Below, one piece after another: positions 1 through 36,513 of a stretch of 36,513 bases of DNA. Positions within the stretch are counted from its first letter, which is position 1; each line of letters starts with the position of its first letter. The DNA is from a virus, in IMG/VR virus record IMGVR_UViG_3300005613_000201, positions 1-36,513 of that record. One strand, written 5' to 3'. A program made the position numbers and the translations under genes. Below the pieces are notes generated by a model that saw only the letters and a program-made list of their open reading frames with translations, was not told where the DNA came from and ran no database searches.

Positions 1-123
1 AGCAACTCAGGTTAATAAAACAATTAGCTTTGATGTCGTGCCTGGAACTACAGTAAGGATATTAGCAAGCGCTAATGGAACAACGGCATCGGATACATTT
101 ACGATCAGTAATAGTTTTTACCA
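1..123. repeat. Terminal redundancy, left copy
   Basis: These 123 bases are identical to 36391-36513. Both copies lie in the same coding sequence and the frame is continuous when the ends are joined. A sequence-assembly overlap of a circular or circularly permuted genome explains this best. A true short terminal repeat of a linear virion genome is possible but would more often lie outside a gene. Confidence 0.95.
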
Positions 124-142
124 ACTGTACACTAACGGATAA
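1..142 (+). CDS. 3' end of wrapped virion-type structural protein
   Basis: Last 47 codons of the gene that begins at 34625 and runs off the right end of the window. The frame enters as GTA-GCA-ACT and stops at TAA 140-142. Joined across the circle the gene is 1,908 nt (635 residues). The next start codon (ATG 144) follows the stop after one base. See the entry at 34625-36513 for the description. Confidence 0.85.
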   Translation, partial: ATQVNKTISFDVVPGTTVRILASANGTTASDTFTISNSFYQLYTNG

Positions 143-143
143 A

Positions 144-929
144 ATGGCTTCAATTGATATATACGACATTAATACAAACCAATTGGACTCATTGACTTTA
201 CCTAGTTCAGATTATCCTGGAGGTTTAGAGTTTGATGGAGTTTATTTTTGGCTTTTTCAAGGTGATTTTCTTTACAAGCTTATCCCCGGAGAGGGAACAA
301 CCTTTTCCTTAGTTGAAGTGGATAGGATAGACGTAAGAACAATAATTGGAGGAGGAGCTTACACAAATTTTACACCAAGAGGTGTGGCCGTAGGTTCTTC
401 TTATGGTTATGTGCACTTTGATTTTAGTGAACCTTCAGGAGGCTTTCCTCCAGCTGTTGTATTTGGACAAAGAAACTACAGGTTTAATGTGCAATCCCCC
501 TCATTTTTTGAAGATTTAGGCGTGACTCAGATTCAAAGCTCAGTAAACCCAGTCACAGACATTTCTCTTAGTCCAGATGAAACGTATTTATTTGCCTCAT
601 CAAGAGGCAGCGGTGGCGGAGCAACAGATGCTAGAATTTATCAAATTTTAATTCAAGGTAGGGCCGGACCTGTTCGAGTATTTCAAAATGGCGTTGTAGC
701 GGGAAATCGATGGGTTGCTATTGCGCACAATGATGCTTATATGCTTGCAACAGCTAGAACAAACGCGCTTTTAATTGGTGATTTTGAACACAACATTTTA
801 GATGTTGTAGGTAGTTTAGGTACAGGGGTGACATCGATTTGTACGAGCAGGTCAGGTGGTAAACATGATCACGATGTGGGATCAAGTTATGGATGGGGTA
901 GTGATTGGATTGGGGTTTTAAAGGAATAA
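144..929 (+). CDS. Beta-propeller-like hypothetical protein (insert module)
   Basis: 261 residues starting MASIDIYDINTNQ. I chose ATG 144 because it follows the preceding stop (140-142) by one base; the frame is open further upstream, but that stretch is inside the previous gene. The protein is rich in aromatic and beta-branched residues, with short blades such as TDISLSPDETYLFASSRG (about residues 140-157), a pattern seen in WD40/NHL-type beta-propellers. It has no signal peptide or membrane segment. It lies directly after a repeat-containing virion-type protein and before small proteins, inside the DNA that separates the two terminase halves. A tail-tip or receptor-binding accessory role is an inference from location and fold style only. 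Confidence 0.7.
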   Translation: MASIDIYDINTNQLDSLTLPSSDYPGGLEFDGVYFWLFQGDFLYKLIPGEGTTFSLVEVDRIDVRTIIGGGAYTNFTPRGVAVGSSYGYVHFDFSEPSGGFPPAVVFGQRNYRFNVQSPSFFEDLGVTQIQSSVNPVTDISLSPDETYLFASSRGSGGGATDARIYQILIQGRAGPVRVFQNGVVAGNRWVAIAHNDAYMLATARTNALLIGDFEHNILDVVGSLGTGVTSICTSRSGGKHDHDVGSSYGWGSDWIGVLKE

Positions 930-932
930 GAT

Positions 933-1268
933 ATGCCTATTGTCGAATATGTAATTAAGAAGTTTACAGTCAGTCTAGCGAGTGTCGTTTCAGGGTTGCT
1001 TGATCAAGTCGAGCCCACTGTGTCAGCATCTGATATTTCACAAATTGATTTTGATCAGGACACGTCAAATATCGAGATTATACTTAATTGGGATACGAGC
1101 CTCAATCCTGACACCAAAAGGGTTTTTACATTTACAAAAGCAGAGCTTATTGCATCTGTTTTAGATGAGGTAGAATATGGGCTAGAACCTGATGATCTTG
1201 CAGCATTAGAAATTGTAAATACAGATTTAGAAGTGACAACCAGACGACTTTTTGTCGCACAAAGCTAA
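933..1268 (+). CDS. Hypothetical protein, 111 aa (insert module)
   Basis: ATG 933 follows the upstream stop by three bases and has a Shine-Dalgarno site (AAGGAATAAG). The protein is acidic, mixed alpha/beta and cysteine-free, with no membrane segment and no motif I recognise. It sits in a tight run of small genes (933-2024) between the propeller-like protein and the terminase nuclease half, presumably on the same mRNA. Its length and position suit a small virion accessory protein, but nothing in the sequence proves it. Confidence 0.65.
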   Translation: MPIVEYVIKKFTVSLASVVSGLLDQVEPTVSASDISQIDFDQDTSNIEIILNWDTSLNPDTKRVFTFTKAELIASVLDEVEYGLEPDDLAALEIVNTDLEVTTRRLFVAQS

Positions 1269-1277
1269 GGAGGCGCC

Positions 1278-1472
1278 ATGTCAATACCCAATCCTATTTT
1301 GGTGAAGATGGATAATCTACACAAACTAAAGAAAAAGTGGTTAGGTTTGAAAGAGAAGAAAGATTCGTTAATTGCGAAACATAATGAAATAAAAGGTGCA
1401 ATGGATGCAGCCAAGACAGAGTTTGATGCATTGTCAGCAGAAGTTGAGGCTGATATTAAAGCATTGCCATAA
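1278..1472 (+). CDS. Small coiled-coil protein, 64 aa (insert module)
   Basis: Strong ribosome-binding site (AAGGAGG) seven bases before ATG 1278. From about residue 10 to the end the sequence is a highly charged helix (LHKLKKKWLGLKEKKDSL and onward) with heptad-like spacing, so a coiled coil is likely. No other domain is visible. It is part of the small-gene run inside the terminase insert. Function unknown. Confidence 0.7.
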   Translation: MSIPNPILVKMDNLHKLKKKWLGLKEKKDSLIAKHNEIKGAMDAAKTEFDALSAEVEADIKALP

Positions 1473-1495
1473 AATATAAGTGCGGAGGTAAAAAA

Positions 1496-1663
1496 ATGGG
1501 ACCAGATCAGGCGTTAAAAATCATTGAGGGTGTTGTAGATCAATTAAAGCTTACAAAAAAAGAGCGTATGACTTTAGACGGAGCGATTGCTGTTTTAAAT
1601 CAAATGACGCTTGATTATAAAAAGCTTAAAGAAGGCGACAATGCGTCTTCTCAATCGGAGTAG
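1496..1663 (+). CDS. Small helical protein, 55 aa (insert module)
   Basis: Short gene with a good Shine-Dalgarno site (GCGGAGG) before ATG 1496 and stop TAG at 1661-1663. The product (MGPDQALKIIEGVVDQL...) looks like a short helical protein of the sort often found in phage gene runs. Its end overlaps the start of the next gene (ATG 1641) by 23 nt, which suggests translational coupling. Function unknown. Confidence 0.65.
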   Translation: MGPDQALKIIEGVVDQLKLTKKERMTLDGAIAVLNQMTLDYKKLKEGDNASSQSE

Positions 1664-2024
1664 TGCCCTAGTTGGCCGTGTTGTTGTGTTTACAAACAAC
1701 AATGCACGAGTAATCGTTAATTTACCTCGTAAAGATCTTAAAATACTTCGTACTTATCTTGAAAACCCAGATTTGACTCAAGTAAGGGGTATTCCTCCTC
1801 ATTTTTGGAAGCTTAAAAACAATAAAGTTGTTCCAATGAATGAATTTGAGCAGGAAATAAGGCGAAAGGCGATAGCCGAAAACGGTATTGACAATAATCC
1901 GTACAAGACGATGAATTTAAAGGTTATCACTGGAAAATGGGTTGTTGTACTAAGGTTTTTAGCAACAGTCGCTTTTACAATAGGTTCTTTTTTATTTTTA
2001 TATGAAATGGTCAGTCGTTTATGA
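1641..2024 (+). CDS. Membrane-anchored hypothetical protein, 127 aa (insert module)
   Basis: ATG 1641 overlaps the preceding gene and has AAGG upstream; an upstream in-frame start at 1611 would lie deep inside that gene and was not chosen. The body is basic and soluble (MRLLNRSSALVGRVVVFTNN...). The C-terminus, from about residue 105, is a single hydrophobic helix (VVVLRFLATVAFTIGSFLFL), a tail-anchor arrangement. The gene ends 23 nt inside the start of the terminase nuclease half, so translation of that half may depend on ribosomes leaving this gene. It is the last gene of the terminase insert. Confidence 0.65.
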   Translation: MRLLNRSSALVGRVVVFTNNNARVIVNLPRKDLKILRTYLENPDLTQVRGIPPHFWKLKNNKVVPMNEFEQEIRRKAIAENGIDNNPYKTMNLKVITGKWVVVLRFLATVAFTIGSFLFLYEMVSRL

Positions 2025-2796
2025 AAGGGCCATCCAAAGAGATGGCTCCCTATACTTTCCAGAGCGTTTAACTGAGGAGTTTTTAGAAAACGCAAAAAGA
2101 GTCATGGGCTCTTACATGTTTTCTAACCAGTACCTCAACGAGGTTATTCCGGAAGAAGACCAGGTCTTTAAGCAAGCTTGGGTTCGTTATTATAAACAAT
2201 TACCCGAACTTAAAAACACATTTGCCTTCATTGATCCCGCAATTAGTCAAGAAAACTCTGCAGATTACACTGCGCTAGTCATTGTCGATGTTGACGCAGA
2301 TGATCAGTGGTATGTGCGTTTAGCTAAACGGTTTCGTATCAACCCTACTGAGATTGTCTCTACCATTTTCAAGGTTGCAGAAAAATTTAAGCCTAATGTT
2401 ATTGGTGTAGAGGACGTAGCTTATCAAAAAGCGCTCTTATACATGATTCAAGAGGAGATGAAGCGTCGAAAGGTTGTTATTCCTGTAAAGGGGATACGGC
2501 CTGATTCAAACACCTCTAAGAACACTAGAATTGGGGGATTAGTTCCGAGGTTTGAGTGGGGAAGGTTATTTTTAGCTCAAGGCTTAGAAGATCTTGAGAT
2601 GGAGTTGTTTAACTTTCCTCGAGGCGCACATGATGATTTAATTGACTCTTTAAGTTACATAGAGAGGATAGCGTATACACCTATCCCGGAAAGGAAGAAA
2701 AATGAAGCACCACCACCAAACCACCCAGACTACGAAAAGTGGTACATCAACCGACTCCAAAAAGCAGCAGCAAGAGGGGCAGGCGGAGGATCTTGA
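2002..2796 (+). CDS. Large terminase, C-terminal fragment with nuclease domain
   Basis: 264 residues that correspond to the second part of a large terminase subunit. Residues 1-70 match the end of the ATPase region (ERAIQRDGSLYFPERL, then Y-rich segments ending in VFKQAWVRYY). Residues 74-220 form the RNase H-like nuclease: FIDPA with Asp78, IGVEDVA with Glu137, and the late acidic motif GAHDD with His210-Asp211-Asp212. It should cut packaged DNA at the portal. The first part of the enzyme lies at 32541-33296, separated by about 5.2 kb on the circle. ATG 2002 has no visible Shine-Dalgarno site and lies inside the preceding gene. The two pieces would have to associate, because the cut falls within the ATPase region and not at the domain border. 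Confidence 0.88.
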   Translation: MKWSVVYERAIQRDGSLYFPERLTEEFLENAKRVMGSYMFSNQYLNEVIPEEDQVFKQAWVRYYKQLPELKNTFAFIDPAISQENSADYTALVIVDVDADDQWYVRLAKRFRINPTEIVSTIFKVAEKFKPNVIGVEDVAYQKALLYMIQEEMKRRKVVIPVKGIRPDSNTSKNTRIGGLVPRFEWGRLFLAQGLEDLEMELFNFPRGAHDDLIDSLSYIERIAYTPIPERKKNEAPPPNHPDYEKWYINRLQKAAARGAGGGS

Positions 2797-3070
2797 CCTT
2801 GATGAGATCAAAGTAGAAGCTATTAAAAACGTAGATGACACAAAAGATACGGTAAACAGTTTTTTAGATAAGATTGCTTTAGCCAAGTCAGAAGGTTCGG
2901 ATAGCATTGAGACGTCGCAAGATGTCATTGATCATTTTAATCGTAAGGGTTTAAATGGCGCCGAGTACTTCATTTACGATGGCGTGAAGGTTTATCCTGC
3001 AGGAAAAACAGAAGAAATTGAGTCTAAAGCTAAAAAGACAAACGAAGAAATGAAGTTTGGTAAAAAGTGA
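2702..3070 (+). CDS. Hypothetical protein, 122 aa
   Basis: The start at ATG 2702 is supported by a strong purine-rich ribosome-binding site (GGAAAGGAAG), although this makes a 95-nt overlap with the terminase fragment in another frame. The N-terminal third is polar and low-complexity (His, Thr, Gln, Ser). The remainder is an acidic-to-basic helical protein ending in a Lys-rich tail. No catalytic motif is visible. Position between terminase and portal suggests a small head or packaging accessory protein, which is only inference. Confidence 0.6.
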   Translation: MKHHHQTTQTTKSGTSTDSKKQQQEGQAEDLDLDEIKVEAIKNVDDTKDTVNSFLDKIALAKSEGSDSIETSQDVIDHFNRKGLNGAEYFIYDGVKVYPAGKTEEIESKAKKTNEEMKFGKK

Positions 3071-3285
3071 TGGAAAATTACGTAATCACGACTCTTTTGG
3101 TTTATACTGTACTAAGAGAAATTGTTTTTATGGTACAGATGAATAAGCTCATGAATAAGTTGATGAGTCGGAATTACCATGAATATCAGGTAGCTGAAGT
3201 AGCGACAAAACCAAGAGAAAAGGTTAAACTGCCGGAGCAACCTGAAGAAGATTTAAGCGTTTTAAATTACGATCATCGAATGTAA
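3070..3285 (+). CDS. Small N-terminally membrane-anchored protein, 71 aa
   Basis: ATG 3070 overlaps the previous stop (TGATG); a GTG three bases earlier would add one residue. The first 20 or so residues (VITTLLVYTVLREIVFMVQM) form a probable membrane-spanning or amphipathic helix, and the rest is charged. It lies just before the portal gene. Function unknown. Confidence 0.55.
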   Translation: MENYVITTLLVYTVLREIVFMVQMNKLMNKLMSRNYHEYQVAEVATKPREKVKLPEQPEEDLSVLNYDHRM

Positions 3286-3294
3286 GGGCAGCGT

Positions 3295-5316
3295 GTGGAT
3301 TTAATCAAGAAAGCAACGGATGCTTTACTTAGTGGGAAACAGGAAGAAATTACTCCTGATGACACTAAACTTTATGCGTTTTTAAAAGAGCGTGTAGAAG
3401 ATACAAGGCGTTCTACTTCTCGTGTTACTCATGAGTCTATTTGGTTGACCAATATTGCTTACTTGTTGGGCTATGAGAACATTTACTTTGATCCTGTTCT
3501 TCGTAGATATCGATCCAATGATGCCACTCAACCTTACTTGACCCGGTCACGCATTCACGCAAACAAAATTCTTCCTACTATTCAAAATAGACTTTCAAGA
3601 CTGACAAAGTCTCGACCAAAATATCAAGTCCGTCCAAACTCAAACGATCAATCAGATAAAGATGCATCACGTTTAGGTGAGCAAATTTTAGATTATGTTT
3701 GGCAAGAAGAGGACATGGCTACTAAGCAAATTGATTTGTACATGCTTTTACAAGAGTGTGGTCATGCTTACTTAAAGGTTTCTTGGGACACTGAAAAAGG
3801 TGAACCCATGGTCGATCCTGAAACAGGTGAATTAGAATATGAGGGCAATATTCGTGTTGATGTTGTTTCAGCTTTTGAGGTTTTTCCTGATCCTTTGGCC
3901 AAAACACTCCGAGAAGCGAAGTGGGTCGTTCAAGCAAAAGTAAGAAAGCTTGATTACTTTAAAGAGCGATATGAAAAAGGTCATCTTGTTAAAGAAGAAG
4001 ACACGTGGCTTTTGTCTGCTCAGTATGAACAAAGAATCAATAGCATGAATGTGACGGGTAACGGGCAGCAGGGCTCGGCCATGAAACAAAAGAACACCGC
4101 TATTGAAATTAGTTATTATGAGCGAAGATCTAAAAAGCACCCCAATGGGAGACTTATCATTGGTGCAAACGGTGTAATTTTAGAAGACAAGGAACTTCCT
4201 GTTGGAGAAATTCCTTTTTGTAAGTTTGACGATATTGTTGTGGGTGGAAAATATTACTCTGAAAGTATTATTACGCACTTAAGACCGTTACAAGATCAGT
4301 ATAACCGTTTGCTTAATAAACGAGCTGATTGGGTTAATCGAATGCTTACAGGTAAATACTTGTCTGCAAGAGGAAGTGAGTTAATTGCTGAAGCGCTTAA
4401 TGACCGTAGTGGTGAAGTGGTGGAATACACACCGGTGCCGAATGCTCCTCCGCCGACTGCAATGGATACGCCGCCAATACCAAGTTACGCGTACAAAGAG
4501 GAGGATAGCCTCCTTAGCCAGTTTAATGACATTAGCGGAATTAATGAGGTTTCGAGAGGACAGGCCCCGCAGGGAGGCGTTACAGCAGCGATTGCGTTAC
4601 AATATTTGTCGGAACAAGATGATACAAGAATCGGGATCATGTCGAGGCGACACGAGCTACAATACGCAAAGCTCGGAAACTTAGTGCTTCGTTATATTGA
4701 AAAGTATTATAAAAACGAACGTCTTTTAAAGCTTACAGGTCAAAACAATCAGTACCTTGTAAAATCATTTAGAGGTTCTGATTTATCTGGAAACACTGAT
4801 GTTGTTGTTATTGAAGGTTCTACACTGCCTGGTTCAATCACTGCAAAACGAGATCTTATTTTAACTCTTCGTAGAGAAGGATTAATGGGAAATCCACAGG
4901 ATCCAAAAGCAAACGAGCGAGTTATGAAGCTGCTTGAGTTTGGTGATCTTGATGGAATTTGGGAAGATTATGCAATTGATATGAATCAAGTGAAGCAATC
5001 CATTGAGCAAATTAAGCAAGGGTTTAGGCCTGAGATTAATGAAATGGATAACAACCAATTGCACGTTTACGAAAAGAATAAGCTCAGAAAAACAGATGCA
5101 TTTAAAAAGATGACTCCTGAGTCACAAGCATTGCTTATGGAAGATATTCAGGCTCGTTTAGATTTAATGACTGATATGGCAAACCCGCAGTTGTCACAAC
5201 AGGAGCAAATGTTAGCGGAGCAAGAAGCCCAGCTAGGTTCTCTTCCTACTGAAGAGGAATTATTACAGGATGAATTAACACAACAACAGAATTTATCGGA
5301 GGTTGATCAATTATGA
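3295..5316 (+). CDS. Portal protein (P22-type)
   Basis: 673 residues starting at GTG 3295 with a GGGCAG element upstream. The protein has the layout of P22-like portals: a charged N-terminus, then LTKSRPKYQVRPNSNDQ (about residues 100-117), conserved aromatic clusters around KYYSESIITHLRPLQDQYNR, the GINEVSRGQAPQGGVTA segment (about 415-431), and a long helical, Gln/Glu-rich C-terminus. It would form the dodecameric ring at one head vertex through which DNA enters and to which the tail attaches. P22 portal is somewhat longer (725 aa). The next gene overlaps its stop (ATGA). Confidence in the role is high from motif content and position between terminase and scaffold/capsid. Confidence 0.9.
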   Translation: MDLIKKATDALLSGKQEEITPDDTKLYAFLKERVEDTRRSTSRVTHESIWLTNIAYLLGYENIYFDPVLRRYRSNDATQPYLTRSRIHANKILPTIQNRLSRLTKSRPKYQVRPNSNDQSDKDASRLGEQILDYVWQEEDMATKQIDLYMLLQECGHAYLKVSWDTEKGEPMVDPETGELEYEGNIRVDVVSAFEVFPDPLAKTLREAKWVVQAKVRKLDYFKERYEKGHLVKEEDTWLLSAQYEQRINSMNVTGNGQQGSAMKQKNTAIEISYYERRSKKHPNGRLIIGANGVILEDKELPVGEIPFCKFDDIVVGGKYYSESIITHLRPLQDQYNRLLNKRADWVNRMLTGKYLSARGSELIAEALNDRSGEVVEYTPVPNAPPPTAMDTPPIPSYAYKEEDSLLSQFNDISGINEVSRGQAPQGGVTAAIALQYLSEQDDTRIGIMSRRHELQYAKLGNLVLRYIEKYYKNERLLKLTGQNNQYLVKSFRGSDLSGNTDVVVIEGSTLPGSITAKRDLILTLRREGLMGNPQDPKANERVMKLLEFGDLDGIWEDYAIDMNQVKQSIEQIKQGFRPEINEMDNNQLHVYEKNKLRKTDAFKKMTPESQALLMEDIQARLDLMTDMANPQLSQQEQMLAEQEAQLGSLPTEEELLQDELTQQQNLSEVDQL

Positions 5317-5612
5317 TGGCAGAAAAAGAAGATAAAGCAATGGACCCAACCATGGATGCGCTTAAGAAGAAGCGTATGTCTATTACAATCATGCTCGGAC
5401 CAGATGATGACATGGAGGAAATGGGTGAAGAGACTTTAGAAAAAAGCATGGAAGAAAAAAATAAAGAAGGCTCAGATCTTGCTCCCGAAGCACCAGCACT
5501 TAAAACGGCAGATGCAGAGGAAGAGGAAGAAGAGATTCCTGAGCTTCCTGGAAAACTTGGCGCTCGTGCAATGGAGATGATGAGAGCTAAGAAAGATAAA
5601 ATGAAAGGTTAA
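5313..5612 (+). CDS. Acidic hypothetical protein, 99 aa
   Basis: Starts at ATG 5313 in an ATGA overlap with the portal stop. Rich in Met, Glu and Asp, with runs of glutamate in the second half and a basic C-terminus ending KAKKDKMKG-like. It looks mostly disordered. A location between portal and scaffold is typical for small head-assembly helpers, but no family is recognised. Confidence 0.65.
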   Translation: MMAEKEDKAMDPTMDALKKKRMSITIMLGPDDDMEEMGEETLEKSMEEKNKEGSDLAPEAPALKTADAEEEEEEIPELPGKLGARAMEMMRAKKDKMKG

Positions 5613-5614
5613 TT

Positions 5615-6436
5615 ATGAATTTTGAGGAACAACCTGAATCGCAAGAACAGGATTCCCAGTTAGAAGGCGCGGATCAATCCGAAAAAGCAGAGTCTGAAGA
5701 GGATCAACTGCTTGATTTAGATTCGGTTGAGAAGTTCCGATATGGTGGCGTGGAGTACACTCCAAAAGAGTTACGAAACGCGATGTTAAGACAGGAAGAC
5801 TACACACGTAAGACACAGAGTCTGGCTGAAGAACGGAAATACGCCGAAAACTTTGCTTATGATGCTGCTGCAGTGATGAAAGATCCTAGTCTTTTGGAGA
5901 AGTTTGCATCTATCTATCCTGAAAAGTACGTGAAAGCGTTACAAGCAAACATTCAAGATAGTGGAACGCAAAATTCTCAACAGACAAGTAATACTCAGGG
6001 GTCTTTACCTCCTGATGTCATGAAGGAGCTTGATGATCTCAAGAAATTTCGTGATGAGTATCAGCAGCGGACTTATGAAGCGGAAGTTTCAAGCAAAGAA
6101 GCTGAGATTGATAATATCATGAAAGAGATGTCTTCTAAGTATCCCCTAGCTGCCAAAAATGAGGTAACTGTTTTAGAGGGAGCTCGGATGGCCTACGAAA
6201 AAAACGGCAAGTTAGATAAGGGTACTTGGGAAACAATATACAAAGCTGTTCAATACGCTCAGGAGCAAGGCTACAAGGAATATTACAAGTCTCAATTCAA
6301 CAAACAAAAACAGGCCTCAAACGAGGGTCGAGATACTGCCGATGGTGGTGGTATTCCTGGCCAAGCACCTAAGAAATTACGAATGGACGAGGTTGCGAAG
6401 CAATGGGAGCAAGATCTTCGTCAAAAAGGCTTTTAA
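5615..6436 (+). CDS. Scaffolding protein
   Basis: 273 residues, very charged and Gln/Glu-rich, with an acidic disordered N-terminus, a central conserved-looking block (FRYGGVEYTPKELRNAML, about residues 41-58), long helical segments and a basic C-terminus (MDEVAKQWEQDLRQKG). This composition, and the place directly upstream of the major capsid gene, are characteristic of phage scaffolds, whose basic C-terminal helix binds coat protein. It should guide procapsid assembly and then leave. I see no protease motif. The start is two bases after the previous stop. Confidence 0.8.
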   Translation: MNFEEQPESQEQDSQLEGADQSEKAESEEDQLLDLDSVEKFRYGGVEYTPKELRNAMLRQEDYTRKTQSLAEERKYAENFAYDAAAVMKDPSLLEKFASIYPEKYVKALQANIQDSGTQNSQQTSNTQGSLPPDVMKELDDLKKFRDEYQQRTYEAEVSSKEAEIDNIMKEMSSKYPLAAKNEVTVLEGARMAYEKNGKLDKGTWETIYKAVQYAQEQGYKEYYKSQFNKQKQASNEGRDTADGGGIPGQAPKKLRMDEVAKQWEQDLRQKGF

Positions 6437-6452
6437 CCATTAGGAGAAAGAA

Positions 6453-7676
6453 ATGGCTAACAATTTCCAAAGCATCTCCTCTGGTCTTGGTGAATTAAAA
6501 AACTATTATCAGGGACCAATCATCGATCAGTTCAATGAAGATCTGCCGGTGAAACGTGCCGCTGAGAAAGTTAAACAAGGCTGGAACGGTGCTCAAGTAA
6601 ACAGACCTCTACGTGTTCGACGAAACACTGGTATTGGTGCTACTAGCGATGGTGGTACTTTGCCAGCAGTTGGACGTCAAACAACTGTTCAAGCAGTTAT
6701 TCAAGCTAAGTATAATTACTTAAGATTTGGTGTAACTGGACCAATGATTAAGGCATCTGCTTCTGATGCTGGATCATTTGTTCGTGCTGCATCTTATGAG
6801 CTTGAAATGGGTTATCAAGACCTAGCAAACGACTGTAACAGACAGTACAACTATGATGGATCTGGAACTATTGCTACTGTAAGTGCAAACGCGGTTGCAT
6901 CGACAACTATCACAATCACCGGCCGTACATCTGAAGAGATTGCAGCTAAGTTTTTGGATGTTGGAACTGTAATTGACATTTACACTACAGGTGGATCTGC
7001 TGTAGCAACTGGAATTGAAATTACTGCGATTGCAAATCCAAATTCTGCTACTGCAACTTTAACTCTTAATTCAGCTGTAACCGTTTCTGCGACTGATTTA
7101 GTTGTAAGATCTGGTGCATATAATCAAGAGATTGAAGGATTGTTCTACTCTATTAACGGTGGAACAAGCTCTATTTACTCTGTAAACCGAGCAACTTATC
7201 CTCAGTATCAATCTAACCTCGTTGATAACGGCGGCGGTCAATTGACACTAGATGACATGCAACAAGCTTGGAACGAAGGTCTAAGACGGGGTGGAGTGCG
7301 TGATGCAACTTATGACGCAATCTACACTGATTACGACTCTCTTCGTTACTATCAAAAGCTATTAAGCCCAGATAAGCGATACACAAACACTGTCGAAGGA
7401 GATGGTGGATTTGCTAAAAAAGGTAAATTCTACCTTGATTTCAATGGTGTTCCTGTTGTTCCAGACAAAGACATGTTTGAAGCAATGTTCTTCGTTCCGC
7501 ACAAAGCGTTGAAAGATTACGTTTTGTCAGAAATGGAATTTGCTGATGAAACTGGAACTATGTACATCGCTCAGGTTTCAGCTGACCAATTAGAGGCACG
7601 TATTCGATACTTCTCTAACTTGTTCAATGAGAAACCATCTGCTTGTGCAATTTTGGACAACTACATTAGTCCGTAA
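6453..7676 (+). CDS. Major capsid protein (HK97 fold, P22 coat-like)
   Basis: 407 residues with a strong ribosome-binding site (AGGAGA) before ATG 6453. N-terminal arm, a GATSDGGTLPAVGRQTTVQA block (about residues 65-84), then a Thr/Ser/Ala/Val-rich insertion of about 90 residues (roughly 145-235) that reads like a small beta-barrel insertion domain as in P22 coat protein. The C-terminal half has the motifs expected of coat proteins (FNGVPVVPDKDMFEAMFFVP). Length is close to P22 coat (430 aa). It should form the icosahedral shell together with the upstream scaffold. Codon use is less T-ending than in flanking genes, as expected for a highly expressed gene. Confidence 0.88.
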   Translation: MANNFQSISSGLGELKNYYQGPIIDQFNEDLPVKRAAEKVKQGWNGAQVNRPLRVRRNTGIGATSDGGTLPAVGRQTTVQAVIQAKYNYLRFGVTGPMIKASASDAGSFVRAASYELEMGYQDLANDCNRQYNYDGSGTIATVSANAVASTTITITGRTSEEIAAKFLDVGTVIDIYTTGGSAVATGIEITAIANPNSATATLTLNSAVTVSATDLVVRSGAYNQEIEGLFYSINGGTSSIYSVNRATYPQYQSNLVDNGGGQLTLDDMQQAWNEGLRRGGVRDATYDAIYTDYDSLRYYQKLLSPDKRYTNTVEGDGGFAKKGKFYLDFNGVPVVPDKDMFEAMFFVPHKALKDYVLSEMEFADETGTMYIAQVSADQLEARIRYFSNLFNEKPSACAILDNYISP

Positions 7677-7698
7677 TTGACAGTTAAAGGTTGAGGGG

Positions 7699-8169
7699 AT
7701 GGATACGCGCATTAGACAGATTAACCGAACGGTTCGATCGTATGATCGGGCGCTCTTCGCCAAGAGGATCGGCAACAGGGTAGATATCATGCGTGAGTCG
7801 TATCGTTATTTACCTTATGATCTTGATGGATTAAGACTTTTAGTGAGTGTGCCATCTCCTCATCATATTTTTTCATTAACTGACACTTGGACAGCCAGTG
7901 GAGAGCCAGTAGAATGGGGTTTAGAACCTTTATTACACCGGCTTAAAGCAATGGATCTTTGGAATCGACAAGATTTTGTAGAAGAATTTATTGAACAGGC
8001 TGAAAAAGAGGAAGAAAGTGAAAAAAGATCTTTTAGAAACAACACTGAGGCGTTTTTAAAAGACTTTAGACGTCAGTTTGCAAAAACATTTGAAGATGTG
8101 AACACATCTACGATGGAAAAGAAGGATCGTAGACGTGAGCATGAAAGGAATAGAAAATGGCAATCGTAA
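7699..8169 (+). CDS. Conserved-type head/connector-region protein, 156 aa
   Basis: ATG 7699 is preceded by GAGGGG. The N-terminus (MDTRIRQINRTVRSYDR) and the FSLTDTWTASGEPVEWGLEP segment (about residues 57-76) resemble proteins frequently found next to capsid genes in podoviruses, but I cannot name a family. The C-terminal 60 residues are highly charged helix. It overlaps the next gene by 13 nt. Role unknown; a virion or assembly protein is likely from location. Confidence 0.7.
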   Translation: MDTRIRQINRTVRSYDRALFAKRIGNRVDIMRESYRYLPYDLDGLRLLVSVPSPHHIFSLTDTWTASGEPVEWGLEPLLHRLKAMDLWNRQDFVEEFIEQAEKEEESEKRSFRNNTEAFLKDFRRQFAKTFEDVNTSTMEKKDRRREHERNRKWQS

Positions 8170-8579
8170 ATCGTGATCTCGACAATTCACAAAAGAAAGT
8201 CGAGTTTAATTGGCAAGGAACTGCAGCTACATCTGGTGGAACATATCAGTTAGCTCTTGTTCCTTATCAATGTGAAGTAGAAAAAATTGAAATCGCTGGA
8301 ATTGGACTTTCTGGTTCACCTTCTGTTGAAGTTGAAGCTTACAAGTTTTCTGGCGGTATCACTGTTAATAGCGACCTAAGTTCTGCTTTATCAGTAACTG
8401 CTTGGGGAACCTCTGGTGCTCAAAGCCTTACTTTGGGAACAGCAGGATCAACTCAGGTTCTTTTGGATGCAAACAGCAAGCTTGTTGTTCGTGTTACAGG
8501 AGCAAACTCTGCAGTTAATGATCTAGCAGTTTCTGTAGTTGCTAGAAAGCTACAAGACATTGTTACTCATTTTGAGTAA
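8157..8579 (+). CDS. Putative capsid decoration / small virion protein, 140 aa
   Basis: ATG 8157 has AAAGGAA upstream. The protein is beta-rich, with alternating hydrophobic residues and many Gly, Ser, Thr and Val, no charged helices, no signal peptide and no cysteine cluster. Such small beta proteins immediately downstream of the coat gene are often head-decoration or head-fibre proteins. It is followed by a strong hairpin (8596-8618), suggesting an abundant transcript end or a processing point. The functional guess rests on fold style and position. Confidence 0.65.
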   Translation: MAIVNRDLDNSQKKVEFNWQGTAATSGGTYQLALVPYQCEVEKIEIAGIGLSGSPSVEVEAYKFSGGITVNSDLSSALSVTAWGTSGAQSLTLGTAGSTQVLLDANSKLVVRVTGANSAVNDLAVSVVARKLQDIVTHFE

Positions 8580-8595
8580 TATTTAATGGTTATTA

Positions 8596-8620
8596 GGGGG
8601 AGACGCACACACTCCCCCTT
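8596..8620 (+). terminator. Hairpin after capsid module, likely partial terminator
   Basis: GGGGGAG (8596-8602) pairs with CTCCCCC (8612-8618) around a 9-nt loop, followed by only TTT. The stem is strong but the U-tract is short. It may reduce transcription into the tail-fibre gene or protect the 3' end of the capsid mRNA. The next gene starts 20 nt downstream. Confidence 0.6.
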
Positions 8621-8637
8621 TAGCCTAAGAGGGTTAC

Positions 8638-11625
8638 ATGGGAAGCAGCACTTTTTTCAAATCAGGTGGTGGAGCAGGTGTCGGAGCGAGTGATTATCTA
8701 CAAGATAACTTTGACGACGTAACTGTTCCTGCAAGTAACAACACATCTTTTACGTCTAATTCAGACAATAACTTTTTAAACGCTTTTTTTGGAAATGATG
8801 ATCTTCCTAAATATTCAGTTAAAACGCTTTGGGTCGATAAGCTTACTCTTTTAGAGCAGTCTCTTTGGAAAAACAACAAGCCCACATATGAGGTTACATT
8901 TACTGAAAGCTGGCCTGGAGTAAAGGCATATGCTTATGGTGATGTAAGGTTAAATAATGCAACATTTGGTAAATCCTTGGAAATCAAGGAAGAGGATGAT
9001 GGTTTTGCAGTTAGCGGTGTTATTCGCCGTATTGGTTGGCTTGTTAACCCTAGTGATAAAGGCACTGCCACATACCAGCTTTACACAGACAATGTCGACA
9101 CAACGAATACAATCGATGTAAGTGATTTAAATCCTGTTTCTCTTAATCACGGGATTAACAAATACGCTATGCTAGAGCATCAAAGCTCTAATGACACAAA
9201 AGATATTCATGAATTTAGGGTACAACCAAATCAAGGAACCATAGGTTCAATTGCTGGAGTTATCGTTTATTATGAAAACGCGACTTCAGATATCGATCTA
9301 TTTCCTGGTAATACGTATGTCAATAAAGCCAAAGTTACGACAACTGGCGTATCAAATATTGCTTTAGAAACACCTAGTGGAAATGTGGGTGCGGCTACAG
9401 TTATCAGGAAGCTTTCAAGCGGCTTATATGACACTGTAAGTGTAGAGCCTGAGAACATTGTTTCTGTCGGTGTTGGATCCAGTGGGGCGGCGACAATTTC
9501 TGTCACAACTGGAGAAGGAGCAAGTTTTCCTATTGGCTCTGGAGTTGTGGGGCAGGATGTAGGTGGTTCTATTTATGTTGGAGCAGTCACCAATGTCTCT
9601 ACTGATACTTTGACGGTCAGCCCAGCTCTTTCTTTTGGTGTTTCTGGACCGATCTATAAAGCCTGGGCGGGTGGAAGCACTTTGACCATTGGCGCATCAT
9701 TGTATTCAAATAACTTTGTTTTTGATCCTGAAACAGCGGCTGTTGATGTAGACGCAAATGGATTTAACAACAGCAATACAGGTGATTTTTATTATTCTGA
9801 CCCAGAAAAAAAATACCGTGTTTGGGGTGATCAATTAGAAACAGGTCTTTTAGACGGTGAGTACTGTTTAAAGTTTAACGGTAATACTACGGGATTTTTT
9901 CAAGTTGATGGTAGATTTAGCGCTGTTGAACTTGAGTGGGTTGGAACAAGCGGAATTATTCATGGTACGTTTGGGATTAACGGTGCCTTAAGTTACGGAA
10001 TTAATGAAGCATTTAGCGGTATTGAAAAGAAAACGGTCTTTACAAACGCTGGACCAGGTTGGCATTCTTTTAATTTTAGTGTCGGTGCTTCTTTTATAAA
10101 TGTTGGAATTAGAAAGATTAATTTCTATGAGCTTGATGCATCCATTGGTGTTTCTACTGGAGGTTTAGCTCAGTATAAAACAATTGAAGATCAAGCAGAG
10201 AGAACTGCAGTAAATGCAACGCTGATGCAGTTGGGTACCTATCAACGAATCTATGCTGATGAGCTTTATTTAAAGGGTGATTGGAGTAGAGGAACCACTA
10301 GTACATCAGCTGGGGGTGTTTTCTATGCAGGAGCCAGTACAAACTCAAACCTTAGTTTTAATTTCTATGGTTCCGAATTTGCTGTCATTGGAAACGCAGG
10401 ATCGTCTTTGGTTGTTACTCTTAACGGAAGCTCAATTGCCGCTAATTTTAACACAATGATTGATGCTGGTAGTGAAGACTGGCACGAAGTATCTGTAACA
10501 AATGAAGACGGTACAACTCGAGTAGAAGCCGTTGATTTTACAAGAACAAGAGACGAGCTTGAAAACTTACAAAATTATTTACCGCGGCAGGAGCTTGATA
10601 CAGGAATCAGTGTCATTACTCAGGCAACTACTCCTCGAAATCCTAAAGAAGGTACAATTTGGGCTCCAAATGCCTCTGGAAGAGAAGTTTATATATACCT
10701 TTTTGGTGCTTGGAACCGTTTTGTTATTAATGGTCGCAGCGACGATCCTAATGCGGGTGTTTTCTTTTTAAGATCACATGGTAGTTCTGATGGAGCAAAT
10801 ACTGGAGCAAGTGGTACTGCAGAAGCGTTTAATAACGCCTCATGGATAAGTGAAACGTCTTCCTCGTCTTCACGATTTTTAGGTCAAGGTGGTAATGCTG
10901 CTTATGGAAATAATCATCATTGGCTTGATGGTGAAAGCAGTGCAGGATCAGTAGCAGCGTTATTTGAAAGATATAACAGATCAAGCTGGTTGACTCTTCC
11001 AAACAGAAGCACAGCAAGAGAGCGAGCTCCGGTAAATGAATTCAATGGCTTCTTTTATGGAAACAGAGGAGTGACTGCTTCTGGAAACAGTGCAACAGCA
11101 GTAAATACTGCAGACAAATGGAATGGAGCGTCTTGGACAACGGTTACAGCATGGTCTAATGCGCACATGGGTGGATTGTCTTTTACTAACAATAATCTTT
11201 TGCATGCGGTGGCTGGAGTGAATACGGTGGGCACTAGTAGTTCTGCTAACGAGGCTAGGACTACAGCGGACTCTGTAAGCACCCTAACAGCCCTTCCAGT
11301 GGGCTCTGGAACATCAGGTGGGTCTGCAGGTCCTGGAGGAGTTGCTTATGCTCCTAGTTGTCCAAATGGTGCTTCAGCAAACTCTGACGCGGGTTACACT
11401 TGGAATGGTGCAGGATGGACTTCACTGACCGCTGCCTATACGCAATTTGCCGATAGAACAAACTCAGCTACGTCTGCAAACAATTTGGTTTGGTTTTCAA
11501 ACAGTGGTCAAACTGCACCAAGCAGTAATGTCATCACAACAAGTATGGCGTTTGATGGAGTGTCGGTCAGTAGTTCTGTAAGTTCGATTACGGGAAGAGG
11601 AGGAAGCCAGCTCAGTGGATTATAA
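8638..11625 (+). CDS. Tail fibre / tail appendage protein with kelch-like C-terminus
   Basis: 995 residues, the longest protein of the phage. A Gly-rich N-terminus is followed by long beta-rich stretches with Ser/Thr/Asn/Gly. From about residue 690 to the end there are recurring units ending in W-N-G-[AS]-x-W-T (for example WNGASWTTVTAW and WNGAGWTSLTAAY), alternating with Gly/Asn/Ala-rich loops. This resembles the kelch-like repeats seen in appendage proteins of marine and environmental phages. I infer a receptor-contacting fibre. No enzymatic motif was recognised. A Shine-Dalgarno site is weak (GAGGG); the 3' end overlaps the next gene by 11 nt. Confidence 0.8.
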   Translation: MGSSTFFKSGGGAGVGASDYLQDNFDDVTVPASNNTSFTSNSDNNFLNAFFGNDDLPKYSVKTLWVDKLTLLEQSLWKNNKPTYEVTFTESWPGVKAYAYGDVRLNNATFGKSLEIKEEDDGFAVSGVIRRIGWLVNPSDKGTATYQLYTDNVDTTNTIDVSDLNPVSLNHGINKYAMLEHQSSNDTKDIHEFRVQPNQGTIGSIAGVIVYYENATSDIDLFPGNTYVNKAKVTTTGVSNIALETPSGNVGAATVIRKLSSGLYDTVSVEPENIVSVGVGSSGAATISVTTGEGASFPIGSGVVGQDVGGSIYVGAVTNVSTDTLTVSPALSFGVSGPIYKAWAGGSTLTIGASLYSNNFVFDPETAAVDVDANGFNNSNTGDFYYSDPEKKYRVWGDQLETGLLDGEYCLKFNGNTTGFFQVDGRFSAVELEWVGTSGIIHGTFGINGALSYGINEAFSGIEKKTVFTNAGPGWHSFNFSVGASFINVGIRKINFYELDASIGVSTGGLAQYKTIEDQAERTAVNATLMQLGTYQRIYADELYLKGDWSRGTTSTSAGGVFYAGASTNSNLSFNFYGSEFAVIGNAGSSLVVTLNGSSIAANFNTMIDAGSEDWHEVSVTNEDGTTRVEAVDFTRTRDELENLQNYLPRQELDTGISVITQATTPRNPKEGTIWAPNASGREVYIYLFGAWNRFVINGRSDDPNAGVFFLRSHGSSDGANTGASGTAEAFNNASWISETSSSSSRFLGQGGNAAYGNNHHWLDGESSAGSVAALFERYNRSSWLTLPNRSTARERAPVNEFNGFFYGNRGVTASGNSATAVNTADKWNGASWTTVTAWSNAHMGGLSFTNNNLLHAVAGVNTVGTSSSANEARTTADSVSTLTALPVGSGTSGGSAGPGGVAYAPSCPNGASANSDAGYTWNGAGWTSLTAAYTQFADRTNSATSANNLVWFSNSGQTAPSSNVITTSMAFDGVSVSSSVSSITGRGGSQLSGL

Positions 11626-12295
11626 TAAGGTTTTAGAGCTTCTAAACGACGATAAAATTGAACTAGCTAAAAGCTTCAAAGATCAAATCAATAAGAAGTT
11701 AGCGTTGGGCATGACAAAGTACGTGTGTAAAAACGGCACACTTTCAGATGGTCACGAAAAGATCACTGATGCTCAGCGATATTTTCAATCGATTAAAGAA
11801 ATGTATTATTATTCTATTGAGTTAGAAAATCAGCGTGTTTTGGCAATGGAAGCACAGGCGGATCTTATGGATGCTGAAGAGCTGATTAATGTTGCAAAAA
11901 AGCCCTCTCAAAAGCTTAGAGCTGAAGCTAAATTACTTAAAGCAAAAACTGCACTAACAAATTGTCTTGTAAACATTGAAGACAAAAAGCGTTGTTTAAG
12001 TGCATTTAATGAGGTCAGAGAAGAGCTAAAAGAAAAAGTTGAGTCTCAATATCCTGAAGGAATTGAGCAGGCTGAAGAAGATAATTGGAAAGCTGTTGCT
12101 CGGTATAGAATGTACAAAAAGAAACTAGGCCTACCTCAAGAGCTTACTCATATTCCGCTTGAAAAGTCCTTAAAGGCAAAAATTGGATTAGAGCACGAAA
12201 GCCCAGAAATGGCGTTATGGTTAGGTGTAACTGAACCGAGATCGTTAAATGAATTACAAGCACAAAACCCACATAAACTTGAGGTGAAGGAATGA
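11615..12295 (+). CDS. Helical protein, 226 aa, downstream of tail fibre
   Basis: Starts at GTG 11615 with AGGAGG 11 nt upstream. The protein is almost entirely helical and highly charged, with a long Ala/Leu/Lys/Glu segment in the middle (about residues 60-140) that should form a coiled coil. Proteins of this type directly after a fibre gene may be fibre-assembly chaperones, comparable in position to tail-fibre assembly proteins, but I see no specific family motif. It overlaps the next gene by four nt (ATGA). Confidence 0.6.
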   Translation: MDYNKVLELLNDDKIELAKSFKDQINKKLALGMTKYVCKNGTLSDGHEKITDAQRYFQSIKEMYYYSIELENQRVLAMEAQADLMDAEELINVAKKPSQKLRAEAKLLKAKTALTNCLVNIEDKKRCLSAFNEVREELKEKVESQYPEGIEQAEEDNWKAVARYRMYKKKLGLPQELTHIPLEKSLKAKIGLEHESPEMALWLGVTEPRSLNELQAQNPHKLEVKE

Positions 12296-12768
12296 AGGAA
12301 TATTCGTTTTCTTTTGGCGACGGCGACCCTGCCACTTATGGCGGACTCAGCCCAACTTTTACTTATTTTGCTGACAGCACAGGTAATACTTATGTACCAC
12401 CAGGTATTACGGAGCCCATCGCAAATAGCGGAATTTATTACTTTTCTTACGCTCCAACCTTTAGCATCTCTTTTACAATAGATGGAACGTCAAGTATTGC
12501 CACATCAAGTGATCGGTATATAACAAACAATTTAGATCCTATTCAGGTTGTGGATCAGAGAATTGGTGATGCTAATTCTGACATTGGAAACACGCTTACT
12601 GTACCTGATACGGTGTTGGGTTATCTTCGAAGAAACTTTAGTGTTCAAGAGGGTGAAGCGGTGTTTACAAAAGCGTCTGGTAAGTGGCAGGTATACGCCA
12701 AAGGATCTTCTACTCTTTTGTTTGAAAAGGATCTGACTAACAACACTACCGAGGCGCGTAAGTCTTAA
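12292..12768 (+). CDS. Beta-rich virion-type protein, 158 aa
   Basis: Start ATG 12292 overlaps the preceding stop (ATGA), so the two genes are translationally coupled. The sequence is beta-rich with many Thr, Ser, Tyr and Gly and a Pro-rich stretch near the start (about residues 12-40). No signal peptide, membrane helix or catalytic motif is seen. It lies between fibre-associated genes and the glycosyltransferase gene. Likely a small tail or fibre component; evidence is positional. Confidence 0.6.
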   Translation: MKEYSFSFGDGDPATYGGLSPTFTYFADSTGNTYVPPGITEPIANSGIYYFSYAPTFSISFTIDGTSSIATSSDRYITNNLDPIQVVDQRIGDANSDIGNTLTVPDTVLGYLRRNFSVQEGEAVFTKASGKWQVYAKGSSTLLFEKDLTNNTTEARKS

Positions 12769-12821
12769 ATCAATTGTTGATCGATTAGAATTTTCTACAT
12801 ACGCTTTGTTTGGAGGTATTT

Positions 12822-15008
12822 ATGAGGCCAAGCATTGCACTGTGTATGATTATGAAAAACGAGGAGGAAAACCTTTCTCGTGTATTGTCTAGTGTTGAAG
12901 AGTGTTTTGATGAAATTCACATTACTGACACTGGATCTACTGACAAGTCTGTCGATGTAGCAGAGACTTTTGGAGCCAAGGTTCACCATTTTGAATGGAT
13001 TGAAGATTTTGGCGCAGCAAGAAACTATTCATTTAGTCATGCAACCACAGATTACATTATGTGGTTAGATTGTGACGACACACTAGATAACAAAGAGGCG
13101 TTTTTAAAATGGCGAGACAACGCCATGGTCATGAATGATTATTGGCTAAATACCTATCACTATGCCTTAGATCAAAATGGTAGACCTGTTTGTTCGTTTG
13201 CAAGAGAGCGTGTCGTAAAACGTTCAAAAGGGTTTAAGTGGAAATATTTCCTTCACGAGGGAATCGCTCCAATTAGTGAAGACGGATCCAGTTTTAAAAG
13301 TTCATTTGTAAGTACATGGTCTGTAAAACACCACAGAACAGTTAAAGATTTAGAAAAAGATAAAGGTAGAAACATTCGGATTATTGAGAGTCACCTAAAC
13401 AAAGGTGAAGAGCTTGATGAAAGAATGAATTATTATTACGGAAAAGAGTTGTTTGAGGCTGGAAAGAACAAAGAGGCAATCAAGCAATTAACGATGGCAA
13501 TGAAGCAAGAAAAGATGGAGCTTCATGATCGAATTCTTTGTATGCAGTATCTTTGCATCACTCTTTTAAAGTCAGACAAATTAGAGAACTATTTAGCGTG
13601 TCAGGAGGTAGCACAACAAGGTTTAAGGCTTATGCCTCATAGGGCCGAGTTTTATTGTTTTATTGGTGATGCGTATTTAAAGCAAAACCAATTACATGAG
13701 GCTATACCTAGTTTTGAAGCTGCAAAGCGGTGCAAAAATACCTCCGCACCAAGACCGGGTATGGCCTCGCCAATTTTCTCTTATGGTGATGTTTATGGGC
13801 CTTATCCAACAAAACAATTAATTAGAATTTATGCTCGTTTAAATGATGCCGATAGTGCGGTTGAGGAGCTCGAGTATGCGAAAAAAAAGTGGCCAGATGA
13901 TCCTGAAATTCAAGGTCTTGAGCCGGACATTAAGCGATTACAAAAACGAATTAATATTACTGGTGATCGGCATGACACTGATGACATTGTATTTACTTGC
14001 CCTCCTATGAATTTGTATGACTGGGATTATGAGATCTACAAAGAAAAGGGAATTGGGGGATCAGAAACAGCTCTTGTTGAAATGGCCTATTGGTTAAAAA
14101 AGCTAACCAAAAAAAGGGTCTTAGTGTTTCACACCAGAAAAGAAAACAAGGTTATTGAGGGTGTTGAGTACTTTAAACAAGATGATTTATTTACATACTT
14201 CGATGCTTTTAAACCAAAGCTTCATATTGCGTGGAGACATGGAACGCCTTTAACTCATGCTAAGACACTTGTTTGGTCACATGATTTAGTGACTAATGAC
14301 ACTCACAACACAGATAAGTTTGATAAGATTCTTTGTTTAAGTGAGTTTCATAAAAACTACTATCACTCAATGGTAGGAACCCCATTAGATAAGATTGATT
14401 TAACCTCTAATGGAATTGACCCAACTCGTTTTCGAGATCTTGAAACAAACAAAGATGAAAACAAGATCATCTATTCTTCCTCTCCTGATCGAGGATTAAA
14501 AGAGGCTATGCTTGTGATGGATGAAGTGGTCAAAGAGATGCCCAACGCCAAGCTTCATGTGTTTTATGGTTTTAACAACATGGAAAAGTTTGGCATGACA
14601 GATGTAGTCAACGAATTAAAGAAGATGATTAAAGAGCGTGATCATGTTGTGTTTCATGGAAACGTCTCTCAAAAGCAGTTAGCCCACGAATTTTCAAGTG
14701 CGGCTGTATGGTTATATCCAACGTGGTTTCTAGAGACCTATTGTATTACTGCAATTGAGGCTTTGTGCTGTCAGGTCTATCCGGTAGTTCGAAATATTGG
14801 AGCCTTACAAAATACTCTTGCATATGCTGCAGCACGTAATATGGCTGAATTAGTGGATGCTCGGCCGGACACGGAAGAGGGAATAAGAGATTTTGCACGC
14901 AGAACAGTGGATGCGTTAAAGCAAAAAAAATGGCAAAATGTTAATATAGACCCTGAAGCATATTCATGGGAATCTGTCGCAAAGCAGTGGATTAAGGATT
15001 ATCTATAA
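12822..15008 (+). CDS. Bifunctional glycosyltransferase: GT2 - TPR - GT4
   Basis: 728 residues. ATG 12822 is preceded by GGAGG at 12812-12816; an in-frame TTG at 12810 is too close to that site to be the start. Residues 1-170 are a GT-A (family GT2) domain of the kind linked to TPRs: IALCMIMKNEE, DTGSTD (36-41), DFGAARNYS and the metal/sugar motif WLDCDD (81-86). Residues about 195-380 are helical repeats of TPR type. The C-terminal part is GT-B (GT4-like), with SNGID, a Gly-rich sugar-nucleotide region and the EX7E motif at Glu638/Glu646 (ETYCITAIE). It should transfer two sugars or build a short glycan from nucleotide sugars. It sits between virion genes in the same transcript, so modification of virion proteins is plausible; host-surface modification is the alternative. 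Confidence 0.88.
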   Translation: MRPSIALCMIMKNEEENLSRVLSSVEECFDEIHITDTGSTDKSVDVAETFGAKVHHFEWIEDFGAARNYSFSHATTDYIMWLDCDDTLDNKEAFLKWRDNAMVMNDYWLNTYHYALDQNGRPVCSFARERVVKRSKGFKWKYFLHEGIAPISEDGSSFKSSFVSTWSVKHHRTVKDLEKDKGRNIRIIESHLNKGEELDERMNYYYGKELFEAGKNKEAIKQLTMAMKQEKMELHDRILCMQYLCITLLKSDKLENYLACQEVAQQGLRLMPHRAEFYCFIGDAYLKQNQLHEAIPSFEAAKRCKNTSAPRPGMASPIFSYGDVYGPYPTKQLIRIYARLNDADSAVEELEYAKKKWPDDPEIQGLEPDIKRLQKRINITGDRHDTDDIVFTCPPMNLYDWDYEIYKEKGIGGSETALVEMAYWLKKLTKKRVLVFHTRKENKVIEGVEYFKQDDLFTYFDAFKPKLHIAWRHGTPLTHAKTLVWSHDLVTNDTHNTDKFDKILCLSEFHKNYYHSMVGTPLDKIDLTSNGIDPTRFRDLETNKDENKIIYSSSPDRGLKEAMLVMDEVVKEMPNAKLHVFYGFNNMEKFGMTDVVNELKKMIKERDHVVFHGNVSQKQLAHEFSSAAVWLYPTWFLETYCITAIEALCCQVYPVVRNIGALQNTLAYAAARNMAELVDARPDTEEGIRDFARRTVDALKQKKWQNVNIDPEAYSWESVAKQWIKDYL

Positions 15009-15205
15009 TGGCTTACGGTTGGGATGTTCAAATAGTTGGCAATGCCTTAAATTCTTTTGGATTTACAGGTTTTGATACAATTGCTGGACTTGGACTAAAC
15101 ACGTATGGTTTTTTGTGGCCCAACAGTAACATTTGGACTTCATGCGATACGGCGATTACAACGACATGGACCGAGTGTGAAATTTGCACGGAGGGCAACG
15201 GTTAA
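15008..15205 (+). CDS. Small Trp/Gly-rich protein, 65 aa
   Basis: ATG 15008 overlaps the stop of the glycosyltransferase gene (TAATG), and its own stop overlaps the next start in the same way. The protein is rich in aromatic residues, Gly, Thr and Asn, and has a C-terminal cluster of cysteines (SCDTA, CEICTEG). Similar small Trp-rich proteins occur beside connector genes in podoviruses. Function unknown; probable virion component. Confidence 0.65.
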   Translation: MAYGWDVQIVGNALNSFGFTGFDTIAGLGLNTYGFLWPNSNIWTSCDTAITTTWTECEICTEGNG

Positions 15206-15861
15206 TGACTTTGGGGGAACTAAAGACTCTCGTTAGTTACTGGGTTGATGATCTAGACTTTGGTTACTTTACTGAAGATCAGGTCCGGGAATTTATCAAC
15301 CAAGCTTTACGCGAGATTCAAAAATACCTGGTTCTGGCAGGTGAGAATTATTACCTCAAATGCGTAGAGACAACTACTGTTACCGATCAAGCCGATTATG
15401 TTTTGCCTCAAGATTTTCTGAAGCTTAACAGGCTGGAATACATAGACGGTCAAACAACAACCACTCAGCCCATCACTATTGATGGAATAACGCTGAATCA
15501 AAAAAATGTATTTCCCATCGATAGCGGTACACCTGTTTCATATTTTCTAAAAAAGAACAGGCTTATCTTAGTGCCCCCTCCCGATTCTCCACAAACTCTT
15601 AGATTGTTTTACACCTATAGAGTTCCAGAGCTAATTGAAGATGCGGAAACGCCAGATATTCCAGCTGAATATCACCAGGCTCCTGCTATATGGGCAGCAG
15701 TAGATTGCTTACTAAAGGATGGTAGAGATCCATCAACTTTGCTAATTAAGAAACAAGAATATTTGTCGCTTTTCAAACAACACGCTGATGAACGCACTGT
15801 TGATAAGCCAAGGGAAGTAATAACAACCGATGGTTATTTAACGGGATCATATTTTTATTAA
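15205..15861 (+). CDS. Head-tail adaptor (P22 gp4-like)
   Basis: 218 residues from ATG 15205 with GGAGGG 10 nt upstream; the overlap TAATG with the previous gene supports this start over a TTG at 15184. The helical N-terminus (LKTLVSYWVDDLDFGYFTED...FINQALREIQKYL) is followed by a beta segment (DYVLPQDFLKLNRLEYIDGQ) and helices with PAEYHQAPAIWAAVDCLL. This layout matches the adaptor/connector proteins of podovirus tails that sit under the portal. It precedes a large gp10-like tail protein, as expected for a connector module. Confidence 0.75.
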   Translation: MTLGELKTLVSYWVDDLDFGYFTEDQVREFINQALREIQKYLVLAGENYYLKCVETTTVTDQADYVLPQDFLKLNRLEYIDGQTTTTQPITIDGITLNQKNVFPIDSGTPVSYFLKKNRLILVPPPDSPQTLRLFYTYRVPELIEDAETPDIPAEYHQAPAIWAAVDCLLKDGRDPSTLLIKKQEYLSLFKQHADERTVDKPREVITTDGYLTGSYFY

Positions 15862-17592
15862 ATGCCTCAGCCAAAGCTTAAAAGTGAAAACTATCAAAAT
15901 CTTGGTGGTATAAACATCAAGGCAAGTGAATACATCACTGGCCCTTTTCAGTTTTTAGACATAAGAAATTTAGACTTTGAACGACCTGGATCTCTTAAAC
16001 AACGCGACGGCTCTACCCTATATACTGGTGCTACTGTTAGTGGCCGTATTACTGGTCTTTATGAGTTTGAAAAACTAGATGGATCGAGCTATTTAATTTC
16101 GTCAGCAAACACGAACATTTATACGGTTACAAGTGGTGGGTTTAGTGTTTTTAACACCGGCTTAAAAAACAACGCACTCTTTGATTTTGTTACTTTTGTT
16201 GATCGACTGTTTTCTGCAAACGGGGAAGATTTTTTCAAGTTTGATGGGACAAATGTTTCTGAGTATTCTCTTCCTGATGGAGCTACGTTTACGGTTGGAT
16301 ACACGTCTGGTCCTACTGGAACGACGGGTCTTTATAAGTATGCATACGGATATTTAAATGATCGTGGTTATTTGGGACCATGTGGTCCTGAGATATCAGC
16401 ATCGGTTACTGCTACTAACAATGCGGTTTTAACGGGATTAACTACTCCACTAGGCTTTGGCATTACTTCGCTTGTTTTTTATCGGACATCTCCAAACGGG
16501 TCTGATCTATTTCAAATAGGCACAGCTCCTGCTGGCGCTAGCATATTTGTCGACTCAAATTTGTCACTTGGGACAACCCCTTGTAATGACAATCTTTATT
16601 TTACTTTAGCGCCTCGATATTTAGAGATTTATAATAATCAGCTCTTTATGGCTGGGTTTTCTTCAGCTTTATCTACGTTTTATTTTAGTGATATCGGAGA
16701 GCCAGAGGGAGTTCCTCCGGAGAACTTTGTAGAAGTTAGAACTAACGATGGAGATCGAATTACAGGAATGGCAAACTTTCTTGGATCATTGTTAGTGTTC
16801 AAGGAAAGGTCGTTTCACGTTTTATCAGGTGATAATCCCACTAACTTTCTTCTTAGAGAAATATCTAATCAATACGGGTGTTTATCAAACAGAGCGGTTG
16901 TAAACTTTGAAGATCGAATTTTGTTTTTAGATAGAAAAGGCATTGTTGAATACAATGGAGCAAACATTCGAGTCATTTCTAATCCAATTGAATCTGTGTT
17001 TTTAGGAATGAATTTAACTGCAGCTAAAGATAATGCTGTAGCAATTCACAATAGATTATCGAATCAGGCTTGGTTTGCTATTCCTTGTGATGGTTCTACG
17101 GAGAACAATTGTGTTATTGTTTATGATTATCTTTTGGATGCGTGGACCATTTTTGAAGGGTTTAATTCCTCTTCGTTGACTGTAGCGCGGCGTGAATTTG
17201 GTCAAGAAACAGTGTTTACTGGGTCATACAATGGTTCTATTAGCAATTTCGGCGCGAGTCTTTACGGAGACAACGGCCAAGGATTTACGTGCTCATTTAA
17301 GACGAGATTTCTCAGTGAGATGGGGAAATCTACGACGGAGCAATACCGGCGATTATATATGGACGTTGACCCAATTGCGGGCGTTACCACACCATTAGAA
17401 ATTAAATTTAAAAAAGATTATCAAGACGATACGGTTTTAGAGCGTACGATGTACTCAAGCCAGTTTCAATCTCGCATTGATTTTGGCATCCCAGCAAAGT
17501 CTTTAGCGTTTGAGATGTTTAAAAACGGAGCATCAACAAGCATCCAGGTTAACGGTTTTACTATTGAGTCTAGGGAGCAGCGAAGAACATGA
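15862..17592 (+). CDS. Tail hub / DNA-stabilisation protein (P22 gp10-like)
   Basis: 576 residues, beginning directly after the adaptor stop. The N-terminal block (QNLGGINIKAS, LDIRNLDFERPGSLKQRDGS) and repeating beta strands with F/Y-G-x motifs, including LVFKERSFHVLSGDNP (about residues 311-326) and RILFLDRKGIVEYNG, are typical of the large beta-propeller-like tail proteins that follow the adaptor in P22-like and related podoviruses. It would close the portal channel and connect to fibres. No enzymatic motif. Overlaps the next gene by four nt. Confidence 0.72.
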   Translation: MPQPKLKSENYQNLGGINIKASEYITGPFQFLDIRNLDFERPGSLKQRDGSTLYTGATVSGRITGLYEFEKLDGSSYLISSANTNIYTVTSGGFSVFNTGLKNNALFDFVTFVDRLFSANGEDFFKFDGTNVSEYSLPDGATFTVGYTSGPTGTTGLYKYAYGYLNDRGYLGPCGPEISASVTATNNAVLTGLTTPLGFGITSLVFYRTSPNGSDLFQIGTAPAGASIFVDSNLSLGTTPCNDNLYFTLAPRYLEIYNNQLFMAGFSSALSTFYFSDIGEPEGVPPENFVEVRTNDGDRITGMANFLGSLLVFKERSFHVLSGDNPTNFLLREISNQYGCLSNRAVVNFEDRILFLDRKGIVEYNGANIRVISNPIESVFLGMNLTAAKDNAVAIHNRLSNQAWFAIPCDGSTENNCVIVYDYLLDAWTIFEGFNSSSLTVARREFGQETVFTGSYNGSISNFGASLYGDNGQGFTCSFKTRFLSEMGKSTTEQYRRLYMDVDPIAGVTTPLEIKFKKDYQDDTVLERTMYSSQFQSRIDFGIPAKSLAFEMFKNGASTSIQVNGFTIESREQRRT

Positions 17593-17918
17593 AGATTAAA
17601 GCGACTCCTGATGTTTCAAACGTTTCAAGTCTTGAAGAGCTTAAGAGATTTAGCACCATTGTTCTTAAAGAAATAGTTGAAGTAATTAACGGAAATGTGC
17701 GTATTGACGACAATTTATCTGCAAATATTATTTCTGTCAGTTTAGCGGGTGCTACTGAGGTCGCGGTCAGTCATGGTTTAAATCGATCTCCTATTGGTTA
17801 TTTAGTGGTAAAAGCGCCGTCGGCTTTATCAGTTTTTGATGGAGATAGTGAAAATACTGCAGAAACTTTGTATATTAAAAGTAATGCTAATGCTCAAGTA
17901 AGCTTACTTGTATTTTAA
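17589..17918 (+). CDS. Small tail-region protein, 109 aa
   Basis: Start ATG 17589 overlaps the previous stop (ATGA). The N-terminal half is helical, and the C-terminal half has the pattern SHGLNRSPIGYLVVKAPSAL (about residues 62-81), which recurs in small proteins next to podovirus tail genes. It has no membrane helix. Probably a minor virion or fibre-attachment protein; family name not known to me. Confidence 0.65.
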   Translation: MKIKATPDVSNVSSLEELKRFSTIVLKEIVEVINGNVRIDDNLSANIISVSLAGATEVAVSHGLNRSPIGYLVVKAPSALSVFDGDSENTAETLYIKSNANAQVSLLVF

Positions 17919-17927
17919 GGATAGATT

Positions 17928-18419
17928 ATGCCGATTAAAGAAGCGATGGACAAAATCAGTCAGATGAAGCAGCAGCAGAAGGATTCCTTTAAGGCTGTTG
18001 ATGAAGATTTTTCTAAGTTTGCCAAACAGTCTTACGAGCAGGCAAAACAAGCCCGAGCACGTGCTCCAATGCAGCAGCAAATTGCTCAAGCTCAAATTGG
18101 AGATGCGGGAAGAAGGGGTTTAGCAGAAAATCTTTCTGGAATTAGACAGCAGGCCTCTGGAAGAGGATTACTTTACAGTGGGCTACGTCAAGCTGGTGAG
18201 TCAGGAGCGAGAGCTCAGATGGGTGCAGATGTAGCTCGTCAAACGGCCATGGCTAACCGTCAAATTGAAGATCAGGCGTTTGCAGCAGAACAACAGGCAT
18301 TACAAAACCTTTTACAAAAGAGACAAGCTGAATCGGCTTTAGATGAATTGTATAATGCAGGTATTAGACAAAAAGCAGAACAACAAGCTAATCGACCAGG
18401 ATTTTTAGGAATCTTTTAA
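17928..18419 (+). CDS. Internal virion / ejection protein candidate A, 163 aa
   Basis: ATG 17928 has AAGGA upstream. The protein is unusually rich in Gln, Ala, Arg and Met and predicted helical throughout (for example QARARAPMQQQIAQAQIGDA), with SGRGLLYSGLRQAG in the middle. The following three genes have related composition. This series after the tail hub matches the ejection-protein modules of P22-like phages, whose products leave the head before DNA and form a conduit across the cell envelope. The assignment is by composition and order. Confidence 0.65.
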   Translation: MPIKEAMDKISQMKQQQKDSFKAVDEDFSKFAKQSYEQAKQARARAPMQQQIAQAQIGDAGRRGLAENLSGIRQQASGRGLLYSGLRQAGESGARAQMGADVARQTAMANRQIEDQAFAAEQQALQNLLQKRQAESALDELYNAGIRQKAEQQANRPGFLGIF

Positions 18420-18420
18420 T

Positions 18421-18984
18421 ATGTCTATTTTCGGTGGAATATCAGCACAGAAAACGTTGAAGGGTTTAGAAAGTACGCGGCAGGAAGATCCTGATTTAAG
18501 AGATCTACGAACGCACATGCGTGATGCGGCTTTAGCTGGACCGGAAACGCTTGTAGCACAGCAACTCAATGCAGTTGAAAAACAAGCTCAACCTTTTGTT
18601 CAATCAAGTGATCAATTTCAAAGCGGTCTTGGAATGCAGCAAGATCCTGCCTTTACTGAAGCTTTATCGAGAAGAGGCCAAAAGATCTTTGATCGAGATT
18701 ACACTGATTTGAGACGACAGCTCCAACTTGAGGCTCCAAGTTATCAGCAACAGCGTATGGCTGCTGTAATGCCTGCTATGGCTGCTAAAGCACAAGAGAA
18801 CATTAATATTAAGGCTCAGAAGTCTCAAAACGAAGCTGCCCGACAAGCAGCTAGAAATGCTATGATTAGTTCAATAACGGGTGGTTTAGGTAGCGTTGCT
18901 GGAGCAGGTATTGGTTTAGCTACAGGCGGGGGCGCTCAAGGAGCAGCTTTTGGTGCACAAATGGGTAGAGGAATCTTTCAATAG
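18421..18984 (+). CDS. Internal virion / ejection protein candidate B with glycine-zipper tail, 187 aa
   Basis: Starts one base after the previous stop. Residues 1-150 are a Gln/Ala/Arg-rich helix. The last 40 residues are hydrophobic with regularly spaced glycines (SVAGAGIGLATGGGAQGAAFG), a glycine-zipper type segment that can insert into or pack against membranes. Such a C-terminus fits a DNA-ejection protein. No catalytic motif. Confidence 0.65.
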   Translation: MSIFGGISAQKTLKGLESTRQEDPDLRDLRTHMRDAALAGPETLVAQQLNAVEKQAQPFVQSSDQFQSGLGMQQDPAFTEALSRRGQKIFDRDYTDLRRQLQLEAPSYQQQRMAAVMPAMAAKAQENINIKAQKSQNEAARQAARNAMISSITGGLGSVAGAGIGLATGGGAQGAAFGAQMGRGIFQ

Positions 18985-18992
18985 GTGATGAC

Positions 18993-19928
18993 ATGAGTGA
19001 TTTTATACAGGGAGCTGCAGGACTTTTAGGCGCGATTGAAGAGCGTGATGCCATTAAAGCGCAGCAAGAAAGAGATGCAAAGCGCGAAGCATTTGAAAAA
19101 AAACTAAAACTCAAACAATCTGGTTTACAAGAGCAAGAAATTAAAGATCCTGAAACAGGTGAGACTCGGATTGAGTTAGTCCCTTCCCCTGAAGCTCAGC
19201 AACAAAGACAGTATGATCAACAAAAACGAGCAGAAGAAAACAAACTTCGAAGTCAAAGACTAAAAAAGGGTGAATTTGAACTTGAAGAATTAAAACAAAA
19301 AGATTCTCCTAGAAAACGACTAAATAAACTTGGAAGTGAAACACAACGTAAAGTAGGAATGCTTGTAAGTGGTTTGACAAATTTAACTGATTACGAAAAA
19401 GCGTTTCGAGGTGGTGGTCGACCTGGTTACATTACATCTGAAACACCGCTTGTTGGTGGGTTGATTTCAGATACACCCATTGAAATGGCTAGAAGAAATA
19501 TGGAAGAGGTGATTGGTCGTTTAGCATCTGGTGGTGCAATCAATCAGCCCGAAGAAGAACGGTTTAGAAAAATGCTACCTAGACCAGGTGACGATGAAAA
19601 AACTCAAATCGCAAAACTTTTAAATACTAGACGAGAATATGAAAACAAGCTTCGAGCATTTGGTGTATCTCCAGAAGACCTTGGTGAATTAGGTTTTGAC
19701 ACTGAAGATTTAGGTCAAAGCGGACAATATGCAAGTGCACCTCAACGTGGACTTATACCAAAAGATGAATCTCAAAGAGGTTTGATAGGCGGAATAAAAT
19801 CGTTATTTAGTAATGCTTTCGATGAGCGCGGTGCTGTAGCTGCGCCACAGCCTGGAATAGTCGAAGACGGTTATAGATTCAAAGGCGGTGATCCTGCGGA
19901 TCCTAAAAGTTGGGAAAGAGTGCAGTAA
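18993..19928 (+). CDS. Internal virion / ejection protein candidate C, 311 aa
   Basis: ATG 18993 with AGGTGA upstream. Strongly helical and charged in the first 110 residues (EERDAIKAQQERDAKREAFE), with a central region containing many Arg and Gly (FRGGGRPGYITSETPLVGGL, about residues 132-151). Its stop overlaps the next start (TAATG). It belongs to the same gene series as the flanking ejection-protein candidates. No enzyme motif identified. Confidence 0.6.
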   Translation: MSDFIQGAAGLLGAIEERDAIKAQQERDAKREAFEKKLKLKQSGLQEQEIKDPETGETRIELVPSPEAQQQRQYDQQKRAEENKLRSQRLKKGEFELEELKQKDSPRKRLNKLGSETQRKVGMLVSGLTNLTDYEKAFRGGGRPGYITSETPLVGGLISDTPIEMARRNMEEVIGRLASGGAINQPEEERFRKMLPRPGDDEKTQIAKLLNTRREYENKLRAFGVSPEDLGELGFDTEDLGQSGQYASAPQRGLIPKDESQRGLIGGIKSLFSNAFDERGAVAAPQPGIVEDGYRFKGGDPADPKSWERVQ

Positions 19929-21478
19929 TGCCTAAACCTTGGGAAAAATATAGTCCAACAAAAAAAACTGAAACTGCGGATCAATCTGGTCCATGGAATA
20001 AATTTCAACAAAAACCCATTGAAGATTCACAAACTGACTTCGGAACTAAAGCTCGAGTGTTTGGTGAGCAAGCTGCAGATGTTCTTACTTTAGGATATTT
20101 GCCTCAAATTGAAGGCGGTATTCGTTCTTTGGTTGGTCCAGAAAGTTATCTCGAAGAACGTGAAATGGTTTCGGAAAGAATGCGGGCTGGAGAAGAGCAA
20201 GCGCCTTCTTATGCGACAGCGGGTAAGATTGCAGGCGCAGGAGCAGGTTTACTTATTCCAGGTGGAGCTGCTACGCAAGCTGCAACACGTTTAGGTGCAT
20301 TAGGACGGGCTGCAGGTACGGGTGCCGCAATGGGGTTACTGGCTGATCCTGGTGATGTAAAAGGTGAGGTTACTCCACTTCAGTTGGAGCAAAGAGGCAA
20401 ACAGGCTTTAACGGGTGCAGCGTTTGGGGGGTTACTCGGTGCAGGTGGACAAGCTCTTGGTAAAATGGCTAGTAAAATGGCCACACCTCAACAAAAGGCT
20501 GCTGGCTTACTTAAAGAAGCTGCCGGTAAAAAAGCATTTAAAGCAGTAGGTCCCTATAAGCGGGATGTAGCAAAAGCAGGTGATAAAATTAGTGATATTG
20601 GTAAAACACTTTTAAATAGAAAAGTTGTGAAGGTTTTACCTGCTAGTTATGAAAAGCTCGCTAAGCGTGCAACTGACGAGTTTGTAAAAGTGGGAAAAAA
20701 ATACGGAGATGTCATTGAAGACATTGCTAAAAAATCAAACGTAAAAGTAAATAGGGCAAATGTTGCTCAACGTGCTTTACGTGATTTAAGTGCTGATCCA
20801 GATATTCCAGGTGTAGCACGACAAAACAAGCGAGTTCAGCTTTTATTGGATGAGTTTAGTAAACGTCCTGACATGAACATTCTAGAAGCTCAAAAACTAA
20901 GAAAGTCTTTAAAGGGTCAGATTAACTGGGACCGACTTCCTGGAGCGGACATTCCAATTAATGAACAGGTTTATCGAAAGTTGTACTTTGAATTAGGCAA
21001 CACTATTGAAGAGGCTGCTAAAAAAGGGGCTGAAAGCGCTGGTGGGGATTTAGCAGCGAAATATATGCAACTTAGAAATGATTATCACAACTTAAGAAGA
21101 GCGGGAGAGATAGCTAGTAAGCGAGCCGGTGGTGAGTTCGCAAATAGATTTATATCGCTTAGTGATTATCAAGCGGGTCAATCTGGAGCAATGATGGGCA
21201 CAGCTCGAGCGTTGGCAATGGGAGCTTCTCCTGAAAGAATGATTACTGAAGCGGTGATTGGGGGAGTGATTGGATCTCTTACCAATAAAGGATTCCGTCG
21301 ATTCGCGAACCAAGCGCAGGCACAAGGCGCTTTAAGAGCAGCCAACCTGCTTGACAAAAGCTCGGCCTTACAAACAAAGTTTGCAAATGTGCTCGAAAAA
21401 GTGTCGAAAGAATCTCCTGAGAAGATGGTACAAGCATTGTATCGCCTTTCTTTATTACCTGAATTTGCGGAGGAATAA
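19928..21478 (+). CDS. Internal virion / ejection protein candidate D, 516 aa
   Basis: I start it at ATG 19928 (MPKPWEKYS), which overlaps the previous stop, instead of an in-frame GTG at 19910 inside the previous gene. The N-terminus holds two short PW-x-K/KF elements. From about residue 90 to 185 there are Gly/Ala-rich hydrophobic stretches (AGKIAGAGAGLLIPGGAATQ), and the rest is a long Lys/Ala-rich helical region. This composition resembles large podovirus injection proteins. I see no convincing lytic transglycosylase motif in it, so cell-wall cutting is left to the product of the gene at 24207. Confidence 0.65.
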   Translation: MPKPWEKYSPTKKTETADQSGPWNKFQQKPIEDSQTDFGTKARVFGEQAADVLTLGYLPQIEGGIRSLVGPESYLEEREMVSERMRAGEEQAPSYATAGKIAGAGAGLLIPGGAATQAATRLGALGRAAGTGAAMGLLADPGDVKGEVTPLQLEQRGKQALTGAAFGGLLGAGGQALGKMASKMATPQQKAAGLLKEAAGKKAFKAVGPYKRDVAKAGDKISDIGKTLLNRKVVKVLPASYEKLAKRATDEFVKVGKKYGDVIEDIAKKSNVKVNRANVAQRALRDLSADPDIPGVARQNKRVQLLLDEFSKRPDMNILEAQKLRKSLKGQINWDRLPGADIPINEQVYRKLYFELGNTIEEAAKKGAESAGGDLAAKYMQLRNDYHNLRRAGEIASKRAGGEFANRFISLSDYQAGQSGAMMGTARALAMGASPERMITEAVIGGVIGSLTNKGFRRFANQAQAQGALRAANLLDKSSALQTKFANVLEKVSKESPEKMVQALYRLSLLPEFAEE

Positions 21479-21660
21479 TGCCAGTATTAAACGTACCTAA
21501 ATCAAAAAAACGCACGCCTGAGGAAATACGCGCACAGAGACGGAATATAGCGGAGACGCTTAAAGGCCATGACAACGCCACCCTGAAAGCCTTGAAAAAT
21601 AAGATGTTTAATCTCTTTGGCGAGGGTAAAAAGGCTCGCGCCGCAGAGAAACAAAAATAG
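21478..21660 (+). CDS. Small basic protein, 60 aa
   Basis: ATG 21478 overlaps the previous stop (TAATG). Highly basic (MPVLNVPKSKKRTPEEIRAQ and a Lys/Arg-rich C-terminus), probably helical, with no cysteines. It is the last gene of the internal-protein run before a 231-nt gap on the plus strand. A minus-strand gene (21502-21840) overlaps its 3' two-thirds. Function unknown. Confidence 0.6.
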   Translation: MPVLNVPKSKKRTPEEIRAQRRNIAETLKGHDNATLKALKNKMFNLFGEGKKARAAEKQK

Positions 21661-21840
21661 TTGTGCAGCAAGCGCTGATAAATTCATTGAAAATTCCGGA
21701 TGATCAAGTGGGTTAACTAAAAATAACACACTGAGTGGTAAACCAACGGCTATATTAACTATATGACAAAAATTGTTACTAACCATAAGTCCGCTAAAAA
21801 AGAACATTGTATACATTAAAACTTTTTCCAACTTAATCAT
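21502..21840 (-). CDS. Two-helix membrane protein on the minus strand, 112 aa
   Basis: Reads from ATG at 21840 down to 21502. Residues about 8-42 (VLMYTMFFFSGLMVSNNF and onward) and about 55-72 (ALAAQLFLFLCGASLF) are hydrophobic and should span the membrane; the C-terminus is basic. The first two-thirds fill the plus-strand gap 21661-21840, where I see no gene; the rest is antisense to the small basic gene. There is no Shine-Dalgarno site, but an extended -10 element (TGTTATAAT) ends six bases before the ATG, which predicts a leaderless mRNA. A self-promoted membrane protein opposed to the late operon would suit superinfection exclusion; this is inference. A longer GTG start at 21891 is less likely. 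Confidence 0.5.
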   Translation of the reverse strand: MIKLEKVLMYTMFFFSGLMVSNNFCHIVNIAVGLPLSVLFLVNPLDHPEFSMNLSALAAQLFLFLCGASLFTLAKEIKHLIFQGFQGGVVMAFKRLRYIPSLCAYFLRRAFF

Positions 21841-21855
21841 ACTACTATTATAACA
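21841..21855 (-). promoter_or_regulatory. Extended -10 promoter for minus-strand membrane protein
   Basis: On the minus strand the sequence TGTTATAAT (plus 21847-21855) is a perfect extended -10 element, followed by AGTAGT and then the ATG at 21840. Transcription would begin at or beside the start codon. No good -35 is visible, as is usual for extended -10 promoters. Confidence 0.5.
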
Positions 21856-21891
21856 CAACGCATCTACTTTATAATGTGTAATAGGTGACAC

Positions 21892-22068
21892 ATGGATAAC
21901 TTTGCAAGTATTGGAAATAGTGGCGGAATTTTAAAGAAGAACTATGGCTCAGATGCTGTAAGGCGTGATGCCACTGAAGAGGCTTTAACCCGTAGAAGAA
22001 ACAAGCTTTTTGAAACAAAAATGGGTGAGAAGCCGGAACAAATAAAATCACAACTACCTGGGGGATAA
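21892..22068 (+). CDS. Small hypothetical protein, 58 aa
   Basis: ATG 21892 has AGGTG five bases upstream; the stop TAA is at 22066-22068 and the next gene starts one base later. The product (MDNFASIGNSGGILKKNYGS...) is charged with a Gly-rich N-terminus and a possible helix rich in Arg in the middle, with no membrane segment. It starts the second part of the late plus-strand run, leading to the lysis genes. Function unknown. Confidence 0.65.
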   Translation: MDNFASIGNSGGILKKNYGSDAVRRDATEEALTRRRNKLFETKMGEKPEQIKSQLPGG

Positions 22069-22069
22069 T

Positions 22070-22321
22070 ATGGCTGTTGAGAATAAAGAAGTAGCAATTG
22101 CTAAAGAAGTAGATGACGTGCTCGAGCTTTTGGTTTGCATTGTAAAAGATCTTAAAGCCAAAAAAGACACTAATGCTCTTTTGTCAGACAACCTTCCAAA
22201 ACTTATGGATGCGATTGCTGGAGTTGATCAATTAGATGATGAGCTTAAGCAAAACAGACAAGAAGTAATGAATGCGGCCGGTTTACGAATTGCTGAACTC
22301 GTAGAAGCACTTCTTGGATAA
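22070..22321 (+). CDS. Small helical protein, 83 aa
   Basis: Starts one base after the previous stop, with GGGGGA upstream as ribosome-binding site. The protein is acidic and helical throughout (EVAIAKEVDDVLELLVCIV), with Leu/Val spacing compatible with a helical bundle. It overlaps the holin candidate by eight nt. Similar small helical proteins often sit before phage lysis genes; function unknown. Confidence 0.65.
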   Translation: MAVENKEVAIAKEVDDVLELLVCIVKDLKAKKDTNALLSDNLPKLMDAIAGVDQLDDELKQNRQEVMNAAGLRIAELVEALLG

Positions 22322-22496
22322 GTCTTTTTGGAAAAGTAAAACTATTTGGTTTGCGGTGATTACTGCAATCCTATTGGGATTTGAGCCACAGATTCAAGCG
22401 CTCGTCCAACAAAGCCCTGGCATGTTTGGGTCTGTGCTCTCATCCGTTTTTATCTTTTTAAGAATTATTACAAAATGTCCCGTCAAATTAAAATAG
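22314..22496 (+). CDS. Holin candidate, 60 aa
   Basis: Starts at TTG 22314, inside the end of the previous gene. It has two hydrophobic segments: TIWFAVITAILLGF (about residues 10-23) and FGSVLSSVFIFLRIITK (about 38-54), separated by a polar turn with two prolines nearby, and charged ends. The N-terminus KSFWKSKTIWF is common in small phage membrane proteins annotated as holins. It precedes a lipoprotein and, 1.7 kb later, the transglycosylase. A role in opening the inner membrane at lysis is likely but not proven. The 31551 gene is a second candidate. Confidence 0.6.
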   Translation: MDKSFWKSKTIWFAVITAILLGFEPQIQALVQQSPGMFGSVLSSVFIFLRIITKCPVKLK

Positions 22497-23158
22497 CGTT
22501 ATTACTATTAATATCTGCGTGTTCTACGTCACCCGACACGATTGACCTAAACAAGATTTATCGCAAAGACATGTCAATTGAAGTCAATGGTTTTAAAAAT
22601 CAAGGTACCGTGGTTGTTCCAAAAGCAAATAAATACAAATTTAAAGTAAGGGGTATTGCCAAGTTAGATCTTTTTACTATTTCAACTTGCTCAAGAGAAA
22701 TCACTCAAGAGGAGGCGGGTGGTAGTGGTTGGTTTACAAACACCAAAAAGTATGAGTTTGACTTTGTTCCTCTTCCTATCGAAAAAAAACCTGGGTGTCC
22801 CATTCGTCTAAGTGCTCTAACAAAATCGACTCCTAAGCATTCGTGGGGATATGTCGACTTTCAAGATGATCTTCATAAATTGCCTGCGACCTTACAATGT
22901 AACGGAAAATGGGTAAATTCATCGGGTGTAAGTATTTGCCAATCAAAAAAGGGTTTACTGCAACAGATTGATTTTTATCAGGATACAAGAGTAAGCAAAG
23001 CAGGGTCTTGTAATTTTGATTCTGAATTTGAGATATCAAAAAGCTTTGTCTTTACAATGCAACAAGGTGAGTGTGTTTATTTATTTAAAGAGGTTGGTGG
23101 ACAACGTCTACATCGGCTTACGACGATTGGATACGATCAAATTATTTTAAAGGATTAA
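22475..23158 (+). CDS. Lysis-region lipoprotein, 227 aa
   Basis: ATG 22475 lies inside the end of the holin candidate. The N-terminus is a lipoprotein signal: positive start (MSRQIK), hydrophobic core and lipobox LISAC with the lipid-bearing Cys16. The mature part is beta-rich with several cysteines (for example STCSREIT, KKPGCPIRL, LQCNGKW, VSICQSKK and GSCNFDSE), likely forming disulfides in the periplasm. It is much larger than an Rz1-type outer-membrane spanin and has no proline-rich tail, but position and lipobox suggest a related envelope role, or alternatively cell-surface exclusion. The presence of a lipoprotein points to a diderm host. Confidence 0.75.
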   Translation: MSRQIKIALLLLISACSTSPDTIDLNKIYRKDMSIEVNGFKNQGTVVVPKANKYKFKVRGIAKLDLFTISTCSREITQEEAGGSGWFTNTKKYEFDFVPLPIEKKPGCPIRLSALTKSTPKHSWGYVDFQDDLHKLPATLQCNGKWVNSSGVSICQSKKGLLQQIDFYQDTRVSKAGSCNFDSEFEISKSFVFTMQQGECVYLFKEVGGQRLHRLTTIGYDQIILKD

Positions 23159-23159
23159 T

Positions 23160-23348
23160 ATGTGGGGAATTCTTTTAAAAATAGGTTTATGGGCTGTCGA
23201 GCAATTTATACTTCGACAAGGTGGTAAGTCTAAAAGTCAGAAACAATTTTATGAGCTTGTAAAGGCTCTAGAAGAAGATTCTTTAATCTCTGCAGGGCTT
23301 AGAGCTAGCTACGATGAACAATACAAAGACCTTCAGGGAAAAGAATAA
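23160..23348 (+). CDS. Small amphipathic protein, 62 aa
   Basis: ATG 23160 has AAGGA upstream and follows the lipoprotein stop by one base. The first 18 residues (MWGILLKIGLWAVEQFIL) form a hydrophobic/amphipathic helix that could sit in the inner membrane; the rest is charged helix. A short membrane helix followed by a coiled segment beside a lipoprotein is reminiscent of an inner-membrane spanin partner, but it is shorter than usual. That assignment is tentative. Confidence 0.55.
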   Translation: MWGILLKIGLWAVEQFILRQGGKSKSQKQFYELVKALEEDSLISAGLRASYDEQYKDLQGKE

Positions 23349-23372
23349 AACCGGTAAACGAAAGGATATGAC

Positions 23373-23861
23373 ATGTCTGTTGTATTAAATCACGATATAA
23401 ATGGTATGTGCGTTCGAGTTAATCGAATGGCAGAAGAGTTGTATAAATCAGTTTCAAGTGGGCTTAGTCACACTAACTCATTTGACCAAGCAAGATGGCA
23501 ATCTTACATCAATGCTTTTAGAACATACAAAGCATGGGTAGAAGCTCAGCCTCAGTTGGATCTTCCAGAAACTCACCCACGAGAAATCAACGTTGAGCCA
23601 ATGGTTGAAATTACTAATGTTGAGAACGAAGCGATTAATGACGTTTTAAATCTATTCAAAATTTTAAAAGATGAAATGATGAGCTCACAGTCTTCTCGTA
23701 TGCCTGCTGGACTTATTAGTCATGATTCTATTCGTATCGATGCACTTGTAGACAAGATTGAGAAACTTCTTGTTGATTACGTAGCTGTCATTCAGCCTGT
23801 TGATTTTCCTGAAAGTTCACCACAAGAAATTATTAGTGGTCCTGGAAAACAAGGTGTATAG
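23373..23861 (+). CDS. Hypothetical protein, 162 aa
   Basis: ATG 23373 with AAAGGA seven bases upstream. Helical N-terminus, then a repeated Pro-containing motif: LDLPETHPREIN (about residues 63-74) and VDFPESSPQEII near the C-terminus, suggesting a duplicated element. It is the last gene before a clear terminator (23889-23927), so it closes the long late operon. No signal peptide or membrane helix. Function unknown, but its position suggests a structural or lysis-timing role. Confidence 0.65.
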   Translation: MSVVLNHDINGMCVRVNRMAEELYKSVSSGLSHTNSFDQARWQSYINAFRTYKAWVEAQPQLDLPETHPREINVEPMVEITNVENEAINDVLNLFKILKDEMMSSQSSRMPAGLISHDSIRIDALVDKIEKLLVDYVAVIQPVDFPESSPQEIISGPGKQGV

Positions 23862-23888
23862 TTAGCAGGTACTTTACGAAAATTCTCG

Positions 23889-23927
23889 CACCCGGTTCAG
23901 AGTTTGTCTTTGGGCCGGGTTTTTTTA
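23889..23927 (+). terminator. Intrinsic terminator of late operon
   Basis: ACCCGG (23890-23895) pairs with CCGGGT (23915-23920), followed by a run of T to 23926. This is a textbook rho-independent terminator on the plus strand, placed 28 nt after the last late gene. The minus-strand zinc-ribbon gene ends in the same stretch (its stop codon is at 23925-23927). Confidence 0.85.
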
Positions 23928-24155
23928 TACCCACTTGATGCGTCTGGGTTGGCAGGGCACACAAAATTCATTAAACCCGTTTGAAACAAATAACTCATTG
24001 CATTTTCTACATGTAATAGTTCGGCAGTCGAGACAAACCCCCGACGAATGAGTCGTAATTTGCGAGCATAGGCAGAGCGCTTCATCTCGCTTAAGTTGGC
24101 GTTTTTGTTTACCTTTATACGACAACGACCCATATTTTCTTCGGTGTCCCCCCAT
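23925..24155 (-). CDS. Zinc-ribbon protein on the minus strand, 76 aa
   Basis: Reads from ATG 24155 to 23925. The basic N-terminus (MGGHRRKYGSLSYKGKQKRQ) is followed by three Cys-x2-Cys pairs: CLDC, CRKC and CVPC (residues about 41-68), with an additional CLC upstream. Such pairs are typical of zinc-ribbon folds in small nucleic-acid or protein-binding regulators. Another minus-strand frame over the same DNA lacks this pattern. No Shine-Dalgarno site is visible. The gene opposes the late operon and ends at its terminator. Function unknown; a DNA-binding regulator is one possibility. Confidence 0.55.
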   Translation of the reverse strand: MGGHRRKYGSLSYKGKQKRQLKRDEALCLCSQITTHSSGVCLDCRTITCRKCNELFVSNGFNEFCVPCQPRRIKWV

Positions 24156-24182
24156 TGAAAAAGTTTATCATGACTTTATATA
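24155..24182 (+). promoter_or_regulatory. Promoter for the transglycosylase gene
   Basis: TTGAAA (24155-24160), a 16-nt spacer and TATATA (24177-24182), in an AT-rich stretch upstream of the ATG at 24207, which also has a good ribosome-binding site (AGAGGA). As the late operon ends at 23927, the lysis enzyme needs its own promoter and this is the best candidate. Confidence 0.5.
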
Positions 24183-24206
24183 TAAAATATGTAAGAGGAA
24201 ACAGTT

Positions 24207-24707
24207 ATGAGCATTATGTTTGATATGGCTATTTTGAAGTGGGCAAATGAGTTTGAATTAGAACCTGAACTTATCAAAGCGGTCATGGCAGTAGAGAGTG
24301 CTTATCAAGCCGACGCTATTCGTTATGAACCTAACTTTCGCTGGATAGACACAACAACTGTTGATAAGTATGCGAAAAAATTCAATATTACTTATGACAC
24401 GGAGTTAATTCTTTCAAAGTGTAGTTTAGGTTTAATGCAAACAATGGGCAGTGTGTTGCGTGAGCTTGGGCATGAGGGTCATTTGCTTGACGTTATTCGA
24501 ACACCAGCAATTAGCATTAAATTTGGTGCAAAGAAATTAAGTGAATTAACAGATTTGTATGGCGACATGAAAGATGTCATTGCGTCTTATAATGCAGGTT
24601 CACCACGAAAACTCTCTGGTGGCATCTATGTTAATCAAGAATATGTAAATAAAGTTCTTAATGAATACGACAAATTAAAAAGGCTTAATCCTTTATTTGT
24701 TCCATAG
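24207..24707 (+). CDS. Lytic transglycosylase (SLT-type endolysin)
   Basis: 166 residues, essentially one domain. It has the SLT-family motifs in order: catalytic Glu30 in VMAVESAYQADA, SLGLMQTM (73-80) and ASYNAGSP (126-133). The enzyme should cleave peptidoglycan between MurNAc and GlcNAc, forming 1,6-anhydro ends. No signal peptide is visible, so export would need the holin. It is separate from the late operon, behind its own promoter (24155-24182). Alternatively it could be a virion wall-digesting enzyme, but the standalone domain and nearby lysis genes favour endolysin. The 3' end overlaps a convergent minus-strand gene by 23 nt. Confidence 0.85.
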   Translation: MSIMFDMAILKWANEFELEPELIKAVMAVESAYQADAIRYEPNFRWIDTTTVDKYAKKFNITYDTELILSKCSLGLMQTMGSVLRELGHEGHLLDVIRTPAISIKFGAKKLSELTDLYGDMKDVIASYNAGSPRKLSGGIYVNQEYVNKVLNEYDKLKRLNPLFVP

Positions 24708-25311
24708 CGTACTGATATTCATCAGTAGCAACCCACTTGTTGCCGTTCTCAGAAAAGTACTTTTTAGACTGTATTTTGTAGTCAATTTTCTTTTTTTCCG
24801 TAGCTAATGACGCGTCCCTAAACAATAGTCGATTGTTTGGTTGTAAACAAAATTGTCCGGTATCGAGTTCAATAAAGTGTGCGCATTTATGTTCGCCGGG
24901 TGTTTCGACAAGGGAGCAGTCTAAAATATTGGGATCTGAGGCCATAAAGTCGATTGTAAATAGATAGGTCCCAGTTTGCTTTGTTTTGTCCTTTAAAAGG
25001 GCTTCTACGGTCATATGACGTAGGAATCTATACTCTATGACAGCGAGCTCGTAACTAAAGGCGTCCCAGCACTCAAGTGTTTCAAGTTGTTTGTATTCGC
25101 AGGGCTTTTTACAGAAGGCTGAAATAGGAAGTCTGTAGTAAACGGCTCCGTTATCAATCAGCACATGAAACAAGATTGCTCGACCTGCGATTGAGCACAC
25201 TCCAAAGAGCCAACCCTCTTCGTACTCACCAAATCCCTGATTGAAATCATACAAGTATTCTTTGCGAACAAAGACCTTTTGTGGCGGAATATTAGCATTG
25301 AGGTGAGCCAT
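24685..25311 (-). CDS. Conserved-type phage protein on the minus strand, 208 aa
   Basis: Reads from ATG 25311 to 24685. It carries blocks I know from a recurring but uncharacterised phage protein family: VRKEYLYDF, SIAGRAILFHVLIDNGAVYY, RLPISAF, ECWDAFSYE, YLFTIDF, PGEHKCAHFIELDTG and QPNNRLLF. Function is unknown to me. The start codon shares CATG with the plus gene at 25310, so the two genes diverge with no space between. There is no Shine-Dalgarno site; a TATCTT -10 element with a TG extension lies seven bases before the ATG, predicting a leaderless mRNA. Convergent with the transglycosylase. Confidence 0.75.
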   Translation of the reverse strand: MAHLNANIPPQKVFVRKEYLYDFNQGFGEYEEGWLFGVCSIAGRAILFHVLIDNGAVYYRLPISAFCKKPCEYKQLETLECWDAFSYELAVIEYRFLRHMTVEALLKDKTKQTGTYLFTIDFMASDPNILDCSLVETPGEHKCAHFIELDTGQFCLQPNNRLLFRDASLATEKKKIDYKIQSKKYFSENGNKWVATDEYQYAMEQIKD

Positions 25312-25522
25312 GACTGAAAAGATAGCATTTAATGGAATTGTTCAAAAGGTGCAGACAACGATTGATGGCGGATGGTCTGTAACGTTTGTAGTTGATTCCA
25401 CTGAAGGTGCCAAAATGGCCCTTTTAGGGAATATTCGTGATGAGGTGTTAACAGTAGAAATTCCACTTAATAAACAACAAGAAGATAATTTTTCATTTGA
25501 TGATGTTGACTACTCGTTGTAG
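25310..25522 (+). CDS. Small beta-type hypothetical protein, 70 aa
   Basis: ATG 25310 has a good ribosome-binding site (GAGGTGAG) located in the opposite-strand gene's first codons. The product is short and beta-rich (IAFNGIVQKVQTTIDGGWSV...), without cysteines or membrane helices, and ends with an acidic patch (NFSFDDVDYS). It begins the plus-strand recombination-type gene cluster. The fold may be a small OB- or SH3-like barrel, but I cannot support a family. Confidence 0.6.
   Translation: MTEKIAFNGIVQKVQTTIDGGWSVTFVVDSTEGAKMALLGNIRDEVLTVEIPLNKQQEDNFSFDDVDYSL
25319..25345 (-). promoter_or_regulatory. Promoter for minus-strand gene 24685-25311 (leaderless)
   Basis: On the minus strand: TTGAAC (plus 25340-25345), a 15-nt spacer ending in TGC, then TATCTT (plus 25319-25324), seven bases and ATG. 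The TG dinucleotide makes an extended -10. Transcription would start at about the start codon. The promoter is inside the divergent gene's coding sequence. Confidence 0.4.
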
Positions 25523-25532
25523 TTAACGCGCC

Positions 25533-25694
25533 ATGGATATGTATGTGTGCAATTGTCTTGAGTGTGTCTCAAGGGAGGAAGATTGTCATGGATCTTGCTC
25601 TGATGATGACACTGCCTGTGTTGGATGTCGTGAGTGGTTTGAAGAGATTTCAGAAATAAGATTTGAAATCGATTGTGCTCAAGGACGTTTATGA
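25533..25694 (+). CDS. Cys-rich small protein, 53 aa
   Basis: Begins at ATG 25533 and ends in an ATGA overlap with the Gp157-family gene (ATG 25691). It has nine cysteines in 53 residues: CNCLEC at residues 6-11, single Cys at 18 and 22, CVGC at 29-32 and one Cys near the end. The spacing suggests one or two metal-binding sites. The Shine-Dalgarno site is poor, so the start is uncertain. The tight coupling to the next gene and the coherent Cys pattern argue that it is real. Confidence 0.5.
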   Translation: MDMYVCNCLECVSREEDCHGSCSDDDTACVGCREWFEEISEIRFEIDCAQGRL

Positions 25695-26227
25695 AACAAA
25701 GCTTAGCAACGATAACAGCAAAGATGATGGAGCTTGAAGAGAAGCTTTTAGAAATCAACGGTGAATTAAACGCTGATATGGAACTTGCGCTTGATGAGTT
25801 ACACGCAGAGCTTTCTCAAAAGATTGACAGCTATCGGTATCAGCTTTGGAAGTTAAACACGCTTGAAAAAATGATGCTTGAGAAATCAAAGCATTTTGCA
25901 AATGCATCTAAGACATGCAAAAAAGCCCAAGAATATTTAAAAAATAAACTTAAGCAGCACATGGAAATTACTGGAAACAAAAAACTTTCTGGTAAGAACG
26001 ATACAATTACGCTTTGTAAGAGTAGGGATAAGTTAATTATAGAAGAAGATCTTTTAGAGCAGAAGTGGAAGTTACAAGAGTTTCGTTGGGTGCCTGACAA
26101 GGAAAAGATACGTCGGGCTTTGGAAGATGGGAACGAAGTTAAGGGAGCTAAACTTCGACCAAGTAGCTCTCTTCGTTTTGGTGTCAATAGGGGGATGACC
26201 AATGATGATGGAGCTTCAGATGGATGA
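25691..26227 (+). CDS. Siphovirus Gp157-family protein
   Basis: 178 residues from ATG 25691 (AAGGACG upstream, ATGA overlap with the previous gene). Long N-terminal coiled coil (residues about 5-95), then the ETGNKKLSGKNDTITLCKSR-like beta region and the conserved C-terminal block EFRWVPDKEKIRRALEDGNE, followed by GAKLRPSSSLRFGV. This order is typical of the Gp157 family, which in many phages lies beside single-strand annealing proteins and SSB, as here. The biochemical role is not established; an accessory role in phage recombination is inferred from gene company. Confidence 0.8.
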   Translation: MKQSLATITAKMMELEEKLLEINGELNADMELALDELHAELSQKIDSYRYQLWKLNTLEKMMLEKSKHFANASKTCKKAQEYLKNKLKQHMEITGNKKLSGKNDTITLCKSRDKLIIEEDLLEQKWKLQEFRWVPDKEKIRRALEDGNEVKGAKLRPSSSLRFGVNRGMTNDDGASDG

Positions 26228-26366
26228 TTATTTAATTATAGGATTAATTATGTTTTGTGTGGGGGCACTTGCGGTTGACTATGTTTACCGTAAAAAGAAA
26301 AGGAAAGAATTAGATGAGTACTTGGACGGCCTCTTCAGAGAGCAAGAAGAAAGAACACGTAACTAA
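26202..26366 (+). CDS. Small single-pass membrane protein, 54 aa
   Basis: Three ATGs in a row (26202, 26205, 26208) follow a GGGGGATG ribosome-binding stretch; the stop is TAA 26364-26366. Residues about 9-24 (YLIIGLIMFCVGALAV) form a membrane helix, then a basic stop-transfer segment (YRKKKRKE) and an acidic tail. It overlaps the Gp157 gene by 26 nt and the next gene by 53 nt in other frames. A membrane accessory of unknown role. Confidence 0.55.
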   Translation: MMMELQMDDYLIIGLIMFCVGALAVDYVYRKKKRKELDEYLDGLFREQEERTRN

Positions 26367-26715
26367 AAAGGGAACACATCTTCCTATCACAGACATTAAA
26401 GGCAAAGACTATTTGCAAGTGGCATGGCGCCTCGTTTGGTTTCGAGAGGAACACCCGACATGGGGAATTGAAACTGAGCAGGTGGGTGCAATAGAGGGTG
26501 CGTGTTTATTTAAAGCAGTTATTAAAGATGAAAGTGGGAGAGTCTTAGCTACGGGACACAAATCTGAGACACATAAAAAGTTTCCAGATTATCGTGAGAA
26601 GGCTGAGACGGGTGCTATTGGAAGAGCGCTTGCGCTTTTAGGTTATGGCACCCAATTTTGTGGGGATGAGCTCGACGAGGGGGAGCGCATTGTTGACTCC
26701 CCTTTGTCGAAGTAA
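26314..26715 (+). CDS. Putative single-strand annealing-type recombination protein, 133 aa
   Basis: The core KGKDYLQVAWRLVWFREEHP (about residues 29-48), then GRVLATGHKSET and EKAETGAIGRALALLGYGTQ (about 95-114), is a recurring phage pattern. The last block resembles the conserved segment of ERF/Rad52-like annealing proteins. Together with the adjacent Gp157 gene and an SSB elsewhere, I infer a role in annealing or replication of phage DNA. It is shorter than typical ERF or RecT proteins, so it may be a minimal core or a different family. ATG 26314 has GAATTAG upstream, a weak site. The stop touches the 3' end of the minus-strand tRNA. Confidence 0.6.
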   Translation: MSTWTASSESKKKEHVTKKGTHLPITDIKGKDYLQVAWRLVWFREEHPTWGIETEQVGAIEGACLFKAVIKDESGRVLATGHKSETHKKFPDYREKAETGAIGRALALLGYGTQFCGDELDEGERIVDSPLSK

Positions 26716-26790
26716 TGGCTGCGCGAGAAGGATTCGAACCTCCGACCAATGCATTAACAGTGCACCGCTCTACCGCTGAGCTACCGCGCA
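26716..26790 (-). tRNA. tRNA-Asn (GTT)
   Basis: Minus-strand cloverleaf: acceptor TGCGCGG with TCGCGCA (one G-U), D-arm GCTCAGCGGTAGAGC, anticodon stem GTGCA/TGCAT around loop CTGTTAA (anticodon GTT, Asn), T-arm GGAGG-TTCGAAT-CCTTC, discriminator G, and an encoded CCA (plus 26716-26718). All expected invariant bases are present. The 5' end lies eight bases after the stop codon of the minus-strand lyase-like gene, so the tRNA is probably processed from that mRNA. Confidence 0.95.
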
Positions 26791-26798
26791 TCACCAAA

Positions 26799-28850
26799 TT
26801 ATCGCCCTTGGCTATTTACGGTTTGTAAAAGCGCTAGGGTATTTTCCATATGACCATATTTCTTATCAGAGACAATTTTATTTTCAGCAGCTTGAAAATT
26901 GTTTGTTTCTGTAAATTTAAAGATCCAATCAACCGGATCTAGGCCACTATCGTTTTGATTAACGAGTGCGTGATAACAGATGCCGATGACGCTACCAAAA
27001 TTATAGGTCTCTGCACCAATCGTATCCATCAGTCCGTCTTGAGGAATTTCATCTAATAAGACGAATTCATTTCCGATTTTCTTATGTGTCGGTACTCTTT
27101 GATAGGGTCCTTTGTCTCCAGGTTTCCAAGCATAGTCTTGAATGGCTTGGCAAAGGCCTACGAGAACGTCTAGATAGTCTCCTGTGAGCCGAAAGACGCC
27201 TAAGAGTGCTGTGGCATAGAAGCAGGCTGGATAGCTTTGTCCGACCCAGTATTGGCTATTAAAGGGTTCTGTAGACATGACTTTAAACGCTGTTTGTCGA
27301 TGGAGCCATCCGGAAGGAAGCTGAACGTAACGAAGAAGATCCATGACTTCTGTTAACCATTTGAGATCTCTTTGTTTATTTTTAAAGTTCACCTGAAAAG
27401 CAGCAGCATGAGCGACACAGTCAATCATCCAAGCGGCTTCTCTTCCTTCACCGATACCGTCTGCTTCATCAAAGCTGTTGATATCCCAGCGCCCATTTTT
27501 TCCTGTCCAGTAGGCCATTTTCTGTAATTGAGCGTCCCCTAAAAAGCCAATCTTTGTCATGGGATCATTGGTTAACCAGACGAGCATTTGTTGGCGACCT
27601 GTTACACGTCGAAGGTGTTGATGATCGATATTCATCCATTGTCGAAGTTCATCTTCGTAATCACAAGTTCCTTTATTTCCAGTTGCTTTTGAAAAAAAGA
27701 AAGGAGCATCTTGAACTTGTCCACCTGACACTTGCCAGTTATTCGAGAAGATCTTCCAAGGAGTGGACCCATCAGCATTGACATAATCCTCAGGCATAAC
27801 AGGCATACCGTTTGATTCGTAGATATGTCCTTTTTGACGAGTATTGTATCGATATTCAGTAATGTAAGCGGTTTCAATTTCTCTTACATTTTTAAGCATA
27901 GGGGCAAATGAGTGTGGAATGTTTTCAATATCAACCCCACCTGTTCCACCTTGATACTTAATATCCGATAGAACATAAAGTCCATCAGACTCGGGCATCG
28001 TTTGATTACTGTACATCCCTTCATTGTTTTGAAATTTAGCTAAAGTGGAATTGTAGTTATTTTCAGCTTTTCCTTCAGCTTGAGGATGCATTCCAATTTC
28101 AAATCGTTGTAAGAGGTAGTCTCCTTTAAAGTAATCAGCAAAGCCTTGTCCCCACGTTTTAGGTTTATGACTTTCAGCTGATTTATGAATAGCAAGACGT
28201 CTAGAGATTCGTGCTTGCTTTAAAAGAAGGTGTTTAAAGGGCCTAATTAAGTATTCGTTTTGTTTCGTTCCGTATGGAATGTGTTCACTAAAATCCATTC
28301 CTGATGGAAGATCGAGTTTGATGTAATCAAAGTAAAAATCTCCTTTAGCTGGAAGCTGACAGTTATGGATATTAAGATCAAGATCCCATGAATTACTAAA
28401 TGTTTTAAAATCCAAGTAAGCATGCACTCCGATATGCGTGCCGTTAGCGTGACAGTAGAAAGTTGATCTTGCTCCTCCGAGTCGGTGAGCTGCGACTGGG
28501 TTTAAGAAGTTAAGGGGTATTTTATATTCATCAGCATCTTGAGGTTTAACAATAAGAGAGATTCCATTTAGGAGTGCGATTCCATCTTCGTCATAATCGA
28601 TGCGTTGTTGAATTGAAGTTCCCTCTACGAGATTAAATTCGATATCACCTGAGAAGGAGTCATCAATTTTAGCGCAAAACTCTACGAGTATTCCTTCGTG
28701 TAAATCAGCGACTTTTTGCCACTGAGTGAAATAGGTTTTGCCGTCCTTTTCGACTCTGTATGGACAGGTGGGGTTAAAGGTTTGGTTTGCAAGGAACTTT
28801 GTTGCAGAAAAGCAAAAAGGCTCGCCTGGTGCGTTTACATATAGTTTCAT
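26799..28850 (-). CDS. YetA / rhamnogalacturonan-lyase-like protein
   Basis: 683 residues from ATG 28850 with a strong ribosome-binding site (GGGAGG). The N-terminal half is beta-rich with blocks such as NPVAAHRLGGARSTFYCHAN and FYFDYIKLDLPSGM, matching my recollection of the PcRGLX/YetA-like RIFT-barrel and central domains. The C-terminal half has aromatic helices (GQSYPACFYATALLGVFRLT; EGREAAWMIDCVAHAAAF) typical of an alpha/alpha-toroid. Families with this order act on pectic or other uronic-acid polysaccharides. I cannot identify catalytic residues with confidence. No signal peptide. It is transcribed against its neighbours from its own promoters, with a tRNA behind it. A virion-associated depolymerase or a host-benefit enzyme are both possible. 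Confidence 0.65.
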   Translation of the reverse strand: MKLYVNAPGEPFCFSATKFLANQTFNPTCPYRVEKDGKTYFTQWQKVADLHEGILVEFCAKIDDSFSGDIEFNLVEGTSIQQRIDYDEDGIALLNGISLIVKPQDADEYKIPLNFLNPVAAHRLGGARSTFYCHANGTHIGVHAYLDFKTFSNSWDLDLNIHNCQLPAKGDFYFDYIKLDLPSGMDFSEHIPYGTKQNEYLIRPFKHLLLKQARISRRLAIHKSAESHKPKTWGQGFADYFKGDYLLQRFEIGMHPQAEGKAENNYNSTLAKFQNNEGMYSNQTMPESDGLYVLSDIKYQGGTGGVDIENIPHSFAPMLKNVREIETAYITEYRYNTRQKGHIYESNGMPVMPEDYVNADGSTPWKIFSNNWQVSGGQVQDAPFFFSKATGNKGTCDYEDELRQWMNIDHQHLRRVTGRQQMLVWLTNDPMTKIGFLGDAQLQKMAYWTGKNGRWDINSFDEADGIGEGREAAWMIDCVAHAAAFQVNFKNKQRDLKWLTEVMDLLRYVQLPSGWLHRQTAFKVMSTEPFNSQYWVGQSYPACFYATALLGVFRLTGDYLDVLVGLCQAIQDYAWKPGDKGPYQRVPTHKKIGNEFVLLDEIPQDGLMDTIGAETYNFGSVIGICYHALVNQNDSGLDPVDWIFKFTETNNFQAAENKIVSDKKYGHMENTLALLQTVNSQGR

Positions 28851-28876
28851 TATTCATCCTCCCGATGTGTGTAGCG

Positions 28877-28932
28877 ATTATACCGCCATTAATTTGATTT
28901 TGATCATATGACCGTGAGAGAATTGTCGTCAA
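28877..28932 (-). promoter_or_regulatory. Two candidate promoters for the lyase-like gene and tRNA
   Basis: On the minus strand: TTGACG (plus 28927-28932), 18-nt spacer, TATGAT (plus 28903-28908); and closer to the gene a perfect TATAAT (plus 28877-28882) with a weaker -35. The first has good sigma-70 form. Both precede the ribosome-binding site of the gene at 28850, so the gene and downstream tRNA form a self-contained transcription unit. Confidence 0.55.
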
Positions 28933-28945
28933 AGGATTGCAACGG

Positions 28946-29650
28946 ATGGCGTCCAAGCGAGATTATCGGGCATTAATTATACCCGACCTTCAAATTCCTT
29001 TTCATGCTGAAGACTCGTTAGAGTTTGTAAAGCGTGTTGCCAAAGAGATTAAGCCTGATGAGATTTATAATGTGGGTGATGAGCTTGATCTTTATTTCTT
29101 CTCTCTTTACCGCAAGCATCCGGAGATGCGGTTAGATCCACTCAGTGAACTTGCACAAGCAAAAGATGAATTAAAACGCTGGTATAAGGCGTTTCCCCAA
29201 ATGAGGCTTGCAACAAGTAATCATGGATCTCGCATTATTAAGAAGGCACTGGATGCAGATATTCCTTCACAACTACTTAAAAGCTACCGTCAAATTATTG
29301 ACGCTCCTTCGGGATGGAGGTGGAGAGATGAGTGGTACACGGTGTGTAAGTATCCTTTTCGGATTTATCATGGGTGTGGGTACAGCGGAGTGAAGGGTCA
29401 TGTGAATGCTGCTTTAGACGCCCGTATTAGCACCGTCATTGGACATTTACATGCTTTCGGAGGTCACATTGCCCATATGAATACTTTGGGCTCTAATCGC
29501 CCATTATGGGCCGCTAATGCCGGGTGTCTTATTGACACCAATTCTCTCGCATTTCATTACGGTAAGAAGCATCGTCATCAGCCTGTGCTTGGATGTGTGA
29601 CGGTCGTTGATAACGGATTAAAACCGATATTTCACCCTTATGAAAAGTAA
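28946..29650 (+). CDS. Calcineurin-like metallophosphoesterase, 234 aa
   Basis: ATG 28946 has AAAGGA upstream; a TTG nine bases earlier is less likely. Motifs in order: PDLQIPFH (13-20), NVGDELDLY (42-50), SNHGSR (91-96) and GHLHAFGG (166-173), which make the two-metal site of calcineurin-like phosphoesterases (Mre11/SbcD-type exonucleases and other phosphatases). The first motif has Gln16 in place of the usual His, which may alter metal binding. Phage members are common; a nuclease or DNA-processing role is likely, but substrate cannot be read from the sequence. The next gene overlaps its end by 11 nt. Confidence 0.8.
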   Translation: MASKRDYRALIIPDLQIPFHAEDSLEFVKRVAKEIKPDEIYNVGDELDLYFFSLYRKHPEMRLDPLSELAQAKDELKRWYKAFPQMRLATSNHGSRIIKKALDADIPSQLLKSYRQIIDAPSGWRWRDEWYTVCKYPFRIYHGCGYSGVKGHVNAALDARISTVIGHLHAFGGHIAHMNTLGSNRPLWAANAGCLIDTNSLAFHYGKKHRHQPVLGCVTVVDNGLKPIFHPYEK

Positions 29651-29936
29651 GTTAAAGATCGGCAAGTCGGAGTATTGGATTAGTTTTTGTGAGATTGATG
29701 AGCCTGCGACCTGGGGTCTTTGTGATTACAACGACAAGAAGATCTCGATTCGCCATGATCTTTCAGCAAAAAACCTTCTTAAAACCTTTATTCATGAGCT
29801 TTTACACGCGCTCTCAGATGAACACCATGTCAAACTGACTGAATCCCAGGTGCTTCGCTTGGAACAGGCGATCTACTTGTTTTTAAGAAAGAATTACCCA
29901 AGGATGACGATAAAACGGTGGTTAAAGTTAATTTAA
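29640..29936 (+). CDS. HExxH zinc metalloprotease-like protein, 98 aa
   Basis: ATG 29640 overlaps the phosphoesterase gene, so the two are probably co-translated. The zinc motif is FIHELLHALSDEHH with His52, Glu53 and His56; the following helix carries Glu75 in RLEQAIYL as a possible third ligand. Size and motif resemble small SprT/ImmA-type domains found in phages. ImmA-like proteases cleave repressors; SprT-like ones act on DNA-protein cross-links. No partner identifies which applies here. Confidence 0.7.
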   Translation: MKSKLKIGKSEYWISFCEIDEPATWGLCDYNDKKISIRHDLSAKNLLKTFIHELLHALSDEHHVKLTESQVLRLEQAIYLFLRKNYPRMTIKRWLKLI

Positions 29937-29974
29937 GGGCGGGTCACCTCGGATCGTCGTTTGAGCGCCCACCC
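29937..29974 (+). other. GC-rich hairpin between convergent genes
   Basis: GGGCG (29937-29941) can pair with CGCCC (29966-29970), starting directly at the end of the metalloprotease-like gene. There is no U-tract, so it is not a classic terminator, but it sits where a convergent transcript from 30206 would meet the plus operon. Confidence 0.35.
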
Positions 29975-30020
29975 CTAAATATGCAATATACCTAGTTGAA
30001 GACTTCCCTTTTTACGTATT

Positions 30021-30206
30021 TTATTTTCGTGTGCAAGAAATATTCGTGTGGTTTGAGTATTTTGTGATGACACAATTAGACCACTCGGTCTGACACTCCA
30101 TCACCCTCATCCCAGAAACAGGATCATGAAAAATAACCTTACATGCCTCCTCAGAAGCTAAACTCGACAATGAAAACAACAAACCCAATAATATTACTTT
30201 AATCAT
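30021..30206 (-). CDS. Small secreted Cys-containing protein, 61 aa
   Basis: Reads from ATG 30206 to 30021. MIKVILLGLLFSLSSLA is a clear type I signal peptide with a likely cut after SLA; the mature part is about 44 residues with four cysteines (EEAC, VMEC, SNC, ISC), enough for two disulfides in the periplasm. No lipobox. It has no Shine-Dalgarno site, but its promoter is the best in the window: TTGACA-17 nt-TATACA, seven bases from the ATG. A periplasmic exclusion or host-modifying peptide is plausible. It opposes the upstream plus operon. Confidence 0.65.
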   Translation of the reverse strand: MIKVILLGLLFSLSSLASEEACKVIFHDPVSGMRVMECQTEWSNCVITKYSNHTNISCTRK

Positions 30207-30213
30207 GATGCCG

Positions 30214-30242
30214 TGTATAAATTAATCTGTGTGCTGTGTCAA
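30214..30242 (-). promoter_or_regulatory. Consensus promoter of the secreted peptide gene (leaderless)
   Basis: Minus strand: TTGACA (plus 30237-30242), exactly 17 nt, TATACA (plus 30214-30219), then CGGCATC and the ATG. Both hexamers and the spacing are close to sigma-70 consensus. The transcript would start within a base or two of the start codon. Confidence 0.7.
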
Positions 30243-30289
30243 AATGTTTCTTGAGCTTATTTATAAGTTTCTAGCTTTAGATAAACGAC

Positions 30290-30336
30290 CCTTCTTGTGG
30301 GGTTATGCCTCTAGGTCCCACTAAGCAAGGTTTTTT
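30290..30336 (+). terminator. Intrinsic terminator
   Basis: CCTT-C-TT-GTGGG (from 30290) pairs with CCCAC-TA-AG-C-AAGG (to 30330) with a small bulge, followed by six T (30331-30336). It would stop plus-strand transcription before the SSB region and so separate the early genes from the SSB/terminase operon. Confidence 0.65.
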
Positions 30337-30455
30337 ATGACAAATCCTATAAATCTAAAAGGTGTTCCTTTGTCAGCATGCCTCAACTGACTCTTACTAA
30401 AAACAACCCCGTTTGATTCAACAAACTCTAAAAGAGAACCCGGACCTAGCTTTAT
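30321..30455 (-). pseudogene. Possible minus-strand gene remnant without canonical start
   Basis: The minus-strand frame ending at 30321 encodes a protein-like stretch (KLGPGSLLEFVESNGVVF, then SKSQLRHADKGTPFRFIG), but the frame opens only with ATA (30455) or non-start codons after an upstream stop; AGGAC precedes the ATA. Further upstream on the same strand (about 30637-30707) another protein-like piece (LGRIDRTSKGGTGSELTG) also lacks a start. This looks like a decayed small gene or genes. It may also be chance. Confidence 0.3.
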
Positions 30456-30776
30456 TGTCCTAAGTACTATCCTTTAAGATTATTTCAGATCATTTGTTCA
30501 TTGGAGGTTAAAAACGATAAGGTGTCTTACGGGTGGTCGCTTCGTAGAGTTTATCCTCGTAAGTGTGTCTGCCTCTTTGTTTCTAAATCCAAAGCTAAAG
30601 GTTAATAGAATTTATCAAGACAGTGTTTAAAGTGCTCCTGTCAATTCACTACCTGTTCCACCTTTAGAAGTTCTATCTATTCTACCTAAGTCATAGAGCT
30701 GTCAACAAGAGAACGGACTGACAAAAAAAGTCTCTAGACAAATAAAATTATAGTACTAGAAACGGGAGGTAAGTAC
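30337..30776. other. Mostly non-coding stretch before SSB
   Basis: About 440 nt with no convincing plus-strand gene. It holds the possible remnants noted on the minus strand, short unassigned frames, and, near its right end, CTGACA and TAAAAT/TATAGT elements (30718-30755) that could form a weak plus promoter for SSB. I see no iterons, long palindromes or tRNA. A replication origin cannot be excluded. Confidence 0.4.
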
Positions 30777-30812
30777 ATGAACCTAGTTTGGAGAAAAGCG
30801 AGAAATGAGTAA
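30777..30812 (+). CDS. 11-residue leader peptide upstream of SSB
   Basis: A strong ribosome-binding site (CGGGAGG) serves ATG 30777, which opens an 11-codon frame (MNLVWRKARNE) whose stop (30810-30812) overlaps the SSB start (ATG 30805). SSB has only a weak site of its own within the leader. Translation of the leader probably couples to SSB synthesis. The peptide itself shows no runs of one amino acid that would suggest attenuation. Confidence 0.45.
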   Translation: MNLVWRKARNE

Positions 30813-31269
30813 TGTCAACTACATCGTTATACAGGGTAAAGTCTGTAATAACATCAAGACCCATAAGTCTAAAAAGGGTAATGAATACGTAAAGTTTTCC
30901 TTAGCGATCAGTCGAAAAGTAGGTGAAGGTTGGGAGACCGGTTTTGTAGATGTTCTTTTATTTCAGTGGGATGAAAAGATTGTCGAAGCTGTACAACCTA
31001 AAAATAAAATTATTGTTACAGGAAAACATTCGATCTCACCTATAGAAAATAACTCAGGTAAGTTAGAGCTCAGCATCTTTGCAGAGGATGTTGCTTTAGT
31101 TGATGATGTTTCTCCAGCACATAAGACAGCGAGTCATAGTGGAGAGTTTGAACGTTTTAAAAAGGGTCCTCGTTCAACAGATAAAAAAGTCGTTTATAAC
31201 AAGCCCAAGCAGGATCGATTACCGGAAGTCACTTCAAATCTTCTTACAGAAGAAGACATCCCGTTTTAA
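30805..31269 (+). CDS. ssb: Single-stranded DNA-binding protein
   Basis: 154 residues. The N-terminal OB-fold has the SSB pattern: IVIQGKVCNNIKT, FSLAISRKVGEGWETGFVDV (about residues 32-51), then KIIVTGKHSISPI. The C-terminal third is charged and disordered and ends EEDIPF, the acidic tip that SSBs use to bind partner proteins. It coats single-stranded DNA in replication and recombination and should work with the Gp157/annealing-type genes at 25.7-26.7 kb. It begins the transcription unit leading to the terminase. Confidence 0.92.
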   Translation: MSNVNYIVIQGKVCNNIKTHKSKKGNEYVKFSLAISRKVGEGWETGFVDVLLFQWDEKIVEAVQPKNKIIVTGKHSISPIENNSGKLELSIFAEDVALVDDVSPAHKTASHSGEFERFKKGPRSTDKKVVYNKPKQDRLPEVTSNLLTEEDIPF

Positions 31270-31550
31270 ACTAGGCGATTAAATACAGGAATGGCTATGG
31301 GCTGTTACGGTATTAGGTCTAATTTTCTACTTAGGATGGCCTTCGTAAAGGACAAGAAATATGGACATAGAACAAGAATTTGAAATTTTAACTGTTATTA
31401 CAAGTCTAACTCCTTTAAAAGTGAAGTGAATCAAGTAGTTAAATACATAGCCTGGTCCAGGCCTCTTTCTGGGTCTAGGAGTAAATGCATATAAAACCAA
31501 TTGCCATACATAGTCATTCCTTTTGTCATAAACTCTAGTAAACTGGTAGT
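31270..31550. other. Gap between SSB and holin-like gene with tiny frames
   Basis: 281 nt without a firm gene. On the plus strand a 22-codon frame (31361-31429) follows AAAGGACAAG. On the minus strand a 32-codon frame (31431-31529) has a protein-like sequence (NWFYMHLLLDPERGLDQAMY) and an internal ATG behind AAAGG. GCCTGG-T-CCAGGC (31450-31462) is an interrupted palindrome, possibly a protein-binding site. Confidence 0.35.
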
Positions 31551-31775
31551 GTGGAACTCAATGGAAAAACTCCACCTGAAAGCTGGCAACATTACCAAAA
31601 ACTCGTCCTAAATGAGCTAGAACGGCTCAGAGAACAGCACGACGCACTTCAAAGCCAACAACAAAACATCCTAATCGAAATATACATGCTTAAAGTCAGA
31701 TCCGGAGTCTGGGGCCTTATGGGCGGCCTCATCCCAGTCCTCGTCGCCCTCTTATTGACATTCCTAAAAAAATAA
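31551..31775 (+). CDS. Coiled-coil plus membrane helix protein (holin/XhlA-like), 74 aa
   Basis: Starts at GTG 31551. Residues about 10-48 form a charged coiled coil (YQKLVLNELERLREQHDALQ...), then RSGVWGLMGGLIPVLVALLL (about 51-70) is a membrane helix with a Gly-rich start, followed by Lys. This layout is that of XhlA-type holin-associated proteins found near phage lysis or packaging genes. Codons end in C far more often than in neighbouring genes, which suggests recent acquisition with the following gene. Lysis role is plausible; location beside the terminase is unusual for it. Confidence 0.6.
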   Translation: MELNGKTPPESWQHYQKLVLNELERLREQHDALQSQQQNILIEIYMLKVRSGVWGLMGGLIPVLVALLLTFLKK

Positions 31776-31790
31776 GAAACACACTAAATA

Positions 31791-32141
31791 GTGAGTAAAT
31801 ATAAAAATAAACGGGTAGAATATCTAAACTACTCCTTCGCCTCCCGCGGTGAATACGAATGCTTCGCTCACCTCAAACTCCTCGAAAAAGCAGGAGAAAT
31901 CTCCGTCGACAAAGTTCAAGACAATGTCTACCTCACCAAAGCTCGCATCCACTACAAACCCGACTTCAAATGCACTCACCTCAAAACCAATGAACCCTTC
32001 TGGGTCGAATTTAAAGGCTTCGAAACACCAACCTGGAGAATTAAACGTAAACTCTGGCTTCACTACGGCCCAGGACCACTTGAGATTTACAAAAAAGGCA
32101 ATAATGGAGTAAAATTAACGGAGACACTAACCCCTAAATAG
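31791..32141 (+). CDS. DUF1064-type endonuclease, 116 aa
   Basis: GTG 31791 start, 15 nt after the preceding stop. KNKRVEYLNYSFASRGEYEC, then IHYKPDFKCTH (54-63) and WVEFKGFETPTWRIKRKLW (71-89) give the PD-(D/E)xK layout (Asp58, Glu73, Lys75) of DUF1064 phage proteins, which I regard as small nucleases acting on branched or packaged DNA. It lies directly upstream of the terminase small subunit. Like the previous gene, it strongly prefers C-ending codons. Substrate is not known. Confidence 0.75.
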   Translation: MSKYKNKRVEYLNYSFASRGEYECFAHLKLLEKAGEISVDKVQDNVYLTKARIHYKPDFKCTHLKTNEPFWVEFKGFETPTWRIKRKLWLHYGPGPLEIYKKGNNGVKLTETLTPK

Positions 32142-32164
32142 TGTTAAAGAGGATTAAAGAAGTT

Positions 32165-32569
32165 ATGGCCTTTGGAAGACCAAAAAAGGAATTTAGTTGG
32201 GAAAAGTTTGTTCAATTGTGCGGCATGCCGTCTCCAATCGTCACAAATAAGCAAATAGCCGAAATCATGGATGTTTCTGAAGACACCATCGAGAGACGCA
32301 TTAAAGAGCACTACCCCGCGTTAACTTTTGCGGATTTTCGCGCAACGTGTTATACGACAACTAAATCGAAGCTTTTTGCTGCACAAATGAAGCAGGCGTT
32401 AAAGGGGAACCCTCAGTTGTTAATTCACTTAGGAAAGAACTACTTAGGGCAAGATCGAGATATTCAACGAAGTGAAGTGACTGTAAAAGACGAAGATCAA
32501 ACCGCTAAAGACCTAGCACTTCAGTTAAACAAAATTCAAAATGACAAACGAACTAAACCTGACAGCTGA
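32165..32569 (+). CDS. Terminase small subunit
   Basis: 134 residues. I choose ATG 32165 (MAFGRPKKEFSWEKFVQLCG), with purine-rich AAAGAAG upstream, over the in-frame GTG at 32141. Residues about 30-55 (TNKQIAEIMDVSEDTIERRI) form a helix-turn-helix. The order RPKK-W-helix-HTH is typical for DNA-recognition subunits of phage terminases. The C-terminus is charged, and the gene overlaps the large-subunit fragment by 29 nt. It should bind the packaging site and load the large subunit. Confidence 0.82.
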   Translation: MAFGRPKKEFSWEKFVQLCGMPSPIVTNKQIAEIMDVSEDTIERRIKEHYPALTFADFRATCYTTTKSKLFAAQMKQALKGNPQLLIHLGKNYLGQDRDIQRSEVTVKDEDQTAKDLALQLNKIQNDKRTKPDS

Positions 32570-33296
32570 GCAACAAAGACAGGTTAATAAGTATCGACTC
32601 TTTGATATTTATTCTAACTCCCTGTATCACTTCGCTAAGTATTGCTTAGGGTATGAGGATGTAAACTGGAACACTCATGGACCCATTATTGAGGCCTTAG
32701 AGGGGAAAAGTAAGCGTAAGCTGATTGTATGCCCTAGGGGGGCGTTTAAAAGCTCTCTGTGTGTCATCTCGTACTGCCTATGGCTTATTGTAAAAGACCC
32801 TGATGTCAGAATCCTGATTGACTCAGAGCTCTTTACCAACTCAAAGAACTTTATCCGTGAAATGCAGGCTCATCTAGAATCACCCCGCTTTATCGCCATC
32901 TTCGGAGATATGAAATCAAAATGGGACTGGACCCAATCTCACTTCACCGTGAAACCTCGTGTTAAAGCACATAAAAACTCTACAGTAACGGCCGGTGGAG
33001 TCGGAACGGTGAAAACAGGAGCACACTTTACGCATATCATCGCTGATGACTTAAATAGTCATATGAACTCTGCTACAGAAGATGGGCGTCAAAAAGTAAT
33101 TCAACATTATCGATATTACACTTCACTTTTAGAGCCAGATGGGACAATTGTGGTAGTAGGGACTCGTTATGCGGCTAATGACGTTATAGGATACATATTA
33201 GAAAACGAGGTGGGAGTTGACCCAACAGGAAAAAAAGATTTGCGGGAAGATTCAGGGCTTCTACAAAAATCAACAAGCACTACTGAACTGGGCTAG
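32541..33296 (+). CDS. Large terminase, N-terminal ATPase fragment
   Basis: 251 residues. Deviant Walker A CPRGAFKSS (64-72, Lys70), Walker B THIIADD (164-170) and motif III VVVGTRY (204-210) define the packaging ATPase. Terminase similarity ends at GYILENE (about 223); the last 28 residues read through into another gene and look foreign. A complete enzyme would continue with the segment now found at 2002 (KWSVVYERAIQRDG). The break lies just after motif III, inside the ATPase region, so this piece should not work without its partner. ATG 32541 overlaps the small-subunit gene. The gene at 33217 starts inside the 3' end. Confidence 0.88.
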   Translation: MTNELNLTAEQQRQVNKYRLFDIYSNSLYHFAKYCLGYEDVNWNTHGPIIEALEGKSKRKLIVCPRGAFKSSLCVISYCLWLIVKDPDVRILIDSELFTNSKNFIREMQAHLESPRFIAIFGDMKSKWDWTQSHFTVKPRVKAHKNSTVTAGGVGTVKTGAHFTHIIADDLNSHMNSATEDGRQKVIQHYRYYTSLLEPDGTIVVVGTRYAANDVIGYILENEVGVDPTGKKDLREDSGLLQKSTSTTELG

Positions 33297-34032
33297 CTTC
33301 CTTGTCGAAGCAGATGAAGCAGCCTTTGCACTCACCCTACTAGAAAAAGGCGTACCCGGTTACTTTAGAGATAATCCCACTAAAGAAATGGTCAACCTTC
33401 GTCGAACCATTAGACGACAACTCATGACGACGGCCGATTACATTAAAAATGACGCGGATGATCCTTGTGATGATGAAAGAGCAAAACTATCTGTAGAGCA
33501 ACTCCATCGGGCTGGTGTCGTAGAGGACATCATTAAGGATTACAATGAAAGAGACATCAAACCTCATGTTGTGGATCTTGGCCCTGGTGATTATTGGCTC
33601 CCTTTGGGACTTAAGCAAAGAAATGCTGTATTCACTTACCGTCCGGTATCAGTGCAACCAACAGCAAAATTACTAGCAAAAGACCGATTAAAAGACATTC
33701 TCATCGATCATGATCCTTTTAAAGCCCCTATCATCTTTCTTGCTATGGAAATCATTGAGCATCTTTGGAACCCACATGAAATCGCGCAAACCGCAGACAA
33801 AATCGAAAACACCCCTCATCACATTGTCATAACCACGCCGCTTTATACGTTTGGCGAAGGAAACGACACATGGACTAAACCTAATGATTTCGGTAAACTT
33901 GGACACATTCGTACGTTTACCCCTATTGAATTTCAAGAAGAGGTCACACGAATGTTTTTTGGTTACAATTGGAAAATGCACATACAACAGTGCATGGTTA
34001 TGGAAGGAACCTTAAAAGATGAGTTCAAATAG
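33217..34032 (+). CDS. Class I methyltransferase-like protein (first gene of insert)
   Basis: 271 residues. The only possible start near the 5' end is TTG 33217, since a stop precedes it in frame; GAGG six bases upstream is a good ribosome-binding site. The helical N-terminus (1-100) is followed by HVVDLGPGDYW (117-127, SAM motif I), MEIIEHLWNP (177-186), VITTPLYTFGEG (204-215) and GHIRTFTPIEF (229-239). This order is typical of class I SAM-dependent methyltransferases acting on sugars or small molecules. Motif I has Pro where GxG usually has Cys/Gly, which may still bind SAM. It begins inside the broken terminase gene. Codons are more often C-ending than in the terminase. Confidence 0.7.
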   Translation: MTQQEKKICGKIQGFYKNQQALLNWASFLVEADEAAFALTLLEKGVPGYFRDNPTKEMVNLRRTIRRQLMTTADYIKNDADDPCDDERAKLSVEQLHRAGVVEDIIKDYNERDIKPHVVDLGPGDYWLPLGLKQRNAVFTYRPVSVQPTAKLLAKDRLKDILIDHDPFKAPIIFLAMEIIEHLWNPHEIAQTADKIENTPHHIVITTPLYTFGEGNDTWTKPNDFGKLGHIRTFTPIEFQEEVTRMFFGYNWKMHIQQCMVMEGTLKDEFK

Positions 34033-34333
34033 AGTTGGACTAGCTGAGGGAATGTCAGCTTTTCAAATGGATGTAGGCCTTAGTTCTATCGTTGAAATCC
34101 CAGCAATTGCAGGACAAGTAGGTCTTGCGATTAGACGTGTTGCGGGAGGAACAATGGAAATTGGAGGTCAATCTCTTACATGGGGTCAGGGCCAAGTGGT
34201 TTCAATTACTGAGGTATCCACCGGAAACATCATTCCAGTAACAGGACCCATTTATGTAGCAGCATCAGGCGCTACATTGACAATTTCTGGGTTCAAATTG
34301 TTTTCAGAGGGTAATCCAGGAAACGTAGGTTAA
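34019..34333 (+). CDS. Small beta-rich virion-type protein, copy 1, 104 aa
   Basis: Overlaps the methyltransferase gene by 14 nt; AAGGAA lies upstream. It shares with the next gene the pattern F-x-VGLSS-x-[IV]E, GQ, GGT-x-E, WG-x-G-x-V, then Y-x-AA-[ST]G-[AS]T-x-T, so the two are tandem paralogues. Beta-rich, no membrane helix. Probably a minor virion component (head decoration or fibre attachment) by fold style and by the neighbouring repeat-containing protein. Confidence 0.65.
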   Translation: MSSNRVGLAEGMSAFQMDVGLSSIVEIPAIAGQVGLAIRRVAGGTMEIGGQSLTWGQGQVVSITEVSTGNIIPVTGPIYVAASGATLTISGFKLFSEGNPGNVG

Positions 34334-34632
34334 TGAGTGATCGAAAAGATGTCCATGGCTTAGAGGGATTCCGATTCGCTGTTGGACTATCGTCAGTCAT
34401 TGAGCTTGAAGTTGAGCCCGGTCAAATTGTTACTGCCTTTAAGTATTTCAACGGGGGGACTTTGGAGCTAGTCAGCGGTCAAACGGCAGCGCCGTGGGGC
34501 CTGGGTTACGTGTTTGGAGTTGGCGAGGCAATCGAAATAGATAGCTCCACGAATACATATTTTGCTGCAACCGGCTCCACCGTAACCGTCATGGCTTTAC
34601 GTGGTCGATCCGCAGGATTTGAAAATGTCTAG
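34333..34632 (+). CDS. Small beta-rich virion-type protein, copy 2, 99 aa
   Basis: Begins at the stop of its paralogue (TAATG) and overlaps the next gene by eight nt. It matches copy 1 in GLSSVIELEVEPGQIV, GGTLEL, WGLGYV and YFAATGSTVTVM. Its middle part is more acidic and has lost several glycines, so the copies have diverged well beyond recent duplication. It may form heteromers with copy 1 in the virion. Confidence 0.65.
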   Translation: MSDRKDVHGLEGFRFAVGLSSVIELEVEPGQIVTAFKYFNGGTLELVSGQTAAPWGLGYVFGVGEAIEIDSSTNTYFAATGSTVTVMALRGRSAGFENV

Positions 34633-36513
34633 AATAAGAATAACGACACCACAAAGTGTAAACGTTAATAGCTTTAGCATTATTCAACCTGATTTTGGCA
34701 CATCACCCTCTGCTGATAGCCCTACTGACACTCTAACCCTTACTAGTTCAGACTCATCAATCACCATTACAGGTGATTCAACCACAGACACAATTGACTT
34801 TACAGGAGCTGGAGGAGGAGGCGTGAGCACTCAATATGATGAAGGCGATGGCCCAATAGTAACGGCCACAGGTAATTTCTTAGTTTATAAAAATACATCA
34901 AACGTCATGGTCGGTGTGACAGACACCACTGGACTTCCTATCGACATCATCAGCTCGATTGATTTAGACGTCGTTCAATCCACTCATGATAATTTAAACT
35001 TAAACGCAAACATTCAAGTTGCAGATACAGACGTTTCTAATGGTAATCCTGTTCCAATAAGTGATGCAGGTGGATCTGTTACAATCGATTCAACACAACT
35101 TCCATCGTCTTTAGGACAAAAGACAATGGCAAATAGTTTTCCTATTGTAATCGCTTCTGATCAAACGGCCGTACCGATTTCAGATGATGGTGGATCTATA
35201 ACGGTTGACGGAACAGTAGCTGCGACTCAATCTGGAACTTGGAATATTAATAACATTTCAGGAACCGTAAGCTTACCGACAGGTGCAGCAACTGAGAGCA
35301 CACTTTCAAGTGTAAATACAAACACATCTACTATTGCAGGAGCAGTCTCTGGATCTGAAATGCAAGTGGATATCGTTGCCCCACTTCCTACTGGATCAAA
35401 CACCATTGGTGCAGTCACTCAAGCATCGGCACCATGGGATATTCAAGGGGAACTCGCTGCAGGTGCTGCGGTCACTGGAACTAATCCAGTTTTAATGGGA
35501 GGAGAAGATCCAAGCGGTAACTTAACAAGACTTCAAACCGCTCCAGATGGTGATTTAATTACTCATGTTCACACTGACTCATTTGCTTTCATTGACGGAG
35601 TTCCAAACACGGAAAGAATTCCAGTTAACGAAACGGACTTCGGGTTTTATACAACACCTGTATTTCCGTTTTTTTATAATGGATCAACATGGGATCGATT
35701 GCGAGGAAGTGCTACTGACGGAATGTTAGTGAATCTGGGCTCAAATAACGATGTAACGGTTACTGGAACAGTTACAGCAAATCAAGGGGGATCTCCCTGG
35801 CAGATTGAAGGTGAGCTTACTGCGGGCTCTTCGTCGAGTGGAACAAATCCTGTATTAATAGCAGGATCAAATGTGTTTGGTAACGTTACCGTTCCAACAA
35901 TGATTACTGCTGGTGTTTTCGAAGTGTTTGGTGTTGTTATAGCTGACACATCTGGAAACGTACCTTTAGTAAGCAACTCAGGACTTCAAACTGAAGGAAC
36001 CGAATCTCATGATGCTGTAGATGCAGGTAAGCCATTAAAAATTGGTGGAAGAGTTGAAACAGACACAGATGGTTTTACTGCTGTAGCCGATGGAGATCGA
36101 ACCGACGCATGGTTTAGTAATGTAGGAAGACAACACGTTGAATCAGCACCACATTACGAAGCGCTTACAACGACATCATCTTTAGATGATACGTTTGATA
36201 ACGTAACAACCTCAGCTAATACAGGTGATATTACTGTAGGTAACTATAATAAAATGCTTTTTGGTTTTTCGCTGGTATCAGCAAATACACCCACAAGAAT
36301 TGTCTTCAATCTTCAATATAAAACAGGCGGTGTTTATTTTACCTATATGCAAAACGTATGGGCTCGGTTTGTTTTTGATGACACTTCTGTAGCAACTCAG
36401 GTTAATAAAACAATTAGCTTTGATGTCGTGCCTGGAACTACAGTAAGGATATTAGCAAGCGCTAATGGAACAACGGCATCGGATACATTTACGATCAGTA
36501 ATAGTTTTTACCA
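34625..36513 (+). CDS. Repeat-containing virion-type protein, runs across the join
   Basis: ATG 34625 has AGGA eight bases upstream. The frame is open to the end of the window and finishes at 142 on the left edge, 635 residues in total. The N-terminal third is Ser/Thr/Asp-rich. The middle carries motifs I know from large phage virion proteins: LGQKTMANSFPIVIASDQ, VPISDDGGS, TQSGTWNINNISGTVSLPTG. Two imperfect repeats are seen (PWDIQGELAAG...GTNPVLMGG and PWQIEGELTAG...GTNPVLIAG). The C-terminal 120 residues form a beta domain ending in SFYQLYTNG. It looks like a fibre or baseplate-associated protein. It is the largest gene of the terminase insert. Confidence 0.75.
   Translation, partial: MSRIRITTPQSVNVNSFSIIQPDFGTSPSADSPTDTLTLTSSDSSITITGDSTTDTIDFTGAGGGGVSTQYDEGDGPIVTATGNFLVYKNTSNVMVGVTDTTGLPIDIISSIDLDVVQSTHDNLNLNANIQVADTDVSNGNPVPISDAGGSVTIDSTQLPSSLGQKTMANSFPIVIASDQTAVPISDDGGSITVDGTVAATQSGTWNINNISGTVSLPTGAATESTLSSVNTNTSTIAGAVSGSEMQVDIVAPLPTGSNTIGAVTQASAPWDIQGELAAGAAVTGTNPVLMGGEDPSGNLTRLQTAPDGDLITHVHTDSFAFIDGVPNTERIPVNETDFGFYTTPVFPFFYNGSTWDRLRGSATDGMLVNLGSNNDVTVTGTVTANQGGSPWQIEGELTAGSSSSGTNPVLIAGSNVFGNVTVPTMITAGVFEVFGVVIADTSGNVPLVSNSGLQTEGTESHDAVDAGKPLKIGGRVETDTDGFTAVADGDRTDAWFSNVGRQHVESAPHYEALTTTSSLDDTFDNVTTSANTGDITVGNYNKMLFGFSLVSANTPTRIVFNLQYKTGGVYFTYMQNVWARFVFDDTSVATQVNKTISFDVVPGTTVRILASANGTTASDTFTISNSFY
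36391..36513. repeat. Terminal redundancy, right copy
   Basis: Exact copy of bases 1-123. Removing one copy gives a circle of 36,390 nt in which the virion-type gene from 34625 reads through to 142 without a frameshift. Confidence 0.95.

Follow-up and report, generated by a model that had tools for sequence, protein, structure and literature searches.

A large terminase encoded by two separate genes with a variable gene cassette between them in a clade of uncultured phages

Few proteins of tailed phages and herpesviruses are as well conserved as the large terminase (TerL). The way in which ATP hydrolysis is coupled to the lid, and then to DNA movement, is still debated. The TerLs of solved structure, such as T4 gp17, D6E, Sf6 gp2 and T7 gp19, are single chains. 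The gene itself may nevertheless be interrupted. In herpesviruses, the UL15/UL89-type gene is interrupted by two to five genes, and splicing reunites its halves in a single mRNA that gives a single protein (PMC6466031). Among phages, the TerL gene is also found in pieces in Bastillevirinae (PMC11878797), in Jug phages (PMC12363816) and in Campylobacter phage IBB_35, where it is cut by an intein and an intron (PMC3322345); such intron- or intein-cut TerLs are self-splicing, often with homing endonucleases, and are rejoined to one chain. No description of a two-chain phage TerL was found in the literature searched (subscription journals outside its scope). Two half-length PHROG families named terminase large subunit, phrog_4758 (243 aa) and phrog_5573 (250 aa), each correspond to one half of the protein with the same boundary as reported here, thus TerL halves of this kind have been collected before. 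The TerL described below has the same domains, in the same order and with the same catalytic residues, as the one-piece proteins (phrog_38/Terminase_6; T4 gp17, D6E, Sf6 gp2, T7 gp19), but unlike those of solved structure it is divided over two genes, with the boundary between ATPase core and lid. Unlike the intron- and intein-cut TerLs, its halves are separated by an ordinary variable gene cassette with no intron match, and unlike the herpesvirus halves, they come with no splicing signal that we could find.

The window, i.e., the whole stretch of DNA analyzed, is a 36,513-bp IMG/VR virus contig (IMGVR_UViG_3300005613_000201). Its ends carry an exact 123-bp repeat (bases 1-123 = 36391-36513), and once they are joined, the long gene spanning them reads through as an open frame of 643 aa, thus the circle is sound. 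TerL chain 1 (32541..33296, + strand; 251 aa) matches phrog_38 at positions 291-466 (E = 3.5e-33) and contains the elements of an ASCE ATPase core, namely the P-loop PRGAFKS with R66 and K70, the Walker B acidic pair DD169-170, and motif III GTRY207-210. Chain 2 (2002..2796, + strand; 264 aa) matches phrog_38 at positions 468-715 (E = 5.8e-52) as well as Pfam Terminase_6C (E = 6e-9), and holds the final strand after motif III, the lid subdomain, the linker and an RNase H-type nuclease with the acidic triad D78, E137 and D212. Because the two phrog_38 matches adjoin (466/468), no part of TerL is missing. The initial annotation of this sequence had placed the end of the ATPase half at GYILENE, directly after motif III (GTR), and the start of the remainder at 2002, and both points are borne out: the TerL similarity of chain 1 stops at GYILENE (base 33209). 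On the circle, the distance from that point to chain 2 is 5.2 kb, the size of insert that had been proposed, or ~5.1 kb from the stop of chain 1 to the start of chain 2, and it holds nine ORFs, close to the "about ten genes" first counted. A probable small terminase with a helix-turn-helix (32141..32569, + strand; weak matches to PHROG terminase small subunits, E = 0.003) overlaps the start of chain 1, and a portal protein (3295..5316, + strand; phrog_156, E = 7e-46) follows chain 2. The window record yields one ATPase-half match and one nuclease-half match to TerL profiles and no more, so that a second complete TerL, which would have undermined the idea of a split motor, is absent from it.

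Relatives were gathered by searching each TerL half against IMG/VR and GTDB contigs, and the loci were then scanned with models of both halves and counted if both matched strongly on separate ORFs. The split TerL was found at 36 distinct loci, comprising the window, 34 IMG/VR contigs (from 30 metagenomes, judged by contig name) and one contig of a metagenome-assembled genome (MAG). At every one of these loci each half has its own stop and start, and the TerL is not a single polypeptide. The split point is identical in 36/36, lying 3' of GTRY..D.IG.I..NE and 5' of (K)W.VVYEKA..DGSL.FP, while the gap between the halves is anywhere from 199 to 6326 bp long. In 33 of the 36 loci, chain 2 is followed by small genes and then, 0.4-1.1 kb on, by a large portal-like ORF at the position of the portal gene in the window. 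When aligned by hhalign to a one-piece relative (L109), chain 1 covers residues 3-261 and chain 2 residues 262-498, a continuous match with a clean cut. The nearest one-piece TerLs (L106, L107, L108/L109 and L114) read through the break site, and in L107 and L108 there are zero residues between the segments that match the two halves. The two-gene TerL is therefore a conserved, old and clade-wide trait of a large group of uncultured phages.

This break is absent from the INPHARED records examined, and those that were opened encode a one-piece TerL, with the exception of Podoviridae sp. ctLwi270 (MW202554; L010). The portal and capsid of ctLwi270 are related to those of the split group and its TerL also lies in two ORFs, but its break falls after the lid and before the nuclease, and the first ORF has an intein-like segment; it is a different, independent event. 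Jasminevirus, Shocker, DS1 and ctEqG8, which are closest by capsid and portal, were considered as carriers of the split and rejected, their TerLs being in one piece and of a different family.

Both halves retain the residues expected of a working enzyme. R66/K70, DD169-170 and T208/R209 of chain 1, and D78, E137 and D212 of the chain 2 nuclease, are kept in 36/36 loci, at a mean identity between loci of ~50% for either half (38% at the low end). In the closest pair of loci (L025/L027), dN/dS is ~0.04 and ~0.02 for the two halves; in other pairs the synonymous sites are saturated or nearly so, and replacement rates are low. Judged by sequence, both halves are under strong purifying selection and both are functional. 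Furthermore, genome pairs that are more distant in one half tend to be more distant in the other (r = 0.49; 0/2000 permutations), as would be expected if the halves travel together, a correlation that shared ancestry would also give.

A maximum-likelihood TerL tree was built from 88 rows, 36 split and 52 one-piece, with the split proteins represented by their matched domains only, and was rooted at its midpoint. The split TerLs form a single group with 100/100 support inside the one-piece TerLs, in a tree whose bootstrap had not fully settled. The split thus has a single origin, and the uninterrupted terminases, a search for which among related phages had been suggested by the initial annotation, lie outside the split clade. 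The direction of change, from one piece to two, is read from the one-piece state of every other branch and of the TerLs with solved structures. In the scenario we favor, a single break in an ancestral TerL gene, at the turn beyond the helix downstream of motif III, gave two co-directional genes, and the fission was probably accompanied by the entry of a small gene. The initial annotation had described a single case; the present analysis widens it to a clade-wide trait with one origin.

To place the break within the protein, L109, a one-piece relative, was modeled with AlphaFold2 (mean pLDDT 84); the modeled fold matches the T4 gp17, D6E, Sf6 and T7-type TerL structures. Junction 261/262 falls in a turn between a helix (251-258) and a strand (263-267), with the lid helices (285-305) and then the nuclease downstream. 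This placement assigns the ATPase core to chain 1 and everything from the next strand onward (lid, linker and nuclease) to chain 2; the first strand of chain 2 may complete the core sheet. In D6E, an arginine of the P-loop touches a tyrosine of the lid (PMC5727402), and in T4 a coupling motif sits at the NsubI/NsubII junction, mutation of which abolishes ATPase activity and packaging (PMC3012670). By analogy, both the contact of the arginine with the lid and the coupling would operate across two chains if the geometry is kept. The two chains, made from one gene cluster, would associate non-covalently into one motor subunit, in which ATP hydrolysis would be coupled to lid movement across a protein-protein interface and not through a covalent bond. 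The gap, once outside any reading frame, could have tolerated repeated gain and loss of genes without further harm to the motor.

In the window, the cassette occupies the + strand throughout. A SAM-methyltransferase-like gene (33217..34032) overlaps the 3' tail of chain 1; the methyltransferase label given to it initially draws little from PF13489 (E = 0.002, below the cut-off), but the gene does belong to a family present in 10/36 loci. Two tandem copies of a ~100-aa jelly-roll family follow (34019..34333, assigned by family membership, and 34333..34632, with an all-beta AlphaFold2 model of pLDDT 89.7), and then a long repetitive fibre-like protein, which starts at 34625..36513, runs across the contig ends through the 123-bp exact terminal repeat, and ends at 1..142, the frame being open over the joined ends. 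Three further genes are common to one other locus (L002) by clustering: a propeller-like protein (144..929; no family match), the gene at 933..1268, and a small coiled-coil-like protein (1278..1472). A 55-aa ORF (1496..1663), seen by translation only, precedes a gene with a C-terminal hydrophobic segment (1641..2024) that overlaps chain 2 by 23 bases and whose family, found in 9/36 loci, is the last or near-last ahead of chain 2.

Across the clade, the cassette ranges from one gene to about eleven. The jelly-roll family accounts for 41 copies, occurring in 31 of the 36 cassettes by pairwise search (one or two each) and in L057, which was added by eye and then taken into the family model; in six loci, a single ~100-aa gene of this family is the whole gap. 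It was not found in the examined DNA of one-piece relatives, and the phages, Pfam and PHROGs searched gave no homologue of known function. The modeled fold resembles cupin-like jelly rolls and unnamed phage proteins, a likeness too general to name a function. Among the fold matches are two tandem proteins of Pseudomonas phage tf, encoded between the tail fibre and tailspike genes (assigned to tf_60/tf_61 from the similar tandem pairing and fitting length), which gives no more than a hint. Elsewhere in the cassettes, 5 loci share a conserved family of ~250 aa that looks glycosyltransferase-like by eye, with no Pfam match, and a few of the long repetitive proteins match K1-lyase_C, Lectin_like, Laminin_G_3, or minor-tail or virion structural families. 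The long protein of the window has no convincing family match and stands in the same place as the lectin-, lyase- or minor-tail-like proteins of its relatives. The split clade requires at least 8 changes for the methyltransferase, 10 for a gap >2 kb and 9 for a long protein, and the cassette content therefore turns over often. We have moderate confidence that the gap is a hotspot for virion-surface or host-recognition genes, with a putative role in the virion.

Taken together, the best explanation, which we regard as highly probable, is one old fission that left a two-chain motor reassembling in trans, with the gap as a site of gene gain and loss. Several other accounts were weighed against it. 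Every split member is a metagenome contig of IMG/VR except for the one MAG contig, which is what an assembly or strain-mixing artefact fusing two unrelated contigs might produce; but since 36 distinct loci, drawn from 30 metagenomes and the MAG contig, have the same break, with a flanking order common to 33 of them, assembly error is excluded for practical purposes, and the uninterrupted gene that a join error would have hidden, a concern raised at the outset, was not found. Splicing deserves more attention, as the halves could be exons of one gene joined at the RNA level across the cassette, either in the manner of herpesvirus UL15, a two-exon gene with two to five genes in its intron (PMC6466031), or by a self-splicing intron, as where group I introns interrupt TerL and are spliced out in Bastillevirinae (PMC11878797) and Jug phages (PMC12363816). 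These reported introns have a mean length of ~800 nt (PMC11878797) or ~206 nt (PMC12363816), whereas the gap reaches 6.3 kb with freely changing content. In the window, the sole Rfam match is a tRNA; the cassette gives none even at E = 1, and nine relatives gave no intron family at gathering cut-offs. Family searches of the window's cassette proteins gave no intein blocks and no HNH, GIY-YIG or LAGLIDADG genes, in agreement with the initial annotation, which had seen neither intron nor homing endonuclease; intein and homing families are likewise absent from the long, jelly-roll, methyltransferase and glycosyltransferase families of the relatives, a search that covered these four families. Moreover, in the smallest loci a conserved coding gene, bounded by stops and starts of its own, takes up the gap (199-407 bp), and the tails of the chains vary in length; in several minimal loci a stop touches or overlaps the next start, between chain 1 and the cassette gene or between the cassette gene and chain 2 (e.g., ATGA in L103 and TGATG in L057). 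On these sequence grounds splicing across the cassette appears very unlikely.

Separate genes could also let the two chains act apart, so that one half is repurposed (e.g., chain 2 as a stand-alone nuclease) and another ATPase packages the DNA. We give this little credence, since all the ATPase and nuclease residues checked are still present, purifying selection acts on both halves, chain 2 keeps a lid that would be superfluous for a free nuclease, and the record offers a single match to each half. A different question is how the break came about. A tandem duplication of a block of tail genes and terL, in which the first copy then lost the nuclease half and the second copy the ATPase half, would be compatible with a two-chain motor. 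Tail genes lie directly upstream of an intact terL elsewhere (a tail fibre gene in L009 and a minor tail protein gene in Casserole), and fibre-like genes are present in the cassette, but one small gene is the whole cassette in six loci, no remnant of a second TerL half was seen in the loci examined, and insertion of a small gene is simpler; this origin is doubtful, though it deserves to be kept in mind. The reading we prefer therefore remains a single fission followed by reassembly of the two chains, and the suggestion made from the window alone, of a two-chain packaging motor that has tolerated a virion-accessory cassette, gains support from the recurrence of the split and from the lack of a second TerL in the record. 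A more elaborate arrangement, which we regard as unlikely, would have the ATPase core stay on the portal while the lid and nuclease chain is exchangeable or separately recruited, with association of the chains regulating translocation and cutting, and with the ~100-aa jelly-roll protein perhaps assisting assembly or regulation. If true, a two-component motor would regulate translocation and genome cutting through the association of its chains.

The persistence of core and lid as separate chains through deep divergence (38% identity at the low end) would provide a natural split-motor system, the parts of which can be titrated, swapped or mutated separately. A hallmark gene can stay permanently broken without any recognizable self-splicing element, and the scar left in a gene can turn into a hotspot for variable, possibly host-recognition, genes. 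Phage classification based on TerL will miss or mis-score these split genomes unless the halves are joined.

In contig L056 (3-963), the jelly-roll gene lies immediately 3' of chain 2, the lid and nuclease half of the large terminase (TerL), rather than 5' of it; chain 1, the ATPase half, is out of view there because the contig begins within chain 2. In L058 (744-1572), chain 2 is made up of two overlapping ORFs with the break close to the C-terminus, which is probably a frameshift or sequencing error. The fourth cassette gene of the relative L015 (510 aa), placed between the two TerL halves, is a probable DNA methyltransferase, judging from a DPPYGL motif spotted by eye.

The structural gene region of the window includes a gene (12810-15008) whose 732-aa product has tandem matches to two glycosyltransferase families. 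A tRNA gene (26719-26790, minus strand; Rfam, 68 bits) is close to a long minus-strand ORF of 683 aa (26799-28850) with no PHROG match.

Many one-piece relatives of the window TerL were found in GTDB contigs (L120-L150) that are classified under Patescibacteria or further candidate phyla, and these are apparently prophages or co-binned phages. In the TerL of Podoviridae sp. ctLwi270 (L010; MW202554.1, 8923-11460), the lid region contains an intein-like segment, and the linker/nuclease boundary is the site of a second break. This split is an independent event, at a position different from that of the two-chain clade.
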